A program made the translations under genes and the position numbers. The notes below the pieces were generated by a model. It was not told the DNA's origin. It saw only the letters and a program-made list of their open reading frames with translations, and searched no databases. A stretch of 42,532 bases of DNA from Clostridia bacterium (GTDB lineage Bacteria > Bacillota > Clostridia > Christensenellales > Aristaeellaceae): positions 1 through 42,532 of the forward strand of contig JAFTWV010000023.1 of the NCBI GenBank assembly GCA_017465155.1. The letters run 5' to 3'. Positions 1 to 42,532 of this stretch are shown piece after piece (the first letter of the stretch is position 1; every line of letters begins with the position of its first letter).

Positions 1-187
1 CGCATCCGAAGTTTGCTCCGCCGACCATGATGTCGCCGGGCGTGACGGTGGTGGCGAAGGAGGAGTCAATGTCCTCCATGCAGTGCTTGGCCAGCTCTTC
101 GGGGCTGGGTGCGTTGAGATAGCGGGCGGGGATGATGACGTCGGTATCGACGTTGTCACCGTACTTGAAAACCTTGCCGGAAACCAT
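1..187 (-). CDS. leuD: 3-isopropylmalate dehydratase small subunit, N-terminal part (cut by window edge)
   Basis: This is the small subunit of isopropylmalate isomerase, which with LeuC converts 2-isopropylmalate to 3-isopropylmalate in leucine synthesis in the cytoplasm. Only the first 62 residues are inside the window. They begin [20 protein letters not shown] and end at GGANFGC, the start of the family's conserved phosphate-loop region. The start ATG at 187 is preceded by a TAAGGAGG ribosome binding site that overlaps the leuC stop codon, so translation of the two subunits is probably coupled. It is the last visible gene of the leftward ilv-leu operon. The [11 protein letters not shown] segment is typical of the short LeuD type found in Clostridia and archaea. 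Confidence 0.93.
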
Positions 188-201
188 TCGTCTCTACCTC
201 C

Positions 202-1464
202 TTATTCCAGTTCGCAGGGGCAGGCAACGCAGCCCTTGACAGCGGACGCAGCAGCCACGGCGGGGGAGGCCAGGATGACCTCGCTCTTCACATGGCCCAT
301 GCGGCCCACGAAGTTGCGGTTGGTGGTGGCGACGGCGCGTTCGCCCTCGCACATGCAGCCCATGTGTCCGCCCAGGCAGGGGCCGCAGGTGGGCGTGCTG
401 ACGGCACAGCCGGCTTCGATAAAGATCTGCGTATAACCCTGCTTGATGCACTCCATGTAGATATCCTGCGTGGCGGGGATGACGATGCAGCGCACGCCGT
501 CGGCGACCTTGCGGCCCTTGAGGATCTCCGCCGCGATGCGCATATCGGAGATGCGGCCGTTGGTGCAGGAGCCGATGACCACCTGGTCGATGGGCAGGCC
601 TGCGACCTGATCGACGGTCTTGGTGTTGGAGGGAAGGTGGGGCAGGGACACGGTGGGCTTGAGAGCGGAGAGGTCGATCTCGACAACCTGCTCGTACTCT
701 GCGTCCTCGTCAGCCTCGTAGGCCTTCCACTCGCGGTTAACGCGGCCGGTAACATATTCGATGGTCTTCTCGTCCACGGGGAAGATGCCGTTCTTGCCGC
801 CGGCCTCGATGGCCATGTTGGCGATGGTGAAGCGATCGTCCATGGTGAGCTCGGCCACGCCGGGGCCGGTGAACTCGATGGACTTGTACAGCGCGCCGTC
901 CACGCCGATCAGGCCGATCAGGTGGAGGATGACGTCCTTGCCGGAGACCCACTTGCCCATCTTGCCGGTGAGAACCACCTTGATGGCGCTGGGCACCTTG
1001 AACCAGTTCTCGCCCGCGGCCATACCGGCGGCCATGTCGGTAGAACCCACGCCGGTGGAGAAGGCACCGATCGCGCCGTAGGTGCAGGTGTGGCTGTCCG
1101 CGCCGATGATGACTTCGCCCGGCGCGACGATGCCCTTTTCCGGCAGCAGCGCGTGCTCGATGCCCACGTTGCCTACGTCGTAGAAGTGGGTGATATGAAA
1201 CCGGCGGGCGAAATCGCGGGCGGTCTTGCACAGCTGGGCGGACTTGATGTCCTTGCAGGGGGTGTAATGATCCAGCACGATCGCGATCTTGTCCTTGTCA
1301 AACACGCGGTCGAAGCCGGCCTTGTCAAACACGTCCACAGCCACGGGGGTGGTCACGTCGTTGCCGAGAACCAGATCCAGCTTGGCTTCGATCAGGTCGC
1401 CCGCCTTCACGGAGGGGAGCCCTGCATGAGCGGCGAGGATCTTCTGCGTCATGGTCATGCCCAT
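202..1464 (-). CDS. leuC: 3-isopropylmalate dehydratase large subunit
   Basis: This is the aconitase-family large subunit of isopropylmalate isomerase and carries the [4Fe-4S] cluster. It is 420 residues from the start [10 protein letters not shown]. Visible motifs are the [14 protein letters not shown] active-site stretch, [10 protein letters not shown] with one cluster cysteine, and [13 protein letters not shown] with the other two. The reading frame stays open upstream to 1629. I start at 1464 because GAAGG lies 8-9 bases upstream and the family N-terminus begins there. The upstream extension is translation through an interspersed repeat. It lies 14 bases before leuD and follows leuA after a 216-base gap. 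At about 420 residues it belongs to the shorter LeuC/homoaconitase-like subgroup, so its exact substrate rests on the leuA-leuD context. Confidence 0.95.
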
Positions 1465-1514
1465 AATGTTTTCCTTCTTTCTGATGAGATGGTCGTCATT
1501 CATCGGAATGAGGA

Positions 1515-1660
1515 GCTTCGCGCCTGCGGGCGCGACCAAAGGCCGGAGCCCGGCTGGCGGCTTTCCGTCATCCAACATTGCTTGAAGCTTTGCCTTCGGC
1601 AACTCCTCACGGGGGAGCCGCTTCTGCACGATGCCCTTTGGAAACCTTCGGTGCCCCTAC
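1515..1660 (-). repeat. Hairpin-rich interspersed repeat, copy 1 (leuA-leuC gap)
   Basis: The gap between leuA and leuC contains a GC-rich stretch that resembles 5810-5945 in the ilvD-ilvC gap. Both copies share, in order on the minus strand, a GCCGAAGGC(A/G)AAGC hairpin, CAAG-AATGTT and a GCGCCCGCAGGCGC hairpin. Both copies stay open in one minus-strand frame with related text (PKAKLQAML versus PKAKRQGML, then PAGL versus PAGG). This open frame is what makes leuC appear to have a 54-residue N-terminal extension. I treat it as a noncoding, structured repeat. It could affect mRNA stability or relative expression of leuC. Confidence 0.6.
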
Positions 1661-1680
1661 GGTTGTAGGTGATATGTACC

Positions 1681-3234
1681 TCACCGGGAGGGATTGGTGC
1701 GCTGACGCTTGGCGGCGTAGGCGCGGAGCTTGTTCATGGCACGCAGGTAGGCGCGGACAGAAGCCTCGACGATGTTGGTGTGCAGGCCGCGGCCGGTGAA
1801 GGTGCGGTCGTCGCAGGTGAGCTTGACGGTGACGCCGCCCATGGTGTCCTTACCGGGAGAAATACCGGCGATGTTGTACACGTCGAAGGTGTGCTCGACG
1901 GGGCGCATGATGCGGTTAATGGCCTCGAAGGCAGCGTCCACCGGACCGTCGCCGGAGCAGGCCTCCTCAAAGATCTGGCCATCGAGCGACAGGCGCACCA
2001 CGGAGGTGGAGGTGGTCATGTTGGAGGTATGTACCGCGAACCACTCCAGCTTGTAGCCGTCCACGTCCTCCTCGTCGTTGGCGGCAGCCTGATGGGTCAC
2101 AATGGCAACAAGATCCTCGTTGGTGACGGACTTCTTCTTGTCGCAGAGCACCTTGAATTCCTCAAAGCAGCGCTGCAGCTCGGCGTCGTCCAGCTCGTAG
2201 CCCATTTCCTTCAGGCGGGAGGCCAGTGCGTGCTTACCGCTGTGCTTACCCAGCACGATGTTGTCGATTACCACGCCCACGCTCTCGGGGGTGAGGATCT
2301 CATAGGTCTTCTTGTTGGCCAGAACGCCGTGCTGGTGGATGCCGCTCTCGTGGCGGAAGGCGTTCACGCCCACGATGGGTTTGTTCAGCGGCGCATTCTG
2401 GCCGATGATGTTGTATACGGTCTTGGAGGCGCGGAAGATCTGTGTTGTGTCAATTCGGCAATCGTGCTCGGTGAAGATATCCGGGCGGGTATGCATTGCC
2501 ATGACGACTTCTTCCAGCGCAGTGTTGCCCGCGCGCTCGCCCAGACCGTTGATGGTGCATTCGATCTGGCGCGCACCGCCCAGGACGCCGGCGAGGGAGT
2601 TGGCTACGGCCATACCCAGATCATTGTGGCAGTGCACGGAGAACTCAACCTTGTCGGAATTCGGCACACCTGCGATCACAGCTTCGATCATCCTGCGCAT
2701 TTCATCCGGCGTGGTGTAGCCAGTGGTGTCGGGCAGGTTAATGACGGTTGCGCCTGCCTTGATGGCTGCATCGACAACACGGATCAGGAAGTCCGTATCG
2801 GAGCGGGTCGCATCCTCGCAGGAGAACTCGATGTTTGACACGTACTTCTTTGCGTGAGCAACCATCTCGGAGGTGCGCGCCAGCACCTGATCAGGGGTCA
2901 TCTTCAGTTTGTACTCCATATGGAGGGGACTGGTGGCGATAAACAGGTGAATACGGGGATCGGCAGCGTCCTTCACCGCGTCCCATGCGCAGTCGATATC
3001 CTTGACCGTCGCGCGGGCGAGGGAAGCCACGGAGCATTCCTTCACCGTGCGGGCGATGGTCTGCACGGACTCGAAGTCACCGGGGGAGGCAATGGCAAAG
3101 CCAGCCTCGATCACGTCGACCTTCAGGCGCTCCAGGCAGCGCGCCACCTCGATTTTTTCCTTCAGATTCATGGAACAGCCGGGGGACTGCTCGCCGTCGC
3201 GCAGCGTCGTGTCAAAAATCTTGATCTGGCTCAT
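1681..3234 (-). CDS. leuA: 2-isopropylmalate synthase
   Basis: This condenses acetyl-CoA with 2-oxoisovalerate, the first committed step of leucine synthesis. It is 517 residues, the usual length of the full LeuA form. The N-terminal TIM barrel has FDTTLRDGEQSPG, the metal-binding HCHND motif (about residue 200) and GLGERAGN. The C-terminal regulatory (LeuA allosteric) domain includes STSVVRLSLDGQ and GRGLHTNIVEAS. The start ATG at 3234 has AGGAGG about 9 bases upstream. It lies 25 bases after the SGNH hydrolase gene, inside the ilv-leu operon. The intact C-terminal domain suggests leucine feedback control at the enzyme level, in addition to leader control. Homocitrate or citramalate synthases are relatives, but leuC and leuD follow, which supports LeuA. 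Confidence 0.96.
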   Translation of the reverse strand: MSQIKIFDTTLRDGEQSPGCSMNLKEKIEVARCLERLKVDVIEAGFAIASPGDFESVQTIARTVKECSVASLARATVKDIDCAWDAVKDAADPRIHLFIATSPLHMEYKLKMTPDQVLARTSEMVAHAKKYVSNIEFSCEDATRSDTDFLIRVVDAAIKAGATVINLPDTTGYTTPDEMRRMIEAVIAGVPNSDKVEFSVHCHNDLGMAVANSLAGVLGGARQIECTINGLGERAGNTALEEVVMAMHTRPDIFTEHDCRIDTTQIFRASKTVYNIIGQNAPLNKPIVGVNAFRHESGIHQHGVLANKKTYEILTPESVGVVIDNIVLGKHSGKHALASRLKEMGYELDDAELQRCFEEFKVLCDKKKSVTNEDLVAIVTHQAAANDEEDVDGYKLEWFAVHTSNMTTSTSVVRLSLDGQIFEEACSGDGPVDAAFEAINRIMRPVEHTFDVYNIAGISPGKDTMGGVTVKLTCDDRTFTGRGLHTNIVEASVRAYLRAMNKLRAYAAKRQRTNPSR

Positions 3235-3259
3235 GCTGGTTTTACCTCCTGTATTATTT

Positions 3260-3898
3260 TCAAAGGGATTCGATGAATTTTGCGATCTTGTTTGTCAGGA
3301 TGACGTGGCCTGCGTCGTTGGGGTGCAGACCGTCAGGCATGTACATGTCCTTCATCACGGGGACGGCGGGCTGTACGCCATATTGTGCATACAGGTCAAG
3401 CACGGGCAGGGAGTAGTACTCCGCCGCCGCGCGGATCTCGGCCACATAGTCTGCCAGCACCTTGCCGTGCATGTTGGGGATAGCCTCGGTGTCGCGGTGC
3501 AGGGGCGTGATGACGACGAACTGCGCCTTCGGGTACTTCGTCAGCAGGGACGTGTACAGCTCATGCAGTGCGCCGCAGAAGGTGTCCGCTGTGCGGTCGG
3601 AAGGCTTGCCGAAGGGGGCGTCGCCATGGCCGAAATCATTTGTTCCGCCAAAGACGACCACCACGTCCGCATCTGCGTTCATCTTTGCCACGCGGGAGGG
3701 AAAATCCAGATCGTGCCGGGGGTCACAGGAGGGCGCGTTTTGATGGGCAAGGCGCGTGCCGCCGATGCCGTAATTGCGGGTGACAGCGCCATATTCCGCA
3801 GCGATCCTGTCCGAAAAGCGGGCCGCCTCGCAGGAGCAACCGTGCCCCTCTGTGATGGAATCTCCCAGAAAGTTGATCTTCAGTCCCTTCAGGTTCAT
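3260..3898 (-). CDS. SGNH/GDSL-family hydrolase inside the ilv-leu operon
   Basis: This is a 212-residue SGNH-fold esterase-like protein. Block I is FLGDSITEG with nucleophile Ser14, the Asn of block III is in FGGTND (around residue 87), and block V is DGLHPND with the Asp-x-x-His pair near residues 195-198. There is no signal peptide, so it is probably cytoplasmic. The start at 3898 has GGAGAGG just upstream. Gaps of 34 bases to ilvD and 25 bases to leuA place it within the operon. The family includes esterases, lipases, acyl-CoA thioesterases and carbohydrate deacetylases, and the sequence does not reveal the substrate. A link to branched-chain acyl or keto-acid metabolism is only suggested by position. 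Confidence 0.85.
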   Translation of the reverse strand: MNLKGLKINFLGDSITEGHGCSCEAARFSDRIAAEYGAVTRNYGIGGTRLAHQNAPSCDPRHDLDFPSRVAKMNADADVVVVFGGTNDFGHGDAPFGKPSDRTADTFCGALHELYTSLLTKYPKAQFVVITPLHRDTEAIPNMHGKVLADYVAEIRAAAEYYSLPVLDLYAQYGVQPAVPVMKDMYMPDGLHPNDAGHVILTNKIAKFIESL

Positions 3899-3932
3899 AA
3901 CAGCCTCTCCATACTAAATTTAGCATTAAGAA

Positions 3933-5594
3933 TTATTCGAGAATTGCGCCCTTGTCTGCGCTGCTGACCAGCTTTGCATACCGTGCGAGGTAGCCGGTCT
4001 TGACCTTCGGCTCGGGGCAGACCCATGCCTTACGGCGCTCGGCCAGCACGTCGTCTGCGACCTTCAGCTCAATGGAGCAGGCAGGGATGTCGATGGAGAT
4101 CAGGTCGCCCTCTTCCACCAGCGCGATCAGGCCGCCTGCAGCCGCCTCGGGGCTGACATGGCCGATGGATGCGCCGCGAGTTGCACCGGAGAAGCGGCCG
4201 TCGGTCAGAAGCGCTACAGATTCGCCCAGACCCATGCCGCAGATGGCGGAGGTGGGGTTGAGCATCTCACGCATACCAGGGCCGCCCTTGGGGCCCTCGT
4301 AGCGGATGACCACCACGTCGCCGGGGACGATCTTGCGGGCGTAGATGGCAGAGATGGCTTCCTCCTCGCTGTCAAAGACGCGGGCGGGGCCTTCGTGCTT
4401 CATCATTTCAGGCGCGACGGCACTCTGCTTGACAACGCAGCCGTCCTTGGCCAGATTGCCCTTCAGCACGGCGATGCCACCGTTGGCGCTGTAGGGATTG
4501 TCGATGGGACGGATGATGCTCGTGTCGCGGTTGACGACCTTTTCCAGGTTCTCCGCCATGGTTTTGCCGGTGACGGTCAGGACAGAGGTGTCCAGCAGGT
4601 TCTTCTTGGTCAGCTCCTTCATTACGGCGCTGACGCCGCCCGCGCGGTCCAGATCCTCCATGAAGGTGTCGCCGGCGGGAGCCAGGTGGCACAGGTTGGG
4701 AGTCTGGGCGGAGATGGCGTTGGCGTGATCCAGATCGATGGTCACACCGGCCTCATGGGCGATGGCGGGCAGATGCAGCATCGTATTGGTGGAGCAGCCC
4801 AGCGCCATATCGACGGTCTCGGCGTTGTTGAAGGCAGCGGGGGTCATGATGTCGCGGGGGCGGATGTTCTTCTCCACCAGCTGCATCACCTGCATACCGG
4901 CGTGCTTGGCCAGACGAATGCGGGCGGACAGGGGAGCGGGAACGGTGCCGTTGCCCGGCAGCGCCATACCCAGCGCCTCGCACAGGCAGTTCATGGAGTT
5001 GGCGGTGTACATGCCGGAGCAGCTGCCGCAGGAGGGGCAGGCATTCTCTTCGTAGTCGCGCACGCCGCATTCGTCCAGCGTACCGGCCTTGTAGGCGCCC
5101 ACAGCCTCGAACATGTGAGAGAGGCAGGTGCGGCGGCCGTCGCTCAGGTGACCGGCCAGCATCGGGCCGCCGGAACAGAAGATCGTCGGGATGTTCAGAC
5201 GCGCCGCAGCCATCAGCAGGCCCGGGACGTTCTTGTCGCAGTTGGGCACCATAACCAGGCCGTCGAACTGGTGAGCAATGGCCATGGCCTCGGTGGAATC
5301 GGCGATCAGATCACGGGTGACGAGGGAATACTTCATGCCCACATGGCCCATGGCGATGCCGTCGCAGACAGCGATGGCCGGGAACATGACGGGGGTGCCG
5401 CCAGCGGCGCGCACGCCAGACTTCACAGCCTCGGTGATCTTGTCGAGGTTCATGTGGCCGGGAACGATCTCGTTATAGGAGGACACCACGCCGATCAGCG
5501 GGCGGGACAGCTCCTCGTCGGTGTAGCCCAGGGCATACAGCAGGCTGCGGTTCGGGGCGCGCTCCACGCCGAGCTTGACGTTGTTGGAATTCAT
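3933..5594 (-). CDS. ilvD: Dihydroxy-acid dehydratase
   Basis: This dehydrates 2,3-dihydroxy-isovalerate or 2,3-dihydroxy-3-methylvalerate to the matching keto acids, the third step shared by valine and isoleucine synthesis. It is 553 residues, normal for IlvD. Visible motifs are [13 protein letters not shown] (about 75-87), [10 protein letters not shown] with Cys119, [15 protein letters not shown] (Cys186, 189, 192) that ligates the Fe-S cluster, and the C-terminal [20 protein letters not shown]. The ATG at 5594 has AAGGAGG upstream. A gap of 378 bases with a hairpin-rich repeat separates it from ilvC, which may lower or uncouple its expression. Confidence 0.96.
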
Positions 5595-5772
5595 AAAATG
5601 GCCTCCTTAATATAGTGAGGTGAATGTTTGTGTGGCACTGCGCGGCGGTCATGCCCGTCGCTGCGGTGATGAAAGGCAGGACGGGGGATGTCCTGCTGTG
5701 ATGGCGGTGGGGGGAGGGGCGGAGGAAGTTAGTCGACTCTGTTGACTTGTCCTTTTGAGTTGACCGGACTGT

Positions 5773-5945
5773 TTGAACGATCGGAGATCGTTCAAGGGCG
5801 TCATGGGGCTTTTGCGCCTGCGGGCGCGGAGGCCTCCGGCGGGGAAGGGGCCTCCGTTTAACATTCCTTGTCGCTTCGCCTTCGGCGAAGTCCCCACTGG
5901 GGACACGCTCCCACGGAATGCCCCTTCCATCCCCCGTAAGGGCCG
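5773..5945 (-). repeat. Hairpin-rich interspersed repeat, copy 2 (ilvD-ilvC gap)
   Basis: The 378-base gap between ilvC and ilvD holds no convincing gene. It contains a row of inverted repeats: a perfect 10-bp stem with a 3-base loop at 5773-5795 (TTGAACGATC and its complement), GCGCCTGCGGGCGC at 5814-5827, a GGAGGCC/GGCCTCC pair, CTTCGCCTTCGGCGAAG, GTCCCCACTGGGGAC, and TAAGGGCCGTCGGCCCTTA next to the ilvC stop. Its central part resembles copy 1 at 1515-1660. No T-run follows any hairpin in the direction of transcription, so it is not an obvious intrinsic terminator. The rest of the gap (5595-5772) shows only the ilvD ribosome binding site. Confidence 0.65.
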
Positions 5946-5972
5946 TCGGCCCTTAACCCGTTTTGTCGTCCC

Positions 5973-6992
5973 TTAGTTGGAGGCGTTGTCCAGGTTGTTG
6001 TCGTTCTTCCAAAGCATGTTGGAGCGCAGCTGCTCGCCGACGATCTCCATCTCGTGCTTGGCCAGGATGCCGCGGCGGCTGTTGAAATAGCAGCGGCCGG
6101 TCTGGTTCTCGTTGATCCAGTTGCGGGCGAAGGTGCCGTCCTGAATATCGTTCAGCACAGCCTTCATGTTGGCCTTGGTCTGCTCGTAGGGGATCACGCG
6201 CGGGCCGGAAACGTACTCGCCGTATTCCGCAGTGTCGGAGATGGAGTAGTTCATCGCAGCCACGCCGCCCTTGTTGATCAGGTCGATGATCAGCTTCATC
6301 TCGTGGATGCACTCGAAGTAGGCGTTCTCGGGCTGGTAACCGGCCTCGACCAGAGTCTCGAAGCCGCAGCGCATCAGCTCGACCACGCCGCCGCACAGCA
6401 CGGCCTGCTCGCCGAACAGGTCAGTCTCGGTCTCCTCGTTCATCGTGGTCTCCATGATGCCCGCGCGGGCGCCGCCGATACCGGCGATGTAGGCCAGCGC
6501 GATGTCCCAGGCATGGCCGGTAGCGTCCTGCTCAACGGCGACCAGAGAGGGCACGCCCTTGCCGACGACGTACTGGCTGCGAACGGTGTGGCCGGGGCCC
6601 TTGGGGGCTGCCATGAACACGTCCACGCCGGCGGGAGGATCAATCAGCTTGTAGCGGATGTTGAAGCCGTGAGCGAACGCGATGGCCTTGCCCTCGGTCA
6701 GGTAGGGGCGGATGTCCTTGTTGAACATGGCAGCCTGCTTCTCGTCATTGATCAGGATCATGATGACGTCGGCCTTCTGGGTCATTTCCGGCACGGTCAT
6801 GACCTCAAAGCCGTCCTTCTCAGCCACGGGCCAGCTCTTGCCTTCCTTGCGCAGGCCAATGATAACGTTGACGCCGGAGTCGCGCAGGTTCAGCGCGTGG
6901 GCATGGCCCTGAGAACCGTAGCCGACGATGCCGACTACCTTGCCGTCCAGCTTGCCGAGGTCACAATCCTTCTCATAGTACATTTTTGCCAT
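5973..6992 (-). CDS. ilvC: Ketol-acid reductoisomerase (class I)
   Basis: This is an NAD(P)H-dependent enzyme that isomerises and reduces acetolactate and acetohydroxybutyrate. It is 339 residues from [10 protein letters not shown], the usual class I length. It has the Rossmann [17 protein letters not shown] motif (about residues 26-42), the PKGPGHTVR loop and the knotted C-terminal domain with metal ligands ([12 protein letters not shown] and [13 protein letters not shown]). I place the start at 6992, with AAGGAG 9 bases upstream. This start overlaps the end of ilvN by 20 bases in another frame, which suggests translational coupling. A longer open frame upstream is only shadow of ilvN. Confidence 0.96.
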
Positions 6993-7524
6993 AGTCGTAT
7001 TCTCCTTTAACTTTAGTCTGTTCGTCAATGGTGAACTGTCCGCGTTCCAGTGCGACCATGCCGGTACGCACCAGCTCGAGGATTCCAAACTCCTTAAGGA
7101 GGTTCTGGATGGCTTCAGCCTTGCTTTCATCGCCGATGACAGCAAGGGTCAGGGAGGCAACCGACACGTCGATGATGGACGAGCGGAAGATGTTGGCGAT
7201 CTGGATGACCTCGTTGCGGCTCTCGGCGGTGTTCGCCATGACCTTGATCAGCACCAGCTCGCGGCGAATGGCATGATCCGGTACCAGCACCTTGACGGAG
7301 TGCACGCAGATCAGCTTGCGCAGCTGGGAGGCGATCAGGCGGGTCTGATCCTCGTTCGCCTTGATTTCGATGGTAATGCGGGAAACCTGGGGGTCGTCGG
7401 TCGTGCCCACGGCGAGGGACTCAATATTGTAGCCCTTGCCGGAGAAAAGGCGCGTCACGCGGGAAAGGACGCCGGCCTCGTTGTCGACCAGCACGGCCAG
7501 GGTCTGTCGTTCGATGTTCGCCAT
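6973..7524 (-). CDS. ilvN: Acetolactate synthase regulatory (small) subunit
   Basis: This is the regulatory partner of IlvB, which gives valine feedback sensitivity and activates the catalytic subunit. It is 183 residues. The N-terminal ACT domain begins [32 protein letters not shown], written here only to show the glycine-rich ligand loop around residues 16-31. A C-terminal domain follows ([12 protein letters not shown] near residues 155-167). The ATG at 7524 has AAAGGAG upstream. There are 17 bases between the ilvB stop and this start, and the 3' end overlaps ilvC by 20 bases. The length is that of the long small-subunit type (ilvN/ilvH). Confidence 0.95.
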
Positions 7525-7541
7525 TTCGGTCAGCTCCTTTC

Positions 7542-9257
7542 TCAGGAATTCAGCATGAAGTCGGTGATGTGGCTGCCGCCGCCGACCATGGGACGAACCT
7601 TCTCGTCCATGTCGATCACGCAGTCAATGACATAGCCGTGGCCGCAGGAAAGGGCTTCCTTGAGCGCCTTTTCCAGCTCCTCCACGTTGGTCACGCGGGC
7701 GCCGGAGAGGCCATAGGCCTCAGCCAGCTTCACAAAGTCGGGAGAGCGGTCGAGGTTTGTGGCAGCGTAGTGCTTGTCGTAAATCAGCGTCTGCCACTGA
7801 CGGACCATGCCCAGCACGCCGTTGTTGAAAACGACGTTGATGATAGGAAGGTTGTAATACTGCTCGGTAGCCAGCTCATGGCAGTTCATGCGGAAGCAGC
7901 CGTCGCCGGTGACGTGCAATACGCACTTGTCGGGATGAGAAATCTGTGCGCCGATGGCAGCGCCCAGGCCGAAGCCCATCGTGCCGAAGCCGCCGGAGGT
8001 CAGCAGCTGGCCGGGATAATCAAAGTGGAAGTGCTGGATGGCCCACATCTGATGCTGCCCCACGTCGGTGGCGACGATGGTATCCTGCGGCAGAATCTTT
8101 GCGATGGCAGTCAGCACCTGCTGAGGCGTCAGATGATCGGAGGCCTCGTCGTATTCCGTCTCCGTCTTGAAAGAGAAGACGTACTTCATCCAGTCCTCAT
8201 GCTTGGCGGGACGGACGCGCTCCAGCAGCAGCTCCAGCACGCGCTTTGCGTCGCCGATGATGTGATGATCGGTCTGCACGTTCTTGTTGATCTCGCTGCG
8301 GTCGATGTCGATCTGCACGATCTTTGCGTTGCGGGCGAAGGTGGAGGGCTTGAGCGCCACGCGGTCGGAGAAACGGCAGCCGATGGCGATCAGCAGGTCA
8401 CAGGCGTCCACTGCCATGTTTGAGGCCTGGGAGCCGTGCATGCCGATCATGCCGGTGACGTGCCTGTCACGACCCTGCAGGCCGCCGGCGCCCATCAGGG
8501 TCACAGCGGCGGGCGCATCAATGCGGTTCACCAGCTCGTTCAGCTCCTGATGCGCGCGGGAACGGACAACGCCGCCGCCGCAGATGATCATGGGCTTCTT
8601 GCTCTCCGCGATCATTTCGACCAGCTTTTCGATGTCGTTATGATCGGGTTCGGGGGCCTTGAAGTCCTCGGAAGCGCGGGACATCAGTGCGCCCAGACGG
8701 CCCGCAGTACCATGCACGGAGCGGGCGAGGGATTCATACTCGGCCTTCTCGGCGGTTACGTTCTTGGGAATGTCGATGAGCACCGGGCCCGGACGGCCGC
8801 TGCGGGCGATGGCGAAGGCCTCACGCACGGTGTCAGCCAGATCCTTCACGTCGCGCACCAGATAGTTGCACTTGGTGATGGGCATCGTCACGCCGGTGAT
8901 ATCGACCTCCTGGAAGGAATCCTTGCCCAGCAGGGCCGTACCTACGTTGCAGGTGATGCAGACGATGGGAGCGGAATCCATGTAAGCGGTGGCGATGCCG
9001 GTGACGAGGTTCGTACAGCCGGGGCCGGAGGTGGCGAAGCATACGCCGACCTTGCCGGTGGAGCGGGCATAGCCGTCCGCGGCGTGGCAGGCGCCCTGCT
9101 CATGGGCGGTCAGAATGTGCTTCATCATGCCGTTGTTTTCGTAGTTGTACAGCTCGTCGTACACGTTCAGAATCGTGCCGCCGGGGTAGCCGAAAATGGT
9201 ATCGACGCCCTGCTCGACGAGGCATTCCATCAGGATCTTTGCACCGGTCAATTGCAT
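7542..9257 (-). CDS. ilvB: Acetolactate synthase catalytic (large) subunit
   Basis: This is a thiamine-diphosphate and FAD enzyme that makes acetolactate or acetohydroxybutyrate from pyruvate, the first common step of the pathway. It is 571 residues from MQLTGAKILMECLVEQGVDT. Motifs are FGYPGGTILNVYDEL, the catalytic-Glu region HEQGACHAADGYAR (about 48-61), the FAD domain FSDRVALKP, and the ThDP motif GDGCFRMNCHEL-(x)-NNGVLGMVRQWQ. A GTG at 9284 would extend it by nine codons, but AGGAGG sits 7 bases before the ATG at 9257, so I use that. It is the first structural gene after the leader-peptide attenuator. Confidence 0.96.
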   Translation of the reverse strand: MQLTGAKILMECLVEQGVDTIFGYPGGTILNVYDELYNYENNGMMKHILTAHEQGACHAADGYARSTGKVGVCFATSGPGCTNLVTGIATAYMDSAPIVCITCNVGTALLGKDSFQEVDITGVTMPITKCNYLVRDVKDLADTVREAFAIARSGRPGPVLIDIPKNVTAEKAEYESLARSVHGTAGRLGALMSRASEDFKAPEPDHNDIEKLVEMIAESKKPMIICGGGVVRSRAHQELNELVNRIDAPAAVTLMGAGGLQGRDRHVTGMIGMHGSQASNMAVDACDLLIAIGCRFSDRVALKPSTFARNAKIVQIDIDRSEINKNVQTDHHIIGDAKRVLELLLERVRPAKHEDWMKYVFSFKTETEYDEASDHLTPQQVLTAIAKILPQDTIVATDVGQHQMWAIQHFHFDYPGQLLTSGGFGTMGFGLGAAIGAQISHPDKCVLHVTGDGCFRMNCHELATEQYYNLPIINVVFNNGVLGMVRQWQTLIYDKHYAATNLDRSPDFVKLAEAYGLSGARVTNVEELEKALKEALSCGHGYVIDCVIDMDEKVRPMVGGGSHITDFMLNS

Positions 9258-9348
9258 GAGCAACCCTCCTGTATCTTCCAGCACATGGGTGAATGTGCTG
9301 CACAGTTATGTAGTGGGGGGAAACTTTTGACGAGGGGATGAGCTAATC

Positions 9349-9385
9349 AAAAAGCCTGCGGTCTAAAAGTTAGACTGCAGGCTTT
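9349..9385 (-). terminator. Attenuator terminator of the ilv-leu operon
   Basis: Read on the minus strand this is a 16-bp stem with one mismatch (5' arm AAAGCCTGCAGTCTAA, loop CTT) followed by TTTTTG. It lies between the leader peptide stop and the ilvB ribosome binding site, so it is positioned to end transcription before ilvB. Its 5' arm and loop also match a segment inside the leader cistron (see 9489-9507), so it can be opened by a competing structure. Confidence 0.9.
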
Positions 9386-9463
9386 GCCGGAACGTGTTGG
9401 CTGCATGTGCTGATCAGGCGCCGGTCATGCGGCTGCGTATTGAACAGCGGTGACCGGGACCGG

Positions 9464-9586
9464 TCAGCACATATAGCAGTGCTGGCAGTGCAGAGCATAA
9501 CTTTTAGCGGCGTGCGTGGACGGAATAAGTCGTACCAGCAGGCTAATTAGCACCTGTACTACCAGCAGCGCGAAGACAGCGTTCAT
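9464..9586 (-). CDS. ilv operon leader peptide (40 aa, Val/Leu/Ile-rich)
   Basis: The leader cistron starts at ATG 9586 with GGAG 7 bases upstream and ends at TGA 9464. Residues 4-18 read VFALLVVQVLISLLV. Thirteen of residues 4 to 21 are Val, Leu or Ile. Several use codons uncommon in the neighbouring genes (GTA four times, CTA once, ATT twice), while CTG, GTG and ATC dominate elsewhere here. After this cluster comes PSTHAAKSYALHCQHC and a short tail. The peptide is probably not functional as a protein. Its translation senses charged branched-chain tRNAs, and stalling in codons 4-21 would leave the downstream antiterminator segment (codons about 26-33) free. No T-box motif is visible in this leader. 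Confidence 0.88.
   Translation of the reverse strand: MNAVFALLVVQVLISLLVRLIPSTHAAKSYALHCQHCYMC
9489..9507 (-). promoter_or_regulatory. Antiterminator segment within the leader cistron
   Basis: On the minus strand this reads CTAAAAGTTATGCTCTGCA. The first ten bases are the exact complement of the terminator's arm and loop at 9363-9372, and the last five (CTGCA) pair with TGCAG at 9375-9379 after a small bulge. It overlaps leader codons about 26-33, just downstream of the Val/Leu/Ile cluster. A ribosome that finishes the leader would cover it and let the terminator form. A ribosome stalled in the cluster would leave it free to pair and prevent the terminator. The pairing is seen in the sequence. 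The mechanism follows classical amino acid operon attenuation and is inferred. Confidence 0.8.
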
Positions 9587-9646
9587 CGTTACTCTCCATC
9601 ATCAATCATGGAATCCCGCGGTGGGGAAACCGTTATGTTCGTGAAA

Positions 9647-9675
9647 ATTGTATCACAAGAAAATGGGCATGTCAA
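9647..9675 (-). promoter_or_regulatory. Sigma-A promoter of the ilv-leu operon
   Basis: Minus strand TTGACA (9675-9670), a 17-base spacer and TACAAT (9652-9647) preceded by TGA, giving an extended -10. The expected start is near 9640, about 50 bases before the leader peptide ATG. It lies back to back with the plus-strand tRNA promoter. Confidence 0.9.
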
Positions 9676-9766
9676 TTCCGACAATGTATTTCCCCTGTTC
9701 TTTCCGCCGTGGTAAAAAATGACCGGATGGATACTGCAAAGGGTGAAAATTCCCCGGGTGCGGCTC

Positions 9767-9795
9767 TTGCCAAATTGGACGGAGTATGCTATAAT
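9767..9795 (+). promoter_or_regulatory. Promoter of tRNA-Ser
   Basis: TTGCCA at 9767-9772, a 17-base spacer and a consensus TATAAT at 9790-9795. The TATAAT ends 12 bases before the mature tRNA 5' end at 9808, so the transcript needs little 5' trimming. Confidence 0.85.
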
Positions 9796-9807
9796 GCCAC
9801 TTGCTAT

Positions 9808-9893
9808 GGAGCGGTATCGAAGCGGTCATAACGGGGCTGACTCGAAATCAGTTTGTCTTCACGGACACGTGGGTTCGAATCCCACCCGCTCCG
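9808..9893 (+). tRNA. tRNA-Ser (anticodon CGA)
   Basis: This is an 86-nt class II tRNA. The acceptor stem is GGAGCGG paired with CCGCTCC, with discriminator G at 9893. The anticodon arm is CTGA-CTCGAAA-TCAG, giving anticodon CGA that reads UCG. There is a long variable arm (TTTGTC...GACAC) typical of serine tRNAs, and a T arm GTGGG-TTCGAAT-CCCAC. The 3' CCA is not encoded (the next bases are CAC), so it must be added by CCA transferase. Confidence 0.97.
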
Positions 9894-9899
9894 CACAAC

Positions 9900-9933
9900 G
9901 CCTGTCTGAGCATTGCTTGGACGGGCTTTTTTT
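9900..9933 (+). terminator. Terminator after tRNA-Ser
   Basis: A 7-bp stem GCCTGTC/GACGGGC with one G-U pair and a 13-base loop is followed by seven T residues. It lies 7 bases after the tRNA. It also lies only 37 bases before the next gene, for which no separate promoter is apparent. Confidence 0.85.
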
Positions 9934-9970
9934 GAACGTGCCCCCGATGTATATGATGGAGGCTTTGGCC

Positions 9971-11032
9971 ATGGAAAAGATCATCCGCCGGTTTTGTCTG
10001 GATGGTAATGCTGTCAGCTGCAGCAGGTACGGCAGCGGCCATATCAACACAACCTGCCTGCTGGAAACGGACCAGCAGCACCGATATATCCTGCAGAAGC
10101 TCAACACGCATGTCTTTGGCGATACGCAGGGGCTGATGGAAAACATCGCTGCGGTGACGGACTATCTGCGTCAGCTGACCCCGAGGCCCCGACGTGTGCT
10201 TACCATTGTGCCGACACTTGACGGCGGATTGTACCACGAGACAGACAAGGGCGAATGCTGGCGTGTGTTTGAGTTCATTGAAGGCGGCGTCTGCCTGGAG
10301 CAGGCGCGGAATGCAGAGGAATTCCGCCAGAGCGGCAGAGCCTTCGGGCAATTCCAGAAACAGCTGGCGGAGTTCCCCGTGGAGAGACTGAAGGAGACCA
10401 TCCCTCAGTTTCATGATACGCCGAATCGTTTCCGGCAGCTGCATGAGGCCATTGCAGCGGATAAAGCCGGCAGACTGGTGCAGGTGCAGCCTGAGGTTGA
10501 TGCGTATCTGGCCTGTGAAAAGGCGGCTGCCGAGCTTACCGACATGCAGCGCGCTGGTCTGCTGCCGCTGCGTGTGTGCCACAACGACGCCAAGCTCAGC
10601 AATGTCATTCTGGATGCTGAGACCCATGAACCCTTGTGCGTGATTGATCTGGATACGGTGATGCCGGGGCTGGCAGCATACGATTTCGGCGATTCGATCC
10701 GGTATGGTGCGTCGACAGCGGCGGAGGATGAGCCGGATCAAAGCCGGGTGGCATTGTCCATGACGCTGTACCGTGCGTATGCGGAGGGCTTCCTGAGCGC
10801 CTGTGCAGAGCGTCTGACAAAGGCGGAGATCGCATCGCTGCCCCTTGGCGCGAAGACTATCACGCTGGAAAACGGTGTGCGTTTCCTGACGGATTATCTC
10901 AATGGCGATGAGTATTATCAGATTAGCCGTTCCTCACAGAATCTTGATCGCTGCCGCACGCATCTGACGCTTGTGAGGGACATGGAGGCCAGATGGCAGG
11001 AGATGCAGGCCGCCGTCGCCCCCTGGCTGTGA
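9971..11032 (+). CDS. Aminoglycoside phosphotransferase-family kinase, NahK (N-acetylhexosamine 1-kinase)-like
   Basis: This is a 353-residue member of the APH/choline kinase fold. It has the catalytic loop VCHNDAKLSNVILD with Asp206, then VIDLDTVMPGLAAYDFGD with the metal-binding Asp around residue 227. These match the text I know from N-acetylhexosamine 1-kinases (LnpB/NahK), which phosphorylate GlcNAc or GalNAc at C1. The start at 9971 has GGAGG 8 bases upstream. A longer frame running back through the tRNA is an artefact. It precedes a glycosidase and an isomerase/oxidoreductase pair, which supports a sugar substrate. Members with other sugars or alcohols as substrate exist, so the substrate is inferred. 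Confidence 0.8.
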   Translation: MEKIIRRFCLDGNAVSCSRYGSGHINTTCLLETDQQHRYILQKLNTHVFGDTQGLMENIAAVTDYLRQLTPRPRRVLTIVPTLDGGLYHETDKGECWRVFEFIEGGVCLEQARNAEEFRQSGRAFGQFQKQLAEFPVERLKETIPQFHDTPNRFRQLHEAIAADKAGRLVQVQPEVDAYLACEKAAAELTDMQRAGLLPLRVCHNDAKLSNVILDAETHEPLCVIDLDTVMPGLAAYDFGDSIRYGASTAAEDEPDQSRVALSMTLYRAYAEGFLSACAERLTKAEIASLPLGAKTITLENGVRFLTDYLNGDEYYQISRSSQNLDRCRTHLTLVRDMEARWQEMQAAVAPWL

Positions 11033-11173
11033 AGCCGCGAAGGCAGAACTGCGGAATACGCTGCCGGATCAGCAGGAGATTTGCCGGTATGCAGCGAATA
11101 AATGTGACAGATTGACTTCGTATATACAGGGCTGCTGCGCAGACTGTACGTAATGAATGGAGGATGAACCTGA

Positions 11174-12223
11174 ATGGCTGGCATCGTTTTTGACAAGACC
11201 CGCGTGATGGCTGCAGTAGACGCGATTGCGGAACAGACCATGAATATGGACATGATGTGGGACTGGCCCTGCGGCGTGGCGTATTACGGCATGTGCGAGG
11301 TCTCCCGCGTGACGGGCAATGACAAGTACATCGAGATGGTCAAGGCTCGCGTGGATGAGTATATCGAGCTGGGTCTGCCCATCTGGACGGTCAACACCTG
11401 CTCCATGGGCCACTGCCTGCTGAGCCTGTACGAAAAGTACGGCGACGAAAAGTACAAGCAGATCGTGCTGTCCAAGCTGGACTACCTGTGCAACAAGGCC
11501 GAGCGCTTCGGCGACAGTGTGCTGCAGCATACCGTGTCTGCAAAGAACGACTTCCCGGAGCAGTGCTGGGCGGATACCCTCATGATGGGTGCTTACTTCA
11601 TGCTGCGCGCGGGCGTGATGTTCGGCGACGCGAAGCTGGTGGATGACGCCCTCAATCAATACTACTGGCATTTTGAGTACCTGCAGGATAAGAAGACCGG
11701 ATTGTGGTACCATGGCTACAATAACATCAACAAGGATCACATGTCCGGCTTCTACTGGGGCCGCGCGAACAGCTGGGCGGCCTATACCATGGCGCAGGTG
11801 GGCCGTGTGCTGCCCGAGTGCTATCTGTATCCCAAGTATATGGATATCGCTGGCTCCCTGACCGAGCATCTGGCAGCGCTCAAGCATCTGCAGACGGAAA
11901 ACGGTCTGTGGCGTACGATCCTTGACGATGAGGAGTCCTACGAGGAAGTCTCCGCCTCCTGCGCCATTGCAGCGGCCATGGTGACCAAGGGCAATCCGCT
12001 GCATCTGAAGTACATCAACAAGTCCGTCGAAGGCATTCTGGCCAACGTGAGCCCCGAGGGCCGCGTGCTGAATGTGTCCGGCGGTACGGCGGTCATGAAG
12101 GACCGCGACGGCTACCGCAATATTCCGCGCCGCTGGACGCAGGGCTGGGGCCAGGGCCTGGCGCTGGCATTCTTCGCCAAGGTGCTGGAGGCCGGCTCCC
12201 GCGCGGTGGACGGAGCACTGTAA
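11174..12223 (+). CDS. Glycoside hydrolase family 88/105-type (unsaturated glycuronyl hydrolase-like)
   Basis: This is a 349-residue (alpha/alpha)6-barrel protein of the YteR/YesR type. These cleave the terminal unsaturated uronic residue from oligosaccharides made by polysaccharide lyases. Visible features are MMWDWPCGVAYYGM near residues 27-40, CWADTLMMGAYFMLR with the presumed catalytic Asp134, GFYWGRANSWAAYTM around 195-209, and the C-terminal GWGQGLALAFFAKVLE. No signal peptide is present, so it acts on imported oligosaccharides. GGAGG lies about 10 bases before the ATG. I see no clear promoter in the 141-base gap upstream, which otherwise seems empty. Confidence 0.85.
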   Translation: MAGIVFDKTRVMAAVDAIAEQTMNMDMMWDWPCGVAYYGMCEVSRVTGNDKYIEMVKARVDEYIELGLPIWTVNTCSMGHCLLSLYEKYGDEKYKQIVLSKLDYLCNKAERFGDSVLQHTVSAKNDFPEQCWADTLMMGAYFMLRAGVMFGDAKLVDDALNQYYWHFEYLQDKKTGLWYHGYNNINKDHMSGFYWGRANSWAAYTMAQVGRVLPECYLYPKYMDIAGSLTEHLAALKHLQTENGLWRTILDDEESYEEVSASCAIAAAMVTKGNPLHLKYINKSVEGILANVSPEGRVLNVSGGTAVMKDRDGYRNIPRRWTQGWGQGLALAFFAKVLEAGSRAVDGAL

Positions 12224-12287
12224 GAAAGCAGGCTCGAACGGGGCTTGTGCTGCGTCGGCTTGCAGTTGAATGGAACGATAAATATCG

Positions 12288-12324
12288 AACCCCTCCGCAT
12301 GTTCATTCCTGCGGAGGGGTTTCT
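12288..12324 (+). terminator. Terminator between convergent genes
   Basis: A 12-bp perfect stem AACCCCTCCGCA/TGCGGAGGGGTT with a 10-base loop is followed by TTCTGTG on the plus strand. It lies 64 bases after the glycosidase gene and 12 bases beyond the end of the convergent minus-strand pseudogene. The T-run is short, so its efficiency is uncertain. Confidence 0.7.
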
Positions 12325-12333
12325 GTGTTGGGG

Positions 12334-12827
12334 TCATACCGGATTCGGCTGAAGCCGGAGACCGTGCACACTCTGCTTCAGCTCGCGAAGCAGGTGATTG
12401 GGCAGGTACATGGAGGGCGTCATTTTCAGCTGCAGTGCGCCGGACTGACTCAATAGCTCGGCAACGAACTGAGAGCAGAAGTAACGTCCCTTGCGCTGGA
12501 AAGGAATCCGGAAGAAGCAAAGTACTGCACCCAGCTTTGTATAGCTGTATTGTCCGCGGCGCCTGCGGAACCGTTCAATACGGCACGCCAGCTGTCGTAT
12601 ACGTTGTCGGGAACCTGCAGGCGGCAGGCGAGGCTTTTATGAACGCCGCGGCGGCGGTGCTTGGCCAGCGTTTCGGTGCAGAACCCCTTAAAGTTGAAGC
12701 TGTACATCGTTTCGCCGGATTCTTCCAGAGACAGAGAAATGTGAGTGTATCCGCCGCCGCCGAAGATGTAGAAAAGATTGGACAGCAGATCGGAGTATTT
12801 TGTCAGCACGATGGAGATGGTTTTCAT
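12334..12827 (-). pseudogene. Frameshifted permuted-papain-like (NlpC/P60/YiiX-type) protein
   Basis: The N-terminal part begins MKTISIVLTKYSDLLSNLFY at ATG 12827 (AAGGA 6-9 bases upstream). It includes GGGGYTHISLSLEES with a candidate catalytic His and continues to QVPDNVYD. From there the original frame runs into unrelated text and stops at 12450. A second frame continues as LACRIERFRRRRGQYSYTK, then GAVLCFFRIPFQRKG, then RYFCSQFVAELLSQSG with the likely catalytic Cys, and stops at TGA 12334. Adding one base near 12590-12596 would join the halves into a 164-residue protein. The text matches, from memory, a hypothetical family common in Clostridia. It has a consensus promoter. The frameshift may be a real mutation, programmed frameshifting or a sequencing/assembly error. 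Confidence 0.75.
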
Positions 12828-12951
12828 ATCGGTTCCTTTCATCTATAAGAATAATTCAGGCGGGGAGGCAGCAGCTGCGCAGGATACTGTTGACGATGGA
12901 AAAAAAGATATTAAATTCTCGGAACGGGTTTTGAAAACCTGAACAAAGGGT

Positions 12952-12980
12952 ATTATACAACTGAATACAAATCGTGTCAA
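12952..12980 (-). promoter_or_regulatory. Consensus sigma-A promoter for the frameshifted gene
   Basis: Minus strand TTGACA (12980-12975), a 17-base spacer and TATAAT (12957-12952) match the consensus exactly. It points to the frameshifted gene, giving a leader of about 120 bases. The gap 12828-13131 shows no other clear element. A weaker plus-strand TTGAAA-17-TATACA at 12931-12959 overlaps it. Confidence 0.85.
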
Positions 12981-13131
12981 CTATTCTTGCTCCAAAAGTG
13001 CTTTGAAGTGCGAAGGATTTGGAACGGAAGAAAAAATGACGATGACGGCGGTGCGGACAGGAGAATCGCTGCCGGGACGCGAACATAGTAGAATAACATC
13101 ATGTATGATACCATGGAGGAGGAAAAGTATT

Positions 13132-13980
13132 GTGGCGAAATACATTCTGTCCGCCTTTGCGGACGAAGCCAGCCCTATATTTGACGAGCAGCTGCAGATC
13201 CTGAAGGAGGAGGGTATATCCCTTGTGGAGCTCCGCGGCGCAGACGGCAAGAACTGCGCGGATCTTACGCTGGAAGAAGCGGCGATTCTCAAGAAAAAGC
13301 TGGATGCCGCAGGAATCGGCCTTTCTGCGCTGGGATCCCCCTTTGGGAAAGCCTCGCTGGGCGTCCCCTTTGACGAGCATCTGGCGAAATTCCGGCATGG
13401 TTTGGCGCTGTGCCGGGTGCTGGGCTGCAAGCGCATCCGTATGTTCAGCTTCTACCCGGCGCAGGGCGCATCTCCCGAGGATAGCCGCGCTGAGGTGCTG
13501 CGCCGTCTGGTCATCATGCTGGAGCTTGCGGAGGAAGCGGATGTGCAGCTTGTCCATGAAAACGAGAAGGGCATTTACGGCGATAATGCCGGCCGCAATG
13601 CGGATCTGCTTGACTGCTTTGACAGCCTTGGCTTTGCCTTTGATCCGGCGAATTTCATTCAGTGCGGCGTGAAGCCTTTGGAAGCTTACGAGGCATTGCA
13701 TGACCGCATCACCTACATGCACATCAAGGACGCTCTCATGGCGGACGGCGCGGTGGTCTGCGCAGGCCATGGCGACGGTGACGTGCCGGAGATCCTGCGC
13801 CGTCTGAACGCGGAGCGGCAGGACGAGATCATTCTGACCGTGGAGCCACATCTGACGGTGTTCAAAGGCCTTTCCCAGCTGCAGGACGAGGCGCTGAAGC
13901 ATCACGAAAGCTACCCGGACAGCCGGACTGCCTTCCATGCAGCAGTGGAAGCGCTCAAGGCAATTCTGACGACGATTTGA
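13132..13980 (+). CDS. Sugar phosphate isomerase/epimerase (xylose isomerase-like TIM barrel)
   Basis: This is a 282-residue AP-endonuclease-2/xylose isomerase-like TIM barrel. Metal-binding or catalytic residues sit in VHENEKGIYGDNAG (about 142-155), the FDPANFIQCG segment, YMHIKDALMADG and the late ILTVEPHL glutamate. The family includes hydroxypyruvate, inosose and tagatose-type isomerases and epimerases, and the substrate is not evident. I start at GTG 13132 because AGGAGG lies 9 bases upstream and the family N-terminus begins YILSAFADE. It is 9 bases from the following Gfo/Idh/MocA gene, and such pairs are common in sugar or inositol catabolic loci. Confidence 0.85.
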   Translation: MAKYILSAFADEASPIFDEQLQILKEEGISLVELRGADGKNCADLTLEEAAILKKKLDAAGIGLSALGSPFGKASLGVPFDEHLAKFRHGLALCRVLGCKRIRMFSFYPAQGASPEDSRAEVLRRLVIMLELAEEADVQLVHENEKGIYGDNAGRNADLLDCFDSLGFAFDPANFIQCGVKPLEAYEALHDRITYMHIKDALMADGAVVCAGHGDGDVPEILRRLNAERQDEIILTVEPHLTVFKGLSQLQDEALKHHESYPDSRTAFHAAVEALKAILTTI

Positions 13981-13989
13981 GGAGGAACT

Positions 13990-15156
13990 ATGCTGAAGCT
14001 TGGTATTATCGGCGCTGGCAACATTGGCTCGTCCCACGTGAACCGCGTGCTGGCGGGAGAATGCCCTAACGTCACTGTCACGGCTGTTGCCGACCGCAAG
14101 GAAAGCCGCCGCGCATGGGCAAAGGAACGTGTGCCGGAGGCAGCGATTTTCGCGGAGGGCAGCGAGCTGATTGCCAGCGGCGCCTGTGATGCGGTGCTCA
14201 TCGCCACGCCTCATTATCAACACCCGACGCTCTCTGCTGAGGCCTTCGAGCATGGCCTGCACGTGCTGTGCGAGAAGCCTGCAGGCGTGTATACCCTGCA
14301 GGTGCGGGAAATGAATGCCGCCGCAGACAGGCATCCGGAGCTGGTGTTCGGCATGATGTTCAACCAGCGTACCAACTGCGTTTACCGCAAGATGAAGGAA
14401 ATGATCGACGGCGGCGAGATCGGCCAAATCAAACGCATGAGCTGGATCGTGACCGACTGGTATCGCACGCAGTACTATTATGATTCCGGTGCATGGCGGG
14501 CCACGTGGGCTGGCGAGGGCGGCGGCGTGCTGCTGAACCAGTGCCCTCATCAGCTGGACCTGCTGCAGTGGCTGTGCGGCTTGCCTGCAAAGGTGCATGC
14601 TTTCTGCCATGAGGGAAAGTGGCACGATGTGGAGGTCGAGGATGATGTGACCGCCTATCTGGAATTCCCGGGCGGGGCGACGGGCGTATTCATCACCACC
14701 ACCGGCGACGCTCCCGGCACCAACCGCCTGGAGATCAGCGGTACAAAGGGAAAGCTGGTCTGCGAAGGTAATGTCCTGACCTTTGACAAGCTTGAAGTGG
14801 ATGAGCGCGAATGGTGCAGAACCTGTCAGGAGGGCTTCCGCAAGCCGGACAGTCAGCACATCGTGGTGGAAACAGACGGCCAGAACCAGCAGCATTCCGG
14901 TGTATTGAACGCCTTTGCTGCAGCCATTGAGAGCGGCGCGCCGCTGGTGGCGGACGGCCGAGAAGGGATCCACGGCCTGATGCTGTCCAATGCGATCCAC
15001 CTGTCCGCCTGGACAGGCGAGACCGTCACGCTGCCTATCGACGAGGAAAAGTTCCATGCGCTGCTGACCGAGCGCTGCAAGACCTCCCGCCATAAGGAAG
15101 AGACCGACGTGGTGATGGACACCTCCGGCAGCTACGGCAGCAAGGAAACAAAGTGA
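13990..15156 (+). CDS. Gfo/Idh/MocA-family NAD(P)-dependent oxidoreductase
   Basis: This is a 388-residue sugar or inositol dehydrogenase-type protein. The N-terminal Rossmann fold has GIIGAGNIGSSHVNRVL (residues 5-21). The catalytic-lysine motif is CEKPAGVY near residue 94. GGGVLLNQCPHQLDLLQWL around 178-196 carries the conserved His of the substrate domain. TTTGDAPGTNRLEISGTKG follows in the second half. GAGGAGG lies before the ATG. It is in an operon with the isomerase upstream and probably oxidises or reduces the same sugar-derived compound. The C-terminal tail past residue 370 is polar and looks disordered. Confidence 0.9.
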   Translation: MLKLGIIGAGNIGSSHVNRVLAGECPNVTVTAVADRKESRRAWAKERVPEAAIFAEGSELIASGACDAVLIATPHYQHPTLSAEAFEHGLHVLCEKPAGVYTLQVREMNAAADRHPELVFGMMFNQRTNCVYRKMKEMIDGGEIGQIKRMSWIVTDWYRTQYYYDSGAWRATWAGEGGGVLLNQCPHQLDLLQWLCGLPAKVHAFCHEGKWHDVEVEDDVTAYLEFPGGATGVFITTTGDAPGTNRLEISGTKGKLVCEGNVLTFDKLEVDEREWCRTCQEGFRKPDSQHIVVETDGQNQQHSGVLNAFAAAIESGAPLVADGREGIHGLMLSNAIHLSAWTGETVTLPIDEEKFHALLTERCKTSRHKEETDVVMDTSGSYGSKETK

Positions 15157-15161
15157 ATCCT

Positions 15162-15191
15162 GGGCTCTGCCTGTGATCGGGCAGGGCCCTT
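15162..15191 (+). terminator. Possible terminator after the oxidoreductase gene
   Basis: A 10-bp stem (GGGCTCTGCC with GGGCAGGGCCC, one G-U pair) and an 8-base loop sits 5 bases after the stop codon. Only two T residues follow, so intrinsic termination is uncertain. Confidence 0.45.
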
Positions 15192-15218
15192 CCGATGCGG
15201 CGGCGCAGGCGTCTTTGC

Positions 15219-15247
15219 TTGACGAACTGCATGAAAGACGATATAAT
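15219..15247 (+). promoter_or_regulatory. Promoter of the small membrane protein-secDF unit
   Basis: TTGACG (15219-15224), a 17-base spacer and a consensus TATAAT (15242-15247). Transcription would begin near 15254, about 33 bases before the small membrane protein gene, and probably continues into secD and secF. Confidence 0.88.
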
Positions 15248-15286
15248 ACCGCTATGTGCGCATGTTGACGCGGGGAGGTGAACGCT

Positions 15287-15625
15287 GTGGACAGGCTGTA
15301 TCAGCAGGTGCTTATGTGGGTGTTTGCGGCGTTCATAATCTGCGGATTGCGAGAGCTGATTGCTGGCCCGGAGGAGCGGGAGATATTGCCGAACCAGCCG
15401 CCGGCGGCTGCAGTGCTTACGGCGTATGTACCATCGTCACCGGTCCCGCAGCCTGATGTGCCGCCGACGCGGCAGCATGCCCGGCACGCGGTAATTCAGC
15501 AGCGTGAAGACGGCTGCCTGATGCGCAGGGAGGTTCTGCACGCGGGCAACGGATGGCCCATCACCGGGCGCAGCTATGTCCGCACGGTGTATACTGTGTG
15601 TCCGTTGGAGGATATGCCCGGTTAG
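15287..15625 (+). CDS. Small membrane-anchored protein upstream of secD
   Basis: I do not recognise this 112-residue protein. It has one hydrophobic segment at residues about 8-24 (VLMWVFAAFIICGLREL). A Pro/Ala-rich stretch with many prolines follows (PNQPPAAAVLTAYVP onward), then a polar C-terminal part with two cysteines. The predicted start GTG 15287 has GGGGAGG 7-8 bases upstream. An in-frame GTG nine bases earlier overlaps that site and is less likely. It follows a strong promoter and is 54 bases before secD. The position suggests a membrane-anchored accessory or cell-surface role, but no function can be assigned. Confidence 0.65.
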   Translation: MDRLYQQVLMWVFAAFIICGLRELIAGPEEREILPNQPPAAAVLTAYVPSSPVPQPDVPPTRQHARHAVIQQREDGCLMRREVLHAGNGWPITGRSYVRTVYTVCPLEDMPG

Positions 15626-15679
15626 GCTGCGGCAATGCGCTGCGTGACCCTATTGATAATATGAGAGGAAGCAACAGAA

Positions 15680-16987
15680 ATGAAGAATGCCAAGACGAAA
15701 GCGATCGTCTCGCTGGCGGTGGTGCTGGCTGTAACCATCGCTGCGGGATGGCTGGGCCTGACAGGTATGCCCCTGCCGCCCAACGGCCTGTACAAGCTCC
15801 TGCCGTGGCTGCCCACCACCGATGCCGCCAACTGGCCTGAGGTGCTGCCGCTGGGCCTTGACCTGCGCGGCGGCGTGTATGTTGAGTATTCCGCAGAGAA
15901 GCCCGAGGGCGAGGCTGATTTCAACAGCCTGATCGAGGGTACCATGGCAGTCATCACCACCCGCCTGTCGGACAAGGGCTACTCAGAGAGTACCGTGCAG
16001 AAGCTGGGCGAGGATGGGATCCGCGTGGAGATCCCTGATGTGACTGATCCCAACGCAATTCTTGAGCTGATCGGCGAGCCGGCGCTGCTGGAGTTCAAGA
16101 CTCCTGACGGCGAGACCTTCATGACCGGCGATATGGTTGCCACGGCGGTTCCCGCTTACAACGAAATGGGCGAGGCGGTCATCAACTTCAAGCTGAACGC
16201 TGAGGGTACCGAGATCTTCAAGAATATGACCAGCGCTCATATCGGTCAGGCGCTGAGCATCTATCTGGACGGGGAGCTGCTGCTCAATCCCACCGTCAAT
16301 GAAACCATTCCTACGGGCGAGGGCCAGATTTCCGGCATGGGCACCATCGAGGACGCCCAGACCATCGCCAGCCAGATCCAGTCCGGTGCGCTGCCGCTGG
16401 TGCTGACCCAGCAGAAGGTCGATACCGTCTCCGCGACGCTGGGTGACGATGCGCTGTCCACCTCCGTGCTGGCGGCCTGCGTGGGCATTGTGCTGATCAT
16501 GGCGCTGCTCATTGTCCGCTACCGCATGAATGGCGTGCTGGCATCCTGGGCGCTGGTCATCTACATCATCACGCTTTTCTTTGCCATTGCGGTGATCCCC
16601 GGCATCCAGCTGACGCTGCCGGGCATCGCGGGCATCGTGCTGGGTATCGGCATGGCTGTTGACGCCAATGTCATCATTTTCGAGCGCTTCAATGAGGAAA
16701 TCCGCAGCGGCCGAAGCCTGAAGGCAGCCGTGCGCGTGGGCTTCCGCAACGCATGGTCCGCTATTCTGGATGCGAATGTCACCACCCTGATTGCTGCGGG
16801 TGTGCTGTTTGCTTATGGTACCGGTTCCATTCAGGGCTTTGGCATCACGCTGGGCCTGAGCGTGCTGGTGTCCATGTTCACTGCCGTGGCCGTGACCCGC
16901 TTCCTGATGAAGAATGTCGTTGCGATCAAGGATTGGAATGTGCGCGCCTTCACCTCCGGTGTGCAGACTGCGAAGGAGGGCAAGTAA
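15680..16987 (+). CDS. secD: Protein translocase subunit SecD
   Basis: SecD works with SecF as an RND-type membrane complex that uses the proton gradient to help pull secreted proteins through SecYEG. It is 435 residues. There is an N-terminal membrane segment (about 10-30), an extracytoplasmic domain that starts at LDLRGGVYVEYS (about residues 57-68), and five C-terminal membrane helices from about residue 258. GIAGIVLGIGMAVDANVIIFERFNEE is the conserved D-x-N segment in the fourth helix (quoted only in part below 20 residues: GIGMAVDANVIIFERFNEE). The secD stop and secF start are separated by one base. Confidence 0.95.
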   Translation: MKNAKTKAIVSLAVVLAVTIAAGWLGLTGMPLPPNGLYKLLPWLPTTDAANWPEVLPLGLDLRGGVYVEYSAEKPEGEADFNSLIEGTMAVITTRLSDKGYSESTVQKLGEDGIRVEIPDVTDPNAILELIGEPALLEFKTPDGETFMTGDMVATAVPAYNEMGEAVINFKLNAEGTEIFKNMTSAHIGQALSIYLDGELLLNPTVNETIPTGEGQISGMGTIEDAQTIASQIQSGALPLVLTQQKVDTVSATLGDDALSTSVLAACVGIVLIMALLIVRYRMNGVLASWALVIYIITLFFAIAVIPGIQLTLPGIAGIVLGIGMAVDANVIIFERFNEEIRSGRSLKAAVRVGFRNAWSAILDANVTTLIAAGVLFAYGTGSIQGFGITLGLSVLVSMFTAVAVTRFLMKNVVAIKDWNVRAFTSGVQTAKEGK

Positions 16988-16988
16988 G

Positions 16989-17870
16989 ATGACGATCAAG
17001 AACAATATGCCGACCTGTGTGATCGTATCCTGCGGCGTGATGCTGCTGGCGCTCTGCCTGACGCTGGTGGGTCTGGGTGTGAATCTGGGCATCGACTTTG
17101 CCGGCGGACTGTCCATGCAGTTTGATCTGGGCCAGACCGTGACGCAGGCCGACGTCTCTGCTGCGCTGGCCAACAGCGACTATAACGTGACCATTCAGGG
17201 CGCCCGCCGTACAGAAGCCCTCATCCGCATCAAGTCCGTGGATGAAAACAGCGTGCAAGGTATTCAGGCGGATGTGGAAGCCAAGCTGTTGGCTGCATAT
17301 CCCGCCTGTGCTGCAGTGGGCGATGTGAACTATGTCGGCCCCGTGGCCGGCGCAACGCTGATCAAGAATGCGATCATGGCCGTGCTGATTGCTGCGGCGC
17401 TGATGCTGGTGTATATTGCCGTCCGCTTCGATTTCAACTCTGGTCTGGCGGCGGTGATCGGATTGGTGCATGACGTGTTGATCATGCTGTCATTCATGGT
17501 TATCCTGCGCAATTTTGTGGAGATGAATTCTTCCTTTATCGCAGCGATGCTGACCATTGTGGGCTACTCAATCAATAATACCATCGTCATTTTTGACCGT
17601 ATCCGCGAGAATGTCCGCCGCATGTCGGGCAGCGCCCGCGAGGAGGTTGTCAACCGCTCTGTGAAGGAGTGTCTCGGCCGTACTGTCAACACCACCCTGA
17701 CCACCCTGATCACCATCGTGACTCTGTATATTCTGGGCGTGGATTCCATCAAGGAATTCGCGCTGCCCATCATCGTGGGCATCGTGTCCGGCGTGTACAG
17801 CGCGAATATGATCAACGGCTATGTCTGGGCGGCGCTGGAGGAGCACAAGCGTAAGCCGAAGAAGGCCTGA
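16989..17870 (+). CDS. secF: Protein translocase subunit SecF
   Basis: SecF is the partner of SecD in the Sec accessory complex. It is 293 residues from MTIKNNMPTC, which has AAGGAGG 9 bases upstream inside the end of secD. It has an N-terminal helix followed by GIDFAGGLSMQF, an extracytoplasmic loop (about 40-120), and five further helices including IVGYSINNTIVIFDRIREN (about 192-210). Separate secD and secF genes contrast with the fused SecDF of Bacillus. An intrinsic terminator follows 14 bases later. Confidence 0.95.
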   Translation: MTIKNNMPTCVIVSCGVMLLALCLTLVGLGVNLGIDFAGGLSMQFDLGQTVTQADVSAALANSDYNVTIQGARRTEALIRIKSVDENSVQGIQADVEAKLLAAYPACAAVGDVNYVGPVAGATLIKNAIMAVLIAAALMLVYIAVRFDFNSGLAAVIGLVHDVLIMLSFMVILRNFVEMNSSFIAAMLTIVGYSINNTIVIFDRIRENVRRMSGSAREEVVNRSVKECLGRTVNTTLTTLITIVTLYILGVDSIKEFALPIIVGIVSGVYSANMINGYVWAALEEHKRKPKKA

Positions 17871-17884
17871 TCCTCTACCCCGCA

Positions 17885-17919
17885 CGGGAGGAGCTCCATG
17901 GAGGGGCTTCTCCCGTTTT
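17885..17919 (+). terminator. Terminator after secF
   Basis: A stem starting CGGGAGGAGC and closing with GCTTCTCCCG is followed by TTTT. It lies 14 bases after the secF stop. Confidence 0.75.
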
Positions 17920-17925
17920 GCCTGT

Positions 17926-17966
17926 TGGGGAGGCAAAGCGGCATATCGCGCGGTTTTGCCTCCCCA
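17926..17966. repeat. Long hairpin between secF and recJ
   Basis: Perfect 12-bp inverted repeat (TGGGGAGGCAAA and TTTGCCTCCCCA) around a 17-base loop that itself contains GCGG/CGCG. It lies in the recJ leader, 37 bases before its start codon. It has no T-run on either strand and its function is unknown. It might control recJ translation or mRNA stability. Confidence 0.6.
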
Positions 17967-18003
17967 GCATGTGCATATCAATGGATATGGAGTGAAACAA
18001 GAG

Positions 18004-20325
18004 ATGCTGCATTTCATCAAACGAGGCCCGGAAAATGTCCAGCAGATCGGCGAATTGCCCTTGTGGCTGTCCAGTCTGCTGCGCAGCCGGGGTGTGGATA
18101 CGCCTGAGAAGGCAGAGCGTTTCCTGCATCCGGACGTGAGCCACCTCCATGACCCGTACCTGATGCAGGGCATGGACAAGGCAGTGCGAATCATCCGCGA
18201 GGCGGTCAGTGCAGGCACGCAGATCGTCGTATACGGCGACTATGACGTGGATGGCGTATGCGCTACCTCCATCATGCTGGAGACGCTCCGGGACATGGGT
18301 GCACAGCCGGACTTCCGCATTCCGTCCCGTCACGGCGAGGGCTATGGCCTCAACTGCGATGCAGTTCGACAGATGGCGCAGACGCACAGACTCCTCATCA
18401 CCGTGGACTGCGGCGTGACGAACCACGAGGAGGTCAAGCTTGCCCAGATGCTGGGCATGACAGTGATCGTCACTGATCACCACCAGCTGGCCGATACGCC
18501 CAGTCCTGCCGATGTGGTGCTCAATCCGCTGATGGGGGAGTACCCCTTCCGGCGTCTGTGCGGCGCTGGCGTGGCGCTGAAGCTGACGCAGGCGCTGCTG
18601 GGTACGGACGCGGTGATGCAGCGCATCGATCTTGCTGCTCTTGCAACGGTGGCGGATATCGTGCCGCTGATAGACGAGAACCGTGTGATCGTCCGGGAGG
18701 GCTTGCAGCTGATGGCAGACAGCCGCCGTCCGGGTATCCGGGCCCTGATGCAGGTCAGCGGCGTGAATCCGCCGGTTAATGCCGGACATGTGGGCTTTCG
18801 TCTGGCGCCGCGGCTGAATGCAGGGGGGCGTCTGGAGGATGCGTCGCAGGGTGTGACCCTTCTGACTGCCGAGGATCCGCAGGTCGCGGATGCTATTGCC
18901 ATGCATCTAGAGCAAAACAACCAGCAGCGGCAGGCCATCGAGCAGGAGATCACCCAGCAGGCGATCGAAATGATTGAGTCCAGCGTCGATTTCTACAAGG
19001 ATCGGGTCATCATTGTCATGGGCGAGGGATGGAATCACGGCGTGATCGGCCTTGCAGCAGGGCGTATCTGCGAGCGCTACCATTTTCCGACCATCGTCCT
19101 GACGCAGACGGATGGCGTGGCGGTAGGCTCCTGTCGCTCCATCCCCGGCGTGAATATCCACGGGATGCTCACAATCTGCAAGGATCTGTTCATGCGCTTT
19201 GGCGGTCATGAGCAGGCGGCAGGCCTGACGATGCAGGCCGGGCTTGTGCCGGAGCTGCGCCGCAGGCTGAACCTTGCCATCAGCGAGAACTGCGATCTGC
19301 GCTGCTATATCCCTGCAAAGGAATATGATCTGGCTGTCCGGCTGCAGGAGGTCGATCTGGATATGATCGACCGGCTTGCGGCTATCCAGCCCACGGGCTA
19401 CGGCAACCCCAACCCTGTTTTTCTGACCCGTGACGCGCACCTGCAGCAGGCGATACGGGTGGGCAAGACACGCACGCACCTGAAGCTGTCGCTGCTGGAC
19501 GGCTCGGCCATCCGTGACGGTATCGCCTTTGGCAAGGGCGACATGGCGGACGAGGGGCTGGAGCGCGTGGACGTGCTGTTCACGCCGGAACGCAATGAAT
19601 TCCGCGGCCGCGTAACGCCACAGCTGATGGTGGAAGCCATCACTGCAGCGCAGGGCGCGGTGACATTGCCGGATGCAGATGCGCTTTTCCGCGGGCTTTT
19701 GCAGGAGATTTGCACCCTTGCGGCGAATGATAATAAGATTCCAGCCGAAGTGATGGCGCTGACGATTCCAGGCTTGCGAAAGCTGATGCAGACGGGCCGA
19801 GGCGTGCTGATGATCGGTCACGAGCGGGAATGTGCCGCCCGTGTGCTGCTGGAATGTCCGGCGGATACGGCGGTGGGCGCAGTGAAGGATGTGCGCGCCT
19901 TTAACACCCTGCTGACAGCTCCGCAGCTGGACATGCTGGCGGATGTATGGACGGATATCGTCCTGCTGGACGGCGATCTGCTGCCCGGGGAAGCCGCTGC
20001 CATTGCAGCGCAATGTCCCCGCGCAAGGCTGCATGCCCTGAAGGCAAACCCGGCCATGAAGGCGTTGCTTGCGCGAATCACCATGGACGACGAGACCTTG
20101 CGCACGCTCTATAAGCGGGTGCGGATGGGCGGCTCGATGGCGCCCAGCCAGCTGGGCACTGATACTGGCTTGACCACCGCGCAGGTGCTCACCGGCCTGA
20201 TGGCCTTCCATCAGGTGCATCTGGTTGACATGTCTCTCGATCCCTTTGCAATCCGCCTGCTGCCGCCTGTCAAATGCCGCATGGACGACAGCGCGGTGGT
20301 ACGATTCCTGCGCAATCTCAAATGA
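18004..20325 (+). CDS. recJ: Single-stranded-DNA-specific exonuclease RecJ
   Basis: This 5'-3' single-strand exonuclease acts in recombination and repair. From ATG 18004 it is 773 residues, similar to the long RecJ of Bacillus. DHH motifs are seen as VVYGDYDVDGVCATS (about 75-89), LLITVDCGVTNHEE (about 132-145) and IVTDHHQLADTP (about 157-168). The DHHA1 part has MGEGWNHGVIGLAAGR and SCRSIPGVN, then FGGHEQAAGLTM. After about residue 570 comes the extra C-terminal domain known from Bacillota. The start is uncertain because GTG 17992 (four codons earlier) is also possible. No phosphoribosyltransferase gene (apt) lies between recJ and rel, as is often seen in Clostridia. Confidence 0.94.
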   Translation: MLHFIKRGPENVQQIGELPLWLSSLLRSRGVDTPEKAERFLHPDVSHLHDPYLMQGMDKAVRIIREAVSAGTQIVVYGDYDVDGVCATSIMLETLRDMGAQPDFRIPSRHGEGYGLNCDAVRQMAQTHRLLITVDCGVTNHEEVKLAQMLGMTVIVTDHHQLADTPSPADVVLNPLMGEYPFRRLCGAGVALKLTQALLGTDAVMQRIDLAALATVADIVPLIDENRVIVREGLQLMADSRRPGIRALMQVSGVNPPVNAGHVGFRLAPRLNAGGRLEDASQGVTLLTAEDPQVADAIAMHLEQNNQQRQAIEQEITQQAIEMIESSVDFYKDRVIIVMGEGWNHGVIGLAAGRICERYHFPTIVLTQTDGVAVGSCRSIPGVNIHGMLTICKDLFMRFGGHEQAAGLTMQAGLVPELRRRLNLAISENCDLRCYIPAKEYDLAVRLQEVDLDMIDRLAAIQPTGYGNPNPVFLTRDAHLQQAIRVGKTRTHLKLSLLDGSAIRDGIAFGKGDMADEGLERVDVLFTPERNEFRGRVTPQLMVEAITAAQGAVTLPDADALFRGLLQEICTLAANDNKIPAEVMALTIPGLRKLMQTGRGVLMIGHERECAARVLLECPADTAVGAVKDVRAFNTLLTAPQLDMLADVWTDIVLLDGDLLPGEAAAIAAQCPRARLHALKANPAMKALLARITMDDETLRTLYKRVRMGGSMAPSQLGTDTGLTTAQVLTGLMAFHQVHLVDMSLDPFAIRLLPPVKCRMDDSAVVRFLRNLK

Positions 20326-20356
20326 TAAATTCCAATACCCACATGGGGGTGCTCAG

Positions 20357-22561
20357 ATGACTTATACTGTCTACGAAGCGATGCCGCTGAACCAGATGCT
20401 GGCGCGCGTGCAGAAGTACAATCCCGGCGGCGGCGCGGAGCTGGTGAAGAAGGCGTATCTCTTTGCCGAGGATGCTCACAAGGATCAGAAGCGCAAGAGC
20501 GGCGAGCCCTATTTTATTCATCCCTGCTTCGTGGCGAGCATCCTGACGGAGCTGATGATCGACCCTCCGACGATTGCGGCAGGCCTTCTGCACGACACGG
20601 TGGAGGACTGTGAGCATATTACGCTGGACACCATCCGCAAGGAATTCGGCGATGAGGTGGCATGGCTGGTCGATGGCGTGACAAAGCTGAACAAGCTTGA
20701 CTTTGCCGATAAAGAGGAGGCACAGGCCGAGTCCCTGCGCAAGATGATCCTGGCCATGTCCAAGGATATCCGCGTGGTGCTCATCAAGCTGGCGGACCGC
20801 CTGCACAACATGCGCACCATGAAGTTCCAGAAGCCGGAGCGTCAGGTAGCCATCGCCCGTGAGACGCTGGATATCTATGCCCCGCTGGCGCACCGTCTGG
20901 GCGTTTACGCACTCAAGCAGGAGCTGGAGGATCTGTCTCTGCGCTATATCGACCCGGCCGGATATCAGAATCTGGTGCAGAAGGTAGGCCAGAAGCGCTC
21001 TGAACGGCAGGAGAACATCCGCATGGTCATCGCGGAGCTGTCCGAGAAGCTTGACGAGCAGCACATCCACTATGACATTGACGGTCGCCCGAAACATTTT
21101 TACAGCATTTACCGTAAGATGGTGCTGCAGAACAAGCCCTTTGACCAGATTTATGATCTGATTGCCATCCGCGTGCTGGTGGATTCCGTGCCGGACTGCT
21201 ATGCCGTGCTGGGCATTGTCCATACGCTGTGGAACCAGATGCCGGGCCGTTTCAAGGACTATATCTCCGTTCCCAAGGCGAATATGTATCAATCCCTGCA
21301 TACGACGGTGGTCGGTGGCAGAAAGATGCCCTTCCCCTTTGAGGTGCAGATTCGCACGTGGGAGATGCACCGCATCGCGGAATATGGCATCGCAGCCCAC
21401 TGGCGCTACAAGGAGGGCGGAGCTGGCGGCTCCAGCCTGGACAGCAAGCTGTACTGGGTACGCCAGATTCTTGACTGGCAGAACGAGACCCGTGACTCCA
21501 AGGAGTTTGTCGATACCCTCAAAACCGACCTCTTCTCCGAGGAGGTATTCCTCTTCACCCCCAAGGGCGACGTCATTTCCATGCCCAAGGGTGCGACGCC
21601 GCTGGATTTTGCATACCGCATTCATTCGGCAGTGGGCAACAAGTGCGTCGGCAGTAAGATCAACGGTAAGATCATGCCGCTGGATACCGCCCTTGAAACG
21701 GGTGACCGCGTGGAGATTATTACCAGTGCCAACAGCAAGGGCCCGTCGACGGACTGGCTGCGCATCTGCAAGACTCCGCAGGCCAAGGCGAAGATCCGCG
21801 CCTTCCTGAAGAAGGAATTCAAGGTCGAGAACATTGAGCTGGGCCGCTCCATGGTGGAAAAGGAGTGCCGTCGCCGCGGCATGTCCCCGTCGGAGCTGAT
21901 CAAGCCGGAATTCTACGATTCCATCATGCGTAAGTACGGCTTCACATCGGTGGATGACATTTTTGCATCCGTCGGCTATGGCGGACTGGCGGCAGTGTAT
22001 GTCGTGTCCCGTCTGGTGGAGGAGCAGCGTGCCGCCACGGCTGCCGCGGCGCCCAAGATTGAGGATCTCCTGCAGCAGGAGCCTGAAGCACCCCGCCGTA
22101 CGGCCCGCAAGGTCAACCACGGCATCATCATGCCCGGCAATGAGGATATGGATATTCCTGTCCGCTTCGGCAAGTGCTGCAGTCCCGTGCCGGGTGACGA
22201 TATCATCGGTTATATTACCCGCGGCCGTGGTGTGACCATCCACAAGGCAGACTGTGCCAATGCCATCTCCGGCGAGCAGGAGCGCCGCATCGACGTAGAC
22301 TGGGCCCATGACAACGCTGGTACCAGCTTCTGTGCGTCGGTGAAGATCGTCACTTATGACAAGGCAAACCTGCTGGTGGAGATTGCCACCATCATTGGTG
22401 AAATGAACATCCCGATCAAGACTGTTTCAGCCACGCTGGACGAAAAGAACCGTATTGCGACCTTCCGCTTTGTTGTGGAGATCCGTTCCCGTGAACAGAT
22501 GGACAAGCTGGTCAAGCAGCTGATGCGGAAGTCTGACGTGATTGATGTGTTCCGCGCGTGA
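20357..22561 (+). CDS. rel: Bifunctional (p)ppGpp synthetase/hydrolase
   Basis: This Rel/SpoT-type enzyme makes and breaks the stringent-response alarmone. It is 734 residues from MTYTVYEAMP. The hydrolase domain has LLHDTVED at about 78-85 with HD metal ligands, and LADRLHNMRT. The synthetase domain shows GRPKHFYSIYRKM (about 240) and YDLIAIRVLV. A TGS domain starts at FTPKGDVISMPKGATPLDFA and the C-terminal ACT domain at about 660. Both catalytic halves look complete, so it is likely the main bifunctional Rel. It is 31 bases after recJ, and the recJ-rel-dtd order is typical of Bacillota. Confidence 0.95.
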   Translation: MTYTVYEAMPLNQMLARVQKYNPGGGAELVKKAYLFAEDAHKDQKRKSGEPYFIHPCFVASILTELMIDPPTIAAGLLHDTVEDCEHITLDTIRKEFGDEVAWLVDGVTKLNKLDFADKEEAQAESLRKMILAMSKDIRVVLIKLADRLHNMRTMKFQKPERQVAIARETLDIYAPLAHRLGVYALKQELEDLSLRYIDPAGYQNLVQKVGQKRSERQENIRMVIAELSEKLDEQHIHYDIDGRPKHFYSIYRKMVLQNKPFDQIYDLIAIRVLVDSVPDCYAVLGIVHTLWNQMPGRFKDYISVPKANMYQSLHTTVVGGRKMPFPFEVQIRTWEMHRIAEYGIAAHWRYKEGGAGGSSLDSKLYWVRQILDWQNETRDSKEFVDTLKTDLFSEEVFLFTPKGDVISMPKGATPLDFAYRIHSAVGNKCVGSKINGKIMPLDTALETGDRVEIITSANSKGPSTDWLRICKTPQAKAKIRAFLKKEFKVENIELGRSMVEKECRRRGMSPSELIKPEFYDSIMRKYGFTSVDDIFASVGYGGLAAVYVVSRLVEEQRAATAAAAPKIEDLLQQEPEAPRRTARKVNHGIIMPGNEDMDIPVRFGKCCSPVPGDDIIGYITRGRGVTIHKADCANAISGEQERRIDVDWAHDNAGTSFCASVKIVTYDKANLLVEIATIIGEMNIPIKTVSATLDEKNRIATFRFVVEIRSREQMDKLVKQLMRKSDVIDVFRA

Positions 22562-22567
22562 CATGAT

Positions 22568-22596
22568 GGCTCTCCCGGATGCGGAGAGCCTTTCTT
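22568..22596 (+). terminator. Terminator after rel
   Basis: An 8-bp perfect stem GGCTCTCC/GGAGAGCC with a 7-base loop, then TTTCTT. It lies 6 bases after the rel stop and 32 bases before dtd, so it may only partly reduce read-through. Confidence 0.7.
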
Positions 22597-22628
22597 AAGG
22601 AGAGCGTTTCTGAAAAGGAGTGAAGCAT

Positions 22629-23078
22629 ATGCGCTGTGTGATCCAGCGGGTAACGTCGGCTTCTGTCGCCATCGACGGGCAGACCGTCGGCAAGTGCGGA
22701 AAGGGCTACATGATTCTCATCGGCGTGTCTGTTGACGATACAGAAAAGGATCTTGAATATATGGCGTCGAAGATCCCGACCCTGCGCATCTTCGAGGACG
22801 AGAACGGCAAGATGAACAGGTCTATCCTCGATGTAGGCGGCGAAATCCTTGCCATCAGCCAGTTCACCCTTTATGGTGACGCGCGCTCTCAGCGCCGTCC
22901 CGGCTTCACCGCCGCTGCCCGCCCGGACAAGGCCATTCCGCTCTATGAGGGACTGGTGAAGGCATGGCGCGATCAGGGAATTCATGTGGAAACGGGCGTT
23001 TTTGGCGCGGACATGCAGGTTTGGCTGGTCAACGACGGTCCGGTTACCATGCTGATGGATTCGACAAAGCTGTTCTGA
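22629..23078 (+). CDS. dtd: D-aminoacyl-tRNA deacylase
   Basis: It removes D-amino acids (and glycine from tRNA-Ala) that were wrongly attached to tRNA. It is 149 residues, the normal length. It begins [17 protein letters not shown] and has the two active-site motifs [10 protein letters not shown] (about 78-87) and [11 protein letters not shown] (about 136-146). The ATG at 22629 has AAGGAG 8 bases upstream, and the earlier in-frame GTG at 22620 overlaps that site. It is 9 bases before the next gene. Confidence 0.95.
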
Positions 23079-23087
23079 GGTGATACG

Positions 23088-23648
23088 ATGCTGAACATGA
23101 AAACACTGACCGTCGGTGACCTCGGCACCTGCTGCTATATCGTGTGGGACAACGAATCAGATGGCTGTGTGGTCATCGATCCCGGCTGCGAGCCGGAGCG
23201 CATCCGGGCGGCCTGCGGAGGCCGGCGCATCGCGGCGATCCTCCTGACCCACGGGCATTTCGACCACATTGGCGGCGTGACGGAGCTGGCGAAGGATGGC
23301 GCGGAAATCGTCATACACCGGCTTGACGCGCCCATGCTGACGGACACGGCCCTTAATGCCTCGTGGCTGGTGGGGGATTATGTCACCGCTCCGCAGGCGA
23401 CGCATCTGGTCAAGGAGGGCGACGTGATCACCTTTGCTGGTGTGAACTTCACCGTGCTGCATACCCCCGGGCATACGCCGGGGTGTGTCTGCTACCAGAC
23501 GGGCGAGTGGCTTTTTACCGGGGATACGCTGTTTCATTACGGCTATGGCCGCACAGACCTTCCCGGAGGCAGCATGTCGCAGCTGGCAGCATCCCTGCGT
23601 CGTCTGCAGCCCCTTGCGCAGCAGTATGATATATTCCCCGGACACTGA
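23088..23648 (+). CDS. Metallo-beta-lactamase-fold hydrolase (glyoxalase II-like), short C-terminus
   Basis: This is a 186-residue MBL-fold hydrolase of the YqgX/GloB-like group, often found between dtd and hemZ. It carries the full zinc ligand set: LLTHGHFDHIGG (about 52-63), LHTPGHTPGCV (about 124-134), GDTLFHYGYGRTD (about 144-156) and a final PGH. The stop codon follows directly after this last His. Relatives usually continue about 20 residues more. I see no clean continuation in another frame that would explain the loss, so it may be a natural short form. Substrate unknown. Related proteins hydrolyse thioesters such as S-lactoylglutathione or other acyl thiols. Confidence 0.85.
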   Translation: MLNMKTLTVGDLGTCCYIVWDNESDGCVVIDPGCEPERIRAACGGRRIAAILLTHGHFDHIGGVTELAKDGAEIVIHRLDAPMLTDTALNASWLVGDYVTAPQATHLVKEGDVITFAGVNFTVLHTPGHTPGCVCYQTGEWLFTGDTLFHYGYGRTDLPGGSMSQLAASLRRLQPLAQQYDIFPGH

Positions 23649-23689
23649 GATCCCCCCACTGATCAACGCTTTCCATCGAGGATACAAGC

Positions 23690-25138
23690 ATGGATATGAT
23701 GCAATATCTTGATACCATCCAGCCTGAATTGATGAACATCACCCGTTTGTTTGGTTTGCCGGACAGCGACTGGGATACGCCAAAGTGGCGCTTTACCGCC
23801 GCTGCTGAAGAGGGAAGCTTCCGCTGCCAGTTTACCGACGGCGAGCATTCGGCGGAGAATGCCGTTCTGATTCCGCCGGAGGAAGCGGATGCACGGCTTC
23901 AGGAGCTGCACCGCAAGCGTGCTGCACGCCGCCTTGTCCGGCAGACGCTGTATGACCTCTGCCGCAAGGCGACGGGCATTCATCCGCCGTGGGGGAGCCT
24001 GACCGGTATCCGTCCGACCCACCTGATGTACGAGGCCATCGGCAGCGGCTGCACGGAGGCGGAAAATGCAAAGCGCTATGTCATCGATCATTTTGACGTG
24101 ACGCCCGAAAAGGCAGAGCTTCTCTGGGAGATCGCGCAGGTGCAGGGCCAGCTGCCTCCGCCGGAGGATCGCTGGATGGATGTGTACATCGGCATCCCGT
24201 TCTGCACGACGCGGTGCACATATTGCTCCTTCTCCTCGGGAGAGCTGGGCAAGGGAGTGCTGGTGGAGCCCTATCTTGATGCGCTGTTCCGGGAGATGGA
24301 CGAGGCGAGCCGGATCATTGCCGATACGGGCCGGACGCTGCGTGCGGTCTACGTCGGCGGCGGTACGCCTACGAGCCTGAATGAAGACCAGCTCTCCCGG
24401 ATGCTGGACCGGATGATGCTGCGTTTCCCCGGTGCGATGGAATACACCGTCGAAGCCGGCCGACCGGATACGATCACTCCTGGCAAGCTGGCAGCCATCA
24501 AAGCCGTCGGCGTGGGGCGCATCAGTATCAATCCGCAGACGATGAACGACCGCACATTGCGTGTCATCGGCCGTGCCCACACGGCTGCACAGGTGGAGGA
24601 AGCCTATGCAATGGCCCGAGCGGCAGACATGCACCACATCAACATGGATGTGATTGCGGGATTACCCGGCGAAAATGCAGATGACTTTGCCGTGACAATG
24701 GACGCTGCGCTGCGCTTCCGCCCGGAGAGCCTGACCGTGCATACGCTGGCGATCAAACGCAGCAGCCGCCTGCATCTGGAGCAGGCTCCCCTGCCGGACG
24801 GCGAGACGGCCTCCCGAATGGTGCAGATGGGCCTTGAAACGGCCCGGACCCTGGGCATGCAGCCCTATTACCTCTACCGGCAGAAGTATATGGCCGGGAA
24901 TCAGGAGAATGTCGGCTATGCCCTTCCCGGACATGCATGCCAGTACAACGTGGACATCATGGAGGAAACGACGCATATTCTGGCGCTGGGAGCGGGCGGT
25001 ATCAGCAAACGTGTTTACGAGGATGAGGGCCATATTGGCCGCGCGCCGAACGTGGCTAACATCGAGCACTATATCAGCCGCGTGGACGAAATGATCCAGC
25101 GCAAGCGTGATCTGTTCATGCCCGAAGCCGGTGTGTGA
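23690..25138 (+). CDS. hemZ: Coproporphyrinogen III oxidase-like radical SAM protein (HemZ-type)
   Basis: This is a 482-residue radical SAM enzyme of the HemN/HemZ family. The cluster motif is FCTTRCTYCSF with Cys172, Cys176 and Cys179. It is followed by YVGGGTPTSL (SAM site, about 225-234) and GRISINPQTMNDRTL. An N-terminal extension of about 160 residues with GSLTGIRPTHLMYEA is typical of the clostridial HemZ group. True HemN oxidises coproporphyrinogen III anaerobically. HemZ-group proteins have uncertain activity and some relatives handle heme, so the exact reaction is inferred. The gene starts 41 bases after the MBL hydrolase and no other heme gene is nearby. Confidence 0.88.
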   Translation: MDMMQYLDTIQPELMNITRLFGLPDSDWDTPKWRFTAAAEEGSFRCQFTDGEHSAENAVLIPPEEADARLQELHRKRAARRLVRQTLYDLCRKATGIHPPWGSLTGIRPTHLMYEAIGSGCTEAENAKRYVIDHFDVTPEKAELLWEIAQVQGQLPPPEDRWMDVYIGIPFCTTRCTYCSFSSGELGKGVLVEPYLDALFREMDEASRIIADTGRTLRAVYVGGGTPTSLNEDQLSRMLDRMMLRFPGAMEYTVEAGRPDTITPGKLAAIKAVGVGRISINPQTMNDRTLRVIGRAHTAAQVEEAYAMARAADMHHINMDVIAGLPGENADDFAVTMDAALRFRPESLTVHTLAIKRSSRLHLEQAPLPDGETASRMVQMGLETARTLGMQPYYLYRQKYMAGNQENVGYALPGHACQYNVDIMEETTHILALGAGGISKRVYEDEGHIGRAPNVANIEHYISRVDEMIQRKRDLFMPEAGV

Positions 25139-25232
25139 AGGAAAAAATAGCCTCCTGGCAAGTGCAGTTGCACAGGAAAGCATGAAAAGGGCCGCTTATT
25201 TTGCCTGAAAACCGCGAAAATCACCGGAAAAC

Positions 25233-25261
25233 TTGCAATTCTACCGGTTTGCTGGTACAAT
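25233..25261 (+). promoter_or_regulatory. Promoter of the cyclophilin gene
   Basis: TTGCAA (25233-25238), a 17-base spacer and TACAAT (25256-25261) with TGG directly before it, an extended -10. It is about 100 bases upstream of the start codon. Confidence 0.82.
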
Positions 25262-25363
25262 AGGGAATGTGCAGTTACGAGCACGACAGGAATGGGCATG
25301 GCAGCATGCCGCCGACGATGGGAAGACAGTACCATCGGCTGAAATTTGAAAGGAGTGTCATTC

Positions 25364-25882
25364 ATGGCACAGAATCCTACTTTTGTCATTACCATGGAGG
25401 ATGGCCGCGAGATGAAGGGTGAGCTGTACCCGGAGATCGCGCCTCAGTCCGTGGGCAACTTCATTGCGCTGGCGAACAGCGGCTTCTACGACGGGCTGAT
25501 CTTCCACCGCGTGATCCCCGGCTTCATGATTCAGGGCGGCGACCCCAAGGGCGTTGGCATCGGCGGCCCCGGCTATCACATCAAGGGCGAGTTTGCCATG
25601 AATGGCTGGCAGAATCCCCTGAAGCACACCTATGGCGTGCTTTCGATGGCGCGCAGCATGATGCCTGACTCTGCTGGCAGCCAGTTCTTTGTCATGACCA
25701 GCGACAGCCCCCATCTGGACGGCTCCTACGCCGCCTTCGGCAAGGTGCTGGAGGGTATGGAGACTGCGGAGGCAATCGTCAACACCAAGCGTGACTATCA
25801 TGACAAGCCCGTGGTGGATCAGCGCATGAAGTCCATCCGCGTAGAGACCTTTGGTCAGGTTTACCCCTTCGATCAGATGTAA
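25364..25882 (+). CDS. Peptidyl-prolyl cis-trans isomerase, cyclophilin type
   Basis: This cytoplasmic cyclophilin (no signal peptide) helps protein folding by isomerising X-Pro bonds. It is 172 residues from [14 protein letters not shown], with AAGGAG 8-9 bases upstream. It has [17 protein letters not shown] (about 48-64, catalytic Arg), [19 protein letters not shown] (about 92-110, substrate pocket) and [11 protein letters not shown]. It has its own promoter and terminator, so it is probably a single-gene unit. Confidence 0.93.
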
Positions 25883-25897
25883 GCAGCATGATGCTAC

Positions 25898-25942
25898 CGG
25901 CGCAGACCTGGCGGAAGAACGCCGGTCTGCGCCGATTCTTTT
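25898..25942 (+). terminator. Terminator after the cyclophilin gene
   Basis: An 11-bp perfect stem CGGCGCAGACC/GGTCTGCGCCG with a 15-base loop, followed by ATTCTTTTA. It ends 18 bases before zapA, so zapA would need read-through or a promoter that I do not see. Confidence 0.85.
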
Positions 25943-25960
25943 ATCCGCATGGAGGTTCCC

Positions 25961-26233
25961 ATGGAAAAGCAGAAAACCACTGTCCGTGTCGCAGGCAAGG
26001 ACTACGCGCTGGTATCCTCCGATTCTCCGGAGCACCTGAACCGCGTGGCTGCCTATGTCGACCGGCAGATTACAGAAACGACCTTTGCCACCCGCCTGCC
26101 ACGGGACACTGTGGCGGTGCTGGTATCGCTGAATATCGCTGATGAGCTGATGAAGGCTCATGATGAAAACGCCCGCCTGCGCCGCGAGCTCAATGCCCTG
26201 CGCAGGGGACAGACGGCTGACGCAGCCAACTGA
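25961..26233 (+). CDS. zapA: Cell division protein ZapA
   Basis: ZapA bundles FtsZ filaments at midcell. It is 90 residues from MEKQKTTVRVAGKDYALVSS, with GGAGG 5 bases before the ATG at 25961. It has the short beta N-terminal part, then SPEHLNRVAAYVDRQI and a long C-terminal helix (about 50-85) rich in Arg, Leu and Glu that would form the tetramer coiled coil. zapA just before a U32 peptidase and mutS2 is a familiar order in Clostridia, which supports the call for this short protein. Confidence 0.88.
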   Translation: MEKQKTTVRVAGKDYALVSSDSPEHLNRVAAYVDRQITETTFATRLPRDTVAVLVSLNIADELMKAHDENARLRRELNALRRGQTADAAN

Positions 26234-26254
26234 CCGCATATACAGGAGACGCCC

Positions 26255-28576
26255 ATGATGATGGAAAACCTCGCCCCTGCTGGAAACCGGGAAGCCCTCG
26301 ACCGGGCTGTCGCTGCCGGCGCTGACGCTGTGTATCTTGGATATGCGGCTTTTTCCGCGCGCGCCGGAGCGGGTAATTTTGATGAAGCCGCGCTGCGGGA
26401 AGCGGTGCACTTTGCGCATCTGCACCATGTCCGCGTGCATGTGACGGTCAATACGCTCATCAAGGATGGCGAGCTTTCCGGGGTGCTGGATGTGCTGCGC
26501 CTGCTGAATGAGGTGCGTGTGGATGCGGTGCTGGTGCAGGATTTAGGCGTTTTGCACCTTGTACGCACCTGCTTCCCTGACCTTCCCGTACATGCCAGCA
26601 CGCAGATGGCGATTCACAATGCCGCTGGTGTGCGGTGGTGCCGCAAAATGGGCATGACACGCACAGTGCTGGCCCGGGAATGCTCGCTGTCTGAGATCCG
26701 CAAGGCAGCGGATATGGGCATCGAGATCGAGGTGTTCGGCCATGGTGCGCAGTGCGTGGCGGTCAGCGGGCAATGTCTGTTTTCCTCGATGATCGGCGGA
26801 CGCAGCGGAAACCGGGGACGCTGTGCACAGCCCTGCCGCCTGGCGTATACCTATCGTGGAAAAACGGCGGCGTGGCTCAGCCCGCGTGATGTATGCCTGC
26901 GTGACTATCTGCCTGAGCTGCGGTCAGCGGGCGCCTGCTCGGTGAAGCTGGAGGGACGGCTCAAGCGTCCGGAATATGTCGCGGCCATTGCGGGCAGCTA
27001 TCGTCGGGGCATCGACCTGATGGACGCCGGATCGTTCCGGAAGGCGGACATACAAGAGCGGGACGCTCTTTTGCAGATATTCCAGCGCGGCGGGTTCATG
27101 GACGGCTATGCCATGGGCGTACAGGATGCAGGGGTTATCTGCGAGGATCGTGTGAGCCACGGCGGTGTACCGGTGGGAAGCATCGAAGCTGTTGCAGGCG
27201 GCATGGCGAGGCTGCGGCTGACCCGCGATCTGTGTGATGGCGATGGGCTGCAGATTCGCAGCAGCCGCGAGGACGCTGAGATGATCTATGCCGGGCATGA
27301 TATGGCGGCAGGGGACATCGCTGTACTGCGGCTGCGGCCTGATATGCGTGTGCGTCCGGGGGATGAAGTGTATCGGCTGACCAGCAGCGCTCAGCTGGCC
27401 CACGCCAGGAGCCTGATGATTCCGGCCATTCCCTGTGATATGACCCTTGTGGCCTTGCCTGGTGAGCCGTTGACGCTGACTGTTTCGGACGGTGAAACCA
27501 CGGTTACCGTGAGCGGGGATGCTGTGACTGCGGCCCAAAGACGCGCCATGTCCGAGGAGGATGCGCGCAAGAATCTCTCAAAAACCGGCGATACGCCTTT
27601 TCAGCTGCGCGAGCTGACTGTGTTTACTGAAAACGCTTTTGTTCCCGTGTCCGCGCTCAATGCCATCCGCCGCGATGCACTCGCTGCGCTGGAAAATCAG
27701 CGGGCGGAGGATTTTGCCCGTCCTATGGGATGTGAACAGCCTGTGGATAACCTGACGCTGCCCAGCGGCGATGTGCCGGATACGATCATCGTGCGCGATC
27801 TGGAGCAATATGAGGCAGTAAAGGCGCTGGCGCCGTCTGCGCGGATCATCTGGTACCCGGAGGATTTTCGTGAAGAGGCATTGGCGGCAGGTCTGGCTCA
27901 TATGCAGGAAGGCGTGTGGCTGCACCTGCCCATGAAGTGCGAACAGGCAACGCTTGAAATGCTGCAGCAGTTTGTGGCTGCGCATGCAGACAAGCTGCAC
28001 GGCGTGGTTCTGGGGAGCGTCGGGCAGCTGGGAATGAACTGGACTGTACCCTATGGCGCAGGCGAGGGGGTTCCGGTCATGAACCGTCGCGCTGCACAGG
28101 TTCTGTTTGAAGAGGGGTGTGCCTTTGTAACGGCGTCGGGCGAATTGTCAGGCGCGGAGCTGGCTGTGCTTGTGCAGGACCAGGCGCCGGTGCTTGTTCC
28201 GGCCTATGGCCGTGCGCAGCTGATGCTGCTGCATCATTGTCCGGCGCGGACCTATCTGGGACTGAAGCACGGACATGCCGACTGCCGCATGTGTGACGAG
28301 AATAAGCCGGAAGCGCTGCAGGGCACGGCCTTCACGGACCGGAGGAACGCGGTGTTCCCCCTTTTGCGCCAGCGGATGCCCGAAGGGTGTCTGGTGCGCC
28401 TGATGAACAGTATCCCCACAAATGTGGTAGCCCGGGTGCGCAGCGCAGGCTATACGCCGCTGATGACCCTGAACGGCGAGTCCGGTGCAGAGCTCTCTGA
28501 TGCCCTGAATATCTGGCGCGGCGGGAAGTCCTGCAGCGAAACAAATGCTGGTCACTGGAACCGGCCAGTGGAATGA
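26255..28576 (+). CDS. U32 family peptidase
   Basis: This is a 773-residue U32 protein with the family signature EVFGHGAQCVAVSGQCLFSS (about 160-179) and the cluster-binding cysteines in GNRGRCAQPCRL. The N-terminal TIM-barrel part begins MENLAPAGNREALDRAVAAG. The C-terminal half (about 380-770) includes the collagenase-like domain (DUF3656) and a late cysteine pair, HGHADCRMCDE. The family includes RlhA/TrhP, which hydroxylate RNA with prephenate, as well as reported proteases, so activity is uncertain. It is 21 bases after zapA. Confidence 0.9.
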   Translation: MMMENLAPAGNREALDRAVAAGADAVYLGYAAFSARAGAGNFDEAALREAVHFAHLHHVRVHVTVNTLIKDGELSGVLDVLRLLNEVRVDAVLVQDLGVLHLVRTCFPDLPVHASTQMAIHNAAGVRWCRKMGMTRTVLARECSLSEIRKAADMGIEIEVFGHGAQCVAVSGQCLFSSMIGGRSGNRGRCAQPCRLAYTYRGKTAAWLSPRDVCLRDYLPELRSAGACSVKLEGRLKRPEYVAAIAGSYRRGIDLMDAGSFRKADIQERDALLQIFQRGGFMDGYAMGVQDAGVICEDRVSHGGVPVGSIEAVAGGMARLRLTRDLCDGDGLQIRSSREDAEMIYAGHDMAAGDIAVLRLRPDMRVRPGDEVYRLTSSAQLAHARSLMIPAIPCDMTLVALPGEPLTLTVSDGETTVTVSGDAVTAAQRRAMSEEDARKNLSKTGDTPFQLRELTVFTENAFVPVSALNAIRRDALAALENQRAEDFARPMGCEQPVDNLTLPSGDVPDTIIVRDLEQYEAVKALAPSARIIWYPEDFREEALAAGLAHMQEGVWLHLPMKCEQATLEMLQQFVAAHADKLHGVVLGSVGQLGMNWTVPYGAGEGVPVMNRRAAQVLFEEGCAFVTASGELSGAELAVLVQDQAPVLVPAYGRAQLMLLHHCPARTYLGLKHGHADCRMCDENKPEALQGTAFTDRRNAVFPLLRQRMPEGCLVRLMNSIPTNVVARVRSAGYTPLMTLNGESGAELSDALNIWRGGKSCSETNAGHWNRPVE

Positions 28577-28581
28577 GCAAG

Positions 28582-28639
28582 CCTGAAACATACCCCCTTT
28601 TATTTGTGATATAATCCTGAAACACCACCCCTTCTTGTT
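28582..28639 (+). promoter_or_regulatory. mutS2 promoter region with paired CCTGAAAC boxes
   Basis: An extended -10 (TGATATAAT, TATAAT at 28610-28615) lacks a good -35. A box CCTGAAACATACCCCC at 28582-28597 covers the -35 position. A second copy, CCTGAAACACCACCCC, begins at 28616, immediately after the -10. The same boxes occur at 31877 and 31918. They may bind a regulator or reflect a noncanonical -35, since TGAAAC resembles ECF sigma -35 elements. No ECF-type -10 is found at the proper distance. Confidence 0.55.
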
Positions 28640-28669
28640 TCGGATCGACCTTTTGATGAGGAAACGCTT

Positions 28670-31036
28670 ATGATGAAAGAAAGAACACTCCGTGTGCTGG
28701 AGTTCACAAAAATCCGCGAGCGACTGGCCTCAAAGGCACTGACGCCCATGGGCGAGGAGCGGTGCAGGGAGCTTGTACCGTCCTGCAGCCTGCCGGAAAT
28801 CGAACTGTGGCAGGCTGAAACCGAGGAAGCAACGGTCATCCTGCAGTACCTCGGCGGATCGCCGCTGGTGGAGTTTGACGATGTGCGTCCGTCCATCGCG
28901 CTGGCAGAAAAGGGCGCGACGCTCTCCCCCAAGGCGCTGCTGAACATTGCAGGTCTGCTGGCTGCTGCCCGCAGTGCCCGCAGCGCCCTTGACACGGATC
29001 GGGAAAATACCCCGCTGCTCAAGGCGAAGGCACAGGGCGTCGTATCCCTTCGCAGCGTGGAAACGGATATTACCAATGCCATTATTTCCGAGGATGAGAT
29101 TGCCGACCGTGCGTCCAACGAGCTGATGAATATCCGCCGCCACCTGCGCGGTGCGACAGAGCGCATCAAAGAAAAGCTCAACCAGATGGTACGCAATCCA
29201 AATTTCCAGAAGTACCTGACCGACACCATCATCACCATGCGCAACGATCGCTACGTCATTCCTGTCCGTGCGGACAGCCGCAGCATGGTGCCCGGCCTTG
29301 TGCATGACCAGAGCGCAACTGGCGCAACGCTGTTCATCGAGCCCATGGCGGCGGTCGAGATGGGCAACGAGCTGCGTCAGTGGGAGGCTAAGGAAAAGCA
29401 GGAGATTGAGCGCATTCTTGCGGCTCTCTCCGCCGAGGTTGCGCCTTATGCCGATCAGCTGCGAGCGACGGTGGAGATCATGGCGGAGTTGGACTTCATC
29501 TTTGCCAAGGGCCTGCTCAGCCGCGAGATGTATGCCGTGACGCCCAGGCTGAACCAGAATGGTTACCTCAATATTATCCGCGGCCGTCATCCGCTGATTG
29601 ATCCTGAGAAGGTCGTTCCCTCCAACCTTTGGCTGGGCAAGGATTTTACGTCTCTGATCATCACCGGTCCCAACACCGGCGGCAAGACGGTGACGCTCAA
29701 GACGGTTGGCCTGTTTACGCTGATGGCGCAGGCGGGATTGCAGGTGCCGGCAGATATCGGCACGGAGCTGGCCGTGTTTGAGCAGGTTTTTGCGGATATC
29801 GGTGACGAGCAGTCCATCGAGCAGAGCCTGTCGACGTTCTCCAGCCACATGACCAACATCGTCAGCATCATGCATGAGGTCACCCCGCGCGATCTGGTGT
29901 TGTTTGACGAGCTGGGCGCGGGTACAGATCCCACCGAGGGCGCAGCGCTGGCGCAGGCGATCCTGACCAGATTGCGCAACATCCGCGTCCGAACCATGGC
30001 GACCACCCATTACAGCGAGCTGAAGGCTTTTGCGCTTTCGACGCCCGGGGTGGAAAATGCGTCTGTGGAGTTCAGCGTGGAAACCCTGCGCCCGACCTAC
30101 CGCCTGTCCATCGGTGTGCCGGGCAAGTCGAACGCCTTTGAGATCAGCCGGAAGCTGGGGCTGCCGGAGAACCTTATCGAGGCGGCCAAGGAGCTGCTGT
30201 CCAGCGACAGCATCCGCTTTGAGGACGTCATTGCCAACGCCGAGTACCACCGCCAGGTGGCAGAGCGCGAGCGTGAAATTGCCCGTCAGGCCAGCGAGGA
30301 AACGGTGAAGCTGCGCGATGAGGCCGAAAAGCTGCGCAAGGAAATCGAGGAAAAGCGCGAATCCGCCATCCGCAAGGCAAAGGAGGATGCGCGCCGCATC
30401 ATGGAGCAGACCCGCCGCGAATCCGAATCTATCATTGCCGATCTCAAGCGCATGAAGAAGGAGCAGAACAACCCCGATGCGGGCATCAACGCCGTTCGCA
30501 AGCAGATCGAAAAGAGCGTCGATAACCTCTCCGAGGGCCTGCTGCAGAAGGTGGACAACACCATGCCGCCCAAGACGGTCAAGCCGGGTGACAAAGTGGA
30601 CATCCTCACCATCGGCTCGCAGGGAACGGTGCTGGCAGCGCCCAATCAGAAGGGCGAGGTTGAGGTGCAGGCGGGTATCATGAAGCTGAAGGTGAATATC
30701 ACCCAGCTCCGTCTGGTGAAGGAAAAGCCTGCTGCAAATGCCAAGACCAAGCAGAGCAGCGTCAGGATGCACACTGGTGCGATGGAGCGTACCGTCCGCA
30801 TGGAGTGCGATGTGCGCGGCATGACGCTGGATGAGGCGTTGGCAGCGGTAGATATGTATCTGGACAACGCAATCCTTGCCGGTATGGGCGAGGTGAGCAT
30901 TATCCACGGCAAGGGTACGGGCGTGCTGCGTCAGGGCATCACGCAGCATCTGCGCCGGCACATGCATGTCGCCAGCAGCCGTCTGGGCGTATATGGCGAG
31001 GGCGAGAGCGGCGTGACCATCGTGACGCTGAAATAA
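28670..31036 (+). CDS. mutS2: Endonuclease MutS2
   Basis: This ATPase has a C-terminal Smr nuclease domain. It suppresses recombination in some bacteria and splits collided ribosomes in Bacillus. It is 788 residues. The Walker A motif GPNTGGKTVTLKTVG starts near residue 333, LVLFDELGAGTDPTEGAAL gives Walker B, and TMATTHYSELKAFAL follows. Long charged coiled coil at about 520-600 (EREREIARQASEETVKLRD and on). The Smr domain from about 712 carries CDVRGMTLDEAL and IIHGKGTGVLR. It lacks the mismatch recognition domain I of MutS. GAGG lies 8 bases before the ATG. Confidence 0.95.
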   Translation: MMKERTLRVLEFTKIRERLASKALTPMGEERCRELVPSCSLPEIELWQAETEEATVILQYLGGSPLVEFDDVRPSIALAEKGATLSPKALLNIAGLLAAARSARSALDTDRENTPLLKAKAQGVVSLRSVETDITNAIISEDEIADRASNELMNIRRHLRGATERIKEKLNQMVRNPNFQKYLTDTIITMRNDRYVIPVRADSRSMVPGLVHDQSATGATLFIEPMAAVEMGNELRQWEAKEKQEIERILAALSAEVAPYADQLRATVEIMAELDFIFAKGLLSREMYAVTPRLNQNGYLNIIRGRHPLIDPEKVVPSNLWLGKDFTSLIITGPNTGGKTVTLKTVGLFTLMAQAGLQVPADIGTELAVFEQVFADIGDEQSIEQSLSTFSSHMTNIVSIMHEVTPRDLVLFDELGAGTDPTEGAALAQAILTRLRNIRVRTMATTHYSELKAFALSTPGVENASVEFSVETLRPTYRLSIGVPGKSNAFEISRKLGLPENLIEAAKELLSSDSIRFEDVIANAEYHRQVAEREREIARQASEETVKLRDEAEKLRKEIEEKRESAIRKAKEDARRIMEQTRRESESIIADLKRMKKEQNNPDAGINAVRKQIEKSVDNLSEGLLQKVDNTMPPKTVKPGDKVDILTIGSQGTVLAAPNQKGEVEVQAGIMKLKVNITQLRLVKEKPAANAKTKQSSVRMHTGAMERTVRMECDVRGMTLDEALAAVDMYLDNAILAGMGEVSIIHGKGTGVLRQGITQHLRRHMHVASSRLGVYGEGESGVTIVTLK

Positions 31037-31129
31037 GGCACAGATGCAGGTTTACCGGCGGATGTTAACGATTCTGTCAAACCCTGTTCATAAGCCCGTG
31101 CTATGCTGGGCATGGAGGTGCAACGCAAA

Positions 31130-31825
31130 ATGAAAGATAAGCCGTATATTCTCATCGTGGACGATGATCCGAATATTGCGCATCTGGTGCAGCTGTATCT
31201 GGAAAAGGAAGGCTTTGAGGTGAAGCTGGCGCAGCGTGGTGATGATGCGATGACCGAATTCCGCAAGCTCCCGCCCGACCTGATGCTCCTTGACCTGATG
31301 CTGCCCGGCATGGACGGCTGGCAGGTGCTCAAGGCCGTGCGTAAGACCAGCACCATTCCGATCATCATGATGACGGCGAAGGACGAAACCTTTGATAAGG
31401 TATTGGGGCTGGAGCTGGGCGCGGATGACTATGTAACCAAGCCATTTGACGCTAAGGAGCTGATGGCTCGCGTAAAGGCGGTGCTGCGCCGCACGCAGGG
31501 GGCGGATGCGGAGAAGAGCGACAGCCTGTCCTACCCGGGCCTGACGGTGAGTCTGGCGCGGTACGAGGTGTTTTACGAGGGCGAGAAGGTCGAGATGCCG
31601 CCCAAGGAACTGGAGGTGCTGTATTTCCTGGCGAGTCACCCGAATCAGCTGTTCACAAGAGGGCAGCTGCTGGATCGGGTGTGGGGCTATGACATTGAGG
31701 TTGAGAGCCGGACGGTGGACGTCCATGTGAAGCGACTGAGGGATAAGCTGCCTGAGTGTGAGAAGCATGGCTGGGGCATCACGACGATCTGGCGTCGGGG
31801 TTACAAATTTGAGGTGATGAAGTAA
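31130..31825 (+). CDS. OmpR/PhoB-family response regulator
   Basis: This is a 231-residue DNA-binding response regulator. The receiver domain (1-120) has Asp11-Asp12, phosphoacceptor Asp55 in LMLLDLMLPGMDG, Thr82 and Lys104 in YVTKPFD. The winged-helix effector (about 135-231) includes PPKELEVLYFLASHPNQLF, VWGYDIEVESRTVDVHVKRL and RRGYKFE. The start at 31130 follows GGAGG by 11 bases. Earlier in-frame starts at 31103 and 31115 are possible. The kinase gene follows after 142 bases, so the pair may be partly separately transcribed. No target genes can be inferred except that shared boxes occur upstream of the kinase and mutS2. Confidence 0.93.
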   Translation: MKDKPYILIVDDDPNIAHLVQLYLEKEGFEVKLAQRGDDAMTEFRKLPPDLMLLDLMLPGMDGWQVLKAVRKTSTIPIIMMTAKDETFDKVLGLELGADDYVTKPFDAKELMARVKAVLRRTQGADAEKSDSLSYPGLTVSLARYEVFYEGEKVEMPPKELEVLYFLASHPNQLFTRGQLLDRVWGYDIEVESRTVDVHVKRLRDKLPECEKHGWGITTIWRRGYKFEVMK

Positions 31826-31876
31826 GACGGCGGAGCAGCGTCCTGCATCAAAGGTACAGGGAAGCAACGCCGCATT

Positions 31877-31940
31877 CCTGAAACATACCCTCGATGACGA
31901 ACGCGGAATAAAATGCGCCTGAAACCATACCCCTCTTATT
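31877..31940 (+). promoter_or_regulatory. Paired CCTGAAAC boxes upstream of the histidine kinase
   Basis: CCTGAAACATACCCT at 31877-31891 and CCTGAAACCATACCCCTCTT at 31918-31937 lie 41 bases apart, with a possible -10 TAAAAT at 31909-31914 between them. The layout (first box at the -35 position, second box just after the -10) matches that at 28582-28639 before mutS2. The second copy is followed by the kinase ribosome binding site. Function unknown. Confidence 0.5.
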
Positions 31941-31967
31941 CAAAACTCCACCAAACAGGAGAAACAG

Positions 31968-33434
31968 ATGTTTACAAGAATCATGGCCGTTGTGCTGACG
32001 GTGATCCTCCTGCTGACGACGGTGCTGTCCGCCATCGGCTGGGTGGCGCTGCATAACAGACAGACGAAGGCCGTTATGGAGGAACTGCGCAAGGAGGCTC
32101 GAGAGATCGCCTATCTTGCCTCGCAGGGCCGCGGCGTCAGCGGCGGCTTTTTCGGCAGCAGGAATGACAACAGCATGCAGAAATACCTGCAGTGGAAGGC
32201 CATGACGGTGTACGAGGAATTTGGCGCGTACATACTGGTCGTCGACCGCACGGGCCGCATGATGGACAACATGAACGTTGCCTACGCCGAGAATCCGGAC
32301 TTCGCTTCGACACTGAATGCACAGGATATCATCAATGCCATGACGAAGGTGCTCTCGGGCGAGGAAATTGAGCTGCACGTGAATGTGAACGGCGATGATT
32401 TTTTTACCGTGGGCGTTCCTTTTGTGCAGAACAGTATGGTGCTGGGGTCCGTATTTATCCAGACGCCTGCACAGGTAATTGAGGGAGGCGCGGGCGATCT
32501 GCTGGCGCCGGTGCTGAGTATTGCAGCGCTGGCCTGTGTGCTGTCGGGAACGGTGCTGCTGCTGTATCTTCGCAGCGTATTGAAGCCCCTGAACCGGCTG
32601 ACAAATGCGGCGCGTGCCATGTCTGAGGGCGACTTTGCCGTGCGTGTGCCCGATACGCGCGCTACGCCGGAAATGGCGGAGCTGTCAGGCGCATTCAACA
32701 CCATGGCGGACAAGCTGTCAGCTGTGGAGAGCAGCCGCCGGGAGTTTGTTGCCAATGTCAGCCACGAGCTGCGCAGCCCCATCACATCCATCAGCGGCTA
32801 TGTGGAGGGGATGGTGGACGGAACGATCCCGCCTGAAAACCACCTGCAGTATCTCGCAATCGTCAGTGATGAAAGCAGGCGATTGTCAAAGCTGATCGGG
32901 GAGCTGCTGGCGCTGTCCCGTCTGGAGCGGGATGACGCGGCGCTCAACTGCACGGATTTTGATATGTGTGATCTGCTGGAGCGGGTGTTCCTGCGCCGCA
33001 CGGGCGATCTGGAGCACAGAAATATGGATGTGGACTGCGACTTTGATCCCGAACCGTGCTATGTGTATGCGGATGCTGCGCGAATTGAGCAAGTAGTGGT
33101 GAACCTGGTAGACAATGCGATTAAGTTTACACCCGATGGGGGTTGCATCACGCTGCGGCTTCGCGCGACGGAAAGAACGTGTACGGTGACGGTGGCAGAC
33201 AACGGCATCGGGATTCTGCCGGAGGATCGGGAGAAGGTGTTCGACCGCTTCTTCACGGCGGACAGGGCGCACACGTCCGGCAAGGGAACCGGGCTGGGCC
33301 TGTCGATATGCCAGCGCATCATGGAGATGCACGGGCAGTCGATCCGTCTGCTGGATACGGAGGAAGGCGCGGCCTTCGCGTTTACCCTCAGGCTGTCAGA
33401 AAATGAATCATGCAAGGGGCTGCCGCATGACTGA
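31968..33434 (+). CDS. Sensor histidine kinase with HAMP domain
   Basis: This is a 488-residue membrane sensor kinase and the likely partner of the regulator just upstream. TM1 is about residues 5-27. An extracytoplasmic sensor domain follows (about 28-178), then TM2 at about 178-202 and a HAMP linker (203-255). Phosphoacceptor His266 is in FVANVSHELRSPITSISGY. The ATPase domain has VVNLVDNAIKFTP (N box), VADNGIGILPEDREKVFDRF and GKGTGLGLSICQRI. CAGGAG lies before the ATG at 31968. The sensed signal is unknown. A hairpin overlaps its stop codon and likely ends the transcript. Confidence 0.94.
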   Translation: MFTRIMAVVLTVILLLTTVLSAIGWVALHNRQTKAVMEELRKEAREIAYLASQGRGVSGGFFGSRNDNSMQKYLQWKAMTVYEEFGAYILVVDRTGRMMDNMNVAYAENPDFASTLNAQDIINAMTKVLSGEEIELHVNVNGDDFFTVGVPFVQNSMVLGSVFIQTPAQVIEGGAGDLLAPVLSIAALACVLSGTVLLLYLRSVLKPLNRLTNAARAMSEGDFAVRVPDTRATPEMAELSGAFNTMADKLSAVESSRREFVANVSHELRSPITSISGYVEGMVDGTIPPENHLQYLAIVSDESRRLSKLIGELLALSRLERDDAALNCTDFDMCDLLERVFLRRTGDLEHRNMDVDCDFDPEPCYVYADAARIEQVVVNLVDNAIKFTPDGGCITLRLRATERTCTVTVADNGIGILPEDREKVFDRFFTADRAHTSGKGTGLGLSICQRIMEMHGQSIRLLDTEEGAAFAFTLRLSENESCKGLPHD

Positions 33435-33453
33435 TACGTGCGGCAGCTCTTCT
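33419..33453 (+). terminator. Terminator overlapping the end of the kinase gene
   Basis: A 9-bp perfect stem GCTGCCGCA/TGCGGCAGC with an 11-base loop that includes the kinase TGA stop, then TCTTCTGT. The weak T-run makes termination moderately likely. Confidence 0.65.
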
Positions 33454-33501
33454 GTATGCCGCTTGCGTTTGAAGGTTCGCACGCATATGATGCGGCAATT
33501 G

Positions 33502-33533
33502 GATGCAAGTTTCCTGTCGGATGCCCTTGCATC
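33502..33533 (+). promoter_or_regulatory. Inverted repeat over the chorismate mutase -35 region
   Basis: GATGCAAG (33502-33509) and its complement CTTGCATC (33526-33533) with a 16-base spacer. The right arm covers the -35 element of the promoter at 33527-33555. This looks like an operator for a dimeric repressor, perhaps responding to aromatic amino acids, but there is no direct evidence. Confidence 0.4.
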
Positions 33534-33555
33534 AATGCGAAACATCAAGTATAAT
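33527..33555 (+). promoter_or_regulatory. Promoter of the chorismate mutase-shikimate kinase unit
   Basis: TTGCAT (33527-33532), a 17-base spacer and a consensus TATAAT (33550-33555), about 40 bases upstream of the chorismate mutase start. Confidence 0.85.
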
Positions 33556-33603
33556 GTCAATTGATGGGCAATGAAAAAACGGCCCGTGTAAGGAAGTGCT
33601 GAG

Positions 33604-33885
33604 ATGAAGGAGCTGCAGGAAACCCGGCAGGAGCTGGATCAGGTTGACCGTGAGATCGTGGCACTGTTTGAGAGGCGGATGACACTGTGCCGTGACGTGG
33701 CGAAGTACAAGATCGCAAACGGTATGCCCGTTCTCGACCGCAGCCGTGAAGAACAGGTGCTTTCCAGCCGCTGTGGCATGCTGCAGGACGGCTACTGGGC
33801 GGATTCCGTGCGTGCGCTGTTCGAGGGGATCATGGCGCTGAGCCGGGCCGAGCAGGAAAAGCTGCTCAGGGAGGCGGGCAAATGA
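33604..33885 (+). CDS. Chorismate mutase, AroQ type
   Basis: It rearranges chorismate to prephenate for phenylalanine and tyrosine synthesis. It is a 93-residue stand-alone AroQ all-helical domain: MKELQETRQELDQVDREIVA, the active-site Arg and Lys in FERRMTLCRDVAKYK (about 23-37), and LDRSREEQVLSS (about 44-55). AAGGA precedes the ATG. Its end overlaps the shikimate kinase start by 4 bases (ATGA), so the two are co-translated. Shikimate and prephenate steps together suggest control of aromatic amino acid flux. Confidence 0.9.
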   Translation: MKELQETRQELDQVDREIVALFERRMTLCRDVAKYKIANGMPVLDRSREEQVLSSRCGMLQDGYWADSVRALFEGIMALSRAEQEKLLREAGK

Positions 33886-34457
33886 TCAACCGGCATATTT
33901 TCATCATCGGCATGCCTGGCTGCGGCAAGAGCAGTCTGGGCCGCAAGGTTGCCAGCAATCTGGGGTTGCCGTATGTGGATACGGATCAGCGGATTGAGCA
34001 GGCTGCCGGCTGTGCAACCTCCCAGATTTTCGAGCGCTACGGTGAGCAGGCCTTCCGCAATGCCGAGACAAACGTGCTCATCCAGCTGACGCGGGAGCCT
34101 GGTTCCATCGTGTCCACCGGCGGCGGCATGGTCATGCGCGAGGTGAACCGGGAGATTATGCGCAATCATGGCGTGATCGTGCTCATTGATCGTCCGCTTG
34201 AGGAAATCATGGGCGACATCAAGCTGAACCGCCGTCCGCTGCTGGCCAAGAAGGGACTTGGCGAGGTGGAGCGGCTGTATCATGAACGCATTGATATCTA
34301 TCGCTCTGTGGCGGATGCGGTGCTGGACAACAGCCATGGCTATCATGCGGGACTTGCCGGCATGGAGAAGCTGATCCGCACGATGTTCAACATCAGCAGT
34401 GGAAGAGAAGCCGATCCAAATGATCCAAACGGAAGGCCGGAGCGCGCTGTCCGGTGA
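33882..34457 (+). CDS. aroK: Shikimate kinase
   Basis: It phosphorylates shikimate at O3 using ATP in the common aromatic pathway. It is 191 residues, slightly longer than the usual 165-175 because of a polar tail. The P-loop is GMPGCGKSS at residues 10-18. Asp33/Asp35 lie in YVDTDQRIE. The substrate motif is VSTGGGMVMR (about 86-95), and the lid Arg is in KLNRRPLLAKKG. It overlaps chorismate mutase by 4 bases and the flavodoxin-like gene follows after 14 bases. Confidence 0.93.
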   Translation: MINRHIFIIGMPGCGKSSLGRKVASNLGLPYVDTDQRIEQAAGCATSQIFERYGEQAFRNAETNVLIQLTREPGSIVSTGGGMVMREVNREIMRNHGVIVLIDRPLEEIMGDIKLNRRPLLAKKGLGEVERLYHERIDIYRSVADAVLDNSHGYHAGLAGMEKLIRTMFNISSGREADPNDPNGRPERAVR

Positions 34458-34471
34458 GAGGTTGATTGAAC

Positions 34472-34939
34472 ATGAAAACCCTGATCATCTATTATTCCCG
34501 CAAAGGGCGCACAGCGAAGATTGCCAGGAAATGGGCGCACAAGACAGGCGCGTCGAGGCTGGCGATCAGCCCGATGGCCTACCGCGGCACCATGCGGGAA
34601 TACCTGCAGTATCTGATCTGTACCCTGACACGGCGGGATATGGAGCTGGATCTGCATAACGTGGACTTCAGCAAATACGATCGCATTGTGCTGATGGTTC
34701 CGGTCATCTGCGGCATGATGAGCGCACCGGTTCGCACCTTTGTGCGGCAAGAAGCGGGCAGACTGCAGAATGTGGAATATGTCATCGTGCACAAGGGCTT
34801 CCGGGCCAGACAGCCGAAGATGGTCAGATGGCTGGATAAGACGCTGGGCGTGAAGCATCTGGCATGTTCCAGCATCCATCAATCGTTCAACAAGAGCTTC
34901 AAGGCGCGTTGTATTGACGGGCAGAGCATCCTGAAATAA
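34472..34939 (+). CDS. Flavodoxin-like protein
   Basis: This is a 155-residue protein beginning MKTLIIYYSRKGRTAKIARK, which fits the flavodoxin beta strand and phosphate-binding loop (SRKGRTAKIA at 9-18). It also contains FSKYDRIVLMVPVICGMMSAPVRTFV (residues about 66-91, only outlined here: YDRIVLMVPVICGMMSAPVR), the usual second FMN loop position. The C-terminal part is basic and atypical. It may bind FMN and serve in electron transfer, or act as a flavodoxin-fold protein of another kind. GAGAGG lies about 10 bases before the ATG, and the gene sits in the chorismate mutase-shikimate kinase unit. Confidence 0.75.
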   Translation: MKTLIIYYSRKGRTAKIARKWAHKTGASRLAISPMAYRGTMREYLQYLICTLTRRDMELDLHNVDFSKYDRIVLMVPVICGMMSAPVRTFVRQEAGRLQNVEYVIVHKGFRARQPKMVRWLDKTLGVKHLACSSIHQSFNKSFKARCIDGQSILK

Positions 34940-34946
34940 ATCACTG

Positions 34947-34976
34947 CGCTGACCTGCAGGGCGGGTCAGCGTGTTT
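34947..34976 (+). terminator. Possible terminator after the flavodoxin-like gene
   Basis: An 8-bp perfect stem CGCTGACC/GGTCAGCG with a 9-base loop, then TGTTTG. It lies 7 bases after the stop codon. The T-run is interrupted. Confidence 0.6.
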
Positions 34977-35023
34977 GTCAGACTTTGAATCTGGATACAG
35001 TATACAAAATGGAGGCATCCATC

Positions 35024-35848
35024 ATGGATTATCAGTTTGACCTTGTTGGCAAGATTGGCTCGATGGCGCTGATCCGCCGGGAGGATAAGGACATCGATTA
35101 CAATATTTTCTCTCGTCTGGGCAGCGAGCTCAAGCCGGGTATGATCTGGGTTACCAGCGGTGCGACGGAAATCGGCCGTCTGGACTACATCAAGCGCACC
35201 GGCTGTGAACTGACGGGCACTGACAATGAGATCAAGGCCGATTATGCCTCTCAGGGGCAGTCAATTCTGATGCAGAATTACCGGCAGTTTATCGCGCAGG
35301 AGTACGGCGTGCGTCAGCTGCTGGTGGAGCATACCCACTTCAATGATCCGGAAAAGCGCGAGTACATCCGCCGTCTGCTGATCCGTGCGGCACAGCAGAA
35401 GACCATCCCGATCGTAAACTATAACGATCCCGTGAGCGATGAGGAGATCCGCAAGATGGAGCTGGCCATCCGCCGCGAGCACGGGGACGAGGTGGTGGAA
35501 TGCGTCGATAATGACGAGACAGCCGCGGTGATTGCCGGCCTTGTGAAGGCGCGGACGCTGGTGCTGATGACCTCTACCGAGGGTATCTATCAGAACCCCA
35601 ACGATCCCTCAACCCTCGTGCGCGATGTGACTGCCCGCAATGCGGAGGAGTTGGAGATTGCCGTGCGCAAGCTGCAGAGCAATTGCGTGGGTGCGTCCCG
35701 GGCTGGTGCGAATGGCGCGCGTGCGAAGCTTGAGTTCGCGCTCAAATCTGCCAAGCAGGGCACGACTGTCATCATCGGTCATGCCCGTCACCGCCTGAGC
35801 GACCTTGTCAATGGCCGTGTGGCGTGTACGAGAATCGGTGTGGAGTGA
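35024..35848 (+). CDS. Amino acid kinase-fold protein, glutamate 5-kinase (ProB)-like without PUA domain
   Basis: This is a 274-residue amino acid kinase-fold protein. VTSGATEIGRLDYIKRTG (about 44-61) matches the ProB-type VSSGA loop. Other shared text is ASQGQSILMQNYRQFIAQEYG and RQLLVEHTHFNDPEKREYI, then IPIVNYNDPVSDEE and VLMTSTEGIYQNPND. No PUA RNA-binding domain follows, unlike E. coli ProB, and there is no proA nearby. The substrate could be glutamate or another carboxylate. The N-terminus lacks the usual G-S/G ATP loop (IGSMALIRREDKD instead of VVKIGSS), so activity may differ. The start at 35024 has GGAGG 8 bases upstream. The next gene is 4 bases away. Confidence 0.72.
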   Translation: MDYQFDLVGKIGSMALIRREDKDIDYNIFSRLGSELKPGMIWVTSGATEIGRLDYIKRTGCELTGTDNEIKADYASQGQSILMQNYRQFIAQEYGVRQLLVEHTHFNDPEKREYIRRLLIRAAQQKTIPIVNYNDPVSDEEIRKMELAIRREHGDEVVECVDNDETAAVIAGLVKARTLVLMTSTEGIYQNPNDPSTLVRDVTARNAEELEIAVRKLQSNCVGASRAGANGARAKLEFALKSAKQGTTVIIGHARHRLSDLVNGRVACTRIGVE

Positions 35849-35852
35849 TACC

Positions 35853-37049
35853 ATGACGCTGCAGGACGCAATTCGCTATTTTACGGAGGAGACGCACATC
35901 ATGCCCTGCATGTCTGTTGCCTGCGGCACGGCAGGGACATGCATATCGGCCCTCGGCGGCATGGCGGATGGGCGGCATACCCCGCTGAACGGCGACATGC
36001 TTTTTGATCTTGCCAGTCTGACGAAGCTGTTCACCGGCTTGATGGTGATGCGGCTTCACGAGGAGGGCCGTCTTGACCTGTCTCAGCCGGTTACCCGTTA
36101 TGCGCCGCAGTTCACGCATCTGACGGAAACGTCGGTGGACAAGGTGCTGGGTTTTGAGGTTGCGCTGACGACCCCCGAGCGTGTCGATACGCAGAAAACG
36201 CCCGGGGACGGCTATCGTCAGCTGTGTGACATCCGTCCGGGCGAGGTAACGGGCAGAGCATATTCAGATATGCATGCGATGGTGCTCCGACATGTGATTG
36301 AGGGCGCAGCACAGGAAGCCTACATGCACGAGATTTCCCGCACGATCCTGACGCCGCTGGGCATGCAGGATACCTTTCAGGTGGTGCCGGAGGAACGGCG
36401 CGCAGCGTGTGTCTCCTGCGACGGAGAGCACCGCATCGAGCGCGGGCGATACATCCTGCGTCAGGGAATCGCGCCCGGCACGCCTCATGATCCCAAGGCG
36501 CGGCTGCTCTGGCCGGAGTCAAGCGGGCATGCGGGCCTTTTCGCCACGATGGGGGATATGGTCAGGCTCTGTCAAGGCCTGCTGAAGGGCGATGTGGTCA
36601 GCCGCAGCACGCTTGTGGAGATGAGCCGTAACCGCACGGGCTGTCGACGCCCGGACGGCACATATTCGCAGTATCTGGGCGCCCAGTGCTATGTCAAGCA
36701 TCCGCAGCAGTACTTCAGCGAGATCCCGCTGTACGAAAGCGACAAGGCGATCGGACTCTCCGGTTTCACGGGACATCATCTGTCCGTGGATGTGGAGACG
36801 GGCGTGTTTGTGGTATTCCTTGGCAGCCGGGTGCAGAATCGTCTGACAGTACTGCTGCCAGAACCGGGCCGCACGCTTGCGGACTATGGCCTGAATCCTG
36901 ATGGCACAGGCTGCATCACCTGGCCGGATGGGTCTCGGGTTTGGTCGTCTGTCGATTATGTGCACCACAAGGATGTGCATCTGCACCAAGCAGTGGCGAG
37001 CGTGATGGGTCTTCCGCAGTGGAGGAAGCCGGGCACCGCGTGGCCGTGA
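35853..37049 (+). CDS. Serine beta-lactamase-family (class C/PBP-like) protein
   Basis: This is a 398-residue member of the serine hydrolase family. It has the nucleophile motif SLTK in LFDLASLTKLFTGL (about 45-58), the Tyr motif RAYSDMHAMVLRHVIEG (about 133-149), and HAG in ESSGHAGLFATMGDMVRL (about 218-235) in place of KTG. No signal peptide is visible, so it is probably cytoplasmic and not an antibiotic-resistance enzyme. Relatives hydrolyse esters or D-amino acid peptides. It is 4 bases after the ProB-like kinase with GGAG 7 bases upstream, so the two are co-transcribed. A minus-strand small gene overlaps its 3' end. Confidence 0.85.
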   Translation: MTLQDAIRYFTEETHIMPCMSVACGTAGTCISALGGMADGRHTPLNGDMLFDLASLTKLFTGLMVMRLHEEGRLDLSQPVTRYAPQFTHLTETSVDKVLGFEVALTTPERVDTQKTPGDGYRQLCDIRPGEVTGRAYSDMHAMVLRHVIEGAAQEAYMHEISRTILTPLGMQDTFQVVPEERRAACVSCDGEHRIERGRYILRQGIAPGTPHDPKARLLWPESSGHAGLFATMGDMVRLCQGLLKGDVVSRSTLVEMSRNRTGCRRPDGTYSQYLGAQCYVKHPQQYFSEIPLYESDKAIGLSGFTGHHLSVDVETGVFVVFLGSRVQNRLTVLLPEPGRTLADYGLNPDGTGCITWPDGSRVWSSVDYVHHKDVHLHQAVASVMGLPQWRKPGTAWP

Positions 37050-37161
37050 GATCTTGCAGGGCAGCCGAACCAAGATTACCGACAGGACGGGGCATCATGC
37101 CAGTGCAATCTGCGGCGCTGGCAGTGGTATGATCAAGCTCAAATTCGCGTTCCGGGGTCAT
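36916..37161 (-). CDS. Small acidic protein with DCTGMMP motif (antisense to the beta-lactamase gene end)
   Basis: An 81-codon frame starts at ATG 37161 with a perfect AAAGGAGG (37169-37176) 7 bases upstream. The first 37 residues lie in the intergenic space and include MTPEREFELDHTT, then ADCTGMMPRPVGN. From memory, short clostridial proteins carry a DCTG(L/M)xP motif, so this part may be real. The remaining residues are read antisense through the end of the beta-lactamase-family gene and look low-complexity. No convincing promoter is visible upstream. The true end may be shorter if the frame is disrupted. Confidence 0.45.
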   Translation of the reverse strand: MTPEREFELDHTTASAADCTGMMPRPVGNLGSAALQDLTATRCPASSTAEDPSRSPLLGADAHPCGAHNRQTTKPETHPAR

Positions 37162-37248
37162 AAGATCGCCTCCTTTGGCGTTAGGATGACCACCGGGACG
37201 CTTTTTATGCCCGGATTGCCCCGATGACGGGAATTGTTGCCGCAGGGG

Positions 37249-37276
37249 TTGCAAAATCATCAAATTGTGCTATACT
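37249..37276 (+). promoter_or_regulatory. Promoter of the ctsR operon
   Basis: TTGCAA (37249-37254), a 16-base spacer and TATACT (37271-37276) preceded by TGC, an extended -10. The CtsR box lies immediately downstream and covers the expected start near 37283. Confidence 0.88.
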
Positions 37277-37281
37277 GATAT

Positions 37282-37298
37282 AGTCAAAGATAGTCAGA
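37282..37298 (+). promoter_or_regulatory. CtsR operator
   Basis: AGTCAAAGATAGTCAGA fits the known CtsR heptad repeat (A/G)GTCAAANAN(A/G)GTCAAA with one mismatch in the second half. It lies between the -10 and the ctsR ribosome binding site, so binding of CtsR would block transcription of ctsR-mcsA-mcsB-clpC. Heat or protein stress would release it. Confidence 0.88.
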
Positions 37299-37313
37299 AA
37301 GCGAGGCGTCGCT

Positions 37314-37805
37314 ATGAGATTAAGTGATTCCATTGAGAGCTTCATCAAAACGCTGCTGGCGCAGGATGAACCAGAGGTTGAGCTGAAACGCAACGAGCTG
37401 GCGGAATACTTTGGCTGTGCCCCGAGCCAGATCAACTATGTTCTGGCTACGCGCTTTTCGCCGGATCACGGGTATATCATCGAGTCCCGGCGGGGCGGAG
37501 GCGGGTATATCCGCATCGTCCGCGTGGTGCAGACCGGTTCGCAGCGCCTGATGTACCTGATCAATGAGCGCATCGGCGATACCATTGGAGAAGGGGAAGC
37601 TGTGCGGCTCATCCAGCAGCTGCTGGAGCAGCAGCTCGTCACCTCGAATGAGGCAGAGATCATGCGCGCAGCCATCTCGGCGCAGGCATTGTCCATCCCG
37701 ATTCCCGATCAGATCAAGAATGCCGTCCGCGCCCGCACACTCAAGACCATGCTGCTGACTGTTGCCCGGCAGAACCGTGAACAGGGAGGTGCCAACAATG
37801 GCTGA
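37314..37805 (+). CDS. ctsR: Transcriptional regulator CtsR
   Basis: CtsR represses class III heat-shock genes (clp genes and its own operon). It is 163 residues. The winged helix-turn-helix includes ELAEYFGCAPSQINYVLATRF (residues about 28-48, given only in part: FGCAPSQINYVLATRF), and the wing has ESRRGGGGYIRIVRV with the glycine-rich heat-sensing loop (about 58-72). The C-terminal domain contains the McsB-contact region. GAGG lies 7 bases before the ATG. It overlaps mcsA by 8 bases and autoregulates through the box upstream. Confidence 0.95.
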   Translation: MRLSDSIESFIKTLLAQDEPEVELKRNELAEYFGCAPSQINYVLATRFSPDHGYIIESRRGGGGYIRIVRVVQTGSQRLMYLINERIGDTIGEGEAVRLIQQLLEQQLVTSNEAEIMRAAISAQALSIPIPDQIKNAVRARTLKTMLLTVARQNREQGGANNG

Positions 37806-38331
37806 AAATGAAAATTCCTTCATGCTCTGCGAGGAGTGTCAGGTCAATGAGGCATGCTACACCATCTCGGTCATGATGGGCGGACAGGTGACGCAACGCC
37901 ACCTCTGCGCGGACTGCATGGCAAAGATGAACATGTCCATCGCAACGGGCAATGTCAAGCACCTGCTCAGTGCCATTCTGACGGCCATCACCGGCGCGGA
38001 AGCCCCCGCTGCAGACGAACCGCGTGAGGACGTGATCTGCGAGCGCTGCCAGACGACTCTGAGCCAGTTCACCAAGTCTGGGCGTCTGGGATGCCCTGCA
38101 TGCTACAAGGCCTTTCAGGAACAGCTGACGCCCATGCTGCAGCAGATTCACGGCCGTGTGCAGCATGCAGGCCGCAAACCCCTGAATACCGAAGCAGCCC
38201 AGCGTCAGCGCTTCCGCCATGAAGAGCTGATGCGCCAGATGGAGCAGGCGGTGGCGGTGGAGGACTTCGAGACGGCGGCTATGCTGCGCGATCAGCTGCG
38301 GGCGCTGGCGGAGAAGGAGGGTGAGGATTGA
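37798..38331 (+). CDS. mcsA: McsA, activator of protein arginine kinase McsB
   Basis: McsA binds zinc and activates McsB in protein arginine phosphorylation. It is 177 residues from MAENENSFMLCEEC. Four zinc-knuckle CxxC motifs are seen: CEEC (11-14), CADC (38-41), CERC (about 82-85) and CPAC (about 99-102). The C-terminus is a UVR motif, EDFETAAMLRDQLRALAEKE (about 156-175). GGAGG lies 8 bases before the ATG, and the stop overlaps the mcsB start (TGATG). Confidence 0.94.
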   Translation: MAENENSFMLCEECQVNEACYTISVMMGGQVTQRHLCADCMAKMNMSIATGNVKHLLSAILTAITGAEAPAADEPREDVICERCQTTLSQFTKSGRLGCPACYKAFQEQLTPMLQQIHGRVQHAGRKPLNTEAAQRQRFRHEELMRQMEQAVAVEDFETAAMLRDQLRALAEKEGED

Positions 38332-39332
38332 TGCGGCATGGAATCGTCCTGTCCTCCCGCGTGCGTCTGGCACGAAATTATGAGGACATCCCTTTTGATG
38401 CAGCCCAGCGGCCTGAATATGCTGCCATGTGCGTCAACCGTACCACGACGGCCCTGAAGAGCGCGAAGCTCGGAGAGGGCTTTGATCTGCTGCGCCTGCG
38501 TGAAATGAGCGAGGTCAGCCGCACGGCTATGGCAGAAAGCCGCCTGATCAGCCGTGATTTGCTGCGTACGCCGGATACGGCGGCTGTGCTTATCCGCGTG
38601 GACGACGCATTGACCATCATGATGAACGAGGATGATCACCTGCGTATTCAGGCCATCCGCCCGGAGCTGGATCTGACCGGCGCGGCGCAGGCCTGCTTCC
38701 AGGTGGACGATGCGCTGAGCCGGCAGGCCGTGTTTGCCTTTGATGAGCAGCTGGGCTACCTGACAGCCTGTCCTACCAATACCGGCACAGGCATGCGTGC
38801 ATCGCTGCTGATGCATCTGCCAATGCTCACCCGCGGCAAGCAGATGGGTGATGTTGGTCAGCTGGTGGCGAAGGTCGGGCTCAATATCCGCGGTGTATAC
38901 GGCGAGGGCTCCGAGGCCCTGGGAAATATTTATCAGATCAGCAATCAGGTGACGCTCGGCCGTACAGAGCAGGAGCTGATCAGCGCTGTGACTGCTGTGG
39001 GCGTACAGCTGTGTGACATGGAAACGGCCCTGCGGGACAAGGCTATGAAAGATGGCCGCGTTGCGCTGGAGGATGTGGTGTTCCGCGCGTGGGGAACGCT
39101 GCTGCATGCACGCCTGATGCCCCTGAACGAGTTCTATCAGCATTGGTCAAACATCCGACTGGGAGCGGCGCTGGGGCTTTTGAAGCTGCCGCTGACGCTG
39201 GCGGACGCGCTGCTGGATCAGGTACAGGATGCGCATTTGCGGGTCTATGCAGACGAGCCGCTTGAGGGCGTGCAGCTTGACGAATGCCGCGCAACCCGTA
39301 TCCGCGAGCTGATCCGGCTTGGCGGGGAGTAA
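38331..39332 (+). CDS. mcsB: Protein arginine kinase McsB
   Basis: McsB phosphorylates arginines on CtsR and misfolded proteins and thereby marks them for ClpCP. It is 333 residues, slightly shorter than B. subtilis McsB. It belongs to the ATP:guanido phosphotransferase fold with VLSSRVRLARN (residues 6-16), MMNEDDHLRIQAIRP (about 97-111) and the reactive-cysteine loop LTACPTNTGTGMRAS with Cys147. I start at ATG 38331, one base overlapping the mcsA TGA. A TTG one codon earlier is also in frame. It precedes clpC by 28 bases. Confidence 0.95.
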   Translation: MRHGIVLSSRVRLARNYEDIPFDAAQRPEYAAMCVNRTTTALKSAKLGEGFDLLRLREMSEVSRTAMAESRLISRDLLRTPDTAAVLIRVDDALTIMMNEDDHLRIQAIRPELDLTGAAQACFQVDDALSRQAVFAFDEQLGYLTACPTNTGTGMRASLLMHLPMLTRGKQMGDVGQLVAKVGLNIRGVYGEGSEALGNIYQISNQVTLGRTEQELISAVTAVGVQLCDMETALRDKAMKDGRVALEDVVFRAWGTLLHARLMPLNEFYQHWSNIRLGAALGLLKLPLTLADALLDQVQDAHLRVYADEPLEGVQLDECRATRIRELIRLGGE

Positions 39333-39360
39333 ATCTGAACATCACAATGGAGGTTTATCC

Positions 39361-41979
<2,619 letters not shown>

Positions 41980-42106
41980 CTAAATTTGTCTTTCTCTTTG
42001 AAGCAGTGAGATGCGGTTCTCCACCTGCGGTGGGGGATGGGAGTTACAGCGTCTAAATGATTGCTTTCCCTGCTTTTTCCCTAACTTGCTGTGAAGAATC
42101 AGAAAA

Positions 42107-42144
42107 AGCGCCCTGACCAGATGATATAACCCGGTCAGGGCGCT
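42107..42144 (-). terminator. 38-bp hairpin, copy A (minus-strand terminator)
   Basis: On the minus strand this is a 12-bp stem (AGCGCCCTGACC/GGTCAGGGCGCT) followed by TTTTTC, a good intrinsic terminator for the GGDEF gene coming from the right. The 38-bp unit is repeated with only two differences at 42379-42416. The space 41980-42106 between clpC and this hairpin shows no further gene. Confidence 0.8.
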
Positions 42145-42532
42145 CAGACTGTCAAAAAAGCTTCACGGGAGGTGTCGGAGGGCCCGCAGGCCCTCTGACT
42201 GTAATCGTATCGCGGGGCTTTGCCGCGCGGGCGGGGCGGTTTCGGCATCAGCCGAAACCATTCCTTACATTTTTCACGGCCGTCAGCCTTGTATGACAGT
42301 GAAAAATGCCCGTTTCCGCAGAAGCGGAACCTCTTCTCCTTCTCGAAAAAGTGGCGCAGCCACTTTTTCGACACGTTGAGCGCCCTGACCGGATGATATA
42401 CCCCGGTCAGGGCGCTGCGTCCTTTGAGAAGCTCATCGTAGACCATCATGTGGCCGCTGCCCTGCTGTTTAGCGGCGTACAGCGCCTGATCCGCAGCGGC
42501 ATACAGATCTGTGCGGCGGACAAAGTCAGCAG
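42144..42532 (-). CDS. GGDEF-domain (diguanylate cyclase-type) protein, C-terminal part with unusual tail
   Basis: The gene enters from the right edge, so the catalytic GG(D/E)EF motif is not in the window. The visible start reads ADFVRRTDLYAAADQALYAA followed by KQQGSGHMMVYDE, the typical last helix and strand of a GGDEF domain that makes cyclic di-GMP. Normal proteins end about here. This one stays open for about 94 more residues (LLKGRSALTG to AFLTV) through the hairpin array and ends at TGA 42144. The tail is basic, rich in Lys/Arg/Phe, and encoded by repeat DNA, so it may be a recent acquisition rather than a functional domain. Confidence 0.7.
   Translation of the reverse strand, partial: ADFVRRTDLYAAADQALYAAKQQGSGHMMVYDELLKGRSALTGVYHPVRALNVSKKWLRHFFEKEKRFRFCGNGHFSLSYKADGREKCKEWFRLMPKPPRPRGKAPRYDYSQRACGPSDTSREAFLTV
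42145..42378. repeat. Array of six hairpins between the two 38-bp repeats
   Basis: Inverted repeats lie in a row: 42178-42195 (7-bp stem, loop CGCA), 42211-42227 (5-bp), 42238-42259 (perfect 9-bp, loop ATCA), 42268-42308 (10-bp CATTTTTCAC/GTGAAAAATG), 42314-42329 (6-bp, TTCCGC/GCGGAA), and 42345-42369 (perfect 11-bp, loop GCA). This is a highly structured stretch similar in style to the repeats in the ilv-leu gaps. It has no known name to me. Confidence 0.75.
42379..42416. repeat. 38-bp hairpin, copy B
   Basis: Identical to copy A at 36 of 38 positions, in direct orientation, with a 13-bp stem. It lies inside the 3' part of the GGDEF gene frame and codes for the RSALTGVYHPVRAL part of its tail. 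No T-run follows on the minus strand, so unlike copy A it should not terminate well. Confidence 0.8.

Follow-up and report, generated by a model that had tools for sequence, protein, structure and literature searches.

The window analysed here, a stretch of 42,532 nt from a Clostridia genome of 68.5% completeness (G000), carries an ilv-leu gene cluster on its minus strand (202..9257). The first structural gene, ilvB (7542..9257), which encodes the N, M and C domains of the Pfam TPP_enzyme families, is followed on the same strand by ilvN (6973-7524), ilvC (5973-about 6996), ilvD (3933-5594), leuA (1681-3234) and an aconitase-family gene of the leuC type (202-1629), with a gene for a GDSL/SGNH hydrolase (3260-3898, also minus strand) inserted between ilvD and leuA. 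From this order and the common strand, we infer that the genes from ilvB to leuC are co-transcribed. A tRNA-Ser (CGA) gene (9808-9894, plus strand) lies divergent from the operon, and a promoter-like site (9767-9795) is located near it. The nearest named relatives of G000 include Clostridia MAGs from roe deer rectum and sheep rectum, and from the titles of such relatives we infer that the source organism is an uncultured gut member of the Clostridia.

Upstream of ilvB, on the same strand, a sigma-70-type promoter (9647..9675) consists of TTGACA and TACAAT separated by 17 nt, with a TG before the -10 element and 11 of 12 matches, so that the near-perfect promoter pointed out in a sequence-only reading of this DNA is borne out; by eye, a similar promoter precedes the leaders of all five congeners described below. 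It is followed by a Shine-Dalgarno motif, GGAG (9594..9597), positioned 7 nt before the ATG of a 40-codon leader cistron (9464..9586), MNAVFALLVVQVLISLLVRLIPSTHAAKSYALHCQHCYMC. Codons 4-21 (9524..9577), which end 15 nt before the core of the antiterminator arm, include 13 Val/Leu/Ile codons (4, 7, 8, 9, 10, 12, 13, 14, 16, 17, 18, 20 and 21), among them three GTA and one CTA, confirming what the same reading had described, namely, a 40-codon cistron with its own ribosome binding site and 13 branched-chain codons, GTA and CTA included. A six-frame search of the window gives 408 ORFs of 20-75 aa, of which the leader is the richest in Val, Leu and Ile (13 in 18, runner-up 10), and the binomial chance of at least 13 in 18 is 3e-5 at 25% Val/Leu/Ile, a value that refers to a single ORF and is uncorrected. 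The arrangement expected of an attenuator, a short ORF with many codons for the end products ahead of a biosynthetic operon, is thus found here, with a frame kept in the congeners and predicted translation.

Between the leader and ilvB lies, as had been claimed, a predicted intrinsic terminator (9349..9385, minus strand), with a stem at 9385-9351 of about -20 kcal/mol and a U-tract; a simple terminator scan did not include it among its listed terminators. The antiterminator arm (9489..9507, minus strand) is located within the leader cistron and is complementary to a terminator segment (9363..9379, minus strand) that spans the loop, together with part of the left shoulder and the first bases of the right one. 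The reported 10 + 5 bp complementarity is exact: 9507-9498 pairs with 9372-9363 (10 bp) and 9493-9489 with 9379-9375 (5 bp). The leader RNA folds with a z-score of -5.8, and none of 200 shuffles was equally good. Folding also predicts a protector hairpin (9476..9571, minus strand), absent from the earlier observations, in which 9558-9543 pairs with the arm and 9567-9559 with the sequence right after it; the complementary segments CTGCTGG and CCAGCA are shared by the window and four of the five congeners.

Within the genus, an ilvB match at E <= 1e-100 was obtained in 8 of 18 genomes (G000 included), the remaining ten, many of them incomplete, being uninformative. In five congeners, ilvB is 86-89% identical to that of the window, and all five carry the leader peptide with the CTG CTG GTA CGA CTT run, the arm and the terminator, in one case (L012) with the leader stop codon inside the arm. 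The loss of leader frame or pairing in close relatives, which the sequence-only reading had named as grounds for abandoning attenuation, was therefore not seen.

For a broader comparison, a search of the family for ilvB listed 103 places, of which 93 were used (L066 was without a gene start), and 80 named loci, some from the same genomes, were added, giving a total of 172 upstream regions, 140 of them distinct and 138 long enough for scanning. A script flagged a Val/Leu/Ile-rich ORF plus a terminator in 56 of the 138; 42 of these were kept and, together with L021 and L029, which fall below the ORF threshold but possess the arm, form a core set of 44 loci. The 14 flagged loci that were dropped are L119, which is a T-box, L025, L042, L055, L062 and L071, taken as presumed false positives, and L094-L101, which are branched-chain leaders of other designs. 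In L096, L097, L099 and L101 of the latter group, leaders such as MRRHALNNLLLIDLLGIRIIVDVSRF lie ~100-150 nt upstream of ilvB, with the branched-chain codons inside the terminator stem; these are possibly single-hairpin attenuators comparable to those of actinobacterial ilvB. Arms were located with a position-weight matrix, five of them (L011, L014, L145, L179 and L180) being set by hand, and a free complementarity search, which often chose another segment, was excluded from the statistics. A covariance model, R1, proved to be a poor survey tool, with matches in 6 of the 297 genomes of the order (11 candidates scored per genome): it recovered the locus of G000 and those of the five congeners, whose sequences are among those from which it was built, and one R1 match that was examined (L183) was a terminator matching on both strands with no ilv leader nearby.

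Across the 44 curated ilvB leaders, the arm and the terminator co-vary, the check that the earlier reading had suggested for 9489-9507 and 9363-9379. The mean duplex energy of each arm with its own terminator was -17.5 kcal/mol vs -13.5 kcal/mol for swapped partners, a value equalled in none of 20,000 permutations, likewise in none for the 26 non-redundant loci, and in none for the 39 and 21 loci that remain without the hand-set arms. Two control leader segments paired no better than swapped ones (19,128 and 16,996 of 20,000 permutations reached the observed value; 43 loci). In a per-pair alignment of 39 of the 44 loci, with five near-duplicates omitted, 84% of cells pair, and two-sided changes occur at all 11 arm-terminator pairs, a number matched in none of 500 shuffles. 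One of these pairs is GC in 18 loci, AU in 15 and unpaired in 5, and never shows a one-sided change. Sliding the partners by one column reduced pairing to 46% or 57%, a comparison in which the antiterminator, derived from the same sequences, is favoured over the slid versions. The terminator stem also co-varies, and part of the signal is shared because some terminator bases belong to both helices; the permutations and shuffles ignore relatedness, an effect that the non-redundant subset merely lessens. An antiterminator mutually exclusive with the terminator and supported by co-variation is, accordingly, present in this set.

These data bear on one alternative, a chance assembly of a hydrophobic ORF near a terminator. 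In the free complementarity search, shuffles frequently did as well (10 of 100 in the window, where another segment was chosen), as such an assembly would predict, but when the arm itself was considered, none of 100 shuffles was as good in the window and at most 5 of 100 in 36 of the 44 loci (in the other 8, more than 5 of 100 shuffled arms paired equally well). Considering also the conservation of the leader and the arm-terminator co-variation, we assign chance next to no probability.

The distance from the last branched-chain cluster to the arm core has a median of 15 nt (range 3-24; 44 loci), close to the reach set by the footprint of a stalled ribosome. Of the 44 arms, 34 share the reading frame of the leader and 10 do not (L014, L023, L144, L145, L147, L151, L154, L175, L179 and L180); in four of the latter loci (L023, L144, L147 and L151), the leader stop precedes the arm. 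The earlier proposal that the arm forms part of the leader cistron itself thus holds for the window and for most of the set, but an in-frame coding arm is evidently inessential; since the arm is kept where the frame is not, selection acts on it as RNA. The same variation weighs against a functional hydrophobic micro-protein preceding an unrelated promoter-proximal terminator. The hydrophobic 5' half of the peptide and the frame conserved in the congeners are compatible with that explanation, whereas the retention of arm nucleotides without the reading frame in the 10 loci, the widely variable lengths and C-termini of the leaders and the co-variation of the arm with the terminator speak against it, rendering it very improbable.

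T-box control, in which tRNA is sensed directly, without a leader peptide, is classically associated with Bacillota. A tRNA- or metabolite-sensing riboswitch upstream of ilvB, either a T-box or a ppGpp-type element, had to be weighed here because T-box leaders precede ilvB in relatives, including two of the same genus. At the locus, however, Rfam yielded no match at the gathering score (its one match in the window is the tRNA at 9808), and the five matches obtained at E <= 10 were at chance level, with no T-box or riboswitch among them, in agreement with the earlier remark that no T-box features are visible. The same T-box model (RF00230) finds ilvB T-boxes over the cut-off of 93 bits in L015, L088 and L089 and just under it in L016, and a T-box motif occurs in 31 of the 138 ilvB upstream regions but in none of the 44 core leaders; a riboswitch at this position is, consequently, extremely unlikely. 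Of nine named loci with the motif that were given to Rfam, six were supported (not L122, L130 and L140), and at a looser threshold all eight motif loci given were.

Both types of sensor are found beyond this set. In a sample of the class, ilvB was detected at E <= 1e-120 in 180 of 291 genomes, and among the 89 upstream regions examined, which are the better-scoring part of the list, the script assigned 10 T-box motifs, 5 leaders with terminators, 20 terminators only and 54 regions with neither, so that T-boxes and leader peptides are scattered through the class sample. Rfam confirmed six of the eight T-box motifs given (L192, L222, L239, L257, L259 and L269, not L221 and L242; L270 and L278 were not given). 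The five leaders (L252, L263, L264, L268 and L274) are rich in branched-chain codons and are followed by terminators before ilvB; by eye, they are unlike the sequence of the window, and in L264 a tRNA lies near the ilvB leader. G000 itself has 10 T-box matches at E <= 0.001, two of which (metG and pheS) exceed the cut-off. The genes after eight of them are metG, pheS, serS, trpS, ileS, one for a PLP-dependent aminotransferase-like protein, proS and leuS, the ileS and proS calls being fragments under the curated score. Given the matches before ileS (78.8 bits) and leuS (58.5 bits), both below the Rfam cut-off, T-box and leader-peptide sensors may coexist in one cell.

Codon usage sets the leaders apart from the genes that they precede. 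When the 44 loci are pooled, CTA accounts for 57 of 209 leader Leu codons (27%) vs 0.9% in ilvB of the same loci, GTA for 37% vs 14% of Val, CTT for 26% vs 16% of Leu and ATT for 62% vs 22% of Ile, whereas TTA (2.4 vs 2.7%) and ATA (13.9 vs 12.7%) are unenriched, which argues against plain AT-richness. Fisher tests of this bias take no account of relatedness and use ilvB counts obtained by rounding fractions. Theory developed for E. coli identifies CUA as the best Leu control codon and UUA and UUG as poor ones, and CUA is a control codon of the enterobacterial leu leader (PMC1183508), as it would be in the family of the window. Enrichment as strong as that of CTA is seen for one Arg codon, CGA, which represents 28 of 46 leader Arg codons vs 2.8% in the pooled ilvB genes and is present in 20 of the 44 leaders and in 14 of the 26 non-redundant ones. 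In the window, a CGA codon (9530-9532) is retained amid the branched-chain codons, in the stretch GTACGACTTAT. This enrichment is not explained by a branched-chain sensor. In the operon of the window, CTA makes up 4.8% of Leu, GTA 7.8% of Val and CGA 12.5% of Arg codons, CTA and CGA being less rare there than in the pooled ilvB genes.

The comparative evidence, namely, the conserved leader, the co-variation of the pairing, the spacing and the codon bias, supports the earlier proposal of leader-peptide attenuation of an ilv-leu operon without a T-box, and the folding predictions address the number of states involved. With a modelled ribosome footprint of 15 nt on each side of the A site, which is an assumption, and with kinetics and Rho outside the model, the median number of antiterminator pairs in the 44 loci was 0.07 without a ribosome, 16.6 when a ribosome stalls at the last branched-chain codon of the cluster and 0.0 with a ribosome at the stop codon. 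Stalling added more than 3 antiterminator pairs in 40 of the 44 loci, and fewer than 3 were left at the stop codon in 41; shuffled leaders matched the observed pairing total in 63 of 880 trials. In L011, L014 and L021, the model antiterminator forms even without a ribosome, and in L029, L030 and L033, it is weak during stalling (0.3, 4.9 and 7.1 pairs, respectively).

The sequence-only reading had favoured a compact two-state switch, in which terminator and antiterminator act alone and the translating or terminating ribosome masks the arm directly. Several features of the set agree with this design: the terminating ribosome would cover part or all of the arm in many loci (up to 28 nt), the stop codon lies in or before the arm in L012 and in the four early-stop loci listed above, and support for the protector is weak across the 44 loci, only 4 of which have at most 5 of 100 shuffles as good (2 of 100 in the window). 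In the swap test of region 1 against the arm, 9 of 20,000 permutations reached the observed protector value in the 44 loci and 61 of 20,000 in the 26. In the window, however, the arm is predicted to be held in the protector both without a ribosome (18.9 expected pairs) and with a ribosome at the stop codon (18.6), where no arm base is masked, so that the two-state model misfits this locus; furthermore, at least 8 protector pairs are predicted without a ribosome in 32 of the 44 loci, a count made without a shuffle control. We thus consider the two-state switch unlikely, and the ilvB leader is very probably a ribosome-mediated transcription attenuator of the classical three-state kind, with comparison arguing for the attenuator and modelled folding for the three states.

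In such a three-state attenuator, a shortage of charged tRNA for Val, Leu or Ile would stall the ribosome on codons 4-21, where it would cover the leader to about the arm. The freed arm could then pair with the emerging left shoulder, the loop and the first right-shoulder bases of the terminator, blocking termination and allowing transcription of the operon. With sufficient amino acids, the ribosome would reach the stop codon, the protector would, in the window, re-form behind it and hold the arm, and the terminator would form; in the early-stop loci, the terminating ribosome itself would cover the arm, with the same outcome. Without translation, the protector is expected to form as well, leaving the operon off.

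The distribution of the attenuator within the genus adds an evolutionary dimension. The leader attenuator precedes ilvB in six species (L009-L014), and a T-box or near-T-box in two: in G013 (L015) the T-box scores 99.9 bits, and in G007, which has two ilvB copies (L016 and L017), the first copy follows a T-box-like leader of 90.3 bits and the region upstream of the second has no Rfam match at E <= 0.01. Hence, within one family, and even one genus, the region upstream of ilvB may hold a T-box, a leader peptide or neither. The ilvB genes of G007 and G013 are 49-52% identical to that of the window, which is nearer to its Clostridium viride homologue (73%, L154) than to those of L015 and L016 (about 50%), a pattern that suggests transfer of the ilvB operon along with its regulator. 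The C. viride locus belongs to a cultured strain, DSM 6836, and its arm is among the weaker ones of the set. Tentatively, we envisage an undescribed family of ilvB attenuators in gut Clostridia, with a conserved arm near GTGCTRAAAGTTATGCC matching the terminator loop, which may follow one ilvB-operon lineage and have replaced the T-box within one genus, and one branch of which keeps the CGA arginine codon amid the branched-chain codons, where it perhaps sets the pace of the ribosome; as a whole, this scenario is possible rather than probable. Because sensors are mixed within one genus and the T-box motif is missing from the 44 core leaders, sensor exchange can be studied directly, and the 44 natural variants, some of which have a changed frame or stop early, allow the roles of RNA and peptide to be told apart without mutagenesis.

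A literature search, with few subscription papers in its scope, returned no description of this ilvB element in Clostridia. Leader-peptide attenuation of ilv genes is known elsewhere, including in Bacillota, so that the element of the window belongs to a known kind: it is a conserved leader-peptide attenuator in a lineage for which no description was found. Reports or predictions of such attenuation exist for enterobacteria, S. aureus, Lactococcus, Streptococcus and Corynebacterium (PMC5794164, PMC10272879) and, in the case of ilvB, for other Actinobacteria (PMC1262725), and further ilvB, ilvD and uORF motifs are described from Corynebacterium, Leptospira, Veillonella and others (PMC11109978, PMC8632094). 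The earlier statement that Bacillota mostly use T-boxes for these genes, accordingly, needs qualifying, ilv leader attenuation in this phylum having already been reported (PMC5794164).

The S. aureus ilvD attenuator resembles the window in phylum, ilv-leu operon, a short peptide rich in branched-chain residues, a terminator and the lack of a T-box; it differs in its 26-aa Leu-rich peptide, in its location upstream of ilvD and in a predicted antiterminator that pairs with the U-tract and leaves the terminator stem intact (PMC5794164). The ilvB-II uORF of the Corynebacterium ilvBNC operon is likewise an Ile/Leu/Val-rich uORF before ilvB, with a terminator stem, predicted ribosome stalling and an antiterminator sequence inside the uORF-spanned region (PMC10272879). 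Compared by that description, it belongs to another phylum, its uORF usually has 15-17 codons rather than 40, and a region of its P1 loop engages the right terminator shoulder (PMC10272879), whereas in the window the pairing of the arm takes in the left shoulder and the loop and extends into the start of the right shoulder. Candidate ilvB leaders of Actinobacteria are, like that of the window, short ORFs that contain stretches of Ile, Val and Leu codons and are accompanied by terminators, but these stretches overlap the terminator hairpin itself, the text examined describes no separate antiterminator arm for ilvB, and codon changes in S. coelicolor were without effect (PMC1262725). The T-box leaders (RF00230) of relatives precede the same gene, respond to a related amino acid supply input and likewise act ahead of a downstream terminator. 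The enterobacterial ilv and leu attenuators follow a three-state logic with protector, antiterminator and terminator, like the states predicted for the window.
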